A stretch of 64,000 nucleotides of DNA from the NCBI GenBank assembly GCA_028285415.1, contig JANQPF010000022.1, positions 124,001 through 188,000 of the forward strand, given 5' to 3'. Origin of the DNA: Pseudomonadales bacterium (lineage in GTDB: Bacteria; Pseudomonadota; Gammaproteobacteria; Pseudomonadales; Azotimanducaceae). The position numbers and the translations under genes were made by a program. This document shows, piece after piece, positions 1 through 64,000 of the stretch (within the stretch, counting starts at the first letter, position 1; each line of letters opens with the position of its first letter). Below the pieces are notes generated by a model. The model made no database searches and was not told the DNA's origin. It worked only from the letters and a program-made list of their open reading frames with translations.

Positions 1-391
1 CTTCGCCGCACCCCGCCACCTGATCACCGATGCGCATACCCTGCAGGTCTTCCATCAAGAGCACAAACTCCGATCTTTCCGGATCGAACTCAGCGTAATA
101 ACAATCTGGCACACGCAGATTGATGCGGTGGGCAATCTGCTGATAGAACTGAATTTCCCGATGGTACATGTCGTAGGTAGCGGCCACCGCGCGGTTTTCC
201 TCCGCGGGCGAGGGAAACTTGGCAATGATGGTTGGGGGCGCTTCAGGACCCGTCAGGTGGAGACGTGTCACCATGCCGATGATGCCGGCGCCTTCACCGA
301 AGTGTTCGACGCGGAATTCTTCTATAGAAGTATTCAGCGCTCTACTCAGCCATTCGGTGGTCAGATCTTCTGGTGCTGCGGGAAATGTCAT
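1..391 (-). CDS. APH/ecdysteroid-kinase-like phosphotransferase, N-terminal part
   Basis: This is the first 130 codons of a gene that runs off the left edge. The ATG lies 8 bp after the stop of the EthD-like gene, so the two probably share a transcript. The translation begins MTFPAAPEDLTTEWLSRALN and continues with a glycine-rich stretch (HFGEGAGIIG), the conserved lysine region (TIIAKFPS) and the hinge (LLMEDLQGMRIGDQVAG). The same order of motifs occurs in the complete kinase-like gene at 10438-11589, so the two are paralogues. Members of this family phosphorylate small hydroxylated molecules or hydroxyacyl-CoA. The catalytic HxDxxxxN loop lies outside the window, so activity cannot be judged. 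The family assignment is firm and the substrate is unknown. Confidence 0.8.
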   Translation of the reverse strand, partial: MTFPAAPEDLTTEWLSRALNTSIEEFRVEHFGEGAGIIGMVTRLHLTGPEAPPTIIAKFPSPAEENRAVAATYDMYHREIQFYQQIAHRINLRVPDCYYAEFDPERSEFVLLMEDLQGMRIGDQVAGCGE

Positions 392-399
392 GCTTCGCT

Positions 400-1173
400 C
401 TAACGTCTATCGATGATGGTGTGTTCTTTGCCGAACCAGATGGTAGAACGCTGCATGTCGATGAAGTTGTGCTCGTCTTCGATAAACGTCTGATTGGCCA
501 GACGAGCCTCCGCCGTGGCGGGCGCGCTGCCACGATCAATCCATGCTTCCGCGTGGCCCAGATACGATTCGACCTTCGTGCCGCGGGATTCCTGCAGCGC
601 CTGGTCCAGCGGTGAATTGGCCCGATGCACCTGCCGGTAGCAGAGCATGCCAGTAGCCTCGGCATGCGAGCGGACGATGGGCCCGTGCTGCGTCAGCCAG
701 TAGTGACGCGCCGCATCCTCGGAGATTCGTGCCTGATGGCGCAGCGGGAAGAACACACGCACGACGTTGCTCTTGACCTTTGCCACAACGTTTTCGGGGA
801 CGGGGTTGACCTGCGGATACTCATAGGCGAACCAGAGGGGTGATTCGGGCAGGTCGATGAACCTGCCTTCGTCTTCGAGGAGTGCCGTGCCGGCCGCCTG
901 GCCGGCTTCACTCTGCATGGCTGCTTCGAGCTCGGCTTCCGTCGACCACCAGAGTTCTGCGACGCCGTCGTAGTGTGGCTCCATTGCACCGCGTGCCTGT
1001 TGCGCGGCCTCGTTGCCCGGATCTTCGAGCGTGTGCGTCTGCACGTAGCGCAGAATGTTGAGGTCCGTCGCAAAGCCAGCGACCAGCGGCGCGTGTTGCT
1101 CGAGCCAGTAGTCCTGGAATTCAGCCAGCGACATGCCGGCTTTCCGGCGTAAACAAAAGACCAGACGAATCAT
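400..1173 (-). CDS. tandem EthD-domain protein
   Basis: The 257-residue protein contains two successive ferredoxin-like dimeric alpha/beta-barrel (EthD) units, roughly residues 1-120 and 130-250. Each starts with a strand of the type IRLVFCLRRKAGMS or VVRVFFPLRHQARIS, followed by a helix ending in WLEQHAPLV or WLTQHGPIV. The paired W-x-x-x-H-x-P pattern is typical of EthD, a protein needed alongside a P450 in ethyl tert-butyl ether degradation, and of related small polyketide-cyclase-like enzymes. An internal fusion of two units would give a pseudo-dimer from one chain. The gene lies directly upstream of the partial kinase gene and diverges from the MFS transporter. The actual reaction cannot be read from the sequence. 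Confidence 0.8.
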   Translation of the reverse strand: MIRLVFCLRRKAGMSLAEFQDYWLEQHAPLVAGFATDLNILRYVQTHTLEDPGNEAAQQARGAMEPHYDGVAELWWSTEAELEAAMQSEAGQAAGTALLEDEGRFIDLPESPLWFAYEYPQVNPVPENVVAKVKSNVVRVFFPLRHQARISEDAARHYWLTQHGPIVRSHAEATGMLCYRQVHRANSPLDQALQESRGTKVESYLGHAEAWIDRGSAPATAEARLANQTFIEDEHNFIDMQRSTIWFGKEHTIIDRR

Positions 1174-1314
1174 GACCCCCTCTCTTGCAGCGCCATTCGC
1201 GTTGCATGTTCAGCTCAGGTCAGATTAGCATCTTCGCGAGGGGCAGACCACGAAACGCTGGTTTGTTGCGAGCGGCGGCGCCCGGGTGCTGAATACAAAC
1301 TGGTGGAGGGTCTT

Positions 1315-2631
1315 GTGAGCGACAAATTCAGTCGGGCGTATCTGTGGTACGTAGTCGCCGTTTTGACGCTGGCGTCGACGTTTTCGATCATCGACCGGCA
1401 GATTCTCAACGTCATGATCGGTCCGGTGAAACGCGACCTGGGCGGCATCACCGACTTTCAGGTTTCGCTCATCATGGGGTTCGCCTTTACGTTCCTCTAC
1501 AGCATCTTGTCGTATCCGGCCGGCTGGATCGCCGATCGCTACAACCGGCGTAACCTCATGGCAGCGGGCATCGCCAGCTGGAGCCTTCTCACGATGGTCT
1601 GCGGGACCGTGAGCCAGTACTGGCATCTTTTTCTCGCGCGCATGGGCGTCGGCGTGGGTGAAGCGACGCTCGGCCCGGCAGCCAACTCGGCGCTGGCCGA
1701 CTATTTCGACGCGACGCGGCTGCCTCTGGCGATAGGCATCGTGTCCTCTGCGCCGTTCATCGGCCAGGGGCTGGCCAATATTGCTGGTGGTCCGCTCATC
1801 GACTACCTGGAAGCCACGCCCAATTTTGTACTGCCGGTCATTGGCGAAGTGTTTTCCTGGCAGATGGTGTTCATCATCGTTGGTGCGCCGGGGCTCCTCG
1901 TCGCGCTTGCGGTATGGGGACTGCGGGAGCCGGGTCGGCGCGGCCGACTGGATGCGAATCGCAAAGGCGCACCGCTTTCGGAGGTCCTTGCGTTTGTGCG
2001 CAGCCGCTGGGTGTTTTTTGCGCTCGTCTTCACCGCCTACCTCTGCCTCGCGACGCAGGGTTGGTCGCTTTTCAGTTGGATTGTCGAGTACTACGTGCGC
2101 AACCATGAGTGGACCCGCACTGAAATAGGTCTGGTTTACGGAAGCATTGCCATGATTGTCGGCATTGCAGGCAGCGTCATTGGCGGCATCTGGGCCGGCA
2201 TTCTGCTCGGTCGGCGGGTGGAGGACGCAACTCTGCGCATTGTGCTCTACGGCACCGTTGTGCTTCTGCCAACGGCAACCGCCTTGACGCTGCTCCCGGA
2301 TCCATGGATGGCAATCTGGCTTCTGATCCCGGTGACGTTCTGCATGGCCATGCCGCCGGGTCTCATCATGGCAACCCTCCAGGCCATTGCGCCGAACGAG
2401 CTGCGCGGTCAGATGGTTGCGTTTTATCTCATTGCCGTGAACTTCCTGTCTTATACGTTTGCGCCGTCGCTGCCGGCCCTTCTGAGTGATTTCGTGTTCG
2501 GCAGCGAGCTTGCGTTAGGCAAGGCGATCTCCAGTCTTGCCGTTGTCAACTACAGTGTCGCCATTCTGTGTCTGGCACTTTGTCTGAAGCACTACAGGCG
2601 GGCGCTCCTGGAAGCCAGGGCATGGAGCTGA
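1315..2631 (+). CDS. MFS transporter, spinster-like
   Basis: A 438-residue polytopic protein with about twelve hydrophobic segments. The loop after helix 2, GWIADRYNRRNLMAAG, is the major-facilitator motif A region (GxxxDRxxRR), and the second half begins near GLVYGSIAMIVGIAGS. The overall pattern resembles the spinster-type MFS group that is frequent beside acyl-CoA and steroid catabolism genes. I prefer the GTG at 1315 because GGAGGG at 1305-1310 sits just in front of it. An in-frame GTG at 1303 would overlap this ribosome-binding site. The gene diverges from the EthD-like gene and points at a convergent crotonase. The substrate is unknown, but export or uptake of a hydrophobic organic compound is plausible from context. 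Confidence 0.85.
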   Translation: MSDKFSRAYLWYVVAVLTLASTFSIIDRQILNVMIGPVKRDLGGITDFQVSLIMGFAFTFLYSILSYPAGWIADRYNRRNLMAAGIASWSLLTMVCGTVSQYWHLFLARMGVGVGEATLGPAANSALADYFDATRLPLAIGIVSSAPFIGQGLANIAGGPLIDYLEATPNFVLPVIGEVFSWQMVFIIVGAPGLLVALAVWGLREPGRRGRLDANRKGAPLSEVLAFVRSRWVFFALVFTAYLCLATQGWSLFSWIVEYYVRNHEWTRTEIGLVYGSIAMIVGIAGSVIGGIWAGILLGRRVEDATLRIVLYGTVVLLPTATALTLLPDPWMAIWLLIPVTFCMAMPPGLIMATLQAIAPNELRGQMVAFYLIAVNFLSYTFAPSLPALLSDFVFGSELALGKAISSLAVVNYSVAILCLALCLKHYRRALLEARAWS

Positions 2632-2646
2632 CGCGCTGCCCGGTCT

Positions 2647-2669
2647 AGCGCGCTTGCCGTGATCGCGCT
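2647..2669. terminator. inverted repeat between convergent genes
   Basis: AGCGCG and CGCGCT form a perfect 6-bp stem with an 11-nt loop in the 53-bp gap between the stop codons of the MFS and crotonase genes. No T-run follows on either strand, so a bidirectional terminator is only a suggestion from position. Confidence 0.3.
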
Positions 2670-2684
2670 GTCCGTGTCAGCCCC

Positions 2685-3449
2685 TTACTTTCCGCTGAAA
2701 CGATCGCGCGCGTCCCTGGCATCGTTGGACATGGCGGTCAGCCGGCTCTGATCCGCGTCGGCAAAGCTTGCCGCGCGGTTGAGCGCACCGGCAGTGGCAT
2801 TGACAGCTTCTTTCACCATCTGCGTGGCGATGACGGGCATTTCTGCCGCTGCCCGGGCGAGCTCCAGCGCCTTTGTGACCGTCTCCCCGTCGGGTACAAC
2901 TTCCTCTGCCAGACCCCAGTCGAGGGCAGTACGCGCGTCCATCCGCTCGCAGAGAATGCAGATCCGTTTGGCGCGAGCCGGACCGACGAGGTTGATCAGG
3001 CGGGGCAGGGCGCCCCACTGCAGGTTCAGCCCGATTTTCACCTCGGGTACGTAGAGGTAGCAGCTCTCGCCGAGCACGCGCCAGTCGCAGGCAAGCGGCA
3101 GGGCTACACCCGCGCCGACGGCAAGCTTTTCCATAGCCGCAATGGTGATCTGCGGCATGCTCTCCCAGGCTTCGCAAAGGCGTACCCCGCGAAAGTAAGT
3201 ATTGCGCTTCTCGAGATCCGAACCCTGATTGCGTTTGCCCATGTCCTCGATGTCCGCGCCCGCGGAGAAGTAGCTCTTGCTGCCCGTCAGGACGACAGCG
3301 CGGGTGTCGGTGTCGTGATGAAACGAGCGAGCAACCTCGGTCAGCTCGAGGATCAGCTGTCCGTCAAATGCGTTCAGATTTTTGTGGCGGTCGAACGTGA
3401 CCGTAGCGATGGCGCCGTCTTTTTCGATGTTGACGTATTCCAGATTCAT
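2685..3449 (-). CDS. enoyl-CoA hydratase/isomerase family protein
   Basis: A 254-residue crotonase-fold protein. The oxyanion-hole segments are visible as SYFSAGADIEDM and KLAVGAGVALPLACD. In rat enoyl-CoA hydratase two glutamates catalyse hydration. Here the first position (GGGCEL in the rat enzyme, GAGVAL here) is an alanine, while the second (VPEVKIG) is kept. A classic hydratase mechanism is therefore doubtful, and an isomerase, hydrolase or other crotonase reaction on a CoA thioester is more likely. The gene is the last of a possible minus-strand group after the Nudix and membrane protein genes. ATG 3449 was chosen because the family's typical N-terminal strand starts there. Confidence 0.85.
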   Translation of the reverse strand: MNLEYVNIEKDGAIATVTFDRHKNLNAFDGQLILELTEVARSFHHDTDTRAVVLTGSKSYFSAGADIEDMGKRNQGSDLEKRNTYFRGVRLCEAWESMPQITIAAMEKLAVGAGVALPLACDWRVLGESCYLYVPEVKIGLNLQWGALPRLINLVGPARAKRICILCERMDARTALDWGLAEEVVPDGETVTKALELARAAAEMPVIATQMVKEAVNATAGALNRAASFADADQSRLTAMSNDARDARDRFSGK

Positions 3450-3533
3450 GAATCCCTCCCTCAGGTGCAGGCGCGAGCTTAGCTGATCCTCACTCGGTTC
3501 TCATATCAGCCCACCGTGTGGATCAGTCTCTGC

Positions 3534-4022
3534 TCATCCGTTCGATTTCCGCAGCCGCCGGATGAGCCAGGCAAGCCAGCCAATGATGGTCAGGAGGGCG
3601 CCGCCCAGAAACAGCCAGGTTTTCACCGGCGTGAGGAGCGCCTTCGCGCCAACCCAGTCGACGGCTGTCGTCAACGCGAGGATCTGGACCAGGCCTTCGA
3701 CGAGATCAATGACAATCAGCGCGGCGAAAACGGGTGCTACGCGCCCGCCCCAGGCGGGAAAGAAGCGGTGGGCCGAACCGGCGAAAAGGGCGGCGTAAGT
3801 CAGCGGATAAGCCACGTCCAGGGTGCCGGTTATCCAGGCGTGCGCCACCCGCTGTTCAGCGCTCATAGCCGCGATGGCCTGACGGACGGTACCCGGGTCG
3901 GACATCCCGTCGAGAAACGCCAGCGACCAGACGCCGGCCAGGTACTGGAACGCAAAGGTCATGAGGATCGTGAGGACAAACGTTGTCCACAGGGTGGTCG
4001 TCGTGGCAAGCCGGTCGAGCAT
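3534..4022 (-). CDS. small polytopic membrane protein, unknown
   Basis: A 162-residue protein with four clear hydrophobic segments, near residues 10-35, 68-85, 93-118 and 132-155, ending in a basic tail (LIRRLRKSNG). I do not recognise a named family with certainty. It resembles small uncharacterised four-helix inner-membrane proteins. It sits 19 bp downstream of the Nudix hydrolase stop site on the same strand, so the two are probably cotranscribed. There is no signal peptide cleavage motif and there are no conserved polar catalytic residues to suggest an enzyme. Confidence 0.7.
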   Translation of the reverse strand: MLDRLATTTTLWTTFVLTILMTFAFQYLAGVWSLAFLDGMSDPGTVRQAIAAMSAEQRVAHAWITGTLDVAYPLTYAALFAGSAHRFFPAWGGRVAPVFAALIVIDLVEGLVQILALTTAVDWVGAKALLTPVKTWLFLGGALLTIIGWLAWLIRRLRKSNG

Positions 4023-4041
4023 CAGTTGGATCTCCGGTTGG

Positions 4042-4473
4042 TCATCTTTTGTCGGGCCACACGTGCGCCACGCCGGCCTCTACAAGTTCTACCGTTGGCA
4101 ATCCATTCAGGTCGGATCGGTGCCACCACTGACAGCAATCGGTCGTACCGTCCTGCTCGTGTGTCAAATCACCACCGATCACTTCGGCGTGGTACAAGAT
4201 GCGAATCGCATGGTACAGCGCATGCTCGGCATCCACGGCTTTTGCGTCAACGCCGGCGAGCCCCGCGGCGCGCACAACGAGCCCGGTTTCTTCACGTACT
4301 TCTCTGATCATGGCGTCCACCGGGTCTTCGCGAAACTCGAGGCCGCCGCCGGGTAGCGTCCACTGTCCAGCCAGACGCGGCAGCTGATCGGAGATGCGGC
4401 AGAGGAGCATCTGCTCGCCGTCCACAATCAGTCCGTAGGCGGCGACGCGGGTGATGCGGGTTGTTTCGGTCAT
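4042..4473 (-). CDS. Nudix hydrolase
   Basis: A 143-residue single-domain Nudix protein. The full Nudix box is present: GGLEFRED, then seven residues, then REVREETGL, matching Gx5Ex7REUxEExGU, which binds the catalytic divalent metals. The protein begins TRITRVAAYGLIVDGEQMLL, the usual first strand. Such enzymes hydrolyse a nucleoside diphosphate linked to another group. The substrate cannot be predicted from this sequence. It is the first gene of the minus-strand group that continues into the 162-residue membrane protein and perhaps the crotonase. Confidence 0.9.
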   Translation of the reverse strand: MTETTRITRVAAYGLIVDGEQMLLCRISDQLPRLAGQWTLPGGGLEFREDPVDAMIREVREETGLVVRAAGLAGVDAKAVDAEHALYHAIRILYHAEVIGGDLTHEQDGTTDCCQWWHRSDLNGLPTVELVEAGVAHVWPDKR

Positions 4474-4525
4474 TCGAATAGATCTACCGGCTTCGCTGTC
4501 AGAACTGATTCAGCGCCATAACTCA

Positions 4526-4535
4526 TTGATATCAA
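4526..4535. promoter_or_regulatory. AT-rich divergent intergenic region with palindrome
   Basis: TTGATATCAA is a perfect 10-bp palindrome within an AT-rich stretch (about 4505-4570) between the divergent Nudix and lipoprotein genes. The drop in GC against its surroundings marks a likely promoter region. I cannot identify a clean -35/-10 pair. Confidence 0.3.
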
Positions 4536-4631
4536 GAAAAAAATTAACCGGAAGGAAATTAGAAGCCTAACGGAAGGCGCGGATTCTGGCGAGCACCTAG
4601 CGTGTCTTGCGTTACCGAACGGAGATACGCC

Positions 4632-4847
4632 ATGTTCAGAAAAGCGGTTATTCCCGCACTGTTGCTGATGACCACGGGTTGCGCGGTTCAGGATCCCGTC
4701 ACCCTTGCCGAGATGAAATCTCACGCCCGCTACGAGTACAAACTGGACTGCCTGCGGGAGATGATGCGCGAGCGTAATCTCCCGGCCAGCTTCGCCGTGC
4801 GGCATTGCAATGCGTTGGTCAAGCAACGGTATTTTGCAGAACGCTGA
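4632..4847 (+). CDS. small lipoprotein, unknown
   Basis: A 71-residue protein starting MFRKAVIPALLLMTTGCAVQ. A basic n-region and short hydrophobic core end in the lipobox MTTGC, so the mature protein probably begins at a lipidated cysteine and is anchored in the membrane. Two further cysteines (LDCL and RHCN) remain in the mature part. ATG 4632 is preferred because GGAG at 4621-4624 precedes it with normal spacing and because the signal sequence begins there. The gene lies 103 bp ahead of the winged-helix/TPR regulator. No family recognised. Confidence 0.75.
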   Translation: MFRKAVIPALLLMTTGCAVQDPVTLAEMKSHARYEYKLDCLREMMRERNLPASFAVRHCNALVKQRYFAER

Positions 4848-4950
4848 GCGGGAGATCGTATCGGATCTTCTCCTGCGGGCACCGCTGTGGAGCTTCCGCC
4901 TGCAGCGGTGGCCGCTTAGACTATGGGCAGCCGCATGGGAGGGGCGCTGC

Positions 4951-6948
4951 ATGATGCGGGTTGGGCAGTGTGAGGTCTGGCCGGACAAGGACGTTATCGT
5001 CCGCGACGGCGCTGAAATTGCGGTCACGCCAAAAAGCATGGACGTGCTCACCTACCTCGCGGAACGTCCGGGTGCGACGGTCAGCGCCAATGAGCTACTC
5101 GAAGCGGTGTGGGCGAACAGCTTCATCGCTGACAATGCGGTGCATAAGGCCGTATCGGAGCTGCGCCAGGCTTTCGACGACGATCACCAGAACCCACAGT
5201 ACATCAGAACCATCCGGGCGCGCGGCTACGCGCTCGTTGCACAGGTGCAGCCAACAGCGGCCGTCACCCCGCGGGTCATGGTCTGGCCGGCCTGGGTGGC
5301 GGCGCTTGTGCTTGTCGTGCTGGCTGGCTGGTGGTTACTCGCGCCTTCCTCGGAGTCGGTGGTGTCGAGGCCCTCGATAGCCGTCATCGGTTTTGCGGAA
5401 AGGGATCCACGGGCGGGCAACGCCTGGCTGGCCAGGGGTATCGGGCAGTCCATTGCCGTGGGCTTGTACCGCGCCGAGTTTGAAGTCCCACCGCAGCAGC
5501 TCATCGGTTTTCTCCGCAACCAGGGCGCCACGGCGGTGGAGATAGGCCAACACCTGGACGTCGACTACGTGCTGAGCGGCTCGGTTGAAGTCCATGACGG
5601 AATCGCCGTCGTTGATGCAGTTCTGACCGATCCGCAGTCAGGGCAGCCCTACTGGACAGAACGCTTCGAGCGCCCGATGGGCGAGGTGTTCGAGCTCGAG
5701 GACAGAATTGCGGCGAATATTGTTGCCCGGCTTCTGGGCACGTCCGGAAACAAGCCGGTATCCTTCGATCGGGGTACGAATTCGGACGCCGCTTATGTGG
5801 CGTACCTCGAAGCCATGTCACCCCCGCTACCGTTCTGTTTCAACTTTGAGCGTCGCCTTGCTGCACTGAGGAAAGCCGTCGCCCTCGATCCTGAATTTGC
5901 CAAAGCAAAAGCCTATCTCGCCATCGTCATGAAGAACCACGCCGCATTCTGCTCGCAGAATTTTGAGCAACTCCAGGCAGCGGAGCGGGCAATGCAGGAG
6001 GTGCTCACCGATGGCGGACTCGAACCCTTTTTCCGTGCGGTTCTGGCGGTCAACCTGTTTTCACCGCCGTATGAGGTCGATCCGTCCAGGATCCTCGACG
6101 AGTATGGCGAGATAGCGGCGCTCGGGAGAGAAGAATACACCGAGCGGTTTCAGAATCCCGTGGAGTCGCTGGGTACGCTCGAAGGCGGCTATGCCGTGAT
6201 GTTGACGACTGCCGGACTCCTCGAGCAGGCGGAGCACTTCGCCGCCCGCTCGTTTCAGATCCTGCGTCAGCGGGACGGACCGAGCGCGAGAATCGATGCG
6301 AACAGCACCTTACGGCAGCTGTTTCTAGGTAACTACGAGCGCTGTCTGGTCGATTTCGGTGATTTGGACAGTGTGCCGCTCCTGCTCGATACCAATCATC
6401 CGTTCAGTCTTGCCCGGTTCAGCGCCATTCAGTGCGCGGCGGGAGCCAAGCGCTTCGATATGCTCGACGACTTCACCGCTTACTACGAAGCGCTATTGGA
6501 GCGCGCTGGGGAGCTGTCTCTGCAAATGCGATTACCGGAAGAAGTGGTGCGTCGTGAGCTTCTACTGAGGCTCGACCATGTGGACGTAGAGCGGCTTGTT
6601 GCGCTTGGTGAACTGGGAGTTGCGCGGGAGCGATACCCGCCGCAGAACTACCTCAATGATGCTTTTCTCGGTTATCGCCAGCGAGCGATCGTGGCGCGCC
6701 TCGGCGATCCGGATACGGTCTTCGCAATGTTGAATCGCTATCTAGACACCGGCGGTGACTATCCCGTTGCTCTGACCATCCGCCCGTGGTTCGAGTGGGT
6801 ACGGCCCGACCTACTGGACGATCCGCGGACAGCGGATCTGTTTGCAAGTTATGGCGTAACCGATGCCTGGCAGGATGAGCTCTGCGCTGCCGCCATACGG
6901 GTGGGGGCCGCGCGGGACATCACCATCAGCTGTCCGGCTCGGGAGTAG
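4951..6948 (+). CDS. membrane-anchored winged-helix regulator with C-terminal TPR-like region
   Basis: The 665-residue protein has an N-terminal OmpR/CadC-type winged-helix domain (residues 1-98). It includes the recognition-helix region DNAVHKAVSELRQAFDDD and the wing YIRTIRARGYAL. One transmembrane segment follows at about 111-131 (PAWVAALVLVVLAGWWLL). A TolB/FlgO-like segment (SIAVIGFAERDPRAGNAWLARG) and a long helical, TPR-like periplasmic part complete it. CadC-type proteins bind DNA from the membrane and sense the periplasm with the C-terminal domain. The start at 4951 has GGAGGGG just upstream; earlier in-frame starts would run back into the lipoprotein gene. The last 23 bp overlap the 3' end of the convergent gene. 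The target genes and signal are unknown. Confidence 0.85.
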   Translation: MMRVGQCEVWPDKDVIVRDGAEIAVTPKSMDVLTYLAERPGATVSANELLEAVWANSFIADNAVHKAVSELRQAFDDDHQNPQYIRTIRARGYALVAQVQPTAAVTPRVMVWPAWVAALVLVVLAGWWLLAPSSESVVSRPSIAVIGFAERDPRAGNAWLARGIGQSIAVGLYRAEFEVPPQQLIGFLRNQGATAVEIGQHLDVDYVLSGSVEVHDGIAVVDAVLTDPQSGQPYWTERFERPMGEVFELEDRIAANIVARLLGTSGNKPVSFDRGTNSDAAYVAYLEAMSPPLPFCFNFERRLAALRKAVALDPEFAKAKAYLAIVMKNHAAFCSQNFEQLQAAERAMQEVLTDGGLEPFFRAVLAVNLFSPPYEVDPSRILDEYGEIAALGREEYTERFQNPVESLGTLEGGYAVMLTTAGLLEQAEHFAARSFQILRQRDGPSARIDANSTLRQLFLGNYERCLVDFGDLDSVPLLLDTNHPFSLARFSAIQCAAGAKRFDMLDDFTAYYEALLERAGELSLQMRLPEEVVRRELLLRLDHVDVERLVALGELGVARERYPPQNYLNDAFLGYRQRAIVARLGDPDTVFAMLNRYLDTGGDYPVALTIRPWFEWVRPDLLDDPRTADLFASYGVTDAWQDELCAAAIRVGAARDITISCPARE

Positions 6949-7450
6949 CTCGCTCGTTCTCGCCAACCAGCTGCTCGAGCATCCGGCGCTGTGCTTCCGG
7001 TGTCAGCGGCCCGAGCGCTTTGTCGACTGCCGCGGCGAGTTCGGGCTCCTGGAGATCGCGCACCGACGCCCACCACCTACGGCCGGGTATGCTATTGAGA
7101 AAGTACGCTTCGGAAGCAATCACTTCTTCGAATTCGCGGTCGAAGTATCCCAGCCCCCGCTCGTCTCTGTTGCGCAGCCAGCTGATCAGAAGCGCGGTGT
7201 AGAAGTGCGACAGGACAATGGCATCCGCCTCGGTAACGTCTTCAGGATGAAATAGAGACCTGGCAATGGCCCCTTCGGGAGATTCTCCAATGAGCGCGAG
7301 GTTGCGGAAAATCGCCGCGTCATAGGCACCGTCGACCATCTGAGCGCGGGTGAGCTCACGGCTCTGGTTCAACTCGTAAATGAGGAGCAGCAACCCGATG
7401 ACAACCGCAATGTTTGTCAAGAGCTGTACCCAGTCCCGCTGTCTTTTCAT
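6926..7450 (-). CDS. hypothetical protein with one N-terminal membrane segment
   Basis: A 174-residue protein starting MKRQRDWVQLLTNIAVVIGL, with one hydrophobic segment at about residues 6-24, then a charged, helical soluble part. Motifs such as ELNQSRELTRAQMVDGAYDA and YFDREFEEVIASEAYFL are common in uncharacterised proteins of marine gammaproteobacteria, but I cannot give a family name. ATG 7450 was preferred to an upstream in-frame start at 7564 because the hydrophobic N-terminus begins there and the extension looks non-coding. The 3' end overlaps the convergent regulator by 23 bp, which may couple their expression. Confidence 0.65.
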   Translation of the reverse strand: MKRQRDWVQLLTNIAVVIGLLLLIYELNQSRELTRAQMVDGAYDAAIFRNLALIGESPEGAIARSLFHPEDVTEADAIVLSHFYTALLISWLRNRDERGLGYFDREFEEVIASEAYFLNSIPGRRWWASVRDLQEPELAAAVDKALGPLTPEAQRRMLEQLVGENERATPEPDS

Positions 7451-7523
7451 GCTAGACCACCTGACTCCTGTTGGTTGCACGGCCTTCTCCCATCGTTTCT
7501 CTCCCTGTTGGGGCCCGTGAGCC

Positions 7524-7547
7524 CTGGATCTCCGATGGGAGATCCAG
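7524..7547. terminator. strong 10-bp hairpin
   Basis: CTGGATCTCC and GGAGATCCAG are perfect complements separated by GATG. The hairpin starts 14 bp beyond the stop of the 78-residue gene on the minus strand. It lacks a T-run, so it may stabilise a 3' end rather than act as a classic intrinsic terminator. Confidence 0.5.
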
Positions 7548-7560
7548 AGCCAGGTTGACG

Positions 7561-7797
7561 TCATTCGGTATCCAGTTGCTGAGCGTCTTTCGCCGCCTGC
7601 GTACGTTCGAGGTGTTTGCGAATATAGCGCATCAGCAGGATCGCTTTCTCCTCCTGATTGAGCGTGGCCGAACCGGCATCTGCAATCGGCACCGGGAACT
7701 GGAAGCCGTTGTCCGTTTCATAGAACAAAGACTGGTCCCGATAGAACACGAAATGTGCGTTCTGGTTCTTCACGATGTCTTTGATGGTCAGGGTCAT
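7561..7797 (-). CDS. small conserved-looking protein, unknown
   Basis: A 78-residue soluble protein starting MTLTIKDIVKNQNAHFVFYR. GGAGG lies 7 nt ahead of ATG 7797, a strong ribosome-binding site that decides this start against the longer frame from 7833. The sequence has a beta-rich front half (FVFYRDQSLFYETDNGFQFPVPI) and a charged C-terminal helix (NQEEKAILLMRYIRKHLERT). I cannot assign a function. Its ribosome-binding site directly follows a terminator-like hairpin, so expression may be controlled by read-through. Confidence 0.7.
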   Translation of the reverse strand: MTLTIKDIVKNQNAHFVFYRDQSLFYETDNGFQFPVPIADAGSATLNQEEKAILLMRYIRKHLERTQAAKDAQQLDTE

Positions 7798-7815
7798 TTT
7801 CTGTCCTCCAGAAAT

Positions 7816-7848
7816 GAAAAACCCCGGGAGCATTGCTGCTGCCGGGGT
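7816..7848 (-). terminator. Rho-independent terminator or attenuator
   Basis: On the minus strand ACCCCGG pairs with CCGGGGT (7 bp). The stem continues after one mismatch with AGCA/TGCT around a TTGC-type loop and is followed by TTTTT. It lies about 175 bp beyond the SDR stop and only 8 bp before the ribosome-binding site of the 78-residue gene. It either ends the SDR transcript or attenuates the downstream gene. Confidence 0.75.
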
Positions 7849-7964
7849 CCTTCGGGATTGCTGATGGGTTAACTGATCAGATTCCTCCGGGCGACAGCGA
7901 GCCCACGCGTTCGAGCGTGTCCGTGCCGTTGTTGCGAGAAAAGTTGAGAAAAGTGATCATGGCG

Positions 7965-7989
7965 GCGCATGCTATGCGCGCGCATGCGC
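7965..7989. repeat. 8-bp inverted repeat downstream of SDR
   Basis: GCGCATGC and GCATGCGC flank a 9-nt loop 34 bp past the SDR stop codon. A little further on (7936-7954) a direct repeat GAGAAAAGTT / GAGAAAAGT occurs. Together they occupy the untranslated 170-bp stretch between the SDR and the 78-residue gene. No function is assigned. Confidence 0.4.
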
Positions 7990-8022
7990 TTTGTCCAGCC
8001 GAGTACCGTTCTCAGCGGTCGT

Positions 8023-8823
8023 TCACAAAGCGGTGCCGCCGTCGATGCAGAGGTTTGCGCCGTTGATACCGCCGCCCAGATCCGACGCCAGGAGGAGCGC
8101 CATCGCAGCAATTTCCTCAACCGTGTTGAGGCGCTTGATCGCCGCCTCCTCGGCGTAGCTGTTCTTGAATTCTTCGTACGTTATCCCCATCGATTCGGCT
8201 GCCGCGGGTCCATTTTCCAGCATGAGGTCGGTTTCGACCCCGCCCGGGCTGATGGCGTTGCTTGTGATGCCTGCAGGACCGTATTCGAAAGCCACCGCCT
8301 TGGTAAATCCGTTCAACGCATGTTTGAACGTGATGTAGTGACTGACCGTTGCCTTGGCGGCCTGGCGGCCCTCGACGGACGAGATGTTGATGATCCGGCC
8401 CCAGCCGCGTGGCTCCATGTCTTTGAGCGCCCGGCGCGTCGCCCAGAAGGCGGAGTTCAGAATCCAGTCGCCGGCCTCGGCCCAGGCTGCGTCGCTGAGC
8501 GTCGCAACCGGCGCGTAGCCGGTTGAGCCGCCGGCGTTGTTGACGAGAATGTCCACCCTGCCGTAGCGGGCGATCGCCTCATCGACGACGTGCTCTACGT
8601 CTGTCTGGCTGGTGACGTCGCCTGCCACGAAAAAGGCGTTGTCGCCGGCATCCATTTCGGTGAGGGCCTGAGCCCCTTTGTCCGCGCTCCGGCCGTTCAC
8701 GACAACCTGAGCGCCCGCAGCCAGATAGGCGTCGGCAATACCCCGCCCGATGCCCCGGGTGCCGCCGGTGACAACGGCAACCTTCCCTGTGAGATCGACG
8801 GTGGACAGGTTTCCCTGGGTCAT
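8023..8823 (-). CDS. short-chain dehydrogenase/reductase
   Basis: A 266-residue classical SDR. The cofactor motif TGGTRGIG lies at residues 19-26, the structural NNAG at 95-98, and the catalytic Ser148/149, Tyr163 and Lys167 (YITFK) are all present. It ends GANLCIDGGTAL, the usual C-terminal strand. The arginine in the glycine-rich motif and NGRS after the second strand suggest NADP(H) preference, which is an inference. It diverges from the next SDR gene, 70 bp away. The substrate is unknown; a hydroxy/keto interconversion in lipid or steroid metabolism fits the surroundings. Confidence 0.9.
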   Translation of the reverse strand: MTQGNLSTVDLTGKVAVVTGGTRGIGRGIADAYLAAGAQVVVNGRSADKGAQALTEMDAGDNAFFVAGDVTSQTDVEHVVDEAIARYGRVDILVNNAGGSTGYAPVATLSDAAWAEAGDWILNSAFWATRRALKDMEPRGWGRIINISSVEGRQAAKATVSHYITFKHALNGFTKAVAFEYGPAGITSNAISPGGVETDLMLENGPAAAESMGITYEEFKNSYAEEAAIKRLNTVEEIAAMALLLASDLGGGINGANLCIDGGTAL

Positions 8824-8893
8824 GTTGCTCCCCCTTTGGATTTGGCCAGACTTTAACCTAATCTATGGGTTTGTGAATTCGTGAGGGGAACCG

Positions 8894-9655
8894 ATGGGAC
8901 GACTGGATGGCAAGGTGGCGCTCGTGACGGGTGCCGCGTCCAACCCGGGACTTGGCTACAGCACGGCGCTCAGACTCGCCGAAGAGGGCGCCAAGCTCGT
9001 GGTCACCGACATCGATGAGGCCGGGGCAGCCGCCTGCGCCACGGCCATCGAGGATGCCGGCGGACAGGCGATCTCGCTGCGCCAGGATGTGATCGTCGAG
9101 GACGACTGGGCGGCGACGATGGCAGCGGCGGACGACGCCTTCGGGGGGATGGACGTGGTGGTCAACAATGCGGGAATTGCCGTGCTGGTGCCCATTGAGC
9201 AGATGACGCTCGAGCAGTGGAACCGCCAGATTGAGGTCAACCTCACTTCGGTGTTCCTCGGCTGCAAATACGCGATAGCAGCGATGAAAGCGCGCGGCGG
9301 CAGCATCATCAATCTCTCTTCGGTGGCGGGCCTTGTCGGGATGCAGACCTGCGTGGCCTACGGCGCAGCCAAGGGCGGGGTGCGTATCATGTCCAAGTCG
9401 ATTGCCATGGAAGCCGCGCAATACAACATCCGCTGCAATTCGGTGCATCCGGGGGTCATCTGGACGAATATGCAGGCCCAGGCGACAGGTGCAAACGACC
9501 CGGCGAGTCTGGAGACGGGACCGCTGCGGATTCCGCTGCAGCGTGCCGGCGAGCCCCTGGATATTGCCAACTGCATTCTGTATCTCGCGTCGGACGAGTC
9601 GAACTACGTGACCGGTGCGGAGTTTGTCGTCGATGCCGGGATGACAGCGCAATAA
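8894..9655 (+). CDS. short-chain dehydrogenase/reductase
   Basis: A 253-residue SDR with a glycine-rich loop carrying a two-residue variation (TGAASNPGLGYSTA, residues 12-25). Asp39 after strand two (VVTDID) indicates NAD(H) preference. NNAG is at 91-94, catalytic Ser142/143, and Tyr156/Lys160 (YGAAK). It ends GAEFVVDAGMTAQ. The gene starts a tight plus-strand operon: the HAD gene begins 1 bp after its stop, followed by overlapping kinase and SDR genes. It is therefore likely to oxidise or reduce an intermediate of the same pathway. Confidence 0.9.
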   Translation: MGRLDGKVALVTGAASNPGLGYSTALRLAEEGAKLVVTDIDEAGAAACATAIEDAGGQAISLRQDVIVEDDWAATMAAADDAFGGMDVVVNNAGIAVLVPIEQMTLEQWNRQIEVNLTSVFLGCKYAIAAMKARGGSIINLSSVAGLVGMQTCVAYGAAKGGVRIMSKSIAMEAAQYNIRCNSVHPGVIWTNMQAQATGANDPASLETGPLRIPLQRAGEPLDIANCILYLASDESNYVTGAEFVVDAGMTAQ

Positions 9656-9656
9656 C

Positions 9657-10448
9657 ATGCAGGTCAGAGGTATATTTTTCGATCTGGGGGGTACGCTCTT
9701 CAGCTACCTTGGCCGTCCGGCCGTCGCATCCGGGGGTGAGCCGCGCAGCGACGAAGAAAAGAAGAGGCGCCGCGGCAGAGGCGGCGGCATCGGCTTTGTG
9801 ATGCGCGAGCTCGGTATACAGGCGACGCCCGAGGAGGTTGGTGCAGCCTGGGGCAAGGCCAACAAAAACGTGGGTGAACGTTATGGCGCGCAGTCCTACT
9901 TCCTGCACAAGGATCTGTTTCGCGACACGTTGACGCATTTCTTGAACGACTTCGATCACCAACCGAGTGAATCGTTGCTGGAAGAGTTCCACATCCGCCA
10001 GCGCGACGCGATGCTCGAGAACCTGCCGATCCGCGACGAGACCCACGAGGCCCTCAAGGCGTTGAAGGAGCGCGATCTGTATTTATCGATCGTTTCCAAC
10101 ATCGACGACGACTATCTCTATCCGCTGGTTGAAAGGCATAGCCTCGATGGGCTCCTCGACCACTGCACGAGCTCCGAGGAAGCTCGCTCCTGCAAACCGG
10201 ATACTCGAATATTTCACTATTCGCTCGACAAAAGCGGCTTGGAACTGGGAGACGTGCTTTTTGTCGGGGATTCGCTCCATCACGACGTGGCCGGCGCTGA
10301 CAAGGTGGGAATGCGCTCGGTGCGCATCGTTGAAGAAGGTGTGGAAACTCCGCTGACCCACGGACTCGAGGTGACGGCCGAACCCCATTTCGAGATCACC
10401 AACCTCAACGAACTCATTCACATCGTGGACGAGCTCAATGGCAGCTGA
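9657..10448 (+). CDS. HAD-superfamily hydrolase
   Basis: A 263-residue HAD hydrolase. Motif I is FFDLGGTLF with nucleophile Asp9. The usual second aspartate of DxD phosphatases is Gly11, so general acid catalysis must differ, as in dehalogenase-type or some ACAD10-like HAD domains. Motif II is SIVSN, motif III lysine lies in SCKPD and motif IV is VGDSLHHDVAGA. An unusual basic insertion (EEKKRRRGRGGG, near residues 38-49) follows motif I. The gene overlaps the kinase by 11 bp. In animal ACAD10 a HAD domain and an APH kinase domain are fused in this same order, so the two products may act on one hydroxyacyl substrate. Confidence 0.85.
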   Translation: MQVRGIFFDLGGTLFSYLGRPAVASGGEPRSDEEKKRRRGRGGGIGFVMRELGIQATPEEVGAAWGKANKNVGERYGAQSYFLHKDLFRDTLTHFLNDFDHQPSESLLEEFHIRQRDAMLENLPIRDETHEALKALKERDLYLSIVSNIDDDYLYPLVERHSLDGLLDHCTSSEEARSCKPDTRIFHYSLDKSGLELGDVLFVGDSLHHDVAGADKVGMRSVRIVEEGVETPLTHGLEVTAEPHFEITNLNELIHIVDELNGS

Positions 10449-11589
10449 ACGGGAGTATTTGCCCGAAACGCCGGAGGAGCTCACGAGCGACTGGCTCGGC
10501 TCGGTGTTGAATGGTCCCGTGCAGGCGGTGGAGCAGAACGTGCTTGGTGCAGGTCAGGGATTCATGGGAGACGTGCTGCATCTCGTGCTCACGAGCGCGT
10601 CGCCTGACGTGCCGAAACATCTGGTTGCCAAGCTGCCGAAGAAAGCCAATCGAACGATGGGTGAGCTCATCGGTGTGTACGAACGCGAAATCATGTTTTT
10701 TCGCGAGTTCGGTGAGGCGGTGCCCATACGGCTGCCGAGGCTCTTTTTCAGCGAGTTCGACCGCGACAAAGGCTCCGAGAACCAGCGGGAGATCCTGCGT
10801 CAGGCTGACAAGATACCGCGCTTCATGAGCGGTGCCCTGACGTTCGTCGGGCGACTCATTGCGGGCGCCAAAAAGCGCCGGTATATGCTCCTCATCGAAT
10901 ATCTGGAAGGGATGGAACCCGGCGATCAGCTTGCGGGGCTAGATGTCGAAGGGTGTCGTCGGGTGCTCGAATCCATTGCCCCGATGCATGGCAAGTACTG
11001 GGGTGACAGTGCGCTCGAAGGACACTTCTGGCTGCTGGAGCTGGACATCGACGCACGGATGCGGCACGGCATATTCAACCAGCACATCGACGCCTTCAAG
11101 AAGCTCGTGGACGAGAGCGTTCACCACCACCTCGACTGGCTGCGCGAGCACAACGAGGCGTTGATGCGCCGGTTTGTTGCTGATGCACCAACGACGCTCC
11201 TGCACTGTGATTTGCGCCTCGACAACGTCGTATTCGACGGCCCGGAGTGCGCGTTCATCGATTTTCAGCTCGTGCGCATGGGACCGGCGGCGTATGACGT
11301 CGCCTATTTCCTCACGAGCGCGCTCTCCGAGGACGCGGATGCGGACGTCGTCGACAGTCTGCTGAGGAGCTACTTTCAGGCGCTCGGCGTTGCCGACTAT
11401 ACGTTTGAGGCATTCAAGCGGGACTACAGTCGGGCCGTGCTGCTGATTCTGGCCGGGCTTTCCAGTGCGGATGACGTCGAATTCGAGAACGAACGGGGCG
11501 AATCGATGATGGCGGCCTGGATGCGGCGCCTCAGCGCGCGGGCGGCAGCAGTGAAACTTGCAGACATCGAGTATCAGGAGGCAGGGTGA
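10438..11589 (+). CDS. APH/ecdysteroid-kinase-like phosphotransferase
   Basis: A complete 383-residue kinase-fold protein. The nucleotide-binding lysine region is KHLVAKLPKK (about 60-69). The catalytic loop LLHCDLRLDNVVF gives His256, Asp258 and Asn263, and the metal-binding Asp275 lies in FIDFQ, where aminoglycoside kinases usually have DW. This pattern suits the branch containing ACAD10/11 kinase domains and bacterial hydroxyacyl-CoA kinases such as LvaA. The start overlaps the HAD gene and the end overlaps the following SDR (GTGA), which implies translational coupling. Phosphorylation of a hydroxyl group on an acyl chain is the favoured but unproven role. It is a paralogue of the partial gene at 1-391. 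Confidence 0.85.
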   Translation: MAAEREYLPETPEELTSDWLGSVLNGPVQAVEQNVLGAGQGFMGDVLHLVLTSASPDVPKHLVAKLPKKANRTMGELIGVYEREIMFFREFGEAVPIRLPRLFFSEFDRDKGSENQREILRQADKIPRFMSGALTFVGRLIAGAKKRRYMLLIEYLEGMEPGDQLAGLDVEGCRRVLESIAPMHGKYWGDSALEGHFWLLELDIDARMRHGIFNQHIDAFKKLVDESVHHHLDWLREHNEALMRRFVADAPTTLLHCDLRLDNVVFDGPECAFIDFQLVRMGPAAYDVAYFLTSALSEDADADVVDSLLRSYFQALGVADYTFEAFKRDYSRAVLLILAGLSSADDVEFENERGESMMAAWMRRLSARAAAVKLADIEYQEAG

Positions 11590-12437
11590 AGCTCAAAGAC
11601 CAGGTTGCCATCGTCACTGCCGCAGGTCGCGGCATCGGCAAAGGTATCGCGCTGGCGCTGGCCCGGGAAGGCGCCAGAGTGGCGGTCAATTCATATGGCG
11701 CGGAGACGACCGCGGGCACGGTGCGTGAGATCGAAGCGCTCGGCGCTGAATCGCTGGGCGTGCCGGGAGACATCACCGACCCTGACAAGATGGTGGAATT
11801 GCGTGATACGGTGCTCAGCGCCTGGGGACAGATCGATATTCTGGTCAATAACGTCGGTGCAGGTCCCAAGGACGCCATCGAGCCCGAACAGCATGAGCTG
11901 GGTCTAGCCGCAGCGCTCTGGGATGCGCTCTATGCGCAGAACCTCAAACCGGTCGTGCTGATGTCGGAGGCGGTCATCCCGCACATGAAGTCGCGTCAGC
12001 GCGGCAAGCTCGTCACCATCGGATCCATCGCGGGCCGTGCGTCGCTATCGGACAAGATGCTCGAAACGTTTGTGCATCCGTCTTACGGTGCGATGAAAGC
12101 AGCGATATCAAACTACACGCAGACCCAGGCAGAGCTTCTTGGACCGCACAACATCAACGTCAATTCCGTGTGTCCCGGCATCGTCTATACCGATGCCTGG
12201 GCGGGGAACGCAGAGCGTGCGGTGGCAACCATACCCGACTATGCCGGACAGGAACCGCGGGCATGGTTCGATGGCATTGCGCGGGGTGACTATCCGGAGG
12301 TGTTCGACCGCACGCCGCTCCGGCGCGAGCAGACGGTGGAAGACATCGGTAATGCGGTGGTTTTCCTGGTTTCCGAGGACTCGATGAACATCACCGGGCA
12401 GTCGCTCATGGTCGACGGGGGCATGGTCAAACTCTGA
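11586..12437 (+). CDS. short-chain dehydrogenase/reductase
   Basis: A 283-residue SDR starting at GTG 11586, which overlaps the kinase stop by 4 bp. The glycine-rich motif is TAAGRGIG (11-18), NNVG takes the place of NNAG (88-91), and Ser147, Tyr167 and Lys171 (YGAMK) form the active site. An insertion between the active-site serine and tyrosine (RASLSDKMLETFVHPS) makes it longer than the usual 250 residues. It ends SLMVDGGMVKL. As the last gene of the operon it probably handles the product or precursor of the kinase/HAD pair, as LvaD does in levulinate catabolism. This functional link is inference. Confidence 0.88.
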   Translation: MKLKDQVAIVTAAGRGIGKGIALALAREGARVAVNSYGAETTAGTVREIEALGAESLGVPGDITDPDKMVELRDTVLSAWGQIDILVNNVGAGPKDAIEPEQHELGLAAALWDALYAQNLKPVVLMSEAVIPHMKSRQRGKLVTIGSIAGRASLSDKMLETFVHPSYGAMKAAISNYTQTQAELLGPHNINVNSVCPGIVYTDAWAGNAERAVATIPDYAGQEPRAWFDGIARGDYPEVFDRTPLRREQTVEDIGNAVVFLVSEDSMNITGQSLMVDGGMVKL

Positions 12438-12530
12438 ACGCGCCCGCTGGGGCTGAGTGACACGTCCCAGGGAACGGCGTAAGCTCGGGGCGTCTTGCTG
12501 CAGTTTGGGCCTACAGTCAGGGGAGAAACC

Positions 12531-14267
12531 ATGGGCGTCATTCTTCGCGGGCTCACCGCGCTTATCTTAACTTCTGTTTGTAGCGTTGCGATGGCGCTGC
12601 CGCCGGACAGCCGGGTGGAGAACTTTCGGCTGCTCGATCATCAAGGTGGCTCACACGAGCTCTACTACTTCAGCGATGCACCGGCGCTGGTGCTGATGTC
12701 GCACAGCAGCACCTGCAAAGCGGCTGAGCCGAGCCTCGAGCGTTTCAAGGCGCTGCAGGTGCAGTACGCCGACGCGGGCGTCGAATTCATGCTCCTGAAC
12801 TCAGCGGACGACCGCAACCTGATCCGCGCGCATGCAAACCGCCTGGGTCTTGACGCGCCCGTGTTGATGGATGCAACGCAGATCATCGGCGAGGCGCTCG
12901 CCATGACCCGCGCCGGTGAGCTCTTGCTGATTGAACCTGCCAGCTGGACGGTCAAATACCGCGGGGATGCCGAGACGGGGGCGGATGCCTTGCAGGCGCT
13001 ATTGGCGGGTGCAAGCGTACCTTCGACGGGAACTCCGATCACCGGCTGTGACGTTGATCTGCCGGAGCTCGCCCGTCGTGACTCTCATGCGGAGATTTCG
13101 TATGCGAATGACATTGCACCCATCCTCAAAGACAACTGCGTGACGTGTCACCGCGAAGGGGGCATTGGTCCCTGGGCGATGAACAACTACGACATGGTGC
13201 GTGGCTTTTCGCTGATGATCCGCGAAGTCGTGCGCACCCAGCGCATGCCGCCCTGGCATGCGGACCCGCACCATGGGGAGTTCGTCAACGACCGCTCGAT
13301 GAGTGCCGACGACGTCCGCACGCTCGTCCACTGGATCGAAGCGGGTGCACCCCGGGGAGAGGGTGAAGATCCGCTCCTCGAAAGGGCGAGCTATCCGCAA
13401 TGGGCGCTGGGCGAGCCTGACGTCATCATCGAAATCCCGGCAGAAGACGTTCCTGCAACCGGCGTTGTCGATTACAAGTACAAGATGGTCGACAACCCGC
13501 TCACCGAAGACGTCTGGGTGCGGGCTTCGGAAATCCTGCCCGGCGATCGCAGCGTGCTGCATCATGTCATTACCCGCTTCGGGACCATGGAAACCGCGGG
13601 CCCGCGGACAGGCCGCCTCAAGCGTGGCAGCGGCGGTGGGCTGGGCGGCTACGTGCCGGGCGCGGTGGCGCGTGAGTATCCGCAAGACACCGGGACGTTC
13701 CTGCCCGCGGACGCCACGTTCGAATTTCAGATGCACTACACCACGTCGGGCAAAGCGGCTACGGATGTCTCCCGCATTGGCCTGTATCTCTACGATGAGC
13801 CACCGAAATACGCCATGAGCGGCATGGTGCTGGCCAATCCTCGCATCAACATCCCAGCCGGGGCTGCCAACCACGCTGAAATCATGGCACGCACGCTCAA
13901 GGACGACGTTCTGCTCTACAGCCTGCTGCCGCATGCTCACTACCGCGGCAAGGCTTCGGAGTTTGTTGCGCACTATCCCGACGGGACGACAGAAAAGCTG
14001 GTATCGGTACCGCGCTACGACTTCAACTGGCAGACCACGTACGTACTGAAAGAGCCAAAGGTGCTGCCGGCCGGTACGCGAATCGTGCATCGGACGTGGT
14101 GGGACAATTCCTCCCGGAATCCGGCCAATCCGGATCACACTCGTAACGTGCCGTGGGGTCGCCAGTCCTGGGACGAGATGCTGTTCGGTGCGATGAGCTT
14201 CAGAGTACTCGAAGCCGAGGAGCGTACGCTGCAACAGACCGGCAGCGCGCCGGTTGGCGGAGAGTAA
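12531..14267 (+). CDS. exported thioredoxin-fold / cytochrome c / PHM-like copper monooxygenase fusion
   Basis: A 578-residue secreted protein. A signal peptide occupies about residues 1-22 (LTALILTSVCSVAMALP). A redoxin/thioredoxin-fold region (25-160) carries Cys62 in HSSTCKAAEP. A haem motif CVTCH (203-207) follows, with Met239 (RMPPW) as possible axial ligand. The last 300 residues match copper type II ascorbate-dependent monooxygenases: His344-His345 (VLHHV), His402 (QMHYT), His468-x-His470 (PHAHY) and Met550 (DEMLF). These correspond to the CuH and CuM ligands of peptidylglycine monooxygenase. Hydroxylation of an unknown substrate in the periplasm with electrons supplied by the attached haem is a reasonable inference. 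ATG 12531 follows GGGGAGA. Confidence 0.85.
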   Translation: MGVILRGLTALILTSVCSVAMALPPDSRVENFRLLDHQGGSHELYYFSDAPALVLMSHSSTCKAAEPSLERFKALQVQYADAGVEFMLLNSADDRNLIRAHANRLGLDAPVLMDATQIIGEALAMTRAGELLLIEPASWTVKYRGDAETGADALQALLAGASVPSTGTPITGCDVDLPELARRDSHAEISYANDIAPILKDNCVTCHREGGIGPWAMNNYDMVRGFSLMIREVVRTQRMPPWHADPHHGEFVNDRSMSADDVRTLVHWIEAGAPRGEGEDPLLERASYPQWALGEPDVIIEIPAEDVPATGVVDYKYKMVDNPLTEDVWVRASEILPGDRSVLHHVITRFGTMETAGPRTGRLKRGSGGGLGGYVPGAVAREYPQDTGTFLPADATFEFQMHYTTSGKAATDVSRIGLYLYDEPPKYAMSGMVLANPRINIPAGAANHAEIMARTLKDDVLLYSLLPHAHYRGKASEFVAHYPDGTTEKLVSVPRYDFNWQTTYVLKEPKVLPAGTRIVHRTWWDNSSRNPANPDHTRNVPWGRQSWDEMLFGAMSFRVLEAEERTLQQTGSAPVGGE

Positions 14268-14385
14268 CAGGCGGTTGTTGGGTACGTCAGACGAGCCCTC
14301 ATGCGTTGCGGTATCGAAACTCCGCGTTTCCCGAACCCGGGGTAGCGGTTAGACTGCCGCGTCTTTCAGATCAAAGGAGTATGGC

Positions 14386-14709
14386 GTGCGATACGCTGGA
14401 GTTGTTGTTTTCCTGGCTGGTGCCGTTGCGCTGAGCGCGCCGGCCGGCGTGGCTGCGGATACGGTTGGCTCATCGCAGGAGCCGATACTGCTTGCGCAGG
14501 TCGATCAAGGCGCCGAGCAGGCGGCTGAGAAATCCAAGAAGTCGAAGCCCAAGCGTGAGTGTCGCCGGGTACGCGTCACGGGCTCGCGTGTCAAAGAGCG
14601 GGTCTGCAGATCGCCAGAGGAGTGGGAGCGGGTTGATCGGAGCGTGCGTGAAAACGTCGACCGTGCATTCGAAGGCAGTAACCGTAATACGACGGGCGGC
14701 GACTCGTAG
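14386..14709 (+). CDS. small exported basic protein, unknown
   Basis: A 107-residue protein starting at GTG 14386 with AAAGGAG upstream. A signal peptide (RYAGVVVFLAGAVALSAPAG, ending near AADTVG) precedes a highly charged mature part with KSKKSKPKRECRRVRVTGSR. This contains a two-cysteine patch (ECRRV and RVCRSP). The C-RRVRVTGSR-x-V-C pattern recurs in small periplasmic proteins of gammaproteobacteria, but no function is known to me. It lies 118 bp after the monooxygenase fusion and 15 bp ahead of the GNAT gene. Confidence 0.7.
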   Translation: MRYAGVVVFLAGAVALSAPAGVAADTVGSSQEPILLAQVDQGAEQAAEKSKKSKPKRECRRVRVTGSRVKERVCRSPEEWERVDRSVRENVDRAFEGSNRNTTGGDS

Positions 14710-14724
14710 GGCCGGCGCTGGAGC

Positions 14725-15219
14725 ATGTTCATCCGTCATGCGCGCGAAGAAGATCAGGACGACGTGCTTACCGTCGTGGGTGCGGCGTTTCACCGCCAGG
14801 ACGAAGCGGTGCTCGTCGCGCACCTGCGCGATAATGACGACATTGTTCTGGAGTTTGTCGCCGAAATGGCGGAATCCACAGTCGGACACGTCGTTGCTTC
14901 CCCCATGACCGTTGCGGGCAACGCCACGGATTATCTCGGCGTCGCGCCGCTATCGGTCAAACCGGAGTGGCAGTCGCATGGCATCGGTACGGGCTTGATG
15001 CAGTTTCTCATTGAGGCTGCGAAAGATGCAGGCTACAAGGCGCTCTTTCTGCTCGGCGAGCCGGAATACTACAAGCGGTTCGGTTTTACGCGGTCGCATC
15101 TCGACAACGAGTACAACGCGACGGACAGCTTCATGCACCTCGAGCTTGAGACCGGCGCGCTCACCGGCGTCTCGGGGCTTGCCCAATACGCCCCCGCTTT
15201 TCGTTCCGCCAGTGTGTGA
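14725..15219 (+). CDS. GNAT-family N-acetyltransferase
   Basis: A 164-residue GNAT protein of the YhbS-like type. It starts FIRHAREEDQDDVLTVV. The acetyl-CoA pyrophosphate loop is visible as LSVKPEWQSHGIGTGLM (Q/RxxGxG/A), and the family signature GEPEYYKRFGFTRS follows. The acceptor is unknown. The stop codon overlaps the start region of the next small gene, so the cluster 14386-15726 of small genes is probably one transcript. Confidence 0.88.
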   Translation: MFIRHAREEDQDDVLTVVGAAFHRQDEAVLVAHLRDNDDIVLEFVAEMAESTVGHVVASPMTVAGNATDYLGVAPLSVKPEWQSHGIGTGLMQFLIEAAKDAGYKALFLLGEPEYYKRFGFTRSHLDNEYNATDSFMHLELETGALTGVSGLAQYAPAFRSASV

Positions 15220-15448
15220 CGAATCGACCGATCTCGGATTCACGTATCAGGTCCTGAAGAACGGATCGGTACAGATCATGCGTCACGGCAGGCCGGCCAT
15301 GACGGTTGGCGGCCGTGACGCCGTGAAGTTGCAAAACAAATGTGCCAACGCGGAAGGCGCTGATCTGCAGCTCTTGCTTGCGCGTGCCTCGGGGCAGTTC
15401 AAATTCGGCAACGAGAAGGCAGCCAAAGACAAACGTTCAGGGAGGTAA
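15212..15448 (+). CDS. small conserved-looking cytosolic protein, unknown
   Basis: A 78-residue protein. The only start before the conserved part is GTG 15212, overlapping the GNAT stop by 8 bp in another frame. No clear ribosome-binding site is seen, which fits translational coupling. The pattern TYQVLKNGSVQIMRHGRPA ... LLLARASGQFKFGNEKA (strand, HGRxA, then a helix ending in a basic GNxxxG segment) looks like a compact alpha/beta protein that I have seen annotated only as hypothetical. It ends 2 bp ahead of the DUF2277 gene. Confidence 0.65.
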   Translation: MCDESTDLGFTYQVLKNGSVQIMRHGRPAMTVGGRDAVKLQNKCANAEGADLQLLLARASGQFKFGNEKAAKDKRSGR

Positions 15449-15450
15449 TC

Positions 15451-15726
15451 ATGTGCCGGAACATCAAAGTGCTGCACAACTTCGAGCCGCCGGCGACGGA
15501 CGAGGAGATCCGGGCTGCAGCGTTGCAGTTTGTCCGCAAGGTCAGTGGCTCCACGAAACCCTCGCAGGCGAACGCCGCGGTGTTCGCACAGGCGGTCGAC
15601 GACGTGACCGATGTCGTCCGCGATCTGCTGGGTGCGCTGACCACCTCCGCGCCGCCGAAAAACCGGGAGGAGGAAGCAGAAAAACGACGACAGCGCTCTC
15701 AGCGCCGGTTTGCGCGCGCCGAGTGA
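15451..15726 (+). CDS. DUF2277 family protein
   Basis: A 91-residue protein that begins MCRNIKVLHNFEPPATDEEI and continues with AALQFVRKVSGSTKPSQAN, the characteristic opening of DUF2277. GGGAGG lies just upstream of ATG 15451. The C-terminus is very basic and glutamate-rich (REEEAEKRRQRSQRRFAR). The function of the family is unknown. The invariant CRNIKxLxNFxPPAT segment suggests a metal- or nucleic-acid-binding role, but this is speculation. Confidence 0.9.
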   Translation: MCRNIKVLHNFEPPATDEEIRAAALQFVRKVSGSTKPSQANAAVFAQAVDDVTDVVRDLLGALTTSAPPKNREEEAEKRRQRSQRRFARAE

Positions 15727-15790
15727 GTATCTGCAAAATTGGCCTTCGCGGCGTACAATTCTCCGATTGACGTACCATCGGGAGAGGTTC

Positions 15791-17035
15791 GTGAATGCAC
15801 CCGCCGTTGCCCAGGAGGCGGCGCCGTTTGACCTGAGCCGGCCGCTCAGCGCGCTCGACAAACGGTTCATCCAGGACAAATACGAGTACTACAAGTACCT
15901 GCGCGCATACTCACCGGTGCATACGATGAAAATCGTCGGCATGAAAGTGATGGCAATGGCGCGCCACGAAGACTGCCTGGCGCTCGTCAAAGACGAACGC
16001 TTCTGCCGCAACCGCACAACCGCCACCGGGGGCTCGCGGCTGCCGTTTCCGGTGCCCAAGAGCATAGCGCTTCTCTCCCGAAGCATGATTGTCGAAGACG
16101 ATCCGGAGCATCGCCGGCTGCGCGCGTTGGTGCAGAAGGCGTTTGCCCCCAAAACGCTGAATCCCATGGAGGCGCGGGTGGAAGCGCTCACCCACGAGCT
16201 GATGGATCGCTGTCTGGCCGCAGGGAGCGTGGATCTGCAGCGCGCTTATGCGCTGGAAATTCCCACGACGGTCATCCGCGAAATGATGGGCGTCAACGCC
16301 GCGGAGATGCCGCAGTTCCAGCAGAGTCTCAGGGTGTTGAGCGAAGGCATGACAGGCTGGAACGTCATGCGCACGTTTGCGTGGGACATGCCGCGGCTGG
16401 TGCAGTTTGTGAGGGATCTCCTGGCGCGCAAACGCCGCGCGCCGGGGGACGACATCCTGACCCATCTGATCGAAGCCGAGGAGGCCGGGGATCGCCTCTC
16501 CGAGGACGAGCTCGTCAGCCTCGTTTTCCTGCTCATCATTGCCGGCTATGAGACGACGGTGCATCTCATCACCAATGGCGTGCATGCACTCCTGACGCAT
16601 CCGGAAGAGCTCGAACGCCTGCGCGAGAGTCCCGAGCTTGCGGGCTCTGCCGTGGAGGAAATCCTGCGGTTCTGCTCGCCAATTCACGGCACCAAGATGA
16701 ACTACGCGAAAGAAGACGTCGAAATTCGCGGGGTTGTGATCGCCAAAGGCACCCCGGCGGTGCCGCTTCTCGGATCAGCGAACCACGACGAGGCCGTCTT
16801 CGAGGATCCGGAGCGTTTTGACATTCGCCGTGATCCGAACAAGCATCTCGCTTTCTCGCAGGGGAACCATTTCTGCCTGGGTGCGTTTCTCGCCCGCATG
16901 GAGACCAGGATCGCCATCAAGACGCTCCTCGAGCGCAGCCCGGATCTGCGCCTGGCCGTGCCGCCCGAGGCGCTCAAGCTGCAATCCATGCCGTTCTGGC
17001 ACCGGTACGACGGCCTGCCGGTTCACGTCGATTGA
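15791..17035 (+). CDS. cytochrome P450
   Basis: A 414-residue soluble bacterial P450. The I-helix motif is AGYETT, the K-helix ExxR is EEILR, and the haem loop FSQGNHFCLG places the thiolate ligand at Cys362. It has no membrane anchor, so it needs separate ferredoxin and reductase partners. None are encoded nearby. I chose GTG 15791 because GGAGAG precedes it; the longer frame from 15710 overlaps DUF2277. It is followed 19 bp later by an exported hydrolase. Hydroxylation of a hydrophobic substrate is expected. Confidence 0.93.
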   Translation: MNAPAVAQEAAPFDLSRPLSALDKRFIQDKYEYYKYLRAYSPVHTMKIVGMKVMAMARHEDCLALVKDERFCRNRTTATGGSRLPFPVPKSIALLSRSMIVEDDPEHRRLRALVQKAFAPKTLNPMEARVEALTHELMDRCLAAGSVDLQRAYALEIPTTVIREMMGVNAAEMPQFQQSLRVLSEGMTGWNVMRTFAWDMPRLVQFVRDLLARKRRAPGDDILTHLIEAEEAGDRLSEDELVSLVFLLIIAGYETTVHLITNGVHALLTHPEELERLRESPELAGSAVEEILRFCSPIHGTKMNYAKEDVEIRGVVIAKGTPAVPLLGSANHDEAVFEDPERFDIRRDPNKHLAFSQGNHFCLGAFLARMETRIAIKTLLERSPDLRLAVPPEALKLQSMPFWHRYDGLPVHVD

Positions 17036-17054
17036 AAACGAAAAGGAGAAAACC

Positions 17055-17963
17055 ATGAGGACAGCCCTGTTTGCGCTCTTTGTTCTATTGTTCGCGACAG
17101 CGGGTACCGCGCACGCGCGCTACAACCTCGAGCAGGCAATGACCGTGGAGCAGATCAACGGCATTGATCTCGCCTATACGGAGGCAGGTTCAGCGGATGG
17201 GCCTCCGGTCCTTCTGATCATGGGGTTGACCGGCTCCCACCGGCTCTGGGGTGAGGACTTCGTGAACCACATTGCGGACGCAGGCTATCGGGTCATCCTT
17301 TTCGACAACCGGGATACCGGGCAGTCCGCCCGCCTGGACGAGCTCGGGACGCCGACGCTCTGGTGGGAGATGCTCAAAAGCTATGTGGGTTTTGATGTCG
17401 ACGCCCCGTATACGCTGCGCGACATGGCGGACGACGGCGTGCAGCTCCTGGATGCGCTCAACATTGAAGACGCCCACATCGTCGGCGCATCGATGGGGGG
17501 CATGATTGCGCAGATTATTGCCGCTCAGTATCCGGAACGCGCGCAGAGCCTGGTATCCATCATGTCCACCACCGGAGCGCCGCACCTGCCGGAAGCGTCA
17601 GGGGATGCGCAGGCTGACCTCATGGACATCGGTGATGCCGAAGGTGACCAGACCGCGCAGCTCAACGCCATGGGTATCTATCCCGAAGCCATGCCGCGCC
17701 AGTTGCTGGCCATCGTTGCCGCCGGGGACCGCTCCGAGCAGGTGAAAACCATCAGCGTCCCCACGCTCGTGCTGCACGGTGAAGATGATGCCCTGCTGCC
17801 GCCGCCTCATGGTGAGCATACGGCAGAGCTGATTCCGGGAGCGCGATTTATTCAGTATGCGGGTATGGGTCACGACCTGCCGGCTGAGGTTGTGCCGCAA
17901 CTCGTTGCCGACATGACGCAGCACTTTGCTACGGTCAACGGCACCGCACCGGCAGCAAACTGA
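17055..17963 (+). CDS. exported alpha/beta hydrolase
   Basis: A 302-residue protein with a signal peptide (residues 1-21, cleavage near AHARYN). The alpha/beta-hydrolase fold shows the nucleophile elbow GASMGG (Ser146), the acid in LHGEDDALLP and His in GMGHDLP. LLIMGLTGSHRLWG provides the oxyanion strand. AAGGAG precedes ATG 17055. The enzyme is probably a periplasmic or secreted esterase/lipase-like hydrolase. It follows the P450 gene by 19 bp and may be cotranscribed with it. Confidence 0.9.
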   Translation: MRTALFALFVLLFATAGTAHARYNLEQAMTVEQINGIDLAYTEAGSADGPPVLLIMGLTGSHRLWGEDFVNHIADAGYRVILFDNRDTGQSARLDELGTPTLWWEMLKSYVGFDVDAPYTLRDMADDGVQLLDALNIEDAHIVGASMGGMIAQIIAAQYPERAQSLVSIMSTTGAPHLPEASGDAQADLMDIGDAEGDQTAQLNAMGIYPEAMPRQLLAIVAAGDRSEQVKTISVPTLVLHGEDDALLPPPHGEHTAELIPGARFIQYAGMGHDLPAEVVPQLVADMTQHFATVNGTAPAAN

Positions 17964-17966
17964 GGT

Positions 17967-18479
17967 TCAGCGGCCTACGTCGTAAGCCTCGTCGGCGGGA
18001 CCTTCCCGGAGCAGACGCTCGAAGTGCACCGCAAATTTGAGCGGCACGAAGATCTCCGCCTTTGCCGCTGCGGCTGCCTGCATCTCCGCGAGCGACCACC
18101 AGCGGAATCCGCGGAAGATGTCGCGTTCATCCATAGCCGGGTTGGCGGTGTTGTCCGGCTCGAACATGGCGGTGCGTACCAGGTAGAACGCTTCGGTCTG
18201 ATCGTACGGTTTGCCATGCAGATGGAACTGCTGCCTGCGCCACCAGACCGGACCTTCGCAGCGATCAATCTCGAGCCCGGTTTCCTCGGCAACCTCCCGG
18301 TATAGCGCCTGTTCACCGTCCTCCCCGGGTTCGACGCCGCCGCCTGGCGCCAACCAGATCAGCGTGTCCGTGTCGGGGATCAGAGTGTGGATCAGGAGCA
18401 CACGCTCTTCGGGCTCGGCGATCAATAGAGCCCTGACCGCGCGGCGTGGCTCGTAGTACTCCGCGGATTCTTCGTGCAT
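17967..18479 (-). CDS. Nudix hydrolase
   Basis: A 170-residue Nudix protein starting MHEESAEYYEPRRAVRALLI. The Nudix box is GGVEPGED, then EQALY, then REVAEETGL. The insert VWWRRQQFHLHGKPYDQTE and the acidic C-terminal region fit the subgroup that hydrolyses nucleotide or polyphosphate conjugates. The frame is open further upstream to 18749, but that part overlaps the divergent SnoaL-like gene and reads as non-coding, so ATG 18479 was chosen. The stop lies 3 bp from the convergent hydrolase. Confidence 0.88.
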   Translation of the reverse strand: MHEESAEYYEPRRAVRALLIAEPEERVLLIHTLIPDTDTLIWLAPGGGVEPGEDGEQALYREVAEETGLEIDRCEGPVWWRRQQFHLHGKPYDQTEAFYLVRTAMFEPDNTANPAMDERDIFRGFRWWSLAEMQAAAAAKAEIFVPLKFAVHFERLLREGPADEAYDVGR

Positions 18480-18555
18480 GCAGGGGTAAACACTTCCTGG
18501 TGAATGAAGGGTAGTATCTGCCAACGAGGGAGAGACAACAAACGAGGTCAAGATC

Positions 18556-18978
18556 ATGTCGGCATTCGAAAACGCGCGGAAGTTCTTCGCCGCTTGCGAA
18601 ACACCGCTGGGCTGGGCAGGTTGCAGCGAATTCGTCGAACCGGGTGCGCCATTCAGCGCCCAGAGTGAACCGCTGGCGGACGTCACCACCGTAGAAGGGT
18701 ACTGTGAGTGGATGCACGGCTTCGGCACGGTCACCGCGCCGGGTGCCACTTACACCCTGCACAGCGAAAGCTATGACGAGGCAACCCGCACGGCGACGTT
18801 CTTCGCCACCTACCATGCCACTCACAGCGGTGAGGGCGGTCCAGTGCCGCCGACCGGCCAGTCGACTGACTCGGAGTACGTGTACGCGGTCACCATGAGC
18901 GAGAACGACAAGGTTGCCAGCATGATCAAAATCTGGAACGCACCCTGGGCGATGCGTGAGCTCGGCTGGGCGGAGTAA
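18556..18978 (+). CDS. SnoaL/NTF2-like protein
   Basis: A 140-residue protein with the cone-shaped NTF2-like pattern: an N-terminal helix (ENARKFFAACET), a central helix ending in EGYCEWMHGF and a run of long strands (ATYTLHSESYDEATRTATFFATYHATHS ... YVYAVTMSENDKVASMIKIW, in part). Relatives are isomerases, cyclases or small hydrolases. It lies 5 bp ahead of a cupin gene, so the pair is likely cotranscribed and may act in one step. Confidence 0.75.
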   Translation: MSAFENARKFFAACETPLGWAGCSEFVEPGAPFSAQSEPLADVTTVEGYCEWMHGFGTVTAPGATYTLHSESYDEATRTATFFATYHATHSGEGGPVPPTGQSTDSEYVYAVTMSENDKVASMIKIWNAPWAMRELGWAE

Positions 18979-18983
18979 GGCTG

Positions 18984-19364
18984 ATGACCCACGATCGTAT
19001 TCGTCCGGTAGACGTGGCGCTCGACTGCATTGATATTGCGCGTGATTTCGGCATGCAGCTGCGGCGCCATAAGCCTGGTCCGCCCGAGCGGGCTGATGCC
19101 ATGACCGTTGGCATCGTGTCTATGGAAACGAGTGCTCCGCACGGCGGTGAGATGCATCCGGATGGTGATGAGTTTCTGTTCATCATTTCCGGGCGCGTCC
19201 GCGTCACCGGCGACTCAGATCCGGAGCACCCGTTGGAGATGGGCCCGGGTGATGCCTGCATCGTCCCGCAGGGGGAATGGCATACCGTGGAAGTGCTGGA
19301 GCCCGTGGAGCTGGTGCACATTACGCCGGGGCCGGGTGGGGATCACAGACCGCTGCCCGCGTAG
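18984..19364 (+). CDS. cupin-domain protein
   Basis: A 126-residue single-cupin protein. Motif 1 is visible as GGEMHPDGDEFLFIISGRVRV in part (H, then E of DEF) and motif 2 as GPGDACIVPQGEWHTV with a conserved His. The metal-binding set His/Glu/His is thus mostly present. Cupins range from dioxygenases and isomerases to sensors, and this one gives no further clue. It is the partner of the SnoaL-like gene just upstream. Confidence 0.85.
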   Translation: MTHDRIRPVDVALDCIDIARDFGMQLRRHKPGPPERADAMTVGIVSMETSAPHGGEMHPDGDEFLFIISGRVRVTGDSDPEHPLEMGPGDACIVPQGEWHTVEVLEPVELVHITPGPGGDHRPLPA

Positions 19365-19387
19365 CGTTCTCAGCTTCGTTAGAGCCG

Positions 19388-20275
19388 CTAGGTCACCGTC
19401 AGGATGTCAGCCTGGACGTGGTGAATGAGCTTCTCAGCCGTATTGCCAAGCAGCAGCCCGGCCACGCCTTTGCGCGCCTTGGTGCCGAGCACCAGTATGT
19501 CTGCAGAGAGCGCAGTGATCAGTTGGTGCATGGCGTCCGCGGCGAGACCCTCGAGCGCGTGACAGCTGAAGTCTTCGATGTTCTGCTCCGCTGCCAGCGT
19601 TGACAGGCCATCGAAGATCTCCGCTTCGATTTCCTGGCGCAGCTTGTTGTAGCTCTGCATGGTGGTGACCTCGTCGAGCCAGTTGCTGAGCACCGGGAAA
19701 ACGCTCGCCAGGTGCAGACTGCCGCCAAGCTGGTCCGTGAGATCGTGTGCCGTGGCGAGAATGCGATCGTTCAGTTCTGCGTGGCTCGGATCATAGATGT
19801 CGATTGCCGCGAGAATTGTGGGGTTTTCGGGCCATTCGCGCTCCTGCGCGAGAAGCACGGGCACTTCTGCGTTGCGCAGCAGATTCCAATCGTCCGGGGT
19901 TCGTAGCCCCGCGAACCCTTTGTCCTCGCCGGTCGTTTTGACGATGAGCTCGGCACCCGTGGACCCGGCAGCGTGCACGACACCTTGCCACACGTGAGGA
20001 TTCCACATCGCCGCGCTCGTCATTCCGGCTACGGGTACTTCAGCGGCGTCGACCGCGTCTCTGAGCGACGATCGCGCCGCTTCGAGCACAAGCTCTTTCA
20101 ATCCTGCCGAGGCATCGATGTGCTTGCTGTTGAGATCGGCGACGCCTTCGTAAACCACACGGATCAGGGATATGTCGCATTCGCGCCCGCGGCTCAGCGC
20201 GCTCAGCTTGGTCAAGAGCTGGTGCGTATCCTGATCTTCCTGGAGCACGGCGAGAATGTTGGTAAAAGCCTGCAT
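19388..20275 (-). CDS. tandem universal stress protein
   Basis: A 295-residue protein made of two USP domains (about 1-145 and 150-295), the UspE arrangement. The second domain carries the ATP-binding pattern LGTKARKGVAGLLLGNTAEK. The first domain has degenerated there (IVKTTGEDKGFAGLRTPDDW), as is common in UspE-like proteins. It lies 10 bp downstream of a paralogue of exactly equal length, which indicates tandem gene duplication. The probable role is stress or energy sensing in the cytoplasm. Confidence 0.9.
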   Translation of the reverse strand: MQAFTNILAVLQEDQDTHQLLTKLSALSRGRECDISLIRVVYEGVADLNSKHIDASAGLKELVLEAARSSLRDAVDAAEVPVAGMTSAAMWNPHVWQGVVHAAGSTGAELIVKTTGEDKGFAGLRTPDDWNLLRNAEVPVLLAQEREWPENPTILAAIDIYDPSHAELNDRILATAHDLTDQLGGSLHLASVFPVLSNWLDEVTTMQSYNKLRQEIEAEIFDGLSTLAAEQNIEDFSCHALEGLAADAMHQLITALSADILVLGTKARKGVAGLLLGNTAEKLIHHVQADILTVT

Positions 20276-20285
20276 GTTGGTTCTC

Positions 20286-21173
20286 CTAGTCCCTCACGGT
20301 CAATACGTCGCCCTCGAGGCGCGTCAGAGTATCCTCGGCGGTGTTGCCGAGCATCAGTTTCTCGAGGCCGGAGCGCGCCGCCGTGCCCATCACGGTGACC
20401 GTGGCGCTGAGCTCGCTTGCCAGGTGCGCGATGACGGGTGCGGGTTTGCCTTCCTTGATATGGGCAGTTGCGTCTTCGATTCCAAGACGTTTCATCGCGT
20501 CGGCAAGGGCCGCGCTGCGCGCCTCGCGCATGTCCTCTTTGATGCCCTGATAGTCCATCGCCACCTGCAGCGCACCCACGCTTTGACCGAGATCGGAGTG
20601 TACGCAGCACAGATGCAGCGCCGCGTTCAGGGTGTCCGCGAGCGTTCTGGCGGTCAGCAGCACCTTGTCATTGAGCGCGGCGTGAGCGGTGTCGGCGATG
20701 TCAACCGCCGCCAGGACGTTGCCACCGGTTTGCCACGCCGGGGTTTGTGATATGAGCACAGGGCAGGGCGCTTCGCGAATCAATCGCCAGTCGAGCGGCG
20801 CGTGCAGATGATCTGTGAGGCCGTAGCCCACGCCCGGCTTGATCAGGAGGCTCACGCCCTGCTGCCGGACCTCGTCTAGAATCGCCTCGTCCGTGCGTTT
20901 GTTCCAGAGAACACGGGCTTCGCTCCACGCGATGCGGTCTTTATAGGGGTCCAGCAGACTGTGAAGCCCGTGACGCTCGGCAGCGGTGAAGGCCTCTATG
21001 AGATTCGCCTTGTCGATTTCGTTCAGTGGCTCGTCTTCCACCGTGTCCCAGATGACTTCCGCAACCTCGACCTCAGCACCCGTATAGTGTTCGATGAGCG
21101 CCGCTTTGCTCAAGGCCTCGGGCATACCGTCCAGGGAATCGTTGACGACCAGGAGTTTCTCGAACGCGGCCAT
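20286..21173 (-). CDS. tandem universal stress protein
   Basis: A 295-residue two-domain USP. The C-terminal domain shows MGTAARSGLEKLMLGNTAED, the phosphate-binding G-x2-G-x9-G(S/T) pattern. The N-terminal domain has the inactive-looking variant IKPGVGYGLTDHLHAPLDWR. It is the first gene of a two-gene unit with the next USP. A perfect inverted repeat (GTTGAA/TTCAAC) sits just upstream of its start and could be a regulator site. Two adjacent two-domain USPs could form a hetero-oligomer. Confidence 0.9.
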   Translation of the reverse strand: MAAFEKLLVVNDSLDGMPEALSKAALIEHYTGAEVEVAEVIWDTVEDEPLNEIDKANLIEAFTAAERHGLHSLLDPYKDRIAWSEARVLWNKRTDEAILDEVRQQGVSLLIKPGVGYGLTDHLHAPLDWRLIREAPCPVLISQTPAWQTGGNVLAAVDIADTAHAALNDKVLLTARTLADTLNAALHLCCVHSDLGQSVGALQVAMDYQGIKEDMREARSAALADAMKRLGIEDATAHIKEGKPAPVIAHLASELSATVTVMGTAARSGLEKLMLGNTAEDTLTRLEGDVLTVRD

Positions 21174-21184
21174 GGGCCACCTTT

Positions 21185-21202
21185 GTTGAATAACGGTTCA
21201 AC
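21185..21202. promoter_or_regulatory. palindromic operator-like site upstream of USP genes
   Basis: GTTGAA and TTCAAC are perfect inverted 6-bp arms separated by TAACGG. The site starts 12 bp upstream of the USP start codon on the minus strand, within the 164-bp divergent gap before the Na/Pi transporter. It is a candidate repressor site; the spacing does not match an FNR box. Confidence 0.35.
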
Positions 21203-21337
21203 TCATATTGGGGATGGCGGTATGGGCTAAACATCAGGAAAACCACGTACCCGGGCACGCAGCGCAAGCTCCGCACAATTACGTAGCGCCTGGTCGGGCG
21301 GATTGCGGTAAAACCCTGACATTCGGGTTCTCGCGAG

Positions 21338-22927
21338 GTGTGTGTGCAGATTGATGCGTGGCAGTTTCTTGCCGGGCTGATGCTCTTTCTGCTGGCGATG
21401 GCGCTGGTGGAAGAGTCGGTACACGTGCTTGCCGGACGTCGCTTCAAAACGCTGATTGCGGCCAACACCAGCTCGCCGCTGCGCGGCATCTTCAGCGGCA
21501 CCGTGGCCACCGCCGTGCTGCAGTCGAGCTCGGTCGTGAGCCTGATGATGCTGGCGTTCGTCGGCGCGCGGGTCATTCCCATGCGTCGCGCGCTGCTGGT
21601 CGTGTTCGGTGCGAATCTCGGCACGACGGCAACCGGTTGGATCGTTGCAACCATCGGTTTCAAGCTGGATCTGGAAGCGATGGCGTTACCGCTCATTGCC
21701 GTCGGCGGCCTGATACAGCTGCTCATGTCGAAACGCCAGGCGGCGCAGACGGGCAGGCTCGTGCTGGGGATTGGTCTCCTGCTGCTGGCGCTGACGTTCA
21801 TGAAAGAGTCGGTCGACAGCGTTACGCAGCTGGTTGATCCGCAGGTGCTCGCGAACTTCTCTGCCGTCGAGTTTCTGCTGTTTGGCACGGTCTTCTCGGC
21901 CGTCGTGCAGTCGAGCTCGGCAGCCATGGTCATCACCCTGAGCCTCCTCGATGCAGGGGTCATTGATCTCGGTTCAGCCGCGGCGCTGGTCATCGGCGCT
22001 GATCTCGGCACGACGAGCACCGTTCTGCTCGGAGCGATCGGCGGCACGCCCAACAAGAAGCGGCTGGCGATGGGACACTTTCTCTTCAACCTCGTAACGG
22101 ACCTCGTCGCGTTTGTGATCCGTGTGCCGCTCCTGTGGCTGGCCGGTTTCATGGCGGATCCGTTGTTGACGCTGGTCGCGTTCCATTCGCTCTTCAACCT
22201 GCTGGGGTTGTTGTTGTGGGTGCCGTTGATTGGCTACTTTGCGGACTTCCTCGAATCCCGCTTCGCCGCGTCGCACAACGTCGAGAGCCTTTATCTGGAA
22301 GATACCGCGGGGGCCGTTCCGGAAGCCGCGCTGTCAGCACTGCAGCGTGAGTCGGGACACCTCTTGAGCCGCGTCGTCGAGCACAACGCCATGGTATTTG
22401 CGCCTGTGCCGGCAGCGGTAGACGCGGACGTGTTTACCGAGGCTTACGAGAAAGCCCGGCGCCTGGAAGGTGAGATGGTGAGCTACGCGCTGGACCTGCC
22501 CCGTGCCGAGTTGTCCGAGACGGAGAACGAGCGCATCAGCGCGCTGCTGCATGCCGCCAGGGACGCCCAGGTTGCCGGTAAGCTCGTGAAAGACGTGGTG
22601 ACGGACTACCTGCGCGTTGCGCGGGAGGATCCGCAGCTTTTTGTTGGCCTCACCGATGCACAGCGCTCCCTGTATCAACGACTGGCGCGCCTTGCCGATG
22701 AGCTGGAAAGGGTCACGGCTGATGAGCTCGAGGAGCTGGCGCTGGCCGTAGAAGCGTCGCACCAGCAGTGTCATGAGGCGATTTACGATGCGATCAAGAC
22801 GGACGGTCTGGACGAAGCGCGCATTTCGAGCGTCCTCAACGTCAACCGCAACTTCTTCAATTCCAATCGCGCCATGCTGGCCTGCCTTGGGGAGCTGGTC
22901 CAGGTCGAGGCGGCAGCAGCCGCCTGA
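21338..22927 (+). CDS. Na/Pi cotransporter family protein with PhoU-like tail
   Basis: A 529-residue membrane protein. Two inverted Na/Pi-cotransporter repeats each contain the QSSS signature (residues 62-65 and 191-194), with GANLGTTATG and GADLGTTSTV nearby. The last 190 residues are helical and soluble, like PhoU. Bacterial relatives such as E. coli YjbB export or import phosphate. Two in-frame GTG codons (21338 and 21344) could start it; neither has a strong ribosome-binding site. It diverges from the USP pair. Confidence 0.9.
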   Translation: MCVQIDAWQFLAGLMLFLLAMALVEESVHVLAGRRFKTLIAANTSSPLRGIFSGTVATAVLQSSSVVSLMMLAFVGARVIPMRRALLVVFGANLGTTATGWIVATIGFKLDLEAMALPLIAVGGLIQLLMSKRQAAQTGRLVLGIGLLLLALTFMKESVDSVTQLVDPQVLANFSAVEFLLFGTVFSAVVQSSSAAMVITLSLLDAGVIDLGSAAALVIGADLGTTSTVLLGAIGGTPNKKRLAMGHFLFNLVTDLVAFVIRVPLLWLAGFMADPLLTLVAFHSLFNLLGLLLWVPLIGYFADFLESRFAASHNVESLYLEDTAGAVPEAALSALQRESGHLLSRVVEHNAMVFAPVPAAVDADVFTEAYEKARRLEGEMVSYALDLPRAELSETENERISALLHAARDAQVAGKLVKDVVTDYLRVAREDPQLFVGLTDAQRSLYQRLARLADELERVTADELEELALAVEASHQQCHEAIYDAIKTDGLDEARISSVLNVNRNFFNSNRAMLACLGELVQVEAAAAA

Positions 22928-22938
22928 TTGTCTGCAGG

Positions 22939-23985
22939 TCAGGTGCTCGTGCGCTTGATCAGATCCATGGCTTCTTCGAGGGCAGCAGTTCGTTCAGCCC
23001 AGGTTTCGCCGCCGGTGGACAGGCGCAGCGTGTTGACACCCGCATCGCTGAACGCTTTGAGGCGCGCCTTGACCATGTCCTCCGTGCCGATGAGGTTGGC
23101 CATGAGCACCAGCTCGTCCGGGACGGCGGCAACGGCCTGATCGCGCTTACCGTCCACCCACAATCCCTGCACCTCTTTGGCGGTATCCTCAAAACCGGCG
23201 CGGCAGTACGCGTCGTTGTAGAAGTTTGTTTTGGGTGAGCCCATGGCGCCAAGCGTAAACGCCATTGCGGGCTTGCGTTCGTTGATCAGGCGTTCGACGT
23301 CGTCGCCAATCTCGAAATACCCGCCCGCTTGAATGTCGATGTCGGCAAGCGAGCGACCGGTCTTGTCAGCACCTGCGCGTAGGTCGTTGAAAAAGACGTC
23401 GGCGTGCTCGGGGAGAAAACAGGTACCGAGCCAGCCGTCCGCGAGCTCGCCGGTCATCTGCAGAGATCTGGGTCCCAGCGTGGCCAGATAAATCGGCAGG
23501 TTGGGTCGCGGAGGCTGCGACAGGCGCAGCGCCTTACCCTCACCGCCCGGCCGGGGCAGCAGATAGTGTTCGCCCTCATAGGCCAACTTCTCGCCGGCCA
23601 GCGCCATGCGCAGAATCTCCACACATTCACGCAGCCTCGACAGGGGCTTGGCAAACGCCGCGCCGTGCAGGCCCTCGACCACCTGCGGTCCGGATACCCC
23701 GAGACCCAGGATGAACCTGCCTTTGGATACGGTGTCGAGACTCTGGGCCGTCATGGCGATCATGGAAGGCACGCGCGAGCTGATTTGCAGAATGCCGGTA
23801 CCGAGCCTGATGTTTTCGGTTCGGGCTGCGATATAGGCCAGGGGCACAATCGCATCCATACCCCAGGCTTCGGCTGACCAGGCCTGGGTGACGCCCATGC
23901 GGTCGGCGGCCATGGTGTATTCGACGAGCTGATCCCAGTCTTCGCCGTTGTAGTAGGCCGAGCCGATGGATATGGATGTCTGCAT
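22939..23985 (-). CDS. LLM-class (luciferase-like) oxidoreductase, probably F420-dependent
   Basis: A 348-residue TIM-barrel flavin/F420 oxidoreductase. It starts QTSISIGSAYYNGEDWDQLV and contains IRLGTGILQISSRVPSMIAM and KGRFILGLGVSGPQVVEG, hallmark strands of the bacterial luciferase-like fold. The family is common in actinobacteria and in steroid-degrading proteobacteria. Whether it uses F420 or FMN cannot be decided from sequence alone, and no F420 biosynthesis gene is present here. It diverges from the small-protein/AMP-ligase pair, with an operator-like palindrome between them. Confidence 0.88.
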   Translation of the reverse strand: MQTSISIGSAYYNGEDWDQLVEYTMAADRMGVTQAWSAEAWGMDAIVPLAYIAARTENIRLGTGILQISSRVPSMIAMTAQSLDTVSKGRFILGLGVSGPQVVEGLHGAAFAKPLSRLRECVEILRMALAGEKLAYEGEHYLLPRPGGEGKALRLSQPPRPNLPIYLATLGPRSLQMTGELADGWLGTCFLPEHADVFFNDLRAGADKTGRSLADIDIQAGGYFEIGDDVERLINERKPAMAFTLGAMGSPKTNFYNDAYCRAGFEDTAKEVQGLWVDGKRDQAVAAVPDELVLMANLIGTEDMVKARLKAFSDAGVNTLRLSTGGETWAERTAALEEAMDLIKRTST

Positions 23986-24019
23986 GATGATTTCCGAAGT
24001 GTCTTTTCGGGCTAGTAGA

Positions 24020-24032
24020 CTGACTCGGTCAG
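24020..24032. promoter_or_regulatory. TetR-type operator-like palindrome
   Basis: CTGAC-TCG-GTCAG is a perfect 5-bp inverted repeat with a 3-nt centre. It lies 35 bp upstream of the LLM gene on the minus strand and about 70 bp ahead of the divergent small-protein gene. The CTGACTCGGTCAG form is typical of TetR-family sites controlling lipid genes. No regulator gene lies next to it. Confidence 0.4.
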
Positions 24033-24099
24033 GGTTTTGTCAACTTGCCTCCAAATCCCTAAACTCCTTCGTTCTTGAATGTGTTGGGAAGGGGTCCAG

Positions 24100-24408
24100 A
24101 TGCCTGAGCTGAAAACCGGAGCGCGCCTGCAGAGCGCCGTTTGTGATGGTGAAATCATGGTGGTTGTCGCACCCGGCGGTGACGTCAATATCACCTGCGG
24201 CGGCGCGCCGATGGTGGACAGCGGTGCCGACGTGGATCGCGTTGCCGTTGATCCGGATCACGCTGTAGGCATCGTCATCGGCAAACGTTACATCAACGCC
24301 GATGAAACGCTGGAAGTGCTGTGTGTCAAAGCGGGTGACGGCAGCCTGGCGCTCGACGGCGACCTGCTGCTCCTGAAAGACACCAAGGCGCTGCCCAAGA
24401 CGGACTGA
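24100..24408 (+). CDS. small protein linked to acyl-CoA synthetase, unknown
   Basis: A 102-residue beta-rich protein starting MPELKTGARLQSAVCDGEIM, with GGGAAGGGG ahead of ATG 24100. Features such as ITCGGAPMV, AVGIVIGKRYINADETLEVLC and the ending GDLLLLKDTKALPKTD resemble small proteins found next to fatty-acyl-CoA synthetases in mycobacteria and other lipid degraders. The gene ends 9 bp before the AMP-ligase start, so the two are surely cotranscribed. It may be an accessory or substrate-presenting subunit, which is inference. Confidence 0.75.
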   Translation: MPELKTGARLQSAVCDGEIMVVVAPGGDVNITCGGAPMVDSGADVDRVAVDPDHAVGIVIGKRYINADETLEVLCVKAGDGSLALDGDLLLLKDTKALPKTD

Positions 24409-24417
24409 ACGCCCGCC

Positions 24418-25932
24418 ATGAACATCATGATGCTGCTGGAAATGACCAGCGCCACCTTCCCGGATCGTCCGGCGTTCACCGACGGCAGTACCGGTGTGTC
24501 CCTCACGTACGCTGAGCTCTTCGCCGCTGCCAAAACGCGAGCGGCAACGCTTCGCGCCAGCGATGCTGCGCGCATGGTCAAGCTCGACGTCAGCAACCTC
24601 GGCACGCCCATGAGCCTTTTTGCGAGCGCCTGGGCGGGGGTGCCGTACGTGCCGATCAACTATCGCCTGACCAATGACGAAATCGAAAAGCTGCTCGAAA
24701 GAGTGACGCCCGCCTATCTCGTCACGCACGAAGAACGTGCGGAGCATCTCGGTACGTTGCCGGAAGTGCTCGCGGTGCAAACCCGCCATTTCGTTGATGA
24801 CAATCATCACAGTGAACATGCCGACGCCGAGCACGAGAGCTGGTCGATGGATCCTGACGAGGTAGCGGTGCTGCTCTTCACAAGCGGCACAACCGGTGCG
24901 CCCAAGGCGGCGGTGTTGCGCCACAAGCACCTCGTGTCTTACATCCTGAGCTCGGTGGAGTTTGCCAGTGCCGGTGATGACGAAGCCGCGCTGGTGAGCG
25001 TGCCGCCGTATCACATAGCCGGTATCGCGGCGATTCTGAGCTCAGTCTATTCGGGCCGGCATGTTGTGCAGTTACCCAACTTCTCTGCGGATGCGTGGAT
25101 CGCGCTTGCACGTGAGCACAGGGTCACCACGGCGTTTGTCGTGCCGACGATGCTGGCGCGCATCGTCGAAGCGCTGGAAGGCGAGGCAGATGCCGGCATG
25201 CCCCACCTGCAGAGTCTTTCCTACGGTGGCGGCAAAATGCCCCTGTCGGTCATCGAAAAGGCCATGACGCTCTTCCCGGAGACGGACTTCTCGAACGCTT
25301 ACGGACTGACGGAAACTTCATCCACCATTACGGTTCTCGGCCCGGACGAGCACCGCTCGGCGGCGGCCAGCGAAGACGACGGCGTCCGCCGGCGCCTCGT
25401 TTCCGTGGGGCGGCCGTTGCCGGGAGTGGAGCTCGAGATCCGCGATGACGAAGGTCGTGTGGTCGGCACGGGCGAGCGGGGCGAAATCTACGTTCGGGGT
25501 GAGCAGGTGTCCGGCGAGTATGAGGGCCGGGGCGCAGTCACCGACAACGACGGCTGGTTCCCGACCCGCGATGCCGGCAGCGTCGACGCCGAAGGCTATC
25601 TCTTCCTCGAGGGCCGCGCCGACGATGTGATCGTGCGTGGCGGGGAGAATCTATCGCCGGGTGAAATTGAAGATGTGCTCCTGACCCACCCGACCGTTGC
25701 CGACGCGGCGGTGGTTGGCGTCCCCAGCGAGCAGTGGGGTGAAGCGGTGGCCGCGGTGGTCGTTGCGCGTCGCGACGCGGAGATTGATAGCGCTGCTTTG
25801 CAGGAGCACGTCAAAACCCATATGCGCAGTTCGCGTGTGCCGGAGCGCATTGAAGTGTGGGACGAACTGCCCTACAACGAAACCGGCAAGCTGCTGCGAC
25901 GCGTGGTGAAAGCAGAGCTCGAAAAACCGTAG
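24418..25932 (+). CDS. AMP-dependent acyl-CoA synthetase/ligase
   Basis: A 504-residue ANL-superfamily ligase. The phosphate-binding loop is FTSGTTGAPKAA (about 154-165), the A5-type motif is NAYGLTETSS, the hinge is EGRADDVIVRGGENLSPGEI in part, and the catalytic C-terminal lysine lies in NETGKLLRR. It activates a carboxylic acid to its CoA thioester via an acyl-adenylate. A crotonase gene abuts it convergently and a small protein gene precedes it. Fatty, aromatic or steroid side-chain acid would all fit. Confidence 0.92.
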   Translation: MNIMMLLEMTSATFPDRPAFTDGSTGVSLTYAELFAAAKTRAATLRASDAARMVKLDVSNLGTPMSLFASAWAGVPYVPINYRLTNDEIEKLLERVTPAYLVTHEERAEHLGTLPEVLAVQTRHFVDDNHHSEHADAEHESWSMDPDEVAVLLFTSGTTGAPKAAVLRHKHLVSYILSSVEFASAGDDEAALVSVPPYHIAGIAAILSSVYSGRHVVQLPNFSADAWIALAREHRVTTAFVVPTMLARIVEALEGEADAGMPHLQSLSYGGGKMPLSVIEKAMTLFPETDFSNAYGLTETSSTITVLGPDEHRSAAASEDDGVRRRLVSVGRPLPGVELEIRDDEGRVVGTGERGEIYVRGEQVSGEYEGRGAVTDNDGWFPTRDAGSVDAEGYLFLEGRADDVIVRGGENLSPGEIEDVLLTHPTVADAAVVGVPSEQWGEAVAAVVVARRDAEIDSAALQEHVKTHMRSSRVPERIEVWDELPYNETGKLLRRVVKAELEKP

Positions 25933-26877
25933 TCAGCTGAGCGCGTCGACGAGCCCCCACGATAGCGCGGTGGCGGCGTCCAGCTCTGCGTTCGTGAGTG
26001 CGAGCCAGGCAGTGCGTTGCCGGCCGATCCGCCGGCTGATGCTGAACGTGCCGCCGGCGCCGGGAATGAGCCCCATCGCCACTTCGGGCAGCTGAAAGAC
26101 CGTATTCTCCCGAGCCACCACGTGGGCGAGGAACGCCGGCAGCTCGATGCCGGCGCCAATGCACGCGCCGTGCAGTTCCGCGTTGCCACGCTGGGGTAAC
26201 GTGCTGAGCAGGAGACCAGCGCTGCGCGTCATACGCGTCACGTGTGCGCTCGCAGCATCCGTTGCGCTGCCGAATTCCGTGAGATCGCCTCCGGCACAGA
26301 ACGACGGCCCATTGCCTCGCAGTGCCACGGTTTCAATGCTGGTATCGGCGTGTGCGAGCTGCAGACCCGTGCACAGCGCATCGCGCATGGCACGGCTGTA
26401 TGCGTTGTGGCGCGCCGCTCTATTGAGCGTGAGCGTCAGGTGCTTGTCGCGACGTTCCGTAAGCACAGGAGCATCGTCTTCGATAGATTCTCCTGGCGAT
26501 GGGCGGCGGCTGAGCCATTCCTGAAAACCAGAGCCATGCTGCAGCGTGGAGTAGGCCAGTGATTCCATGGCGAGTGCTGCAGGGCAGTCCAGGCTGACGT
26601 TGTGGCGCAGCACGTGGACCAGGCAAGCGGCGGCTGCTGGTTGTGCATCAATACAGTCCGCCAGGGATTCCAGCGCCGGCTCGTCCACCACCACGTCGGC
26701 GGTGGTGTCCCCGGCGTCGAGGCTGATGACGGGGCAGGCGGGCAGTTGCTCAGCCGTCACCCCTTCGAGTGGCTCACCGGTGCAGACATGGTTGACACCG
26801 GCAACGGGTGAGAGCGCTTCGCGGGTCACGGGCGATTGCAGCAGGCGTTTGAGCTCGCCTGACGAATAGACCTTCAT
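25933..26877 (-). CDS. enoyl-CoA hydratase family protein with N-terminal extension
   Basis: A 314-residue crotonase with about 110 extra N-terminal residues that I do not recognise. The crotonase core begins near residue 125 (RRDKHLTLTLNRAARHNAYS). Both catalytic glutamates are kept: GAGIEL and LPEVAMGLIPGAGG. It is thus the most canonical hydratase candidate in the window. ATG 26877 was chosen because upstream sequence belongs to the divergent gap. The stop codon abuts that of the acyl-CoA synthetase gene, so the two are convergent neighbours. Confidence 0.88.
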   Translation of the reverse strand: MKVYSSGELKRLLQSPVTREALSPVAGVNHVCTGEPLEGVTAEQLPACPVISLDAGDTTADVVVDEPALESLADCIDAQPAAAACLVHVLRHNVSLDCPAALAMESLAYSTLQHGSGFQEWLSRRPSPGESIEDDAPVLTERRDKHLTLTLNRAARHNAYSRAMRDALCTGLQLAHADTSIETVALRGNGPSFCAGGDLTEFGSATDAASAHVTRMTRSAGLLLSTLPQRGNAELHGACIGAGIELPAFLAHVVARENTVFQLPEVAMGLIPGAGGTFSISRRIGRQRTAWLALTNAELDAATALSWGLVDALS

Positions 26878-26992
26878 GCGCGCAGTTAAGCACATCCCCG
26901 TGCTGAGCGGTAAAAATGCGGTTTGTTGGCTGATACTTGAGGGGAACCCACACCCGGGGCATGCTGGCCGTGTTAACCAGCCAGGTGCCGCG

Positions 26993-28336
26993 GTGCTTAT
27001 CAAAAACGCAACAATGGGAGATCAGGTCTGTGACCTGCGCTTCACGGCACGGGTCGAGGCGGTTGGACGGCTGACGCCCGAGACCGGTGAGGACGTGTTG
27101 GACGCCGCTGAGGGTGAGGTCCTGCCGGGCCTGCATGACCACCACATTCATCTCATGGCGCTCGCACGGCTGCGCCAGTCCATAGATCTGACCGGGGTCA
27201 CGAATCTCACGATGCTGCGCGAGGCGCTGGCGACCGATCCTGGCGAAGGCTGGTTGCGCTGCGTGAATTACCACGAATCCACGCTGGGCGCGCTCGACCG
27301 CCATATTCTCGACGCCCTCGAGCCGGAACGGCCCGTGCGCGTGCAGCATGCAAGCGGCAAGCTCTGGGTGCTGAACTCGACGGCCGCGCTTGGAACCGGC
27401 CTTGATGAGTGTCCGCTCGAAGGCGTTGAACGTGACGATGCGGGTCAGCCCACCGGCAGACTGTTTCGCCTCGATGCCTGGCTGAGGGCGCAGATTGGCA
27501 GCGATCTCCCGGACTTGGTCGCCCTCGGCAGGGAGCTCGCGCGCCATGGCATCACGTCGGTGACCGATACGTCTTATACCAACACGCCTGATTCGGTCGA
27601 GCGATTGCGCCGCGGCCTGCCGCAGAAGGTGTTCTGCATGGGTGATGCCTCACTGTCGGCGGGTCATCTGAAAGTCATGCTCGATGAAGACCGGCTGCCG
27701 GACATCGAAGAGTTGACCGCTGCCATTGCGGCGGCTCACGCGGCGGATCGCGGGGTGGCGTTTCACTGCGTCAGCCACGTTGAGCTCGTCTTTGCGCTCA
27801 CAGCGTTGCACGCGGCGGGCGAGCATCCGCGGGATCGGATTGAACACGCGGCGGTTGTCCGCCCGGAAGCGGTGCCGCTCCTCGTCGACAGTGGCTGCAC
27901 GGTCGTCACGCAGCCGGGATTTCTCTACGCACGCGGTGAACGCTATCGCCGGGAGGTCGAAGCCGCGGATCTGCCGTATCTGTATCCCTATGCGCGCCTG
28001 CTGGCGTCAGGCATACCGGTGGCGGCAAGCTCCGATGCCCCGTACGGACCGGTCAATCCCTGGCAGGTCATCGCCAGCGCCGTGGCGCGCCGCACGCGCG
28101 ATGGCGCCGTTCTGGGGGCAACCGAATGCGTCAGCGCTGACGAGGCTTTGCGCGGATATTTGAGTGATCCTTCGGACCCGGGCGGTGCTGCTCGGGAGAT
28201 CAGCGTCGGCATGCCGGCGGATCTGGTGCTCCTGAACGCGCCGTGGCGGGAACTGCGGCAAGGGCCTCTGGACGCTGCGGCGCGAGCAACCTATATCGAC
28301 GGCCGCTGCGTCTACGAGAGTTCGGCAAGCACCTGA
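26993..28336 (+). CDS. amidohydrolase (YtcJ-like)
   Basis: A 447-residue metal-dependent hydrolase. It begins LIKNATMGDQVCDLRFTARV, the usual first strands, then the metal-binding HDHHIH (LPGLHDHHIHLMAL). FHCVSHVELVFAL supplies another histidine and AASSDAPYGPVNPW the catalytic aspartate. The family hydrolyses amide or other C-N bonds in a TIM barrel. GTG 26993 gives the expected N-terminus; earlier starts add a tail that overlaps the divergent crotonase. The 3' end overlaps the convergent CoA-transferase by 25 bp. The substrate is unknown. Confidence 0.85.
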   Translation: MLIKNATMGDQVCDLRFTARVEAVGRLTPETGEDVLDAAEGEVLPGLHDHHIHLMALARLRQSIDLTGVTNLTMLREALATDPGEGWLRCVNYHESTLGALDRHILDALEPERPVRVQHASGKLWVLNSTAALGTGLDECPLEGVERDDAGQPTGRLFRLDAWLRAQIGSDLPDLVALGRELARHGITSVTDTSYTNTPDSVERLRRGLPQKVFCMGDASLSAGHLKVMLDEDRLPDIEELTAAIAAAHAADRGVAFHCVSHVELVFALTALHAAGEHPRDRIEHAAVVRPEAVPLLVDSGCTVVTQPGFLYARGERYRREVEAADLPYLYPYARLLASGIPVAASSDAPYGPVNPWQVIASAVARRTRDGAVLGATECVSADEALRGYLSDPSDPGGAAREISVGMPADLVLLNAPWRELRQGPLDAAARATYIDGRCVYESSAST

Positions 28337-29526
28337 TCGGTATGCTCACCCAGCGCGGGCGCCGCTCGGCTGATCTGCCAGGGGCTGGCCGGCAGCTGAT
28401 AGGGTGCGCCCGGATAGCGCACGCTCTGCCCGTCTTCTGCGACCGTCACCTGAAAGCCGCGCGCTTTGAAGTGCGGATCTTCGAACGCTTCTTCGGGACT
28501 GTTGATCGCGCCAACGGCAAGACCAGCGTTCTGGCAACCGATGAAAAAGTCGTAAGCCGGCACGGACACCGCAATCAGCTTCAGCGCTTCGCGACCGGCG
28601 CTGAAGATGGCCGTGATGGTGTCATCCGAACCAATCAGGGAAAGATCAAACGGTCCTTCCCAGTTGGCGCCCATCTCGAGAAACACCGCTTCCGGCAGCT
28701 GCGCCTCGAGGTCGAGTTCTCTCAGCCAGCTCAGCAGCCGGCCAAACTCCTCGGGAAAGCGCGGCGGAACGCCGGTGTTCACGTAGCGGCCGTCGGCACA
28801 TCGCATCTGAGTTTCGCCAGTCGGCTGTGTAGCGGCGTGCCGACCGGTCTGGCGTTGCACCTCAGCGCCGGCAACCAACCACGCGTACGAGGCTGCCTCG
28901 GTTGTGACGTTCAGCGCGGCAGTGATCGACACGTCGATGAACTGTCCGCTGCCGCCGTTGCCGCGGTGCAGGAGTGCCGTAAGAATCGAAAGGTACGCAT
29001 AGTGGGAGCCGGTGTGATAGGCCTGCTGGCCCCAGCCGCGAACCGGCGGCAGGGTATGGTCGTCGTAGCCACAGCTCCAGGGTGGTCCGCCCGCAGCCAT
29101 GAGCGTGAGATCCGTCGCCGGCAGGTCGCTCAAGGGGTTCGCGCGCCCATAGGGCGTGACGGCAACGTGGATGAGCGCAGGATTCGCGCGACATAGCGTA
29201 TCGTAGTCGAGCCCCAGCTGGCTCAGCCGCTCGATGGGCTCTGCTTCCAGCAGCACGTCCGCACTCCCGGCCAGACGCTTGAACTGTGTCTGGCCCGCCG
29301 CGCTGTCGAGATCAATCACCATTCCGCGTTTGGAAGTATTGTAGTGGCGGAAGTAGAGACTCCGGTTGGGGTCGCCGTCTGCGAATGGCGGATAGGTTCG
29401 GCTGATGTCACCCCCGGGCGGTTCCACCAGGATCACGTCCGCTCCCATGTCTCCCAGCAGCTTACCTGCCCAGCTGATACGCTCGTTGGCCAGCTCAACG
29501 ACGCGGATGCCCTGTAAAGCCGTCAT
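28312..29526 (-). CDS. family III CoA-transferase subunit lacking the catalytic Asp
   Basis: A 404-residue CaiB/BaiF-type protein starting MTALQGIRVVELANERISWA. The fold motifs are normal (GADVILVEPPGGD; NTSKRGMVIDLDS). At the position where its neighbour has the catalytic aspartate (YMDHTGG), this protein reads QAYHTGS, giving Tyr170. A chain without that Asp cannot form the usual acyl-Asp anhydride. It therefore probably acts as the non-catalytic half of a heteromer with the upstream CoA-transferase, whose stop codon overlaps its start by 4 bp. BbsE/BbsF is a known precedent for paired family III subunits. Confidence 0.88.
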   Translation of the reverse strand: MTALQGIRVVELANERISWAGKLLGDMGADVILVEPPGGDISRTYPPFADGDPNRSLYFRHYNTSKRGMVIDLDSAAGQTQFKRLAGSADVLLEAEPIERLSQLGLDYDTLCRANPALIHVAVTPYGRANPLSDLPATDLTLMAAGGPPWSCGYDDHTLPPVRGWGQQAYHTGSHYAYLSILTALLHRGNGGSGQFIDVSITAALNVTTEAASYAWLVAGAEVQRQTGRHAATQPTGETQMRCADGRYVNTGVPPRFPEEFGRLLSWLRELDLEAQLPEAVFLEMGANWEGPFDLSLIGSDDTITAIFSAGREALKLIAVSVPAYDFFIGCQNAGLAVGAINSPEEAFEDPHFKARGFQVTVAEDGQSVRYPGAPYQLPASPWQISRAAPALGEHTDQVLAELS

Positions 29527-30764
29527 ATCACGCCTTCCTCACGCAAGCTCGCAACTTCCCCGCTGCTGAAGCCAAGGAGGCGGGTCAGCACGTCCTCGGT
29601 GTGCTCGCTGAGACAAGGTGCGCCACGCTCCATCTTCCAGTCGGCCGCGGAGAAGTGCACGGGTAGCCCGTCCACCACAACCTCGCCCATGGCGGTTTGC
29701 TCTACCTTCGGCCACAAGCCGAATTCTGCGGTGCTGGCGTCGCGTTCGATACGCTCTTTGGGCTTCTGCACCGCGGCAGCCGGAATGGGCAGGCTGCGGA
29801 GCTCAGCTTCGAGCGCAAACTTGTCGAAGCCTCTGGTCCAGGCGCCGAGTGCCTCGTCGAGCGCGTCCTGGCCCGCCAGGCGCGCATCCTGGTCGGTGAA
29901 CTCCGCGCACCAGTCTGCCTTGATGGCAGCCGCCAGCAGCGCCCAGTCACGGTCGTCGCGGCAGCTGATGGCAATCCAGTTATCCTCGCCGGTGCAGGGA
30001 TAGATACCGTGGGGGGCCATGGGGACGTACTGACTGCGGTTGGCATTGGGACCATCGTCGGTTCGAACCGGCGTGTCGTTTACCGTCCAGTCGAGGAGGG
30101 CGGGTCCGTTCAGCGTGACTGCGGCTTCGGTGCAGGCGAGATCCACCCACTGTCCTTCGCCCGTGCGCTGGCGATGCAGCAGCGCCAGCATGATGGCCAT
30201 GGCCATGTAGTAGCCGCCGGTGTGGTCCATGTAGGAATAACCCCAGCCGGCCGGCGGCTGTCCGGGAAGGCCCGAGGTATAGGTCAACCCGGAGACCGCC
30301 TGCACGATGGGTCCCCAGGTTTTGTACTCATGGTAGGGCCCGGTATGGCCAAACCCGCAGTTGGAGACGTAGACGATGTCGGGTTTGATCGCCTTGAGCG
30401 CGTCATAGCCGAATCCCCATTTTTCCAGAACGCCCGCGGCAAAGTTTTCGGTGACCGCATCGGAGATTTTGACGAGTTCGGCAAGGATCTCTTTGCCGCG
30501 CGCGGTGCGCAGATTCAGGGTGATACCCAGCTTGTCGGTGTTGTGATTGTTGAAACCGCCGCCGTGATCGAGGCCGCGCTGCCCGGGTTTGAACGGCTCC
30601 ATACCGCGTAGAATGTCCCAGCGCCCCTGCCGCACCGGGTCTTCGATGCGGATCACTTCAGCGCCGAACGCCGCCAGCCATTTCGTTGCGCCCGCGCCCG
30701 CCAGCTGCCCGGTGAAATCGCAGATGCGAAAGCCAGCCAGCGCCTGATCAGCGTTGCCGCTCAA
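29523..30764 (-). CDS. family III CoA-transferase, catalytic-type subunit
   Basis: A 413-residue CaiB/BaiF CoA-transferase. The fold begins with LAGFRICDFTGQLAGAGATK. GAEVIRIEDPVRQGRWD binds CoA, and Asp180 in SYMDHTGGYYMAMA is the likely anhydride-forming residue. NCGFGHTGPYHEYKTWGP is also typical. It would move CoA between two acids. The gene follows the Rieske oxygenase by 12 bp and overlaps the next CoA-transferase by 4 bp, so the three form one operon. Confidence 0.9.
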   Translation of the reverse strand: MSGNADQALAGFRICDFTGQLAGAGATKWLAAFGAEVIRIEDPVRQGRWDILRGMEPFKPGQRGLDHGGGFNNHNTDKLGITLNLRTARGKEILAELVKISDAVTENFAAGVLEKWGFGYDALKAIKPDIVYVSNCGFGHTGPYHEYKTWGPIVQAVSGLTYTSGLPGQPPAGWGYSYMDHTGGYYMAMAIMLALLHRQRTGEGQWVDLACTEAAVTLNGPALLDWTVNDTPVRTDDGPNANRSQYVPMAPHGIYPCTGEDNWIAISCRDDRDWALLAAAIKADWCAEFTDQDARLAGQDALDEALGAWTRGFDKFALEAELRSLPIPAAAVQKPKERIERDASTAEFGLWPKVEQTAMGEVVVDGLPVHFSAADWKMERGAPCLSEHTEDVLTRLLGFSSGEVASLREEGVI

Positions 30765-30776
30765 CGTCGACGGCGC

Positions 30777-32036
30777 TCACTGATTGAGCAGGGCAACCCT
30801 CGGGTCGTTGGGGTGCATCCAGTCTTCGCCGATGACCTGGGCAACGCGGAGTTCCTCCGGAATGTTGTCGATACCGATCATTTTGTCGGCAAACTGATGC
30901 CAATGGTAGATACGCGCTTCCTGGTAGCTGAGCGGCACGCCTTTGAAGCCATAGCTTTCCACGGATTTCTGTATCCATTCGCCGAACTCGGTGTCCTCCA
31001 GGAGGACCGCCGACAGCGCTTCGCCGTCGTTCTGCGTCCACATGTCGGGCTTTGGTCCGTCGCCCCAGTCGGGTGCCAGCGTCCAGGTTTCGAAGAGGCA
31101 TTTGTCGATACCGAGCGGCCAGAAGAGCAGCGGTGGAATGGCGCGCTCGCTCAGCGGTGACACCCAGTTCGGAAACACGCCGTACGACTGGGTGCAGGTC
31201 CGTGCAATCTCGCCCACGGTATCAATTTCCGCCCAGGGGCTGCGCTCTTCCCAGTTGGCAATGGAACCGTCCGCGCGCTTCGGCCGCGGCGCCACCATGC
31301 GGCCGTGACCCTGGGGGTAGAAGGTGTTGACGTTGCGGCGGTCGTCCAACACCGGCAGCACGGTTTTGGGGTGGATGCTGCGCACATGGTAGACCTCGGT
31401 ATTGGCCTCCATGGCAATCTTCCAGTTGCAGTTCAGCACCCATGTATGCCGGGCGGCGAGACGTGTGTTGCCGAACTGAAACTCTTCCCACTCGTCGGCC
31501 AGCGGTCCCAGCCATGCCTTCAACGTGGGGGCATTGTCGTCGAAGTTGACGAAAATGAGGTTGCCGAATCGCTCACAGCGGATGCTCGTCAGGCCGCGGC
31601 AGCTCATATCCAGGTTGCCGAAGTCTTCCGGATCCCGCACCGCAAGGAGGTCACCGTCGTGGCTGTATGTCCAGCCGTGGTACTTACAGACCAGGCGCGG
31701 CCGATTGCCCTGCTTGTCGGTGACGATCGGCGCGCCGCGATGGCTGCACGTGTTGTAGAACGCATTGATGGCGCCGCTTTCGGCGTGGACGATGATGACC
31801 GGCTGTCCCGCGTTCTCCCACAAGAGGTAAGAGCCGGGTTCGGGGACTTCATCGATGTGGGCGGCAAAGAGCCAGGACTTACGCCAGATGTGCGCCTTCT
31901 CGAGCTCAAAATACCGCGGGTCTGTATAGCGGCCGCCGGGTATGTCGGGCAACTCGGGAAAGCCGGCGGGCGGAGCGGTACGCGCGGCCTCGTACTCCAT
32001 CAGCTCGCGCAGGGTATTGATCTGCTGCTGGTCCAC
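30777..32036 (-). CDS. Rieske-type ring-hydroxylating oxygenase, alpha subunit
   Basis: A 419-residue oxygenase. The Rieske [2Fe-2S] ligands are Cys97, His99 (NTCSHRGAP) and Cys117, His120 (LVCKYHGWTY). The mononuclear iron site shows His217 and His222 in NTEVYHVRSIHP. The residue that bridges neighbouring Rieske and iron centres, an Asp in naphthalene dioxygenase, is Glu214 here, as reported for carnitine monooxygenase CntA. No reductase or ferredoxin gene is adjacent. It is the first gene of an operon with two CoA-transferases. The substrate is unknown; a quaternary amine or an aromatic/steroid acid are both possible. Confidence 0.9.
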   Translation of the reverse strand: MDQQQINTLRELMEYEAARTAPPAGFPELPDIPGGRYTDPRYFELEKAHIWRKSWLFAAHIDEVPEPGSYLLWENAGQPVIIVHAESGAINAFYNTCSHRGAPIVTDKQGNRPRLVCKYHGWTYSHDGDLLAVRDPEDFGNLDMSCRGLTSIRCERFGNLIFVNFDDNAPTLKAWLGPLADEWEEFQFGNTRLAARHTWVLNCNWKIAMEANTEVYHVRSIHPKTVLPVLDDRRNVNTFYPQGHGRMVAPRPKRADGSIANWEERSPWAEIDTVGEIARTCTQSYGVFPNWVSPLSERAIPPLLFWPLGIDKCLFETWTLAPDWGDGPKPDMWTQNDGEALSAVLLEDTEFGEWIQKSVESYGFKGVPLSYQEARIYHWHQFADKMIGIDNIPEELRVAQVIGEDWMHPNDPRVALLNQ

Positions 32037-32049
32037 CGTGTCTCCTCAA

Positions 32050-32065
32050 CGTTGGAACACGGTTC
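32050..32065. promoter_or_regulatory. imperfect palindrome upstream of Rieske operon
   Basis: TTGGAAC-AC-GGTTCAA is an imperfect inverted repeat (5 of 7 pairs) just ahead of the Rieske gene start on the minus strand. It could be an operator and shares the GGTTCAA half with the site upstream of the USP genes. Confidence 0.25.
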
Positions 32066-32107
32066 AATTTTAGCCGTCTCTCAACCCGGGTGCCAGCCCC
32101 AACCAGG

Positions 32108-34321
32108 CTAAAGGCTGTCGATCCACTCGCCGATCAGGTCGACGCCAACGTCGTCGACCACGTGTGTGGACAGCGGCGGCATGCGCTGGGCATCCAGTGC
32201 CTGCATTCTGAGCCAGAGAACGCTGCGTGCCTTGTCACCGCCGGCAATGATGCTCGCGTTGGTCACACCCAGATCCCCCGCGGACGGTGCAACGTCGACG
32301 GCGTTCATCGCAGCAACGGACACCCGTTCCCGCAGGTCCAGGGTGGTTGGCGCACCTCCCCCGGGCTGGTGGCACTGGCTGCAGTTGACGTCCAGATACG
32401 CACGCGCGCGATTTGCCACCGGTGCGGTGTCGTCATCGATTGCGGGGAAGCGTTTGTATTGATCCGCGTCGCCGATGTTCTGATCGAACATGCTGATGTT
32501 GTTCCAGCTGCGCAGCTGATTGTCGACCACCGAGCCGTAGTCGAAATTGCTGTTCAGCTGCGGCGTCTTCAGACCGAGCACAAAATCAGCCGCCTGGGTG
32601 TGGCAGACAATACAATCGGTCCTGCTTGGATAGTCGTATTGCTGCTGGCGCGTCCCGCCGCCAGCCTCGGTGATGGCGAGCATCTCCGTTTCCCGCCCTG
32701 TCAGCAGGGTGGCATCGGCACCGTTGCTGTCCCACCGGTACGTGAAGCCCTGCCATCCCTCGGTAGTGTGGAGGAGCAGGCGGGTCTCCAGACGGGTGCG
32801 GCTGGCTGGATTGTTTTCGTCCAAAGCAAGCTCGAAGTGCTTAGTAGCGACGGTGCCCACGGGGAAGGACCAGTTTTCGCTGCTGAAGTCGACGTTGTCG
32901 GCATCCGGAACGCCAACCCAGCGCCTTTTATACGTGTTATCGGACCAGAAGGGCTGGCCCGGGGTGTATTCGATGAGGCCGCTTGCGGGCTGCAGGTTGG
33001 CCAGGTTCGTGAAGATACCCGTGTCGGAGAGTTGCGTGGGCAGCTGTCCACCGCCGCCACCGCTCGCTTGCTCGAACTCCAGAATCTCCCCGTTAGTCGC
33101 TACGACAAGAAGCTCACCGTCGTTGGTCTCACCAAAACTCGTCATGCCCGCCTGGTCGAGCAGTTCTTCATTGTCGGTCACGGCCGAGCCATTCCACGTG
33201 ATCGCCCAGACCTTGCCGGTGACATAGTCGCCGTACAGATACCTGCCCAGGAGATCTGCGAAACGCGTCCCGCGATAGACATACCCACCGATGACGGCAA
33301 CGCCTTCGCTACGCGGATACTCATGGACGGGTGGGATAAACGCGGAGTCGGGAAGGGTATTGGCGCTATCGTCGAAACGGCTGGTACCTTCGAACACCCG
33401 CCACCCGTAGTTACCCCCCGCAGTGATCACGTCAATTTCTTCGAGTTCGTTTTGCCCGACGTCCCCCAGCCAGAGGTCACCGGTCTGGCGATCGAATGAA
33501 AAGCGGAACGGGTTGCGCAAGCCATAAGCCCAGATCTCGGGCAAAACTCCGGCTTCGCTCACGAATGGATTGTCGAGAGGCACGCGGTACGGTGTGCTGT
33601 CGTTCGGTGGGTGGACATCGAGACGCAGCATCGAACCGAGCAGATTGGAACGATCCTGAGCCGTATTCATCGGATCACCAGCGCTGCCGCCGTCGCCGAA
33701 CCCGATGTAAAGGTAGCCGTCCGGTCCGAAAGCCAGCATGCCGCCATTGTGGTTGGTGAATGGCTGTTCGACCTCCAGGATGATTTTCTCGGTCCCGGGA
33801 TCAACCCGGTCGGTGCCGGCGTTCCAGGTCATGCGCGAGATCACCGAGCGTCGCGGCGCATCCATGGAGTAATGCAAGTAAACGAATCGATTGACCGTAA
33901 AGTCGGGGTCAAACGCCAGGCCCAGCAATCCCTGCTCACCGCCTGAAACTATGCGTGCGGAGAGGTCCAGAACTTCCACGGTGGCTGTCGCGGTGCGGCT
34001 GTCGTCGAATGCGAAGATCCTGCCGCCCTGTTCCACGATGGCGATGCGGTTTTCGCCCGGCACGCCCGCGATGTAAAGCGCCTCGTTGAAGGCCAGGTTG
34101 GGGTAGGCGTTACTCAGCGCAAACGTGCCGCCGCCCGACCCACCGACAGGTAACGCAAAGCTTACGAGTGATGCACGTTGGGTCAAGCCGAATGGATCCG
34201 CCGGGGGTGGGTTGCCACCGCCGCCACCGCCCGTACCACCACCACCACCCCCTCCGCCGCACGCGGTCAGCAGGAGGAGGGTCAGGCAACTGGGGATAAA
34301 AGTGGAAAATCCGTTCAGCAT
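32108..34321 (-). CDS. lipoprotein sugar dehydrogenase (PQQ type) fused to c-type haem domain
   Basis: A 737-residue exported protein. The lipobox LLLTAC places the lipid at Cys21, followed by a glycine tract (22-36). A soluble glucose/sorbosone-dehydrogenase beta-propeller occupies about 45-430 (NHNGGMLAFGPDGYLYIGFGDGG, in part; LRNPFRFSFDRQTGDLWLGDVG, in part), where PQQ and calcium bind. The last 300 residues hold CIVCH (570-574) and CSQCH (647-651), with RMPPLS as possible axial Met region. Oxidation of an aldose or similar alcohol with direct electron transfer to haem is likely. It diverges from a crotonase 39 bp away. Confidence 0.87.
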   Translation of the reverse strand: MLNGFSTFIPSCLTLLLLTACGGGGGGGGTGGGGGGNPPPADPFGLTQRASLVSFALPVGGSGGGTFALSNAYPNLAFNEALYIAGVPGENRIAIVEQGGRIFAFDDSRTATATVEVLDLSARIVSGGEQGLLGLAFDPDFTVNRFVYLHYSMDAPRRSVISRMTWNAGTDRVDPGTEKIILEVEQPFTNHNGGMLAFGPDGYLYIGFGDGGSAGDPMNTAQDRSNLLGSMLRLDVHPPNDSTPYRVPLDNPFVSEAGVLPEIWAYGLRNPFRFSFDRQTGDLWLGDVGQNELEEIDVITAGGNYGWRVFEGTSRFDDSANTLPDSAFIPPVHEYPRSEGVAVIGGYVYRGTRFADLLGRYLYGDYVTGKVWAITWNGSAVTDNEELLDQAGMTSFGETNDGELLVVATNGEILEFEQASGGGGGQLPTQLSDTGIFTNLANLQPASGLIEYTPGQPFWSDNTYKRRWVGVPDADNVDFSSENWSFPVGTVATKHFELALDENNPASRTRLETRLLLHTTEGWQGFTYRWDSNGADATLLTGRETEMLAITEAGGGTRQQQYDYPSRTDCIVCHTQAADFVLGLKTPQLNSNFDYGSVVDNQLRSWNNISMFDQNIGDADQYKRFPAIDDDTAPVANRARAYLDVNCSQCHQPGGGAPTTLDLRERVSVAAMNAVDVAPSAGDLGVTNASIIAGGDKARSVLWLRMQALDAQRMPPLSTHVVDDVGVDLIGEWIDSL
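34214..34258 (-). repeat. poly-glycine coding microsatellite
   Basis: Fifteen codons encode eight glycines, one threonine and six glycines directly after the lipidated cysteine of the sugar dehydrogenase. The DNA is a run of GGC/GGT/GGG-like triplets and so is prone to slippage. A change by a number of bases not divisible by three would break the gene. Confidence 0.8.
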
Positions 34322-34360
34322 CGCGCGTTATACTCCCTGGTTTTTGAGGAGAAGGGCGGC

Positions 34361-35173
34361 GTGAGCACATTAACGTTTGAGACCATAAACGTCGAACGGG
34401 ACGATACTGTGGACTGGCTCACACTTAATCGACCGGAGGCTTTGAATGCGCTGAACACCCAGATGGTGACCGACCTGCGCACCTACTTTTCGTCGATGAT
34501 GGAGAATACCGACACGCGTGTGATTGTCATGCGTGGGGCGGGGCGCGCGTTCTGCGCGGGACTCGACATCAAACAGGCCGGCGGTGCCGATAGCGCCGGA
34601 CACCAGCCGGTGGGACAGGGCTGGGGTTTTCAGGGTTACCTGGCGGAGGTTTACCTGCTCATGCGCCGCTGCCCGCAGCCCATCATCAGCCTCATCCAGG
34701 GCCCCGCGTGCGGCGGCGGCTTCGCGTTCGTGCTGGCATCGGACATTCGCATTGCCGCGCAAAGCGCGCGGATGAATGCCGCCTTCATCCGCATTGGGCT
34801 GTCCGCATGTGACATGGGCACTTCCTATTTTTTGCCGCGTCTCGTGGGGACTGCGCTCGCCTCCGAGCTGATGCTGACCGGCCGGTTCATCAACGCGGAG
34901 CGCGCGCTTGCCACAGGGCTCGTGTCGGAGGTGGTGCGCGACGATCAGCTCCCGGATGCGGCGCAGGGTTATCTAAAAGACATGCTCACCACGTCACCCA
35001 TGGGGCTCAGACTGACCAAGGAAGGTCTCAATATGGCCATCGATGCGGGCAGCCTGGAGGCAGCGATGGCCATTGAGAATCGCAATCAGATTCTCTGCTC
35101 GCGCACTGAAGATGCGAAGGAGGGGATGCGCGCTTTCATCGAAAAGCGCGATCCCGTCTATACCGGCCGATAG
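34361..35173 (+). CDS. crotonase-family protein lacking both hydratase glutamates
   Basis: A 270-residue crotonase. The oxyanion-hole segments are RAFCAGLDIKQAG and GPACGGGFAFVLASD. Neither catalytic glutamate of the rat hydratase is present: the first position is Ala (GGGFAF) and the second lies in NAAFIRIGL. The family ending VYTGR is normal. An isomerase, decarboxylase or thioesterase-like reaction is thus more likely than hydration. GTG 34361 follows GAGGAGAAGG; the much longer upstream frame is the reverse side of the sugar dehydrogenase gene. The stop abuts the convergent membrane protein gene. Confidence 0.85.
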   Translation: MSTLTFETINVERDDTVDWLTLNRPEALNALNTQMVTDLRTYFSSMMENTDTRVIVMRGAGRAFCAGLDIKQAGGADSAGHQPVGQGWGFQGYLAEVYLLMRRCPQPIISLIQGPACGGGFAFVLASDIRIAAQSARMNAAFIRIGLSACDMGTSYFLPRLVGTALASELMLTGRFINAERALATGLVSEVVRDDQLPDAAQGYLKDMLTTSPMGLRLTKEGLNMAIDAGSLEAAMAIENRNQILCSRTEDAKEGMRAFIEKRDPVYTGR

Positions 35174-36964
35174 TCACTTCGGCAGAGTGTCGTCGTCGGC
35201 TCCGCTGGCTTCGCTGATGCGCTCAGCATCAACCGGCGGATGCGCGCCCGTGGGGGCATCGAGCTGCGCCCGGGTCTGCTGATTGACCTGAAAGATGCGC
35301 GATGCCGCCGCGAGATCCTGTTCGTTGTTGATGCTCGCAATGGCCTCCCGCCTGCGCATGAACTGCTGCAGGTCGTCCATGATGGCGGTGAGATCTTCTT
35401 CCGCTTTGTGCATTTCCAGGATGTAGCGCGCGAGCTCGAGGTTGTAGCGCCCGCTGGTGGCAAACGTTGAGCTGATGGCCCGGGTAGCGATGACCCAGGG
35501 CGTCATGGATGAACGCACAACCACGTTTTCGGAGCGTGTGCTGTCGTAAATGCTCGTGCCCGTTGAGAGCTTCGAGGCGGTATAAGTGCCGCGGCACTGG
35601 AAGTAAACGAGCAGCGATTCGAACTGCATCTCCGCCCAGAAGGCGTGGCTGAAATTCTGCAGCAGGCGGGCAAAAGCCCCGACAATGACGCCGTAGACGG
35701 CAAAGGAGGCAACCGCCGCCTCGCTTTGCGATTCCGGCGCAAGCCAGATGGCGGACAACGTTAGCGGCAGCTGGTAGATCAGCACCGCCAGCAGAACAAA
35801 AAGGGCCGCGCCGATGATCGTGGCGCTTGTTCGTGCGAGCTGGAAGACCTGGCTGACCGGCATGGGATGGAACACCGGCTGCGTCTCCTGGATCATCTCG
35901 CCGTCGAAGTCACCTTTGTCGTCGCTGCCCTGCTCAAAAAGTTTCGCTTCGAATCCCCGGTATATGCGGTTCGGCACTTCGCGGTAGCGGCGGTTTGCCA
36001 TCACGATGTTCTCGAAGTTGATGAAAATCTCCTGGGGATGAATGGATTCCTGCCAGTTGTCCCGATACTCCGCAACCTCGACCACCGGCTGTGCAAGATT
36101 GCTGCGTGCGGTGAGGAGGACAACGAAGAGGCCCGCGTTGACAGCGCCCATCAGCAGCAGCGTCAGCAGCTGCAGCCCGGCACTGAACGGCATCTCCGGC
36201 AACGGCACAATTTCCGTATGCACGAAGCTGAGCGCGACGGGCAGCATGATGGCGCCAATGATCCATAGCGTGAGCGTCATCACACCCGGCATCGATAGAC
36301 GATCTTCGCGCAACAGGCGCGCGAGCCTCGGACTCGACTGCCACCAGACGAAGAGCAGGTAGAGCAGGATCCCGAGACTCAGCCAGTCCATGACCGGGGT
36401 ATCGGTGACGTCGGTAATGCCCGTTGTGCCCGAAAACCAGGCCAGGGCGTAGGACATGCCGGCGATAAAAGTCTGGGTAATGGCGCGGGCGAGACGCTGT
36501 GCGAGGTTGCGGTACGCATAGGGCAGGAACAACAAACGGCGGAAGAGGGAGTGCACGAGGCGCGAAAACCAATCTTCAGGTTCGGCGAAGCTGATGTTCT
36601 GCCGTCCCTGCAGCATTTGTTCGAGCTGCTGGTCGGTGTAGACCACGGTGACGTCGGCTTTGTCTGCCTGACTCTTCTCACGGTTGATGGCGAGGTTAGC
36701 CGGGACGCTGCGCCCAACAAAAAAACGGAATGCCTGAAACAACCCTGCCCCCATGCGCAGGAGCGACCACATTACCAGCACACCGCCGACAATGCCGGTA
36801 AGCGCTGCGGTTTCGCGAGTGCCGTCTGCAACCAGAGCTTGGACCGACAGCAGCGCCAGGACGCCGAGCAACAGGATGGGTATGCCGCTGATCGCGCGGA
36901 TCAGGCCCTCGGTGCGAAACGGATTGGTGATGCCGAGATCTATCGAACCGTAGTCGAACGCCAT
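35174..36964 (-). CDS. large membrane protein of unknown family
   Basis: A 596-residue protein with at least seven hydrophobic segments, for example SGIPILLLGVLALLSVQAL, WLSLGILLYLLFVWW and AALFVLLAVLIYQLPLTLSA. A soluble middle part (VVEVAEYRDNWQESIHPQEIF) and a long C-terminal helical tail (YILEMHKAEEDLTAIMDDLQ) are also visible. I do not recognise the family. It is the third gene of a minus-strand set with a small lipoprotein and a two-helix membrane protein, spaced 18 and 34 bp. The set looks like an envelope complex. No enzymatic motif, Walker motif or transport signature is evident. Confidence 0.75.
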   Translation of the reverse strand: MAFDYGSIDLGITNPFRTEGLIRAISGIPILLLGVLALLSVQALVADGTRETAALTGIVGGVLVMWSLLRMGAGLFQAFRFFVGRSVPANLAINREKSQADKADVTVVYTDQQLEQMLQGRQNISFAEPEDWFSRLVHSLFRRLLFLPYAYRNLAQRLARAITQTFIAGMSYALAWFSGTTGITDVTDTPVMDWLSLGILLYLLFVWWQSSPRLARLLREDRLSMPGVMTLTLWIIGAIMLPVALSFVHTEIVPLPEMPFSAGLQLLTLLLMGAVNAGLFVVLLTARSNLAQPVVEVAEYRDNWQESIHPQEIFINFENIVMANRRYREVPNRIYRGFEAKLFEQGSDDKGDFDGEMIQETQPVFHPMPVSQVFQLARTSATIIGAALFVLLAVLIYQLPLTLSAIWLAPESQSEAAVASFAVYGVIVGAFARLLQNFSHAFWAEMQFESLLVYFQCRGTYTASKLSTGTSIYDSTRSENVVVRSSMTPWVIATRAISSTFATSGRYNLELARYILEMHKAEEDLTAIMDDLQQFMRRREAIASINNEQDLAAASRIFQVNQQTRAQLDAPTGAHPPVDAERISEASGADDDTLPK

Positions 36965-36982
36965 GGCGACTCTCCTTGCCCG

Positions 36983-37666
36983 TCAAACCGCAGTCGGTGA
37001 GGTATCAGCCTGAGCAGACGGCGCGGGTTCGTTTTCGAGCTGCGCTTTGAACTGCCTGAAGCGGCTGTCGGCTTTCACGCGGGTGGCGCGAATTGCCGCC
37101 AAGATGCTGCCGACGATCCACATGCAGATGCCGACGACAACCGCAACGATGACAAGGCCGAAGATCGCCGGGCCCAGGCCACCCTCACTGTCGAGCAGGA
37201 GCGAGAAGAACATCGGCACGCCGGTCACCGCCAGCACAATGAGCGTCGTCAGCCAGGGGAAAAGGTCGCTTCTGAGCGACTTGCCGTGATCGTACGTCTG
37301 GCGCGAGTTGTGGTTGTAAGCCTGGAAATAGGGACCACTCTGGCTGCGTCCCGATTTGATGAAAAAGAACGTGGCGCGCTGGCCTTCCCGGCACGGCACC
37401 AGAAAGTTCTCCGTCTGAATCAGGTGCTCGACTCCGTTGTCGTCGGTGAGAAAGATATCCTGGTAGTCAGTTGTCTCTGACGAGATCGAGCCACTCACCG
37501 GCGCGGTGTAGCCGGTGCCGTTGTTGCTATAACCACCGCCGCCGGAGACGCTGCCGCTGACTTCGGTTTTCGAGCGGGTCTCCGACGCTGTGACCGTGCC
37601 GGACCGTGCGAAGATCCGGTAGCTCAGTCCGAGCGCGTTGCCTGTCGTGATTTCTCTGGTGGACAT
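36983..37666 (-). CDS. two-helix membrane protein with glycine/serine-rich N-terminal region
   Basis: A 227-residue protein starting MSTREITTGNALGLSYRIFA, with GGAGGAG ahead of ATG 37666. Residues about 35-60 are rich in Gly, Ser and Thr (GSVSGGGGYSNNGTGY). A beta-rich domain follows (YQDIFLTDDNGVEHLIQTEN). Two transmembrane segments lie near 135-155 and 168-195, and the C-terminus is charged. No family recognised. Its place between the lipoprotein and the 596-residue membrane protein suggests a shared complex. A longer in-frame start at 37741 is less likely because it overlaps the lipoprotein gene. Confidence 0.7.
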   Translation of the reverse strand: MSTREITTGNALGLSYRIFARSGTVTASETRSKTEVSGSVSGGGGYSNNGTGYTAPVSGSISSETTDYQDIFLTDDNGVEHLIQTENFLVPCREGQRATFFFIKSGRSQSGPYFQAYNHNSRQTYDHGKSLRSDLFPWLTTLIVLAVTGVPMFFSLLLDSEGGLGPAIFGLVIVAVVVGICMWIVGSILAAIRATRVKADSRFRQFKAQLENEPAPSAQADTSPTAV

Positions 37667-37700
37667 GGTGTTTTCTCCTCCTGGATGTCTCTGGTGTCGT

Positions 37701-37979
37701 TCAAATGGACTGACGCTTGAGCACCTGACCGGTCGGGCCAATCAGCCGATCGTCCTGGCGGGCGAGCACCACGGTGCCTTGCGGCGTGGTGACGATGATG
37801 TCGTCGCCATGCGTCGTGTAGTCCGCCGCGACGGTGACTTCGAGCACGGTGATGAAAACGCGTCGGTCTGCCCGGAAGTCGTAAGCCGTTGTGCCGAGCT
37901 CATCGGCGTACACACCGCTGATGTCGCGGTAGCCGCATGCTGAGAGCAGCAGCAGGAGCAGAATCGATAAGGCTTTCAT
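37701..37979 (-). CDS. small lipoprotein, unknown
   Basis: A 92-residue lipoprotein starting MKALSILLLLLLSACGYRDI, with lipobox LLSAC and lipidated Cys15. The mature part is strand-rich (VYADELGTTAYDFRADRRVF ... IIVTTPQGTVVLARQDDRLI), with a repeat-like VT/VV pattern typical of small beta-sandwich lipoproteins. It is the first gene of the three-gene membrane module and diverges from the DNA-binding TPR protein. The function is unknown. Confidence 0.8.
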   Translation of the reverse strand: MKALSILLLLLLSACGYRDISGVYADELGTTAYDFRADRRVFITVLEVTVAADYTTHGDDIIVTTPQGTVVLARQDDRLIGPTGQVLKRQSI

Positions 37980-38113
37980 GTGTTCGGTCCATTGCCTCGA
38001 CGCCGCTCAATCTCGCCCGGAACGCGCTCCAGCGCATCGGCAGATAGCGGCAATTAGCGCGACTTAGGGTAATTTCTGGTTAAATCGGGCCAATTGGGGA
38101 GGTTTTCGGGCAG

Positions 38114-40102
38114 TTGGCAGAGCAGCAGACGAATCAACGCAAACGCGGGGTGCAGGCATCGCGCGCCAGGTTGACAGAGGCGTTGACGGCGGCGGGTCTG
38201 AAAACTCAGGCGGCACTTGCGGAACGTATTGCCGATCTCGAGGCGCTGGAGTCGGCGCCGAGAGACATGGTCAGTCGAGCCTTCCGCGAATTACCCGTTG
38301 AACCCACCTCGCTCGAGCGCATTGCCCGCGCGCTCGAGGTGCCGGCGCACACGTTTTACAAAACCGCTGACGAGCTGGCTGCGGAAACGCCTGCGAGCAA
38401 TCCGCCCCCATCGCGGCGACGGCGCGCCTGGGGCTTTGCCGGGCTGGCGGTCGCCGCCATCGTGGCGATGCTCGTCTGGTGGGTGGTTCCGGAACGTTCT
38501 GAAGTGGCCACGCCCGCATCAACGCCTGCGGCGCCCTTGAGCCTCGGCAAACTGCACGTCGTTGTGATGCCCGTCAGCGGCGATGACGACGGACGTATTG
38601 CCAGCGCCCTGCGGCATTTTCTCGAGCAAAACCACAAAGTGGCGAGCGCCACGGCCATGGCCGCCGTCAACGATTCCAACGTCAAACAGGTGGCGGATAC
38701 CCTGCGTGCGGACGTGGTGATTGATGGTGAGCTTGCGCTGCAGGGACGGCTTGCCGGTCTGACGCTCTTCGCCTATGTCGACGGCGTGCGTCAGCAGATC
38801 TGGGCGGAAAGTTTTGCGACCGTAGATTTGCCCGTATTGCCGGAAGCGTTTGCCGCAAGAGCCGGTCGGGCGCTTGGCTGGATGCTTCAGCCCGGCGAGA
38901 AACCGGTCGCCTACTTTCCGCTGGCACCGGTGCTGCAGGACTACCTGGCGGGGGAGCATCTGCTGGATCAGCCGGCCAACGAGCTCAACCTCAAACGCGC
39001 GCAGTCCCGGTTCGAAGCAGCGCTTCGTCAGGACGGCAACTTCGCGCTGGCGCATGCAGGACTCTGTGAGGCGCTGCTCGAGCAGCACTGGATGTTCGAG
39101 GAAGACCGCATGCTGCGGGATGCCTCCAGCGCCTGCTCACAGGCCCTGCTGCTCGATCCTGATCACCCGGTGGTTGCCAGCGCTCACGCCCATTTCTTGA
39201 GCCGCACAGGCCGCAATGATGAGGCGATAGTCATGTATGAATCCGTCAACGCGGCGCACCCGAGCCATGCTGCAGCCTTTGAAGGGCTCGCGGCGGCACT
39301 TCTTGACGGGTACCGGCAAAGCGCTGACGAGACGCTGCTGGCGCGCGCCAAGGTGGCCGCCCGGCGTGCGGCGGACGTGGACCCCACCATCTGGAAACCG
39401 CTTTTCAACCTCGCCAGCATGGAGTGGTTTTCCGGCAACAACGCAGCTGCAATTGCGGTGAGCGAAGAAGCGCTCCTGCGACAGGAAAACGAATATCTGC
39501 TCGGTAACCTGGGGACTTTCTACATCTGTCGCGGCAGCTTCGACAGAGCGCGCGCCGCCTATACCCGCGCGCAGGAGATTGCGCCGCAGTCGTACGTTGG
39601 TGATGAGTTTCTCGGCATGACGCACTACTTCCTCGGTAACTATGATGAGGCCGTGCGCCTGCGACGCCGTGCGATCGCCTCCATTGGTGATGGGGCGCCG
39701 GAAATCCACGAAATGTGGGGGCAGCTGGCGGATTCTCTGCGCATGAGCGGCGCTCAGGACGAAGCGGTTGCGGCTTATCAACGGGCGGCTGCAATTGCGG
39801 AGCGCGACTACCTGCAGGGCACGGCTCCCGTCGCGGACCGCGCGGCGCGTGCTTACTACTACACGGCGCTCGAGCAGTTGCAACCCGGCAGCGTGCCTGC
39901 GCACACCGAAGATGCGCTGAACGGCGAGCTTGACGAGATTGCCGCCGCCGTTGTCGAAGCAACCGCGCACCGTCGCATGGCGCAGATCTGGGTCATGCGC
40001 GGAGAGTTGGGCAAGGCCCGTGCTGCCGTGGCGCGGGCAACGACTAACTGCCCGGGTTACGGCATGCTGCCGGACTTTGCGGCACTGTCGGTGAGTCGGT
40101 GA
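38114..40102 (+). CDS. membrane-anchored helix-turn-helix protein with TPR repeats
   Basis: A 662-residue protein. Residues about 14-88 look like a lambda-repressor-type helix-turn-helix domain (RLTEALTAAGLKTQAALAER ... SLERIARALEVPAHTFY). One transmembrane segment follows at 105-125. The rest is a TolB/FlgO-like segment and TPR repeats, for example QSRFEAALRQDGNFALAHAG. The arrangement parallels the regulator at 4951-6948 but with a different DNA-binding fold. The TTG start has a distant GGAGG; an in-frame GTG at 38150 is an alternative. It diverges from the three-gene membrane module, which it might control. Confidence 0.8.
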   Translation: MAEQQTNQRKRGVQASRARLTEALTAAGLKTQAALAERIADLEALESAPRDMVSRAFRELPVEPTSLERIARALEVPAHTFYKTADELAAETPASNPPPSRRRRAWGFAGLAVAAIVAMLVWWVVPERSEVATPASTPAAPLSLGKLHVVVMPVSGDDDGRIASALRHFLEQNHKVASATAMAAVNDSNVKQVADTLRADVVIDGELALQGRLAGLTLFAYVDGVRQQIWAESFATVDLPVLPEAFAARAGRALGWMLQPGEKPVAYFPLAPVLQDYLAGEHLLDQPANELNLKRAQSRFEAALRQDGNFALAHAGLCEALLEQHWMFEEDRMLRDASSACSQALLLDPDHPVVASAHAHFLSRTGRNDEAIVMYESVNAAHPSHAAAFEGLAAALLDGYRQSADETLLARAKVAARRAADVDPTIWKPLFNLASMEWFSGNNAAAIAVSEEALLRQENEYLLGNLGTFYICRGSFDRARAAYTRAQEIAPQSYVGDEFLGMTHYFLGNYDEAVRLRRRAIASIGDGAPEIHEMWGQLADSLRMSGAQDEAVAAYQRAAAIAERDYLQGTAPVADRAARAYYYTALEQLQPGSVPAHTEDALNGELDEIAAAVVEATAHRRMAQIWVMRGELGKARAAVARATTNCPGYGMLPDFAALSVSR

Positions 40103-40112
40103 CCTGAGCGGG

Positions 40113-41291
40113 TTAATCCGGCAGCCCGAGCACCCGCTTGGCGATGATGTTGTACTGCACCTCGTTGGTGCCGCCGTAAATTGTGACGGCCCGATCGCGC
40201 AGCCATGAGCGGGTGGACTCCAGTTCGTCCTCGCTGAACGCCCCACCTTCCCAACCGAGCCCGGCGGTACCGCGCAACGTCGACTTCAACTGCGATCCTT
40301 CTTTCGCAAGGGTTGAACCGACCGCTTTGAAGATGGAGGTGGCGGCGCCCGGCGCGCCGGTTTCTTTGCTTTCGTCGAGCACGCGCTTGGTTGTCAGCGC
40401 CAGCGCACGCTCCTGGATGACCTGCTTGATGACGTCGTCACGGGTGCCGGTGTCGGCAATCCTGCCGTCTGCGTCCGTGCCGACGTACTCTTTCGCGATG
40501 CTCGCATAAACGTTGAGGGTGGCTTTTTTCTTTTTGGGCGCGCGACGCGTGGCGCCGTTGCGCTCGTATTGCAGGAGACGCTTGCCGACAGTCCAGCCTT
40601 TGTTGAGCTCGCCGATCAGATCTTCGCGACTGGCGACGGCGTTGTCGAGAAAGGTCTCGCAGAATGGTGACGAACCGGAAATGAGTTTGATCGGTTTGAC
40701 CGTGACGCCGGGCTGATCCATGGGCAGCAGCACGAAGCTGATGCCATCATGTTTCGGCGCTTCAGGGTCGGTCCGGACCAGCGCAAACATCCAGTTGGCG
40801 TGCTGTGCGCCGGAGGTCCAGATTTTCTGCCCGTTGATGATGAACTGGTCGCCTTCGAGCACCGCCTTGGTCTGCAGGCCCGCGAGATCGGAGCCGGCGC
40901 CCGGCTCGGAATAGCCCTGGCACCACTGAGCTTCACCCGTCACGATTTTCGGAATGTGGCGCTGGCGCTGGTCTTCGTTGCCCATCTCGAGAATGGTTGG
41001 TCCAATCATGGTGAGGCCCATGCCGGTCGCAGGCGGCAGTGCTTTGATCCGCGCCATCTCTTCGCCCAGGACGCGATTGTGGTCCTTGTCGAGACCGCCG
41101 CCGCCGTACTGGGTGGGCCACGTGGGCGCGGTCCAACCGCGTTCCGCTGCAGCGTCGCGCCACGCGAGCGCGTCATCGGTCCTGTAGATGTCGTACGCGT
41201 CTTCGAAGTGCACGGCACCCAGGCGCATGCTTTCCGGGCAGCTGTCTTGCAACCAGTCGCGGACTTCTTCGCGGAAGGTATCGATGCTCAT
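40113..41291 (-). CDS. acyl-CoA dehydrogenase
   Basis: A 392-residue flavoprotein. The FAD/substrate segments are CQGYSEPGAGSDLAGLQTKA in part and GQKIWTSGAQHANW. The C-terminal signature is TIYGGTNEVQYNIIAKRVLG. The N-terminal domain starts RDWLQDSCPESMRLG, and the size is standard. It desaturates an acyl-CoA ester and passes electrons to ETF. It lies downstream of the FBP-type zinc-finger gene on the same strand (97 bp gap) and convergent to the TPR regulator. A substrate cannot be assigned; similar enzymes act on branched or steroid side chains. Confidence 0.92.
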   Translation of the reverse strand: MSIDTFREEVRDWLQDSCPESMRLGAVHFEDAYDIYRTDDALAWRDAAAERGWTAPTWPTQYGGGGLDKDHNRVLGEEMARIKALPPATGMGLTMIGPTILEMGNEDQRQRHIPKIVTGEAQWCQGYSEPGAGSDLAGLQTKAVLEGDQFIINGQKIWTSGAQHANWMFALVRTDPEAPKHDGISFVLLPMDQPGVTVKPIKLISGSSPFCETFLDNAVASREDLIGELNKGWTVGKRLLQYERNGATRRAPKKKKATLNVYASIAKEYVGTDADGRIADTGTRDDVIKQVIQERALALTTKRVLDESKETGAPGAATSIFKAVGSTLAKEGSQLKSTLRGTAGLGWEGGAFSEDELESTRSWLRDRAVTIYGGTNEVQYNIIAKRVLGLPD

Positions 41292-41388
41292 CGCGTGGCT
41301 CCAGTTTGCGCAAACCGCTTATTATCGCTCATTGGCGATGGCGCATGCCACTTGGGTTGTGAGTGAAGTGTCTGACCGTCGCGTCGCG

Positions 41389-41931
41389 TCAGAGGGTGTC
41401 TTCAAGCAGGTTGGCGCGGTGCATGAAGGCCGTCACCGCACTTTCGAGACGCCAGATCTTGTGTTTGAGCGCTATGGTCTCGGGCATGTAAGTGGGCGGA
41501 TCGCTCGACAGGTTGCGGATGCGCAGACTGCAGTCGAGCTCGCGGCAGATATAGTTACCAATGGTTCGGCGACCGTCACTGCCGGCCACCTGGGTGGAAA
41601 ACATGGCGGTCCCGCGACCGCGGTACACATGATGACACCACGAGCACATGTGCGTGCGTGATTTGCCGCTGGCGTTCATCAGCCGCCTGAGCGTGATACC
41701 GCGAAGCTCATCTTGCAGCGGTAAGATGACGTAGCCCCGGCTGCCGGCCGGGTGAATCCAGCCGAAGTAGTCGAGCACACCCCAGTCGACGCGAGCGAGA
41801 TCGGGAGCACCGAGGTCCTGCGCCCGCGAATCGGGAAACACCTCGCGGAGCTGTTGTGATGTGATCGGTTTCAGAACGGTGCTCGAAGCTGACTCGCGGG
41901 CCAGTGTAACGTGTACGACGGGTATTGCCAT
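41389..41931 (-). CDS. FBP C-terminal-type treble-clef zinc-finger protein
   Basis: A 180-residue protein that matches the pattern of elongation-factor-G-binding (FusB/FBP) C-terminal domain proteins. It has LKPITSQQLREVFP, DYFGWIHPAGSRGYVIL, the zinc pair MCSWCHH and the second pair YICRELDCSL. The domain forms a treble-clef zinc finger that binds EF-G in FusB-type resistance proteins. Proteobacterial versions are uncharacterised. The start is uncertain: ATG 41931 is used, giving an N-terminus close to the conserved part. The acyl-CoA dehydrogenase gene follows on the same strand. Confidence 0.8.
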   Translation of the reverse strand: MAIPVVHVTLARESASSTVLKPITSQQLREVFPDSRAQDLGAPDLARVDWGVLDYFGWIHPAGSRGYVILPLQDELRGITLRRLMNASGKSRTHMCSWCHHVYRGRGTAMFSTQVAGSDGRRTIGNYICRELDCSLRIRNLSSDPPTYMPETIALKHKIWRLESAVTAFMHRANLLEDTL

Positions 41932-41995
41932 CGACCGGGCGACAGGACAAGGTAGCGCTCTCATTCTCATGCAAGTCGATATCGGGGGAAGAACA

Positions 41996-43132
41996 ATGAG
42001 TGAATTACCGGCAAGCGGTCTGCAGCTGCGATCCAAGGTCACGAGCGGCGGCCAGCTCGAGCTTTCGCTGGAGGAAGTTGAGGTGCCCGAGCCGCGCGAG
42101 AACGAAGTTGTCGTGCGGGTGGAAGCGTCACCCATCAACCCGTCAGACCTGGGTCTGCTGCTCGGCATGGCGGATCTGGAAACGGCACAGCAGGGTGGTA
42201 CGGCAGAACGTCCGACGGTCACCGCGGACATCCCTCAGGGATTGATCAAACATCTCTCCGGACGCCTTGACGAGTCCATGCCCGTTGGTAACGAGGGATC
42301 CGGCGTTGTCATTGCCGCGGGTGCAAGCGAAGCGGCGCAGGCGCTCATGGGTAAGACCGTTGCCGTCCTTGGCGGCGCCATGTACGGGCAGTATCGGACG
42401 CTCAATGTGCATCAATGCCTCGTCATGCACGAGGGAGTCGAGCCTCGCGAATGCGCATCGTGCTTCGTCAACCCGCTGACCGCGCTGGGTATGGTCGAAA
42501 CCATGCGCATGGAGGGTTATACCGGACTCATCCACACTGCGGCGGCCTCGAACCTCGGCCAGATGCTGCAGAAGATCTGCCTTGCGGACGACGTTCCGCT
42601 CGTCAACGTCGTGCGCAAACCCGAACAGGCAGAGCTCCTGAAAGGCATTGGCGCAAAATACGTTTGTGATTCCTCGCAGGAGAGCTTCGCTGAGGACTTG
42701 ACCAGCGCCATCGCGGAAACGGGTGCCTATCTGGCGTTTGACGCGACGGGTGGCGGCGAGCTGGCCAATCAGCTTCTCACCTGCATGGAGGCAGCAGCCA
42801 ACGCCACGGCAACCGAGTACAGTCGCTACGGCTCAACACAGCACAAGCAGGTTTATATCTATGGTGGTCTGGACCGGAGCCCAACCTTGTTGCGCCGGGC
42901 GTACGGCATGATGTGGGGACTGGGTGGCTGGCTCCTGACCCCCTTCCTGCAGAAGATCGGGCGGGACAAGGCGGATGAGCTCAGGCAGCGGGTGGCGGAC
43001 GAGGTGCGTACTACATTTCACTCGAGTTACGCAGCTGAGGTTTCTCTGACGGGCGCCCTGCAGCTCGAGACGCTGAGAACTTACGCGCAACAAGCCACCG
43101 GCAAGAAATACCTCATCAATCCCAACGGGTGA
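41996..43132 (+). CDS. MDR-family quinone oxidoreductase-like protein
   Basis: A 378-residue medium-chain dehydrogenase/reductase. It starts SELPASGLQLRSKVTSGGQL. The catalytic-domain motif VRVEASPINPSDLGLLLG and the Rossmann segment IHTAAASNLGQMLQKICLAD are clear. The structural zinc cysteines of alcohol dehydrogenases are absent, so it belongs with NADPH:quinone or enoyl-thioester reductases. An insert near residue 55-90 (ADLETAQQGGTAERPTVTAD) is larger than usual. GGGGGAAG lies ahead of ATG 41996. It diverges from the FBP-like gene and converges on the sulfatase. Confidence 0.87.
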   Translation: MSELPASGLQLRSKVTSGGQLELSLEEVEVPEPRENEVVVRVEASPINPSDLGLLLGMADLETAQQGGTAERPTVTADIPQGLIKHLSGRLDESMPVGNEGSGVVIAAGASEAAQALMGKTVAVLGGAMYGQYRTLNVHQCLVMHEGVEPRECASCFVNPLTALGMVETMRMEGYTGLIHTAAASNLGQMLQKICLADDVPLVNVVRKPEQAELLKGIGAKYVCDSSQESFAEDLTSAIAETGAYLAFDATGGGELANQLLTCMEAAANATATEYSRYGSTQHKQVYIYGGLDRSPTLLRRAYGMMWGLGGWLLTPFLQKIGRDKADELRQRVADEVRTTFHSSYAAEVSLTGALQLETLRTYAQQATGKKYLINPNG

Positions 43133-43139
43133 GTCTACG

Positions 43140-44516
43140 CTAAGAGTCCTGGCGTGCCGCCGGGCGCAGGGGATCGGAGAGGATCTGCTCGTATGCCTCG
43201 CTGAACCCCTGCTGCATGGTGCGCACGCGGCTCGGGTGCGAATCGATGGCGTTGAAAAGCTCCAGCGGATCGCGCTCGAGATTGTAGAGTTCGCGCGGCT
43301 CATGAGAACGGTCCAGCAGCAGCTTCCAGTTGCCCCTGCGGAACGCAAACTCCAGATCGGATTGCGCATCGAGCGCCCACAGCATATCGCGATCCGCGAG
43401 CTTTGCTCCGCGCAGCGCCGGCAGGATGTTCACGCTGTCGATGGCACGGTCTGCGGGAACGCGGGCGCCGGTGGCTGCAAGCAGCGTGGCGAACCAGTCT
43501 GTGCCAACAACCAGCGCCTCGCTGACGCTACCCGCCTCGGTGACGCCGGGAACCACAACAATCGCAGGCACCTTGATGCCGCCGTCGTAGAGCAGGTGCT
43601 TGCGGCCGCGCAGCCCGCCGGTGCTGCCGTAAGCGTTGACCTCGTACCACGCAAACCAGTCGCTGGTGACCGGTCCGTTGTCGCTGGCGAAGACGATGAT
43701 CGTGTCGTCCGGAACGACATCGAGGACCCGTCCGATCTGCGCGTCCATGTACGTGACGTTGGCGTAGTACTCGCCGGGACCTCTTGGTTCCAGCAGGTGG
43801 ACGGGGGGTTCAGGCAGACCGCTCGGAATCGGCACAATCTCGCCGCGGGTGAATCCGGCGTAGCGCGCGTTGTAGCGCGGCGGGTTGGCGATGGTGGTAT
43901 GCGGCTCGGCCATGCTGAGAAACAGGAAAAAAGGCCGCTCTTCTTCCTGCCCCAACCAGCGGATGGCCTCGTCAGCGTACAGATCCGCGGTGTAACCGTT
44001 CTGCGCCGGGAGCAGTTCGCCGTTGCGATAGACGTTGGACGGCTTGTGATTCGTGGGAATCTGGTAGGCGTTGTGCCCGTAGGCGTAGATGAATCCCTGA
44101 TCTCGAGGCTGCGGTTCGCTGTGGTTACCGAGGTCGGAGTTGAGATGCCATTTGCCGATCAGCGCGGTACGGTAGCCGCTTGCCTGCAGAATCTCCGCCA
44201 GCGTGATCTCTTCGCGACGAAGATAAATATTGCTGTCAGGCGGGATCCAGCTGCGGATGCCGGTTCGATATGGATGGCGTCCCGTCAGGAGCGCAGCGCG
44301 GGAGGGAGAGCAGAGCGCAGAGGGCGCGTAGTAATTCGTCAGACGCACGCCTCGGGCTGCAAGCGCGTCCAACGCGGGGGTTTCGATGACCGGATGACCG
44401 TAGCTGCCGAGGTCGCCGTAGCCGAGATCGTCAACGTAAATCAGCAGGATGTTGGGTGCTGCCCACCCGCTGGCAGCGAACGCACAGCTGACGAGGGCCG
44501 TTACAAACCTTCGCAT
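43140..44516 (-). CDS. exported Cys-type sulfatase
   Basis: A 458-residue arylsulfatase-family enzyme with a signal peptide ([20 protein letters not shown]). Metal-binding Asp29-Asp30 lie in [13 protein letters not shown]. The signature [19 protein letters not shown] places the residue converted to formylglycine at Cys69. Further motifs are IGKWHLN and VFASDNGP. It hydrolyses a sulfate ester in the periplasm, possibly from a sulfated sterol or polysaccharide. The formylglycine-generating enzyme is not in this window. Its start overlaps the 3' end of the LLM monooxygenase gene by 16 bp. Confidence 0.93.
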
Positions 44517-45490
44517 GCCTGCTTCGCCAGCTCGTACGAATGAATCCTCGCGCCATGATCGAAGATTTGTCCAACGACGATGAGCTCGTCCGCCCTCGTC
44601 GTTTCGATGAACCGGGCCACCTCATCGCGGACCTGTTCGAGGGTGCCGACGGCGGAGGCTGAGCTCACCTGGGAGAGCACCTGTTGTTGATCCGGCGTCA
44701 GCGTTTCGTCGAAACCTTCCCTCGGTGGCGGAAGCGGCCCGGGATTGCCGAAACGCAGATTGAGAAATGCCTGCAGGCTGGACGTGCGCAGGTATTTTGC
44801 CTCGGCTTCCGTATCAGCCGCGCAGATGTTGTAGCCGAGCATCACGTAGGGTGCGTCGAGCTGGTCCGAGGGATCGAATTCGTCCCGGTAGATGTTGATT
44901 GCCTGCATCATCATGGCGGGGGCAAAGTGTGAGGCGAACGCAAACGGCAGTCCCAGGATTGCGGCAAGCTGCGCGCCGAAGAGACTCGAACCGAGAATGT
45001 AGAGCGGCACTTCTTCCCCCACGCCGGGCACCGCGCACACGCGCTGACCCTCCTTGGCTTCCTGAAAATAGGCTTTGAGCTCCAGAACGTCCTGGGGGAA
45101 TTTGTTGGGATCGCTGTGCAGGGTGCGCCTGAGCGCCTGAGCGGTGACGCCGTCAGTGCCGGGCGCCCGACCCAACCCCAGGTCGATGCGTCCCGGGTAC
45201 AGCGCTGCCAGCGTGCCGAACTGCTCTGCCACCATGAGCGGCGCGTGGTTGGGCAGCATGATGCCGCCCGCGCCGACGCGGATGTGCTCGGTGCCACCGG
45301 CGATGTGGCCAATCAACACGGACGTGGCGGCGCTCGCGATGCCGCGCATGTTGTGATGTTCCGCCACCCAATAGCGGGTATAGCCGAGGCGCTCGGCGTG
45401 CCGCGCAAGGTCCAGGGAATTGTTGAGCGCCTGACCGGCGCTGCCACCTTCGACGATGGGCGACAGGTCGAGAACGGATAGTTCGGTCAT
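44501..45490 (-). CDS. luciferase-like monooxygenase (YhbW-like)
   Basis: A 329-residue flavin monooxygenase-like protein. It starts [20 protein letters not shown] and contains [20 protein letters not shown], the hallmark of the YhbW branch, then [20 protein letters not shown] and [20 protein letters not shown] 45490 gives the family N-terminus. The frame is open to 45853, but that part overlaps the nitroreductase gene in reverse. The end overlaps the sulfatase start by 16 bp, so the two are coupled. It diverges from the nitroreductase. Confidence 0.9.
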
Positions 45491-45556
45491 TTGATGGTAC
45501 TGCGGTGACTTCTCGTTGGTCCCCATTGTAGGCTCTAACTTTTTGTGAGGCGATTG

Positions 45557-46177
45557 ATGGCTGATAGTTTCAATCTGGACCACATCGACGAGGTGCTGAG
45601 CACGGCGCGATCGGTGCGACGTAACCTCGACTTCGAGCGTCCCATCGAACGCCAGGTGCTCTATGACTGCATTGACGTGGCGGTGCAGGCACCCACCGGC
45701 ATAGCGGGTGAAAACTGGCGATTTGTGATTGTCGATGAGCCGGAGCGCAAAGCGCAGATCGCCGAGGTCTATCGTGAAGTCCTGCTGAGCCTGCTCGCTG
45801 ACCGGGACATGCCTTTGAAGCCGACCCACAAAGCGCTCATCGATCGCCTGCACGAGATCCCGGCCATGATCTTCGTCTGCGTCGACGGCCAGCCCCTGGG
45901 CGAGGAGATATCCAGCAACGTGGCCTTCTATGGATCCATCCTCCCGGCCGCCTGGTCGCTCATGCTGGCGCTGCGCGCCCGTCAGATTGGCACCACCTGG
46001 ACCTCGCTCCTGTCATCAAGACAGGAAGACGTTGCACAGGTACTCGGTATTCCGGCGGGGGTTGTGCAAACCGTCATGCTGCCGGTGGGTTATACAAAAG
46101 GTGCGGTGTTGAAGCGCGCGGCTCGGCAGGCGGCGTCTGAAGTGACGTTCTTCAATCAGTGGGGGGACCACAACTGA
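45557..46177 (+). CDS. nitroreductase-family flavoprotein
   Basis: A 206-residue FMN enzyme. The FMN-binding segments are [39 protein letters not shown] and [20 protein letters not shown]. It ends [24 protein letters not shown] lies 7 nt ahead of ATG 45557. Family members reduce nitro groups, quinones or enones with NAD(P)H. It is followed after 44 bp by a SnoaL-like gene. The substrate is unknown. Confidence 0.88.
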
Positions 46178-46221
46178 GGAACGCGGTAGAGTAGGGGCCT
46201 CGGACAAGGGGAGAGAATCAA

Positions 46222-46638
46222 ATGTCAGATACCGCCGATCGTATTGCCGTGCAGGACGTCATGCTCCGCTATGCGGCGGGTGTCGATGACCGTGACATGG
46301 CCCTGTATCGCAGCTGCTTTGCCGACGACGTTGAAGTAGTCGGATTCGGCAGCGAGGTCTATCACGGCGTGGACAACTGGGCCAACTATGTTGAGCAGGC
46401 GCTCGAAGCATATGGGCCCACCCAGCACATGCTGGCACCCATGCTCGCAACCATCGACGGTGATGAGGCGAGCTGCCGCACCGACGTGCAGGCGCTGCAC
46501 TATCTGAAAGCGCCCGAGGGGTCTACGCTCACGCTGTGGGCAACCTACAAGTCGAACATGCGGCGTATCGAAGGCGCATGGAAGATCGTGCGCCATGAGC
46601 TCGTGAGCCGCGGCACGAAGATCGACCCGGCGCCGTGA
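46222..46638 (+). CDS. SnoaL/NTF2-like protein
   Basis: A 138-residue protein of the SnoaL-like group. It starts SDTADRIAVQDVMLRYAAGV, then DDRDMALYRSCFADDVEVVG, the standard helices and first strand. The core continues through HMLAPMLATIDGDEASCRTD. GGGGAGAG precedes ATG 46222. The family includes ring-hydroxylating-dioxygenase beta-like proteins, cyclases and isomerases. Its stop lies 6 bp from the convergent flavin monooxygenase gene. It may be cotranscribed with the nitroreductase. Confidence 0.85.
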   Translation: MSDTADRIAVQDVMLRYAAGVDDRDMALYRSCFADDVEVVGFGSEVYHGVDNWANYVEQALEAYGPTQHMLAPMLATIDGDEASCRTDVQALHYLKAPEGSTLTLWATYKSNMRRIEGAWKIVRHELVSRGTKIDPAP

Positions 46639-46644
46639 TTCCCG

Positions 46645-47859
46645 CTATTTCGGTGCCGGTCCGCCGGCGCCGATGAATTCCGGATCCGGCTCGTTGCCGA
46701 GAAAGATGCTGCCCATGTCCTGATAGAGCGGATGCGACACCCAGCGGTGGGTGGCACAGCCGTGCGCGTCGCGGAGCTTCCGTTCCAGCGGACTGTACAT
46801 GCGCATACCGCTGGTACCCGCTGCATTGTGCAGAGAATCGACGAGCTCCATGCACACGTTGGCGCCGAACGTGCACGCCAGGCGTGCGTTCAAGGTGGTG
46901 TCGGGTCCCGGGGCTGGCGCGCCGGCTGCAAGCTCCTCTTCGACGTCCTCCATTGCCTGGAGCACGTAAGTGCGCGCGGCACGGTACTTTGCCATGGCTT
47001 CGCCCATCCGATACTGAGCGATGGGGCGCTTGGCAAGCGAGCTCGTCGACATCATCGGAATCTTGTTCTGCGCCAGATCCGCGAACGTCTCGAGGACACC
47101 TTTCGCCACGCCAAGGGCAACCGCTACTTTGTTGAACGACAAACGTAAAGGCACGGGCATCCGATAGACGGGATTCGGGTAGTGAGCCGGCACGGTCATG
47201 AGGTCCACGCCGACAAACTTTGGTGCTACATAGGCGCCGTCGGCTTTGACATCGTTGCTGCCGGAGCCGCGCAGGCCCGCGACGTCCCACGTGTCGATGA
47301 TTTCCCATTGATCTCGCGGCAACATCCACAGCTTGAAGATCGGATTGCCGGCGTCGTCGGTTTCCATGTCGTCACCGCGCATGAGGGGTGCACCCATGAA
47401 ACACCAGTCGGCGTTGTGGCAGCCGCTGATGAAGGTGGCCTGCCCCCAGACTTTTACACCGCCGTCTTCGGTCCGCTCGGCGCGCGGCGGCGTGGTGCCG
47501 GGCCCGCCGCCGCCGCACATGATGACTCGCGGGTTGTCGACGTAGACCTCCTGTGCCAGATCAGGGTCCATACCGCCTGCCGCCATGGCGTTGATTTCCG
47601 AGCCGAGCATGACGTTCCAGGATACCGAGGCATCTATGGCGGCAAGCGCTTCGAGGATTTTGATGGTATCGGTAGAACTGGCGTTCTCGCCGCCGAGCTC
47701 CGGCGGCAGGGTAAAACGAAAGAAACCTTCGTCGACAAGCTTGTCCACGATGTCATCTGGCAGTTTGCGGATTTCCTGGGCTGTGTCTCCTGCAGCGGCG
47801 ATATCGTCGCGCATGGATTCAACCTTGCTCAATCGGGCTTCGAGTAACTCTGCTTCCAC
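46645..47859 (-). CDS. acyl-CoA-dehydrogenase-fold flavin monooxygenase
   Basis: A 404-residue protein of the acyl-CoA dehydrogenase fold in the HsaA/DszC-like monooxygenase branch. Segments such as IRKLPDDIVDKLVDEGFFRF, SVSWNVMLGSEINAMAAGG and DAHGCATHRWVSHPLYQDMG are typical, and the glutamate base of true dehydrogenases is not evident. It would need a separate flavin reductase. GTG 47859 follows the upstream stop by one base with GGAGAG in place. The frame is open to 47955 but that part overlaps the upstream gene. It is the last gene of the long transporter unit. Confidence 0.85.
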   Translation of the reverse strand: MEAELLEARLSKVESMRDDIAAAGDTAQEIRKLPDDIVDKLVDEGFFRFTLPPELGGENASSTDTIKILEALAAIDASVSWNVMLGSEINAMAAGGMDPDLAQEVYVDNPRVIMCGGGGPGTTPPRAERTEDGGVKVWGQATFISGCHNADWCFMGAPLMRGDDMETDDAGNPIFKLWMLPRDQWEIIDTWDVAGLRGSGSNDVKADGAYVAPKFVGVDLMTVPAHYPNPVYRMPVPLRLSFNKVAVALGVAKGVLETFADLAQNKIPMMSTSSLAKRPIAQYRMGEAMAKYRAARTYVLQAMEDVEEELAAGAPAPGPDTTLNARLACTFGANVCMELVDSLHNAAGTSGMRMYSPLERKLRDAHGCATHRWVSHPLYQDMGSIFLGNEPDPEFIGAGGPAPK

Positions 47860-47860
47860 T

Positions 47861-48400
47861 TCACTCTCCGAGAATTTTCTGTTGCATGTCGTATAGCGGG
47901 TCTTCGGGTGCGCGTGCGCCCCGGGCAAGTCCGTTGAACGGGGGTATGTCCACAATGGCGCTTGCCGTCAGATTTTGATTCCAGTCCATCACCACGCGTC
48001 GAAACAGGATCTTCCAGCAATGGTTGCGCTTCTGCATGTGATCCACGTAGCGGCCGAGATACGTCAGCTCGGTATCGGGGCCATCTTCCACGCTACGGTA
48101 GTGGTACGCGCTGACGTAAGACTCGACCACCGCGTCGTCGTCCTTGAAATCGATGGCAACGTTGGTCACCCGATGCTGCGTCGCGGCGTAGCTGCGAATG
48201 CCCTGGGGCAGGATGTCGCAGAACTCGTGCGCGCTGCCGTTGAAGCTGCCGTAAGCGACTTCGGCATCCGGCCAGTAGGCGGTTTTCAGTAGCTCCCCGT
48301 CAGCGCGATCCACGCCGCGACTGTGCTTGATGAGCACGTCCTGGATGGCCAGCCGGTCGGCAATTTCCGCGCTGTCGGGTATGTGGCCGGTTTCGCTCAT
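47861..48400 (-). CDS. SnoaL-like/ring-hydroxylase beta-subunit-like protein
   Basis: A 179-residue NTF2-fold protein. It starts SETGHIPDSAEIADRLAIQD and continues VLIKHSRGVDRADGELLKTA, the opening of SnoaL-like domains. The strands AVVESYVSAYHYRSVEDG and TELTYLGRYVDHMQKRNHCW complete the core. No oxygenase alpha subunit is adjacent, so it may act alone as isomerase or cyclase. It lies 1 bp before the flavin monooxygenase start and 30 bp after the VOC gene stop. Confidence 0.82.
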   Translation of the reverse strand: MSETGHIPDSAEIADRLAIQDVLIKHSRGVDRADGELLKTAYWPDAEVAYGSFNGSAHEFCDILPQGIRSYAATQHRVTNVAIDFKDDDAVVESYVSAYHYRSVEDGPDTELTYLGRYVDHMQKRNHCWKILFRRVVMDWNQNLTASAIVDIPPFNGLARGARAPEDPLYDMQQKILGE

Positions 48401-48430
48401 CCGTTCACTTCGCTCATTTTACTGTCGCGC

Positions 48431-48913
48431 TCATGGCTGTATCTCACCCCGGGCAATGGCGGTATTGGCAATTTTGGCGCGATCGGCGGACCTGATTTCG
48501 TATATCTCGATGACGTTGCCGAAAGGATCGCGGCCGTACACGGCAGCGCTGTCGCCGAACTCGACCGGGGGACCGACAAATGTCATGCCGGCCTCAGCAA
48601 GGCGCGCGTGCTCAGCGTCGATGTCAGCCACCTCCAGCGCAAAGTGTGGATAGCCGTAGTCGCTCGGTTCTGAGCGCAGATCCCGGGGTGCGGGTTCCGC
48701 ATACTGCCAGAGCTCGATATGCGCGTTGCCGCCGCGCAGCATGGCCATTTTCGCGGCGGGCGCTTCGATGCCGATGGCGGCCTCCACAGCAGGATTTGGT
48801 CCGGCAAACTCGCTGCGTTCTACCTCCTCGAAACCGAGGACGTCGCGATAGAACGTGAGCGCAGCCTCTATGTCCGGTACGCCGATGGCAACGTGGTGAA
48901 TTCCGATGATCAC
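48431..48913 (-). CDS. VOC-family (glyoxalase/dioxygenase-like) protein
   Basis: A 160-residue vicinal-oxygen-chelate protein. Two beta-alpha-beta-beta-beta units are visible. The first is IIGIHHVAIGVPDIEAALTF with the metal-binding His; the second is HFALEVADIDAEHARLAEAG, ending with DPFGNVIEIYEI whose Glu is the usual last ligand. GTG 48913 follows GGGAGAG. Members include extradiol dioxygenases, epimerases and lyases. It follows the ABC ATPase gene by 56 bp in the same direction. Confidence 0.87.
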   Translation of the reverse strand: MIIGIHHVAIGVPDIEAALTFYRDVLGFEEVERSEFAGPNPAVEAAIGIEAPAAKMAMLRGGNAHIELWQYAEPAPRDLRSEPSDYGYPHFALEVADIDAEHARLAEAGMTFVGPPVEFGDSAAVYGRDPFGNVIEIYEIRSADRAKIANTAIARGEIQP

Positions 48914-48969
48914 TGATAACTCTCCCAAGCATTCGAATTTAGCATCGATGATGAGGGAAAGAAATTGAC

Positions 48970-49944
48970 TCAAGCCAAGTGACAGACAACCTGGCCGTCG
49001 CCTCGCTGGCGTGGTGCGGGTGCGTCAGTGGCGCACTGTGGCAGCGCCTCTGCGCAGCGTGGATGAAAGCGACAGCCCGCGGGCGGGTTTCTCACGCTGG
49101 GCACCTCGCCAATGATGAGCGGCTGCGGGCGCTCAGCTTCGAGCTCCGGGTTGGCCAGCGGTACTGCCTGCAGGAGGGTCTGAGTGTACGGGTGGCGCGG
49201 TTCGGCGAAGAGCGCATCGCGCGTATTCATCTCGACGATCTGGCCGAGGTACATCACGGCGATTCGTGTGCTGACATGACGCACCACCGAGAGATCGTGG
49301 GAGATGAAGAGATACGTCAGACCCAGATCGTGCTGCAGGTCCATTAAAAGGTTGATGATCTGCGCCTGGATGGACACGTCCAGCGCGGATACGGCCTCGT
49401 CGCAGATGAGGAGCTCCGGCTCCAGCGCCAGTGCCCGGGCGATGCCGATGCGCTGGCGCTGCCCGCCGGAAAACTCGTGCGGGTAGCGGTCCGCCATCAC
49501 CGGCAATAGACCGACGAGGTCGAGGAGCTCGGCGACGCGTTTCTGATAGTCGGCCTTCGACGCATCGGGTCGATGCACGCGCAGCGGCTCGCCGATGATG
49601 TCGCGGACTTTCATCCGCGGATTCAACGAGCTGAACGGATCTTGATAGACCATCTGCATCTTCGGACGGTGCGGGCGCATGGCTTTGCCCTCGAGGTTCG
49701 TGATGTCCACCCCGTCGAATACGATACGTCCCGCGGTGACGCGGAGCATCCTCAGCACCGCCAGCGCGGTTGTCGATTTCCCGCAGCCGCTCTCGCCGAC
49801 GAGGCTCAGCGTCTCGCCTTTGGCGAGGGAGAAGCTGACGCCATCAACCGCTTTGACTGAACCAACCTCGCGGCTGATGACCACCCCCTCTGTCACCGGG
49901 AAGTGGACCTTCAGATCCTGTACGTCAAGGAGCGTGTTACTCAT
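48970..49944 (-). CDS. ABC importer ATPase (Dpp/OppF type)
   Basis: A 324-residue ATPase. Walker A is GESGCGKST, the signature is [10 protein letters not shown], and Walker B is [12 protein letters not shown] (DEAV where many have DEPT). The C-terminal oligopeptide-transporter segment with [14 protein letters not shown] is present and may bind an iron-sulfur cluster, as known for related transporters. ATG 49944 overlaps the previous ATPase stop by 8 bp. It works with the partner ATPase, two permeases and a binding protein encoded just upstream. Confidence 0.95.
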
Positions 49945-50899
49945 GGCCAACGCACGCTCTGCCATGGGTGGGGGTGAGCCATTCAAAAGGCGGGACGCCG
50001 TCGTTGCACGCCGTGGAGACGTGCGGACAGCGTGGTGCAAACGGACAGCCCGGCGGTGGATTGGCGAGATCGGGCGGCTGACCTTCGATGGTCGGCAGGC
50101 GATCTGCGATCGGACCGCTCAAATCCGGAATGGAACTCATCAGTCCGCGTGTGTATGGATGCTGCGGATTCCCATAGATTTCCCGCGCTGGCGCCGTCTC
50201 CATGATCCGTCCGCCGTACATCACCGCAACCCGGTCGGCGTACCGCGCCACCACCCCGAGATCGTGGGTAATGAGGATCAGCGCGGCGCCTGTCTCAACG
50301 GTGAGCTCTTTCAAGAGTGCCAGAATTTGAGCCTGTACGGTCACGTCGAGCGCGGTCGTCGGCTCGTCAGCGATGATGAGCTTGGGTGAGCAAGCCAGCG
50401 CCATGGCAATCATGACCCGCTGACGCATACCGCCGGAAAGCTGATGAGGGTATTCGTCGAGGCGTCCTTCCGGATCGGGAATGGCCACCTGTTTCAGCAG
50501 ATCTTCCGCGGCGGCAAGCGCGTCAGGCCAGCTGGCGCCCCGGTGCAGGACCAGGGGCTCAGCAACCTGTTTGCCGACGGGAATGACCGGATTCAGAGAC
50601 GTCATCGGTTCCTGGAAGATCATGCTGATCCGGTCGCCGCGCACGCGCTGCATGTCCGCTTCCGAAAACTGCACGAGGTTGTCGCCCTCGAGCTGAATGC
50701 TGCCGTTGTCGATGCGCCCGGCCTCGCCGAGAAGGTCCAGTATGGCAAGCGCGGTGACGCTCTTGCCGGAGCCGGATTCTCCGACCACCGCAAGCGTCTC
50801 GCCGGGATCAACGTGGAGGTTGATGTTGTTCACCGCGTGCACGCGGCCCGCATCCGTGCGGAAGCTCACGCTCAGGTTGTCGATTTCGAGCAGGGCCAT
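49937..50899 (-). CDS. ABC importer ATPase (Dpp/OppD type)
   Basis: A 320-residue ATPase. Walker A is GESGSGKSV, the signature LSGGMRQRV and Walker B LIIADEPTTALD. The C-terminal CPFAPRCPHVSTAC motif is typical of the D subunit of peptide/nickel transporters. It begins one base after the binding protein stop site and overlaps the F-type ATPase gene by 8 bp. Both ATPases power uptake through the B and C permeases. Confidence 0.95.
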   Translation of the reverse strand: MALLEIDNLSVSFRTDAGRVHAVNNINLHVDPGETLAVVGESGSGKSVTALAILDLLGEAGRIDNGSIQLEGDNLVQFSEADMQRVRGDRISMIFQEPMTSLNPVIPVGKQVAEPLVLHRGASWPDALAAAEDLLKQVAIPDPEGRLDEYPHQLSGGMRQRVMIAMALACSPKLIIADEPTTALDVTVQAQILALLKELTVETGAALILITHDLGVVARYADRVAVMYGGRIMETAPAREIYGNPQHPYTRGLMSSIPDLSGPIADRLPTIEGQPPDLANPPPGCPFAPRCPHVSTACNDGVPPFEWLTPTHGRACVGHE

Positions 50900-52570
50900 C
50901 TAAAACCCCATCGCCGCTTTCATGTCCTGATCGATCCAGATGCGTGCGTAGATCGGACCGGGCCGCACCGCACCGGCGCGCAGCTCGCCGTTGTAGTTTT
51001 TCACCCAGGGCCACCAGGCGGTGTAGAGATATTGAATCGGCAGCCAGATGTACGGGGAAGCATCGAGAATGTCTTCCGTGATCGCGCGCAGCTTCTGCAC
51101 GCGGGCAGCTTCATCGCGTGTCTCGAAAATGACTTCAACCCGCCGGTCGATGTCCGGATCCGCGTGCAGCGACGGATTCCATAGCTGCCCCGTCACGAAG
51201 TTCTTGCGGATGGTGGTGGTGGGGTTCACATGACCGCTGTTCATGAGGTACATGGGCGTGTGGTTGCGGGTGGTCATCATCGACAGATACGACGCGTACT
51301 CGAGCGGCTGTATGGTCAGATTGACCCCAATTTTGTCGAGGTAACCCGCAAGCAGCGGCAGGAGGTCCATGTTGCTCGGGCTGCAGGAACACACCTGCAC
51401 GGTGACGTCGAAGCCGTCCGGATAGCCCGCTTCAGCGAGCAGCTCGCGAGCTTTGTCCGGCTTGTAGTCGAACAGCTCCTGCACTGAAGGACGCATTTCT
51501 TCGAGGGGCTGGAAGTACGGCCCGAAACCGGGATGCTGGGGAAAGGCCATGAGCTCAGCGTGGCCCCCGTAGAAAAGCTCGACAATTTCACGCTGGTTGA
51601 CCGCCAGGTTCATGGCACGGCGTACGCGAACGTCGGCAAAAGGCGCAAAGTCCTGTCGCATGACCATGAAGTTACCGCTGGTTGCGAGCCAGCGGTTCCA
51701 CTTGAGCTCGGGCGTGGAGGCTTTGAGGTGGTCAACCGCGATCCAGCGGATCGCTTCGAGAATGTCGAGCTTGCCCGTGCGCAGACCGGTCAAATAAGTG
51801 GCTTCATCCTTGATGATGCGATACGAGAGCTTGTCGACGAAGGGAATGCCGTACTCCGCGCCCTGCAGTCGTTCGATGTCCCAGTATTCAGGATTCTTGA
51901 CGTACACCTGGGAATTGCCGTGTACGTACTTGTCGAGAAAGAACGGACCGCTGCCGACCACGTTTCGCCAGCTCTTCGTGTCTACGTCAGCCACCTCCCG
52001 CGGCACGATGGCCGAGTAGTAGCCGTAGCCAAAGCGGTAGTCCCATTCGGCGTTGAATTTGTTGAAGTGGAAGCGCAGCGTGTGTGAGTCGATCACCTCT
52101 ATGTTGCTGATGTGATCGAGGTATTCGTGGATCTTTTTCGGACTGGTAACCAGGTTGTCGAAGCTGAAGACGACGTCATGGGCGTCCAGCTCGCGACGTT
52201 CGACGATTCCTGGCCGCTCGGGGATGATGACGCCCCGGCGGAGCTTCACCTCGAGGGTCAGCGGATCAAGCCACCGCCAGCTTTCCGCCAGCTCGCCGCG
52301 TACCGCCTCCGCGGGTATGTAAGCGTCGGCCACGAACCGGTGCGAGCCGCCCTTCTTGACGCTGAGATCGAGATTCGCTGCGAAGAGCTGTTCGCGCACC
52401 ATCGAGGTGTCATGGTTGCTCTTCCAGTTCCAATCACGTGGGTCCCAGGACAGCGGCGTCAGCGTGACGTAGACAGTGCCGACGTTGAGATGCCCGCCGT
52501 ACTGAGGCGTTTCGGCGGCGCCCGTTGCCGCCCAGAGCCCGATCAGCAACGTCAGCAGGCGCCGGGTCAT
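50900..52570 (-). CDS. ABC extracellular solute-binding protein, family 5
   Basis: A 556-residue protein with a signal peptide (MTRRLLTLLIGLWAATGAAE). It has the family 5 core: GGHLNVGTVYVTLTPLSWDP, then VREQLFAANL, and later FADVRVRRAMNLAVNQREIV, the usual signature region. It would capture a peptide, nickel chelate, sugar oligomer or other amphipathic ligand in the periplasm. ATG 52570 overlaps the permease stop by 4 bp. The ligand cannot be predicted, but the presence of catabolic genes downstream suggests an organic nutrient. Confidence 0.93.
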   Translation of the reverse strand: MTRRLLTLLIGLWAATGAAETPQYGGHLNVGTVYVTLTPLSWDPRDWNWKSNHDTSMVREQLFAANLDLSVKKGGSHRFVADAYIPAEAVRGELAESWRWLDPLTLEVKLRRGVIIPERPGIVERRELDAHDVVFSFDNLVTSPKKIHEYLDHISNIEVIDSHTLRFHFNKFNAEWDYRFGYGYYSAIVPREVADVDTKSWRNVVGSGPFFLDKYVHGNSQVYVKNPEYWDIERLQGAEYGIPFVDKLSYRIIKDEATYLTGLRTGKLDILEAIRWIAVDHLKASTPELKWNRWLATSGNFMVMRQDFAPFADVRVRRAMNLAVNQREIVELFYGGHAELMAFPQHPGFGPYFQPLEEMRPSVQELFDYKPDKARELLAEAGYPDGFDVTVQVCSCSPSNMDLLPLLAGYLDKIGVNLTIQPLEYASYLSMMTTRNHTPMYLMNSGHVNPTTTIRKNFVTGQLWNPSLHADPDIDRRVEVIFETRDEAARVQKLRAITEDILDASPYIWLPIQYLYTAWWPWVKNYNGELRAGAVRPGPIYARIWIDQDMKAAMGF

Positions 52571-53412
52571 CGCACCCCCCGCATGCGCGGGTCGAGAAGA
52601 TCTCGCAGCGCGTCGCCGTAGACGTTGATGGCATAGACCACAATGGTCAGGCACAGTCCCGGCGCCAGAGCAAGCCAGGGGCCCAGGTACATGTACGTTC
52701 GGCCGGTGCCGGATAACATGCTACCCCACGTTGGCGCAGGGGGCGGGACGCCCAGACCCAGGAACGATAGCCCGGCCTCGGCCAGGATGGTGGCGCCCAC
52801 GCGGGTGGTGAAAAGCACAATCACAACGGGCATGACGTTGGGCAGAATGTGTCGCGTGAGGATGCGCCAGGTGCTTGCCCCGATGGATTCCGCTGCATGG
52901 GTGTACATACTCTCGCGAACGGAGACGACTGATCCGCGCACAATGCGGGATCCGGCAATGCCGTAGAGTGCTCCCAGCACGATGATGATCTGCGGCATGC
53001 CGGGGCCGAGAATCGAGATGACGACAATCAGCAGTAAGAGATCCGGAAACGTCATCCACGCGTCGACAAAGCGCTGAATCAGCATATCCACACGGCCGCC
53101 GAAGTAGCCGGACGCAACGCCGATGACAATGGAGATGACGGTGGCGAGACCGGCAGCCAGAAAGCCGACCACCATCGAGAGCTGCGCGCCGATCAGCACG
53201 CGCGACAGAATGTCGCGGCCGAGATGATCGGTGCCGAAGGGGTAGTCGAGCGAAGGTGACTGCAGCCGAACGCTCAGGTTGGTTTCGTTCATGCCGTAGG
53301 GGGCAAGGACGTCGGCAAACACACCGCAAAAGAGAAACAGCAGGAAAATGATGCCACCCACGGCACCCAGGCGTTTTTCGCGCCACAGCCGGGCTGCAAA
53401 CGCCCAGCTCAC
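52567..53412 (-). CDS. ABC importer permease (DppC type)
   Basis: A 281-residue inner-membrane permease. The N-terminal segment VGGIIFLLFLFCGVFADVLA and the OppBC-type region with AAESIGASTWRILTRHILPN (the EAA coupling loop) identify it. The extracytoplasmic SLDYPFGTDHLGRDILSRVL is a C-subunit hallmark. It overlaps the binding protein start. A 151-bp tract of hairpin repeats separates it from the B permease gene, so it may be expressed at a different level. Confidence 0.95.
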   Translation of the reverse strand: MSWAFAARLWREKRLGAVGGIIFLLFLFCGVFADVLAPYGMNETNLSVRLQSPSLDYPFGTDHLGRDILSRVLIGAQLSMVVGFLAAGLATVISIVIGVASGYFGGRVDMLIQRFVDAWMTFPDLLLLIVVISILGPGMPQIIIVLGALYGIAGSRIVRGSVVSVRESMYTHAAESIGASTWRILTRHILPNVMPVVIVLFTTRVGATILAEAGLSFLGLGVPPPAPTWGSMLSGTGRTYMYLGPWLALAPGLCLTIVVYAINVYGDALRDLLDPRMRGVR

Positions 53413-53413
53413 G

Positions 53414-53578
53414 GATGCCTCATCTCATTTTGGAAACCGTTCGGCATCTATTGATGCCTCATCGCTTTGTGAAGACCGTTCGGCATCATTGATGCCTCAT
53501 CTCTTTTTTGAGAGACGTTCGGCATCTACTGATGCCTCATCTCTTTTTGAGAACCGTTCGGCATCATTGATGCCTCAC
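53414..53578. repeat. tandem hairpin repeat, four units of 38-40 bp plus a partial fifth
   Basis: Units start at 53414, 53453, 53491 and 53531, with a partial copy at 53569. Each begins GATGCCTCATC and ends TTCGGCATC plus 3-4 bases. GATGCC at one end pairs with GGCATC at the other. In two units TCTC and GAGA around an A-run (minus strand) extend the structure. Neighbouring units also create a GGCATCAttGATGCC-type palindrome at each junction. The array fills the gap between the two permease genes and the partial copy reaches the last codons of the B permease. Confidence 0.9.
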
Positions 53579-54514
53579 TTTGGGGTCCAGGAAGCCATAG
53601 CTGAGATCAATGAGCAGGTTGATGAGCAGGACGCCGAGGCCCACGACCAGGAATATGCCCGAGATGACGGGGTAGTCGCGCTGGAAGACCGCTTCGAGGA
53701 GCAGGAGGCCCATGCCGGGTACGACAAATATCTGCTCGAGGATGACGGCGCCGCCGATCAGGAGCGGGACTTGGAGGCCGATGAGGGTCACGACCGGGAT
53801 CAAGCCGTTTCTGAGCGCGTGGCGAAACACCATCATGTTTTCACTCAAACCCTTGGCGCGCGCGGTGCGCACGTAGTCCTGTCTGAGGACCTCTAGCATC
53901 ATCGTGCGGGTCATGCGCATGGTCACGGCGGACATCGACAGTCCCAGGAGAATTGCCGGAACGAGCATGTGATTGAGGTTGGCAATGGGATCCTCGAAGA
54001 AAGGAACGTACTCGAGCGGCGGCGACCAGCGCCACCAGACGGATGGAAAAACCATGACCAGCGTCCCCAGCCAGAAGCTCGGAATGGCGAGCATCAGCAA
54101 CGAAAAGGATCTCGCGATGTAGTCACCCGGCGTGTCCTGCCGCATCGCGGAGTAAATACCGATGGGGATGGCAACCGTCAGCGCAATGATCAGTGCAAGA
54201 AACCCGAGCTCAAAGGTAATCGGCAGGGAAGCTTTGAGCTGCTCGGTGACCGGCGTGTTCTGCCAGAGCGAGCGTCCGAGGTCACCCTGCAGCACGCCGC
54301 CTACCCAGCTGACGTACTGGGACAGGAGCGGCTGATCGAGTCCAAGCGCTGACTCGATGCGCGCGCGATCCTGGCTGGTGGCGATGTCGTTCTGCGCCAG
54401 CATCAGATCGATGACGTCACCGGGAATGAGGCGCATGGAGACGAACACGATCAGGCTGGCGAAAAACAGCGTGGGTAACAACGCGATCAAACGGCGGGCG
54501 ATGTATGCCTGCAT
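53564..54514 (-). CDS. ABC importer permease (DppB type)
   Basis: A 316-residue inner-membrane permease starting MQAYIARRLIALLPTLFFAS. It has six hydrophobic segments and the EAA loop RQDYVRTARAKGLSENMMVF. The loop GLDQPLLSQYVSWVGGVLQG and LGRSLWQNTPV are typical of B subunits. It is the first gene of the long minus-strand unit. The last codons (KVRHQ) are encoded in the beginning of the hairpin repeat tract, so the repeat array may have altered the end of the protein. Confidence 0.95.
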   Translation of the reverse strand: MQAYIARRLIALLPTLFFASLIVFVSMRLIPGDVIDLMLAQNDIATSQDRARIESALGLDQPLLSQYVSWVGGVLQGDLGRSLWQNTPVTEQLKASLPITFELGFLALIIALTVAIPIGIYSAMRQDTPGDYIARSFSLLMLAIPSFWLGTLVMVFPSVWWRWSPPLEYVPFFEDPIANLNHMLVPAILLGLSMSAVTMRMTRTMMLEVLRQDYVRTARAKGLSENMMVFRHALRNGLIPVVTLIGLQVPLLIGGAVILEQIFVVPGMGLLLLEAVFQRDYPVISGIFLVVGLGVLLINLLIDLSYGFLDPKVRHQ

Positions 54515-54561
54515 AAAGTCGAGTGCCTCCCCTCACCGCGACTGACCGCGCGCTAATCAGC

Positions 54562-55794
54562 TCATGTCAGCCAGCGCGCGGGTATGTGGTCTTCGACCAG
54601 TTGAGTAATGCTGATGTTCTTTATACCGCGCTCACCACCGACTGCCAAAGCGAATTTGGAGATGTCGTTGGTGCGGGCGAAGATCATGGCGTTCGGATAT
54701 TTCTGCTTGATCCAGAGGGCCGTGCGCAGATTGTTCTGCTCCTGGCCGGTGCCGAGAATCACCGTCGGCTGATTGTCGTTGAGATCAACGTCGGCCGTCA
54801 GCTGTTCCCAGACCATGGGGTGGGAGATATCACCTTGATACACCCGGCGCATGTAGGGAGCGTCGATTTTCGCCTGTTCGTCGACCACGAGCACACGGCG
54901 ATCGGCGTCAATGTCGATAACGAGCACCTGCTCGATCTCGGCGGCCGCGTGGGTTTGCAGCTCCTCCAGCAGGCTTTGCCCGAAGCGCCCGAATCCCGCC
55001 ATGACAACGGTGTCGCGTCGCTCGGTGTAGTGGAAGTGCTCGAGCAGGTCGGCGTGAACGAGGCCGGTTGCGGCAAGATTGTAGGTGTTGAAGATGTCGC
55101 AGCTGGCAGCAAGGTGCGTATGCTGGAGCGAGCGCATGAAGCGCAGATTGTGGCAATGCAGGATGATGCGGGAGCGCAGCTGCGGGGCAATCTCGAGAAT
55201 CCTCGTTGCCGCTTCACAGGCCTGGAAGTCGTCGTTTCCCAGCAGCAGCACGCGCTGTGCCTGCTGCAGGCGCAGCTGATGGAGGAGGTAATCGTGGGTC
55301 AGGTCGCCGACGAGCGTGGTGGCACCGAATTTCTGTCGGAGCTCCTGCTCACGGACGGGATCGAATTCACTGTCGACCACAATGACCTTGGTGTCCGGAG
55401 ACTGGCGTTGCAGCAGCCGCAGATAGCTCAGGGTCAGGCGGTCGGAGCCGAACACGATCGTGTGGTTGCTGACCCGGCGCAGCTGCCAGCGGTCGGGAGA
55501 CACAACGTGAATGATGGCTTCGATGACCGCGGATACGGTGAAGAGCGGCGCGCCGAAATAGGCCACCCACAGCACCATGCGAGCGAACCACGGACCGTCC
55601 TGCGGCGTGCCGATGTCCAGACCGCCGACGACAAAGAGACCCAGCGCGTAGTAAGCCTTCGTGAGGAGACCTGAATCGACGACTTCGGGCCGTTCCGTGA
55701 GACTCACTCCGGCGGCTAGCCCGAGAAAGCCGCACAGGAAGAGGCCGCCGGCCGCCCACCAACGCCAGCCGCCGCGTGTGCTCAGTTTCTGCAT
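54562..55794 (-). CDS. potassium-channel-like protein with two RCK/TrkA-N domains and atypical pore
   Basis: A 410-residue protein. TM1 lies at about 13-32 and TM2 at 72-96, with a pore loop between them. Where a K+ channel has TVGYG, this protein has GGLDIGTP (57-64). Two Rossmann domains follow. The first (from about 111, HTIVFGSDRLTLSYL) lacks the full GxGxxG; the second has GFGRFG at 267-272. The family resembles NAD-binding channel regulators. Whether it conducts potassium is uncertain. It diverges from a crotonase gene. Confidence 0.82.
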   Translation of the reverse strand: MQKLSTRGGWRWWAAGGLFLCGFLGLAAGVSLTERPEVVDSGLLTKAYYALGLFVVGGLDIGTPQDGPWFARMVLWVAYFGAPLFTVSAVIEAIIHVVSPDRWQLRRVSNHTIVFGSDRLTLSYLRLLQRQSPDTKVIVVDSEFDPVREQELRQKFGATTLVGDLTHDYLLHQLRLQQAQRVLLLGNDDFQACEAATRILEIAPQLRSRIILHCHNLRFMRSLQHTHLAASCDIFNTYNLAATGLVHADLLEHFHYTERRDTVVMAGFGRFGQSLLEELQTHAAAEIEQVLVIDIDADRRVLVVDEQAKIDAPYMRRVYQGDISHPMVWEQLTADVDLNDNQPTVILGTGQEQNNLRTALWIKQKYPNAMIFARTNDISKFALAVGGERGIKNISITQLVEDHIPARWLT

Positions 55795-55897
55795 GCGCTG
55801 CTCAACCGGGAAATGCCTGCCATCGCCATGGGTCGCCGTATCGCACTTTCGCCATCGTTGCTAAGATCGGCGGTCATTTTAGAGGGAAGCGGCTCCA

Positions 55898-56734
55898 ATG
55901 GCAGAATTTTCGACGATTGAATACGACAAGCAGGATTCCGGCGTGGCGCGCATCGTGCTGAACCGGCCGGATACACGCAACGCCCAGAACAAGGCGATGA
56001 TCTATGAGCTGAATACCGCATTCGACGAAGCCGGCCGCGACGACGACGTCAAAGTTGTTGTGCTCGCCGCCAACGGACCGCACTTTTCTTCCGGTCACGA
56101 CATGGGTGATCGCCAGCCGATGTCCGATTTCGATCAGGTCACCAACTGGGGCGGTTTTGGCAAGCCGGGCCAGGAGGGTCACCAGGCGTTCGAAGAGGAA
56201 ATGTACCTGGGTATGTGCTGGCGCTGGCGCAACTTTCCGAAGCCGACGATTGCCGAAGTGCAGGGCAAGGTGATTGCCGCGGGTCTCATGCTCGTCTGGG
56301 TCTGCGACATCATCATCGCCAGCGAAGAGTCGACGTTTTCCGATCCGGTTGTTGCTTTCGGAGTAAATGGCGTCGAGTACTTCGGCCACCCGTGGGAGTT
56401 TGGCGTGCGCAAGGCCAAGGAACTGCTCTTCACCGGGGGTACCATGTCCGCCGCGGAGGCGAAATCCTGTGGCATGGTGAATCACGTTGTCGAACGCGAT
56501 GATCTCACGGGATTTACGATGCAGATGGCCGAGCGGATTGCACAGCGGCCCTCCATGGGCCTGCGCCTGGCGAAGCAAAGCGTCAATCAGGCGCAGGACG
56601 CCCAGGGTATCTGGAGCGCCCTGCAGTCGGCAATGTCGCTACAACAGCTGGGTCATGCGAACGCGCGCATTGTGCACGGCATTCCCGTAGATCCGGCCGG
56701 TGCGGAAACGATCAAGCGCGAAGCCAAAAGTTGA
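55898..56734 (+). CDS. crotonase-family protein with degenerate active site
   Basis: A 278-residue crotonase. The core opens with IEYDKQDSGVARIVLNRPDT, and PHFSSGHDMGD and GKVIAAGLMLVWVCDIIIAS form the oxyanion hole. Neither hydratase glutamate is kept: the first position is Met (AAGLML) and the second is Val (SDPVVAF). The sequence FGVNGVEYFGHPWEFGVRKA is a distinctive variant. AGGGAAG lies ahead of ATG 55898. It is convergent with another crotonase, 10 bp apart. Confidence 0.87.
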   Translation: MAEFSTIEYDKQDSGVARIVLNRPDTRNAQNKAMIYELNTAFDEAGRDDDVKVVVLAANGPHFSSGHDMGDRQPMSDFDQVTNWGGFGKPGQEGHQAFEEEMYLGMCWRWRNFPKPTIAEVQGKVIAAGLMLVWVCDIIIASEESTFSDPVVAFGVNGVEYFGHPWEFGVRKAKELLFTGGTMSAAEAKSCGMVNHVVERDDLTGFTMQMAERIAQRPSMGLRLAKQSVNQAQDAQGIWSALQSAMSLQQLGHANARIVHGIPVDPAGAETIKREAKS

Positions 56735-56744
56735 GGTCAGCTCG

Positions 56745-57569
56745 CTAACGGCCGGTAAAGTTCGGCTTGCGCTTCTCCATGAAGGCTTTCAGTCCCTCCT
56801 GAAAGTCTTCGCTCTGAAAGAGGCCGCTCAGGTGCACCATGAGGTGATCGACGGCGGTGTCGTATGACTCTTCCATACCCATGCGCATCATCCGTTTGGT
56901 GGTCTGTACCGCCATCGGTGCGTTCTCGGCAATCTCATCAGCCCACTGCCGAGCCGTGTCCATGAGCTCGTCATTCGAGACCACCGTGTTCACGATACCC
57001 ATGTCGAGACTCTCCTGCGCATCGATTGTGCGACCGCGGTAGTAAAGCTCTGCCGCTTTGGCCCAGCCCACCAGCCGCGGCAGGAGCCACGTACCGCCAC
57101 TCTCGGGCACCACGTTGCGTTTGGCCGTCACGGCAGCAAGCTTCGCGTTCTCGGCCATGATGCGTATGTCGCAGAGCAGCGTCATATCCATGCCGTAGCC
57201 CGCCGCCGCACCGTTAATGGCGCAGATGATGGGTGTGTCCGTGTGCCACATGACGTTGATCGGCGCGTCGCGCAGATCGAACAGCTGGCGCGGTCGATTC
57301 GAACCACCGCCGCCAACGCTGCCGGATTCGTCCATGCGGTCGCTGGTGTCGATGAGATCCAGACCGCTGCAGAATCCGCGACCGGCGCCGGTCAGAATGA
57401 TGCAGCGCACATCGGGGTCTTTGTCAGCTTCCACCATTTTGGCGGAAAGCTCGTTCAACATGTCGCGGCTGATCGCGTTCAGCCGTTCCGGCCGGTTCAA
57501 GGTGATGGTGACGACGTAGCCGTCCTGTTCTACGAGCAGCTGATCCGTTGTCGAGGCGGAAATGGCCAT
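56745..57569 (-). CDS. enoyl-CoA hydratase/isomerase family protein
   Basis: A 274-residue crotonase starting MAISASTTDQLLVEQDGYVV. The oxyanion-hole strands are GRGFCSGLDLID and GAAAGYGMDMTLLCD. The first catalytic glutamate position is Asp (GYGMDM), while the second region reads AAVTAKRNVVPESGG, with no aligned Glu. It ends KRKPNFTGR, typical of the family. Isomerase or other activity is as likely as hydration. ATG 57569 gives a normal N-terminus; the longer frame overlaps the divergent hydrolase gene. Confidence 0.87.
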   Translation of the reverse strand: MAISASTTDQLLVEQDGYVVTITLNRPERLNAISRDMLNELSAKMVEADKDPDVRCIILTGAGRGFCSGLDLIDTSDRMDESGSVGGGGSNRPRQLFDLRDAPINVMWHTDTPIICAINGAAAGYGMDMTLLCDIRIMAENAKLAAVTAKRNVVPESGGTWLLPRLVGWAKAAELYYRGRTIDAQESLDMGIVNTVVSNDELMDTARQWADEIAENAPMAVQTTKRMMRMGMEESYDTAVDHLMVHLSGLFQSEDFQEGLKAFMEKRKPNFTGR

Positions 57570-57721
57570 TGTGAGTTCCCCGTTCGTTCCAAAAAGTCGA
57601 CCGCTGATGGTACGGCTGTTCCTGCGGGCGGTAAACAGGCGTTGGCGCCGCCACAATTGCAGTTTGTCTATTTGTGCCGCTTGGTCTAATTTTGCGCTTC
57701 GCCTGGATTGGAGAGGAACAC

Positions 57722-59056
57722 ATGCGAATTCTGTTGCTGTTGCTTGCACTCGTCGGTTTGAACGTCGAAGCCCGCGAGCTGCCCGTCGTCAAACCCGAAC
57801 GTGAGGGCTTTTCCGCAGAGCGTCTGGAGAGGCTCAGTGACTTCATGGACGGTCGCGTCGAAGACGGCACCATGGTTGGTGGCCTCGGCATGATCGCGCG
57901 CAACGGCAGGGTGGTGTACCTGGACACCTACGGCGAGGCGGATCGGGAGGCGGGAAAAGCCATGACTGAGGATGCGCTTTTCCGCATCTACTCCATGACC
58001 AAACCCATTACGGGCGTAGCGGTTCTCATGCTCTACGAGGAAGGTAAGTTTTTCCTCAACGATCCCGTTGCGCGGTATCTGCCTGAGCTTGCCGATCTCG
58101 AGGTTGCGCTCTCGACGGCCGACGGACAGACCGGCATCGTTTCCGATGGCACCACCAGCCGTACGATCGGGGAAGGTGACGCTGAGAAGGCGGGAGAGAC
58201 CAAAAAACCGCGTCGGCAGCCGACCATCCGTGATTTGCTCACGCACACGGCGGGCATGACTTACGGTGTCTTCGGCAACACCGAGGTCGACCAGGCGTAT
58301 CGCAAGGCGCAGATTCTGAATCCCGAGCACGGCATGGGCGAGTTCGTTACGCGCCTCGGCAAGATTCCGCTGCAGTACGAGCCGGGCACAAAGTGGCATT
58401 ACAGCGTGTCGGTGGACGTGCAGGGTGCCTTGGTAGAAGCCGTCAGCGGTATGTCTTTCGGCGAGTTCCTGCGAACGCGAATCTTCGATCCGCTCGATAT
58501 GCCGGATACGTTCTTCACCGTCCCCGAAGCCAAACGCGAGCGACTCGCACAGATGTACGCACCGATCGGAACTTCCGGGCGTGGCTTCTTTGCCGAGGCA
58601 ACCGCTGAGGGTCTGGAGCCGGCAAATCCGGCGGTGAGCGCCCGCTACCTGGGAGAAGGTGTTTTCGAGAGCGGCGGGGGTGGCCTGGTGTCGAGCGCAC
58701 GTGACTACATGCGTTTTGCGCAGATGCTCCTGAACGGCGGTGAGCTGGACGGCGCGCGCATCCTTTCACCTAAAACGGTTGAACTCATGACGGAGAACCA
58801 CCTGGGTGACATTCCCATGGGGTTTGGACGTCGCGGCGTGGGGTTTGGTCTGGGCGTGGCTGTCGTCGAGGACACCGGCGAGACCGGTGAAATCGGCTCG
58901 GCGGGTGAATTCAACTGGGGGGGTGCTGCCGGTACGACGTTCTGGGTGGACCCGGAGGAGAATCTCATTGGTCTCTGGATGGTGCAAAGCCTGCCCCACC
59001 GCACGCGGCTGCGCTCGGAGTTCAAAGTGCTCACCTACCAGGCGCTGGTTGACTGA
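57722..59056 (+). CDS. exported serine hydrolase (beta-lactamase/EstB type)
   Basis: A 444-residue serine beta-lactamase-fold hydrolase with a signal peptide (MRILLLLLALVGLNVEAREL). The nucleophile motif is Ser91-Met-Thr-Lys94 (IYSMTKP). The second motif is Tyr227-Ser-Val-Ser (WHYSVSVD) and the third appears near FNWGGAAGT. Such proteins are often esterases or peptidases and not true beta-lactamases. An insert rich in charged residues (TSRTIGEGDAEKAGETKKPR) occurs before TIRDLLTHTAGM. It converges with the SGNH-hydrolase gene. Confidence 0.92.
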   Translation: MRILLLLLALVGLNVEARELPVVKPEREGFSAERLERLSDFMDGRVEDGTMVGGLGMIARNGRVVYLDTYGEADREAGKAMTEDALFRIYSMTKPITGVAVLMLYEEGKFFLNDPVARYLPELADLEVALSTADGQTGIVSDGTTSRTIGEGDAEKAGETKKPRRQPTIRDLLTHTAGMTYGVFGNTEVDQAYRKAQILNPEHGMGEFVTRLGKIPLQYEPGTKWHYSVSVDVQGALVEAVSGMSFGEFLRTRIFDPLDMPDTFFTVPEAKRERLAQMYAPIGTSGRGFFAEATAEGLEPANPAVSARYLGEGVFESGGGGLVSSARDYMRFAQMLLNGGELDGARILSPKTVELMTENHLGDIPMGFGRRGVGFGLGVAVVEDTGETGEIGSAGEFNWGGAAGTTFWVDPEENLIGLWMVQSLPHRTRLRSEFKVLTYQALVD

Positions 59057-59062
59057 GACGCG

Positions 59063-59809
59063 TCAGCGCTTTGGCCGGGCTTTCACCAGCATGGCCTGAA
59101 TGTCGCTCACGTCGTAGTACGGTGCCGGGTTGTCAGCGGTTGCGTTGGCGATGTCGATCAGAAGATTTGCCATGAGCCTGGCGCCGCGGTCGTTGGGGTG
59201 CACGACGTCCAGGAGGAGCTTTCTGCGAATATCGGGAGTCAGTGACAGACGGACACCGTTCACATCGTAGCGGAAGCTGTGACCGGGCTTGCTCAGCGCA
59301 TCGAGAACGTCGTGTGCTGGAAAGAAATGCAGGTTGGGATAGGCTGCCCGCTTGTCATCCAGGTAGGCATTCATTTCGTCGATCGTTGCCTGATTGTCGT
59401 AGCGGGTCCACGTGTAGCCGAGAATCACCTGAGCGCCGCTGCCGGCCAGGAGTTCCAGCATCTCGTCGAAGTAGCCGTACGTGCGCGGGCTGATGTCGTT
59501 TTTCTGCCGCACGTCGTGATGAAACAGATCCAGGCCCATGATGTAGCTTGGCGGGTGGCTCGAGAACTTTTGCTCCAGCCATTTCAGCTTGTGGCGAAAG
59601 CTGCCGGTGATCACCGTTTTTTTCACCACGCGATCGCGTGGATAGCCGAGGTTTTCGAGCGCATACAGCGGCGGTGAGTAACCGCGGCCGAGAATGTTGA
59701 AGCCCATGGACACCGACGCACCGATGACATAAGCGTATTGGTCTTCGTCCACTTCAGCCGCATGAACGATTCCACTTAGAAGCAGCAGGGCAATGAGGCT
59801 GCGACTCAT
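59063..59809 (-). CDS. exported SGNH/GDSL-like hydrolase
   Basis: A 248-residue protein with a signal peptide (MSRSLIALLLLSGIVHAAEV). The first SGNH block reads VIGASVSMGF, and the last block has DVVHPNDRGARLMAN with the D-x-x-H pair. A middle block (VILGYTWTRYDNQATIDEMN) replaces the usual GxND region. Esterase activity on an envelope polymer is possible but the first block is GAS, not GDS. ATG 59809 overlaps the asparagine synthase stop as ATGA, so it is cotranslated with that gene. Confidence 0.72.
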   Translation of the reverse strand: MSRSLIALLLLSGIVHAAEVDEDQYAYVIGASVSMGFNILGRGYSPPLYALENLGYPRDRVVKKTVITGSFRHKLKWLEQKFSSHPPSYIMGLDLFHHDVRQKNDISPRTYGYFDEMLELLAGSGAQVILGYTWTRYDNQATIDEMNAYLDDKRAAYPNLHFFPAHDVLDALSKPGHSFRYDVNGVRLSLTPDIRRKLLLDVVHPNDRGARLMANLLIDIANATADNPAPYYDVSDIQAMLVKARPKR

Positions 59810-61716
59810 GAGACCGAGGCGAGCCATACTTGGAGCATCAATACGTCCCAGAGCTTGGCAGCGTTGTTGGCATGCCCTTGTTTGTGCGCCCGCCACAGAC
59901 CCTGCACCACGTTGGCGTCGAGAATCTGCTGCGCATGCATGAGATCAGGATTCAGATGCCTGTCAGCCCAAGACTCGAGCGGACCTCTGAGCCAGCTGTC
60001 GAGCGGCACGCCGAACCCCATCTTGGGCCTGTCCGTCAGGTGTGCGGGAACGTAGCGGTTCAGAATCTTCTTCAGCAGGTATTTCGGCTCGTCCGGGCGC
60101 CGGCGCAGCTCGGGTCCAAGCCGTTGGACGAGTTCGACCACACGATGATCGAGAAGCGGTACGCGTGCCTCCAGGCTGACAGCCATGCTGGCGCGGTCCA
60201 CCTTGGTCAAGATGTCGTCCGGCAGATAAGACAGGGTGTCCTGCAGCGCCATCCGCGCGGTTCCGTCATGATCATGGGTCCAGTGTGTCGCGTCGTTGTA
60301 CGGCGTTCTGAGATCCTCGCCTTCGAGGCAAACAATTGCGGGGTCTTTCCAGTGTGACATGAGCGCGTTGTAGAGCTCAGCTTCGCCGTTCACATCCAGA
60401 AGCTCGCCTGCCGTCGCGAGTTTTTGACTCAACGGGCCGCGGCGTCCGCCCCATGCCGGCGCCGGTATGTGCCGTGCGATCTTCTGCGTGATTTCCGATC
60501 CGCTGATTGCTGCCATGGCGCGCCGCAGACCTCCGGGGACAGGCGCAATTGCCTTCCAGATTCTTTCGGCGGTCTGGTAACGGTTGTAACCCCAGAAAAG
60601 CTCATCGCCGCCATCGCCGCTGAGTGCAACCGTCACGCGCGCACGTGCCATGCGGCACACCAGATAGGTTGGAATGATGGAAGGGTCTGCAAACGGTTCG
60701 TCACAGAGCGCCGGCAACTGTGCAACCGTGTCGAGCATGTCGTCCTCGTTCACGTAGAGCTCGGTGTGACGCGTGCCGAGATGTGCGGCTATCTCCGCGG
60801 CGTGCTCAGCTTCGTTGTAGCGCTTGTCGTCGAAACCGATCGTGAACGTATTGACCGGCTCGTTTGACTGTTCCTGCATCAGTGCGCAGATGAGCGAGGA
60901 GTCGTAGCCGCCGGATAGAAACGCGCCCAGAGGTACGTCGGCAATCATGCGATCGCGTACGGCGACTCGAAGCGCATCCAGCAGCTGACGCTCGGCGTCA
61001 ACCTCGTCGATGAGAGGATCGGCAGAGAGGCTGTTGCGGAGGTCCCAGTATCGCTGGGGCATCGGCAGCTCACCCTGCGATATGTTGTGCGTTTTGAGGT
61101 GCAGCAGGGTCCCTGCAGGCAGCTTGCTGATCTCGTTGAATATTGTGGCCGGCGACGGCACGTAGCTGTAACGCAGATAGCTGTGCACTGCGTCGCGATT
61201 CAACGAGAAGTCGTGGGTATCCCGCGCGAACGACCGGAGCTCGGAGCTGAATACGAACTGGTCCCCGAGCCAGCCGTAGTAGAGCGGCTTGATGCCAAGG
61301 CGGTCGCGGCAGAGCCAGAGCTCCTTCGACTGGGTGTTGTAGGCAGCAAAAGCAAACATGCCGACCGCCTTCGCAACAGCGGCCTCGACGCCGTAGCGTG
61401 CAATCGCCTCTACGAAGACTTCAGTATCCGACGAGCCGCGCCAGGTCACGTCGTTGATGCCTTCGCGAATCTCGCGCGCGTTGTAGATTTCACCGTTGTA
61501 GGCCAGCATCCAGTTACCGTCAGCTGAAGGCATGGGCTGATGCCCGGCGGCACTCAGGTCGACAACGGCCAGACGCCGATGGGCAAAGGCGACGTTATGC
61601 TGTGTCCAGTGACCGTGGTCATCCGGACCGCGATGTTCGAGTGCGGCAGACATGCGGGCCAGGAGATCGAGATCAACGCGTGCGCCTGTGCTGACGATAC
61701 CGGTGACACCGCACAT
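59806..61716 (-). CDS. asnB: asparagine synthase (glutamine-hydrolysing)
   Basis: A 636-residue enzyme. Cys2 (MCGVTGIVS) is the N-terminal glutaminase nucleophile, and the motifs LEHRGPDDHG and AYNGEIYN support it. The synthetase ATP pyrophosphatase loop is SGGYDSS at 268-274. It converts an aspartate-type carboxylate to an amide with glutamine and ATP. In polysaccharide clusters such enzymes often amidate a sugar or peptide carboxylate instead of making asparagine. It overlaps both the glycosyltransferase (ATGA) and the SGNH hydrolase, which supports an envelope role. Confidence 0.92.
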   Translation of the reverse strand: MCGVTGIVSTGARVDLDLLARMSAALEHRGPDDHGHWTQHNVAFAHRRLAVVDLSAAGHQPMPSADGNWMLAYNGEIYNAREIREGINDVTWRGSSDTEVFVEAIARYGVEAAVAKAVGMFAFAAYNTQSKELWLCRDRLGIKPLYYGWLGDQFVFSSELRSFARDTHDFSLNRDAVHSYLRYSYVPSPATIFNEISKLPAGTLLHLKTHNISQGELPMPQRYWDLRNSLSADPLIDEVDAERQLLDALRVAVRDRMIADVPLGAFLSGGYDSSLICALMQEQSNEPVNTFTIGFDDKRYNEAEHAAEIAAHLGTRHTELYVNEDDMLDTVAQLPALCDEPFADPSIIPTYLVCRMARARVTVALSGDGGDELFWGYNRYQTAERIWKAIAPVPGGLRRAMAAISGSEITQKIARHIPAPAWGGRRGPLSQKLATAGELLDVNGEAELYNALMSHWKDPAIVCLEGEDLRTPYNDATHWTHDHDGTARMALQDTLSYLPDDILTKVDRASMAVSLEARVPLLDHRVVELVQRLGPELRRRPDEPKYLLKKILNRYVPAHLTDRPKMGFGVPLDSWLRGPLESWADRHLNPDLMHAQQILDANVVQGLWRAHKQGHANNAAKLWDVLMLQVWLASVS

Positions 61717-62816
61717 CAGCGGCAGGCCTCCGTCACGACGTCAAGCCACTGCGGGAGAATGCGCTGGTCGCTGAACCGGTCCGCGTTTGCGCGTGCGGCG
61801 CTGGACAGGCGCTCGCGCAGGGAGGGGTCGTTGCACAGGGAAACCAGTCCGCGGCGAAACTCGGGCACGTCGTCGAGCGCAACCAGCAGGCCGTTTTTAT
61901 CGTTTTCTATGAGGTCACCTGGCCCGGTGGGGCAGTCAAAGGCGAGGCAGGCGCAGCCACAGGCCATGGCTTCCAGTAGCGCATTCGGGAAACCCTCATA
62001 GCTCGATGCTGAAACGTAGACCGACGCCCGTTCGTACCAGTCCTGCATGTTGCCAACTCGCGCCAGTAGACTGAATCGGTCTGCAATGTCGAGACGTGCC
62101 GCCAGCTGCTCGATTTCTTCAGCTTTGCTGCCGCCGCCGATCATGACGAGATGCCAGGACTCGTCACCGACGGCGGCGAAGGCTTCGAGCACCAGCTCGG
62201 GTTGTTTCTGCGGAACCAGACGCCCAACCCCGAGTGCGACGTTGCGATCCGCCGGGACAATCTGACCAGGATCGACCACGGGATCATGCTGGGTCATGGG
62301 CAGGTTGATCGAATTTGGTATCACAGCCGTGTTGGACAGGCCGTAGCGGCGTTCAAACCAGTCTGCACTTTCCCGGCTGAGAACCACAATCCTGGCAGCG
62401 CCGGGGTAGTAGCGACGCTGCAGCCAGCGCCGCACCGGCGACAGATCGAGAAAGGGCGGGTGGACCCGCTCGGATACGACTACCGGAGTGCCGGTTTGTT
62501 GCGCTGCCATCAGCGCAAGCACGTTTGCTGTTGGCATGAACGCGAGCACGGCGTCAGGCTGAGCCTCCGCGATCACGTGCCGGAGTCGGCGCAGCCTGCG
62601 CAGGTTGTTGAAGAGCGCGTGGATGGGATGACGTGACAGTTCGCCCGCTTCGAGCGATGCGCGCTTTGCCGTCGTCGGATAGTGATCTGCTGCGACCGGT
62701 GTCTGCGTCAACAGCGTCACGTCATGTCCTTCTGCCACGAAGAAGTCTGCCAGCTTCGCCATTACCCGCTCAGCGCCTCCGGCAGTGAGGCTGTTGATGA
62801 AAAGGAGCAGTTTCAT
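61716..62816 (-). CDS. family 4 glycosyltransferase
   Basis: A 366-residue GT-B glycosyltransferase. The N-terminal half starts MKLLLFINSLTAGGAERVMA, a GT4 hallmark with the GGAER loop. The donor-binding part is GVGRLVPQKQPELVLEAFAA, and the E-x7-E motif lies in YEGFPNALLEAMACGCACLA. It transfers a sugar from a nucleotide donor to a growing glycan on the cytoplasmic side. ATG 62816 starts the gene. The asparagine synthase start overlaps its stop. It is the first gene of the trio. Confidence 0.92.
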   Translation of the reverse strand: MKLLLFINSLTAGGAERVMAKLADFFVAEGHDVTLLTQTPVAADHYPTTAKRASLEAGELSRHPIHALFNNLRRLRRLRHVIAEAQPDAVLAFMPTANVLALMAAQQTGTPVVVSERVHPPFLDLSPVRRWLQRRYYPGAARIVVLSRESADWFERRYGLSNTAVIPNSINLPMTQHDPVVDPGQIVPADRNVALGVGRLVPQKQPELVLEAFAAVGDESWHLVMIGGGSKAEEIEQLAARLDIADRFSLLARVGNMQDWYERASVYVSASSYEGFPNALLEAMACGCACLAFDCPTGPGDLIENDKNGLLVALDDVPEFRRGLVSLCNDPSLRERLSSAARANADRFSDQRILPQWLDVVTEACR

Positions 62817-63040
62817 TCGTCCGGGCAGTGGGTTCCGGGCATGGCGGAACGGCAATCATAGCACCTCAGCTGTAAGGGGCGGAGTGTCCACCCTGCCGTG
62901 AACAAACAAAGCAACGTGCGCCAGACGCGGTCCACGGGAACTCCGGACGAAGGTTGATCGGGGCTTACGTGTTTGTACGACAGCCGCGCGGTTTTGGTAC
63001 GCTTGGGGTATCTGAGACAACTGAAAAAACGCTCGAGCGC

Positions 63041-64000
63041 ATGGAAAATCTGCTTGCCGCCGGTTTTACGCTGCTGGCAACTCACGGCTACGTCATCGTA
63101 TTCGTGTGGATGTTTGCCGATCAGGCGGGGCTGCCGTTGCCTTCGATTCCCCTGCTGGTTGCCTGTGGCGCCCTTGCGGCAGCCGGAGATTTGAATTTGT
63201 GGCTGCTCATCGCCTCGGCGAGCCTGGCGACGCTGCTGGCTGACTTTTTGTGGTACGGGCTGGGCCGCTTGCAGGGCGAAAAGGCCGTTTCCCTGGTATG
63301 CCGTCTGGCGTTGGAACCCGACAGCTGTGTCTCTGCTACCCGTACGGCATTTGGCAGGTTCGGGCCGCTGACGCTGGTCATTGCGAAATTCCTGCCGGGT
63401 GTGCAGACGCTGGCGCCGGCGTCCGCCGGTCTCGTGCAATCGCCGTTGCTGGGCTTTCTGCTCCTGGACGTTGCGGGCACGTTGCTGTTCATTCTGCCGT
63501 TCATTCTCGGAGGCTACTTTTTCCAGGCTGAGTTGGTTGCCTTGCTCGATGGGGCAGGCGAGGTTGCCGGCGGCGTTGGCTGGCTGATTGCCGCGGTGCT
63601 TTCCGTTTATGCGGTCGTCAAAGCGATGCAGTGGTTTACGTTTTATCAGCAGCACCGCCTGCGGCGGATAACGGCGGAAGAGCTGGCGTCACGAATGGGC
63701 GGTGAGGATCCCGTGACCGTCATTGATCTGCGCCAGCGCCTCGACTTTGAGATTGAGCCGCGCATCATTCCAGGGGCGCTGCGCATTCCGATCAACGAAG
63801 TAGGCAGAAGACGCAACGAGATTCCCGTGCGCTACGATGTGGTCCTCGTCTGTACGTGACCCAGCGAAGCTTCCAGCGCCCGTGTGGCGCTGTTTCTCAG
63901 CAAAATCGGGTTGGACAAGGTTTATCCGCTGGAAGGTGGCATGAATCGCTGGATTGATCTCAACCTGCCGACGGAGCTGCCGGAACCTTCCGACACCTGA
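63041..64000 (+). CDS. DedA-family membrane protein fused to rhodanese, candidate selenoprotein (UGA273)
   Basis: Residues 1-200 are a DedA/SNARE-associated membrane domain: MENLLAAGFTLLATHGYVIV, DQAGLPLPSIPLLV and KFLPGVQTLAPASAG. The rest is a rhodanese domain with VIDLRQRLDFEIEPRIIPGA. An in-frame TGA is codon 273, after VVLVCT. Translation resumes in the same frame as PSEASSARVALFLSKIGLDK and PLEGGMNRW to a TGA at 63998-64000. In ordinary DedA-rhodanese proteins the segment reads C-PNEATSAR-VAL with Cys at the TGA position, the catalytic residue. Conventional translation would yield a 272-residue protein lacking the active site. A 62954 start adds an unlikely tail. Recoding as selenocysteine is inferred; a nonsense mutation or sequencing error is not excluded. 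Confidence 0.78.
63874..63892 (+). promoter_or_regulatory. SECIS-like stem-loop downstream of UGA
   Basis: CAGCGCC and GGCGCTG form a perfect 7-bp stem around the loop CGTGT, whose second base is G. The loop starts 21 nt after the in-frame TGA (63857-63859), within the 16-37 nt range described for bacterial SECIS elements. A short lower stem (GAA/TTC) is possible. The stem also encodes the conserved residues S-A-R-V-A-L, so some of the complementarity could come from codon choice. Confidence 0.6.

Follow-up and report, generated by a model that had tools for sequence, protein, structure and literature searches.

The gene that closes the window, which here means the whole analysed stretch of 64,000 nucleotides, almost certainly encodes a selenoprotein, in which the UGA codon at positions 63857 to 63859 is read as selenocysteine (Sec) and a DedA membrane domain is joined to a rhodanese domain with a C271-x-U273 motif. 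The preliminary description of this DNA, made from the sequence alone, had proposed the reading of UGA as selenocysteine, and the proposal is supported by the presence of the selenocysteine machinery, by TGA in 36/36 near-full-length copies, by cysteine at the site in 21/21 more distant fusions, by purifying selection past the TGA and by a covarying hairpin. Within the cell, the UGA would be decoded by the cell's own SelA, SelB, SelD and tRNA-Sec, with insertion of selenocysteine directed by a SECIS hairpin situated within the coding sequence.

Gene structure and selenocysteine machinery

Translation of the forward strand from 63041 to 64000 yields a frame with exactly two in-frame TGA codons, at codon 273 (63857-63859) and codon 320 (63998-64000), as had been read initially. 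The gene begins with ATG at 63041, encodes 319 residues with selenocysteine at position 273 and ends with the frame closing at 64000, the last letter of the stretch. In the alignment, the start at 63041 matches the start of two relatives (L009 and L013), while the codon at 63998-64000 behaves as the true end of the gene, with relatives terminating nearby with TAA, TAG or TGA and no shared sequence beyond it in the aligned relatives' rows. The VTT (DedA) membrane domain covers residues 33-159 (63137-63517; Pfam PF09335, 41.2 bits with a cut-off of 33.9) and the rhodanese domain residues 211-305 (63671-63955; Pfam PF00581, 39.5 bits with a cut-off of 22.2), the latter recovered equally by Foldseek comparison with the PDB. 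Both domains are over their cut-offs, the initial assignment of a C-x-U motif (C271-Thr-Sec273) to a membrane-domain fusion is upheld, and the rhodanese match spans the TGA codon, which bears out that typical rhodanese sequence continues past it. Around codon 273 the motif reads V-C271-T-U273-P-S-E-A-S-S-A-R, with the partner cysteine C271 encoded at 63851-63853.

The genome from which the window derives (5.97 Mb, 34 contigs, completeness 99.03) was searched with profiles for selA, selB, selD and tRNA-Sec, the check that had been suggested at the outset, and all four were present over their cut-offs. The tRNA-Sec scored 73.6 bits with a cut-off of 47 and was classified by ARAGORN as tRNA-SeC with anticodon tca; selB scored 408.8 bits, selA 523.4 and selD 271.0. 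The genes for tRNA-Sec, selB and selA are grouped at 3571-6863 of contig C4, which comprises 14,452 bases. Directly downstream of the tRNA-Sec gene (L001 1498-1590) on the same contig, a tyrosine-type phage integrase (PF22022, PF13356, PF00589; L001 159-1418, minus strand) is found, so that integration appears to have occurred at the tRNA-Sec gene. The selD gene (L050, G000:C21:106114-107010, minus strand) is situated in an open frame of 729 amino acids, compared with 311 positions in the model, and this long frame possibly represents a fusion protein.

In the family of the window (f1), selB was detected in 163 of 206 genomes and selenocysteine use is thus widespread. Among the 36 carriers of the TGA-containing gene, selB was present in 30 (29 of the 35 in the family of the window, plus G255 from another family), and was not found in G763, G688, G694, G719, G720 and G802, genomes of 73 to 96% completeness in which assembly gaps may explain its absence. 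On the other hand, three of the four tested genomes with the cysteine form of the gene also possess selB (G094, G122 and G170, not G029), and machinery alone therefore does not decide between selenocysteine and cysteine.

The UGA codon and the hairpin behind it

A match at E <= 1e-12 was present in 37 of the 206 genomes of the family, giving 35 near-full-length copies, the window's included, while the other two matches were a fragment in G799 and a DedA-only copy in G684. The 36th near-full-length copy was found in G255, which belongs to another family of the order. The fragments G699:C217 and G790:C153 (with one TGA each), G790:C167 and G799:C67 as well as the DedA-only copy of G684 were left out of the comparison. 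All 36 copies read, the window included, have TGA as the same codon and share the motif C-x-U-P-x-E-[AV]-[ST]-S-A-R, with 38 to 66% identity between the window protein and the other 35 copies. Close relatives with TGA at this codon had been named among the points to check, and as the same codon recurs in 36 assemblies, a local sequencing error is untenable.

More distant DedA-rhodanese fusions have cysteine at the site in 21/21 read (20/20 in one set, plus G462), which is the cysteine at position 273 of homologues that had been looked for. In a search of 398 genomes of the phylum (E <= 1e-25), 21 had a match; the window's row has the TGA, the 25 other rows list no internal stop, and 19 of these 25 were read for the motif, leaving out two rows each of G1063 and G1128 and one each of G1130 and G1096. 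In the order, seven of 390 genomes had a match at E <= 1e-30, with the TGA in G000 (the window's own genome), G255 and G279 and without it in four. In a tree of 57 rows, a branch with 100/100 support separates the 36 selenocysteine rows from all others, and the gene is apparently a selenocysteine variant of a known fusion family with one origin that has been kept for long. The G255 copy (L134, contig C10), the only one outside the family of the window, nests inside that family on the tree; its genome shows 6% contamination and the gene is absent from 9/9 other genomes of its family f47, which points to transfer or contamination, and it is thus not counted as a separate origin. The copy in G685 (L131) has, besides the shared TGA, an extra in-frame stop in the DedA part; as its closest relatives have intact copies, it may have decayed or reflect a faulty assembly.

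Decay of the region past the TGA in relatives had been named in advance as a finding that would speak against selenocysteine. Over 630 pairs, mean amino-acid identity rose from 0.495 in the part preceding the TGA to 0.613 in the 45 codons that follow, and pN/pS in 19 close pairs was 0.138 before and 0.191 after. Judged by these measures, the codons past the TGA are under purifying selection in the relatives and not decayed.

At a spacing of 21 nucleotides from the UGA, a SECIS-like hairpin is located at 63874-63892, with a stem of seven base pairs (63874-63880 with 63886-63892) and the loop CGUGU (63881-63885). Across the 36 sequences, standard pairs occupy 228 of 252 pair cells. In 500 shuffles of the pairing partners, a control that ignores the relatedness of the sequences, the paired share (90.5 versus 84.4%), the number of cells changed on both sides (21 versus 7.7) and the covariation score (0.223 versus 0.111) were each matched by 0/500, while the count of pairs showing such two-sided change (3 versus 2.2) was matched by 174/500. 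Sliding the partner by one to three columns reduced the paired share to at most 54.4%, and when the same pair pattern was tried at 278 codon offsets throughout the gene, it reached 0.905 at the TGA, compared with 0.718 or less at the other offsets. Pair 24-30, which links two third codon positions, is intact in 36/36 (C-G 29, U-A 5, G-C 1, A-U 1), and the seven sequences that depart from C-G occupy four separate positions in the tree (G683; the clade G781/G796/G800/G801; G661; G255). In the stem as a whole, two of the seven pairs are broken, one in 12 and the other in 11 of the 36 sequences. Synonymous conservation, scored with six-fold codon families split, placed codons +8, +9 and +7 at ranks 1, 3 and 4 among 288, and when 300 segments of seven codons were compared, the top seven all began at +2 to +8; codons +5, +6, +10 and +11 are unremarkable (ranks 70, 253, 75 and 94).

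The constraints for bacterial SECIS elements given in the Fig. 2 legend of PMC13188914 are a loop of 3-9 nucleotides with G in the first two, a distance of 16-37 nucleotides from the UGA and a minimum free energy (MFE) <= -7.5. The window's hairpin falls within this rule with its loop CGUGU, its spacing of 21 and -12.8 kcal/mol, and 34/36 copies pass by the MFE of 48 nucleotides and 30/36 by the hairpin alone. The rule passes also 10/20 cysteine forms by hairpin energy and 16/20 by the MFE of the whole stretch (45 nucleotides), and alone it thus does not discriminate. Equally, folding energy compared with synonymous shuffles is a weak signal (mean z -0.72; 14/36 below -1), so that the case for the hairpin rests on covariation together with synonymous conservation and codon choice; an Rfam scan of 63700-64000 gave no match to a SECIS family. 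The cysteine forms do not share the hairpin, forming 2 to 6 of the seven pairs (20 rows) compared with 5 to 7 in the selenocysteine forms. As far as covariation and codon choice can tell, the hairpin past the UGA is a SECIS.

That the TGA is an ordinary stop, as the product of a sequencing error or in a pseudogene or truncated gene, with the rhodanese remainder untranslated, has a negligible probability. Mechanical reading of the frame indeed ends at 63859 and the G685 copy with its further in-frame stop may be decayed, but the recurrence of the same TGA in 36/36 copies, the purifying selection past it, the covarying hairpin and the presence of the selenocysteine machinery argue against such a stop. 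Very improbable as well is that the UGA is passed by leaky read-through or by insertion of another amino acid. The identity of the residue is derived from sequence comparison and 6/36 carriers lack a selB match, which leaves some room for this explanation; against it stand the cysteine at the site in 21/21 outgroup fusions read, selB in 30/36 carriers and a hairpin with the SECIS spacing and loop published in PMC13188914.

A putative chalcogen relay on a DedA domain

Five cysteine or selenocysteine residues are present in the window protein, of which C87, C96, C271 and U273 each occur in 36/36 selenocysteine forms and C42 in 1/36. The cysteine pair C87 (63299-63301) and C96 (63326-63328) is situated in a loop of the DedA part (63299-63328). 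Each of the two is found in 19/20 cysteine fusions, where C271 is found in 20/20, and both are absent in 23/23 homologues that lack C-x-[CU]-P-x-E; these controls are the better-scoring DedA matches only (L018-L040), some of which contain stops of their own.

The second re-entrant segment (63386-63406) differs from the controls as well, with K116 and Q122 in the window protein where 23/23 controls have two arginines. The selenocysteine forms have lysine (35) or asparagine (1) at the first place and glutamine (34) or alanine (2) at the second; the cysteine forms have lysine (15) or arginine (5) at the first and never arginine at the second (20/20). According to PMC10127716, Arg130 and Arg136 of YghB are essential and likely bind the phosphate of undecaprenyl phosphate (UndP); K116 and Q122 would be their counterparts by a reading of the motif. 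The two-arginine pattern of COG0586-type UndP flippases, as described there, is thus replaced by K116 and Q122 in the window protein. At the tip of the first re-entrant segment, placed by residue numbering, D27 is present in 35/36 selenocysteine forms and an acid 12 residues on is lacking in 35/36. As the arginine reported to be essential in UndP flippases is lost, the DedA part probably acts on a different substrate or functions as a membrane anchor with redox coupling.

Mean net charge over the 36 sequences is +2.6 in segment 74-109, +4.6 in segment 195-212 and -1.9 in segment 159-180. Positively charged segments face the cytoplasm by the positive-inside rule, and charge together with conservation suggests that the rhodanese domain and the DedA loop with C87 and C96 are located on the same, cytoplasmic side. 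AlphaFold, applied to the whole protein with two sequences, gave a poor model (pLDDT 57.4). The model of the rhodanese domain, of moderate confidence (mean pLDDT 65.5), places C271 and U273 in the active-site loop that joins strand 266-269 to helix 276-288, and its Foldseek search against the PDB retrieved rhodaneses with a best E of 3.8e-6.

The preliminary description had placed the TGA exactly at the catalytic cysteine, of which the pairing with cysteine in homologues stands, while the classical position is divided two to two, as column reading of four alignments to solved rhodaneses puts the classical cysteine at 273 in 3iwh and 3gk5 and at 271 in 3foj and 6pfz. A rhodanese with C271 as classical sulfur carrier and U273 as resolving or activating helper in a selenium-based second step is a possibility to be taken seriously, if one we lean away from: C271 is invariant in selenocysteine and cysteine forms, is positioned after strand 266-269 in the model of the domain and is the classical cysteine in two of the four alignments. 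The rhodanese active-site loop up to the helix usually has six residues, a length that is obtained when counting from U273, and this count stands against C271 as classical position together with the other two alignments. A selenosulfurtransferase activity of the protein is plausible.

The four conserved chalcogens C87, C96, C271 and U273 may form a relay, a proposal based on conservation and the inferred topology to which we give somewhat less than even confidence. In such a relay, U273 would accept sulfane sulfur as selenosulfide, C271 would resolve it by way of an Se-S bond, and C87 with C96 would re-reduce it or take the sulfur onward, with selenium at position 273 conferring faster turnover and resistance to over-oxidation. 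The protein would most likely be membrane-bound and relay persulfide or sulfane sulfur, instead of flipping a lipid carrier. In its full form, in which the DedA domain, originally a lipid-carrier flippase, would have become the C87/C96 thiol partner of a C-x-U rhodanese, giving a membrane-located selenocysteine-dependent chalcogen relay for sulfane sulfur or reducing equivalents, the proposal is tentative. Clustering of 235 open reading frames around the 36 loci revealed no conserved gene neighbours; the largest cluster occurred in only 7 of the 36 loci, so that no operon argument can be made.

The protein might instead handle selenium itself, by selenite uptake or by delivery of selenium to SelD, which we consider improbable. 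A link between DedA and selenite was reportedly described by Ledgham in 2005. Rhodaneses are equally discussed as carriers of sulfur and selenium in PMC9369223, but a near-full-length gene in 35/206 family genomes, set against selB in 163/206, indicates that selenocysteine synthesis does not need the gene, and clustering of the genes around the 36 loci revealed no shared partner. It is also unlikely, if somewhat easier to conceive, that the DedA part has remained an undecaprenyl-phosphate flippase, regulated by the selenocysteine rhodanese through redox state or sulfur. COG0586 DedA proteins are putative UndP flippases in PMC10127716, and they include rhodanese fusions, but the second arginine is lost in 36/36 selenocysteine and 20/20 cysteine forms and kept in 23/23 controls. 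Moreover, deletion of Pseudomonas aeruginosa dedA genes other than PA4029, including the DedA-rhodanese gene PA1209, left fosmidomycin susceptibility unchanged, as reported in PMC12893004.

Relation to known selenoproteins and DedA proteins

Selenoproteins of the CxU rhodanese type are already listed in PMC13188914 and PMC9312934, where the 'rhodanese-like domain-containing protein form 3' with CxU (TKB26178.1; Table 1 of PMC13188914) corresponds to 'COG0607 form 2' of PMC9312934, and PMC1088965 and PMC2398784 report sulfurtransferase selenoproteins from marine metagenomes. The words DedA, VTT, SNARE, transmembrane and flippase occur zero times each in the available text of PMC13188914. In the open-licence literature, no report of a selenocysteine-containing DedA or DedA-rhodanese protein was found, the family being found described in the cysteine form only. 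With CxU rhodanese selenoproteins and DedA-rhodanese fusions each known, the combination appears to be new in as much as no report of it was found, and new are the four invariant chalcogens, two of them (C87, C96) in the DedA part and two in the C271-x-U273 motif of the rhodanese.

The best NCBIfam match of the window protein is NF041203 (rhodanese_LYCAU), the model that goes with these CxU rhodaneses and has C-x-U at the same place, which matches residues 196-312 with 71.8 bits. As this score lies below the curated cut-off of 115 of this equivalog model, the window protein was not assigned to it; furthermore, the model has 126 positions and covers only the rhodanese end of the protein. Among 369 genomes of the class, none has a match to NF041203 over the cut-off and 25 have one at E <= 1e-15; the 25 rows comprise two DedA-rhodanese fusions (G000 and G462) and 21 other rhodaneses without the motif, with rows L064 and L077 left out as not read in the right frame.

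The cysteine DedA-rhodanese fusions (PA1209 of P. aeruginosa and the 21 cysteine forms read) share both domains and the pattern of C87/C96 with C-x-C, and the rows read are 31 to 38% identical to the window protein. They differ in having cysteine in place of selenocysteine and in not sharing the hairpin, and the selenocysteine forms constitute a separate clade. A selenocysteine form is thereby added to the DedA-rhodanese membrane protein family, and the comparison of 36 with 21 sequences read provides a clean case for asking why selenium pays its cost. Should the relay be true, it would be the first function for rhodanese-fused DedA proteins, whether with selenocysteine or cysteine. When UGA is taken as stop, such genes would be annotated as shortened DedA.

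The COG0586 UndP flippases (UptA and kin, as presented in PMC10127716 and PMC12893004) have the VTT domain in common with the window protein, which matches the NCBIfam PRK10847 and UptA models; these matches are, however, all below cut-off, and the window protein has lost the second arginine, gained the cysteine pair and added the rhodanese. The cysteine pair gained and the arginine lost in fused DedA proteins lead to the prediction that fused DedA proteins are not UndP flippases. With this residue pattern, a remark in PMC10127716, that the connection between rhodanese and UndP is unclear, becomes testable. Finally, the model of the window's rhodanese domain resembles those of persulfide dioxygenase-rhodanese fusions and NAD-dependent persulfide reductases (PDB 5ve3, 6pfz, 3nta), a likeness of the rhodanese fold only, as these proteins combine it with another partner domain and have no selenocysteine, whereas in the window protein a rhodanese with C271-x-U273 is joined to DedA.
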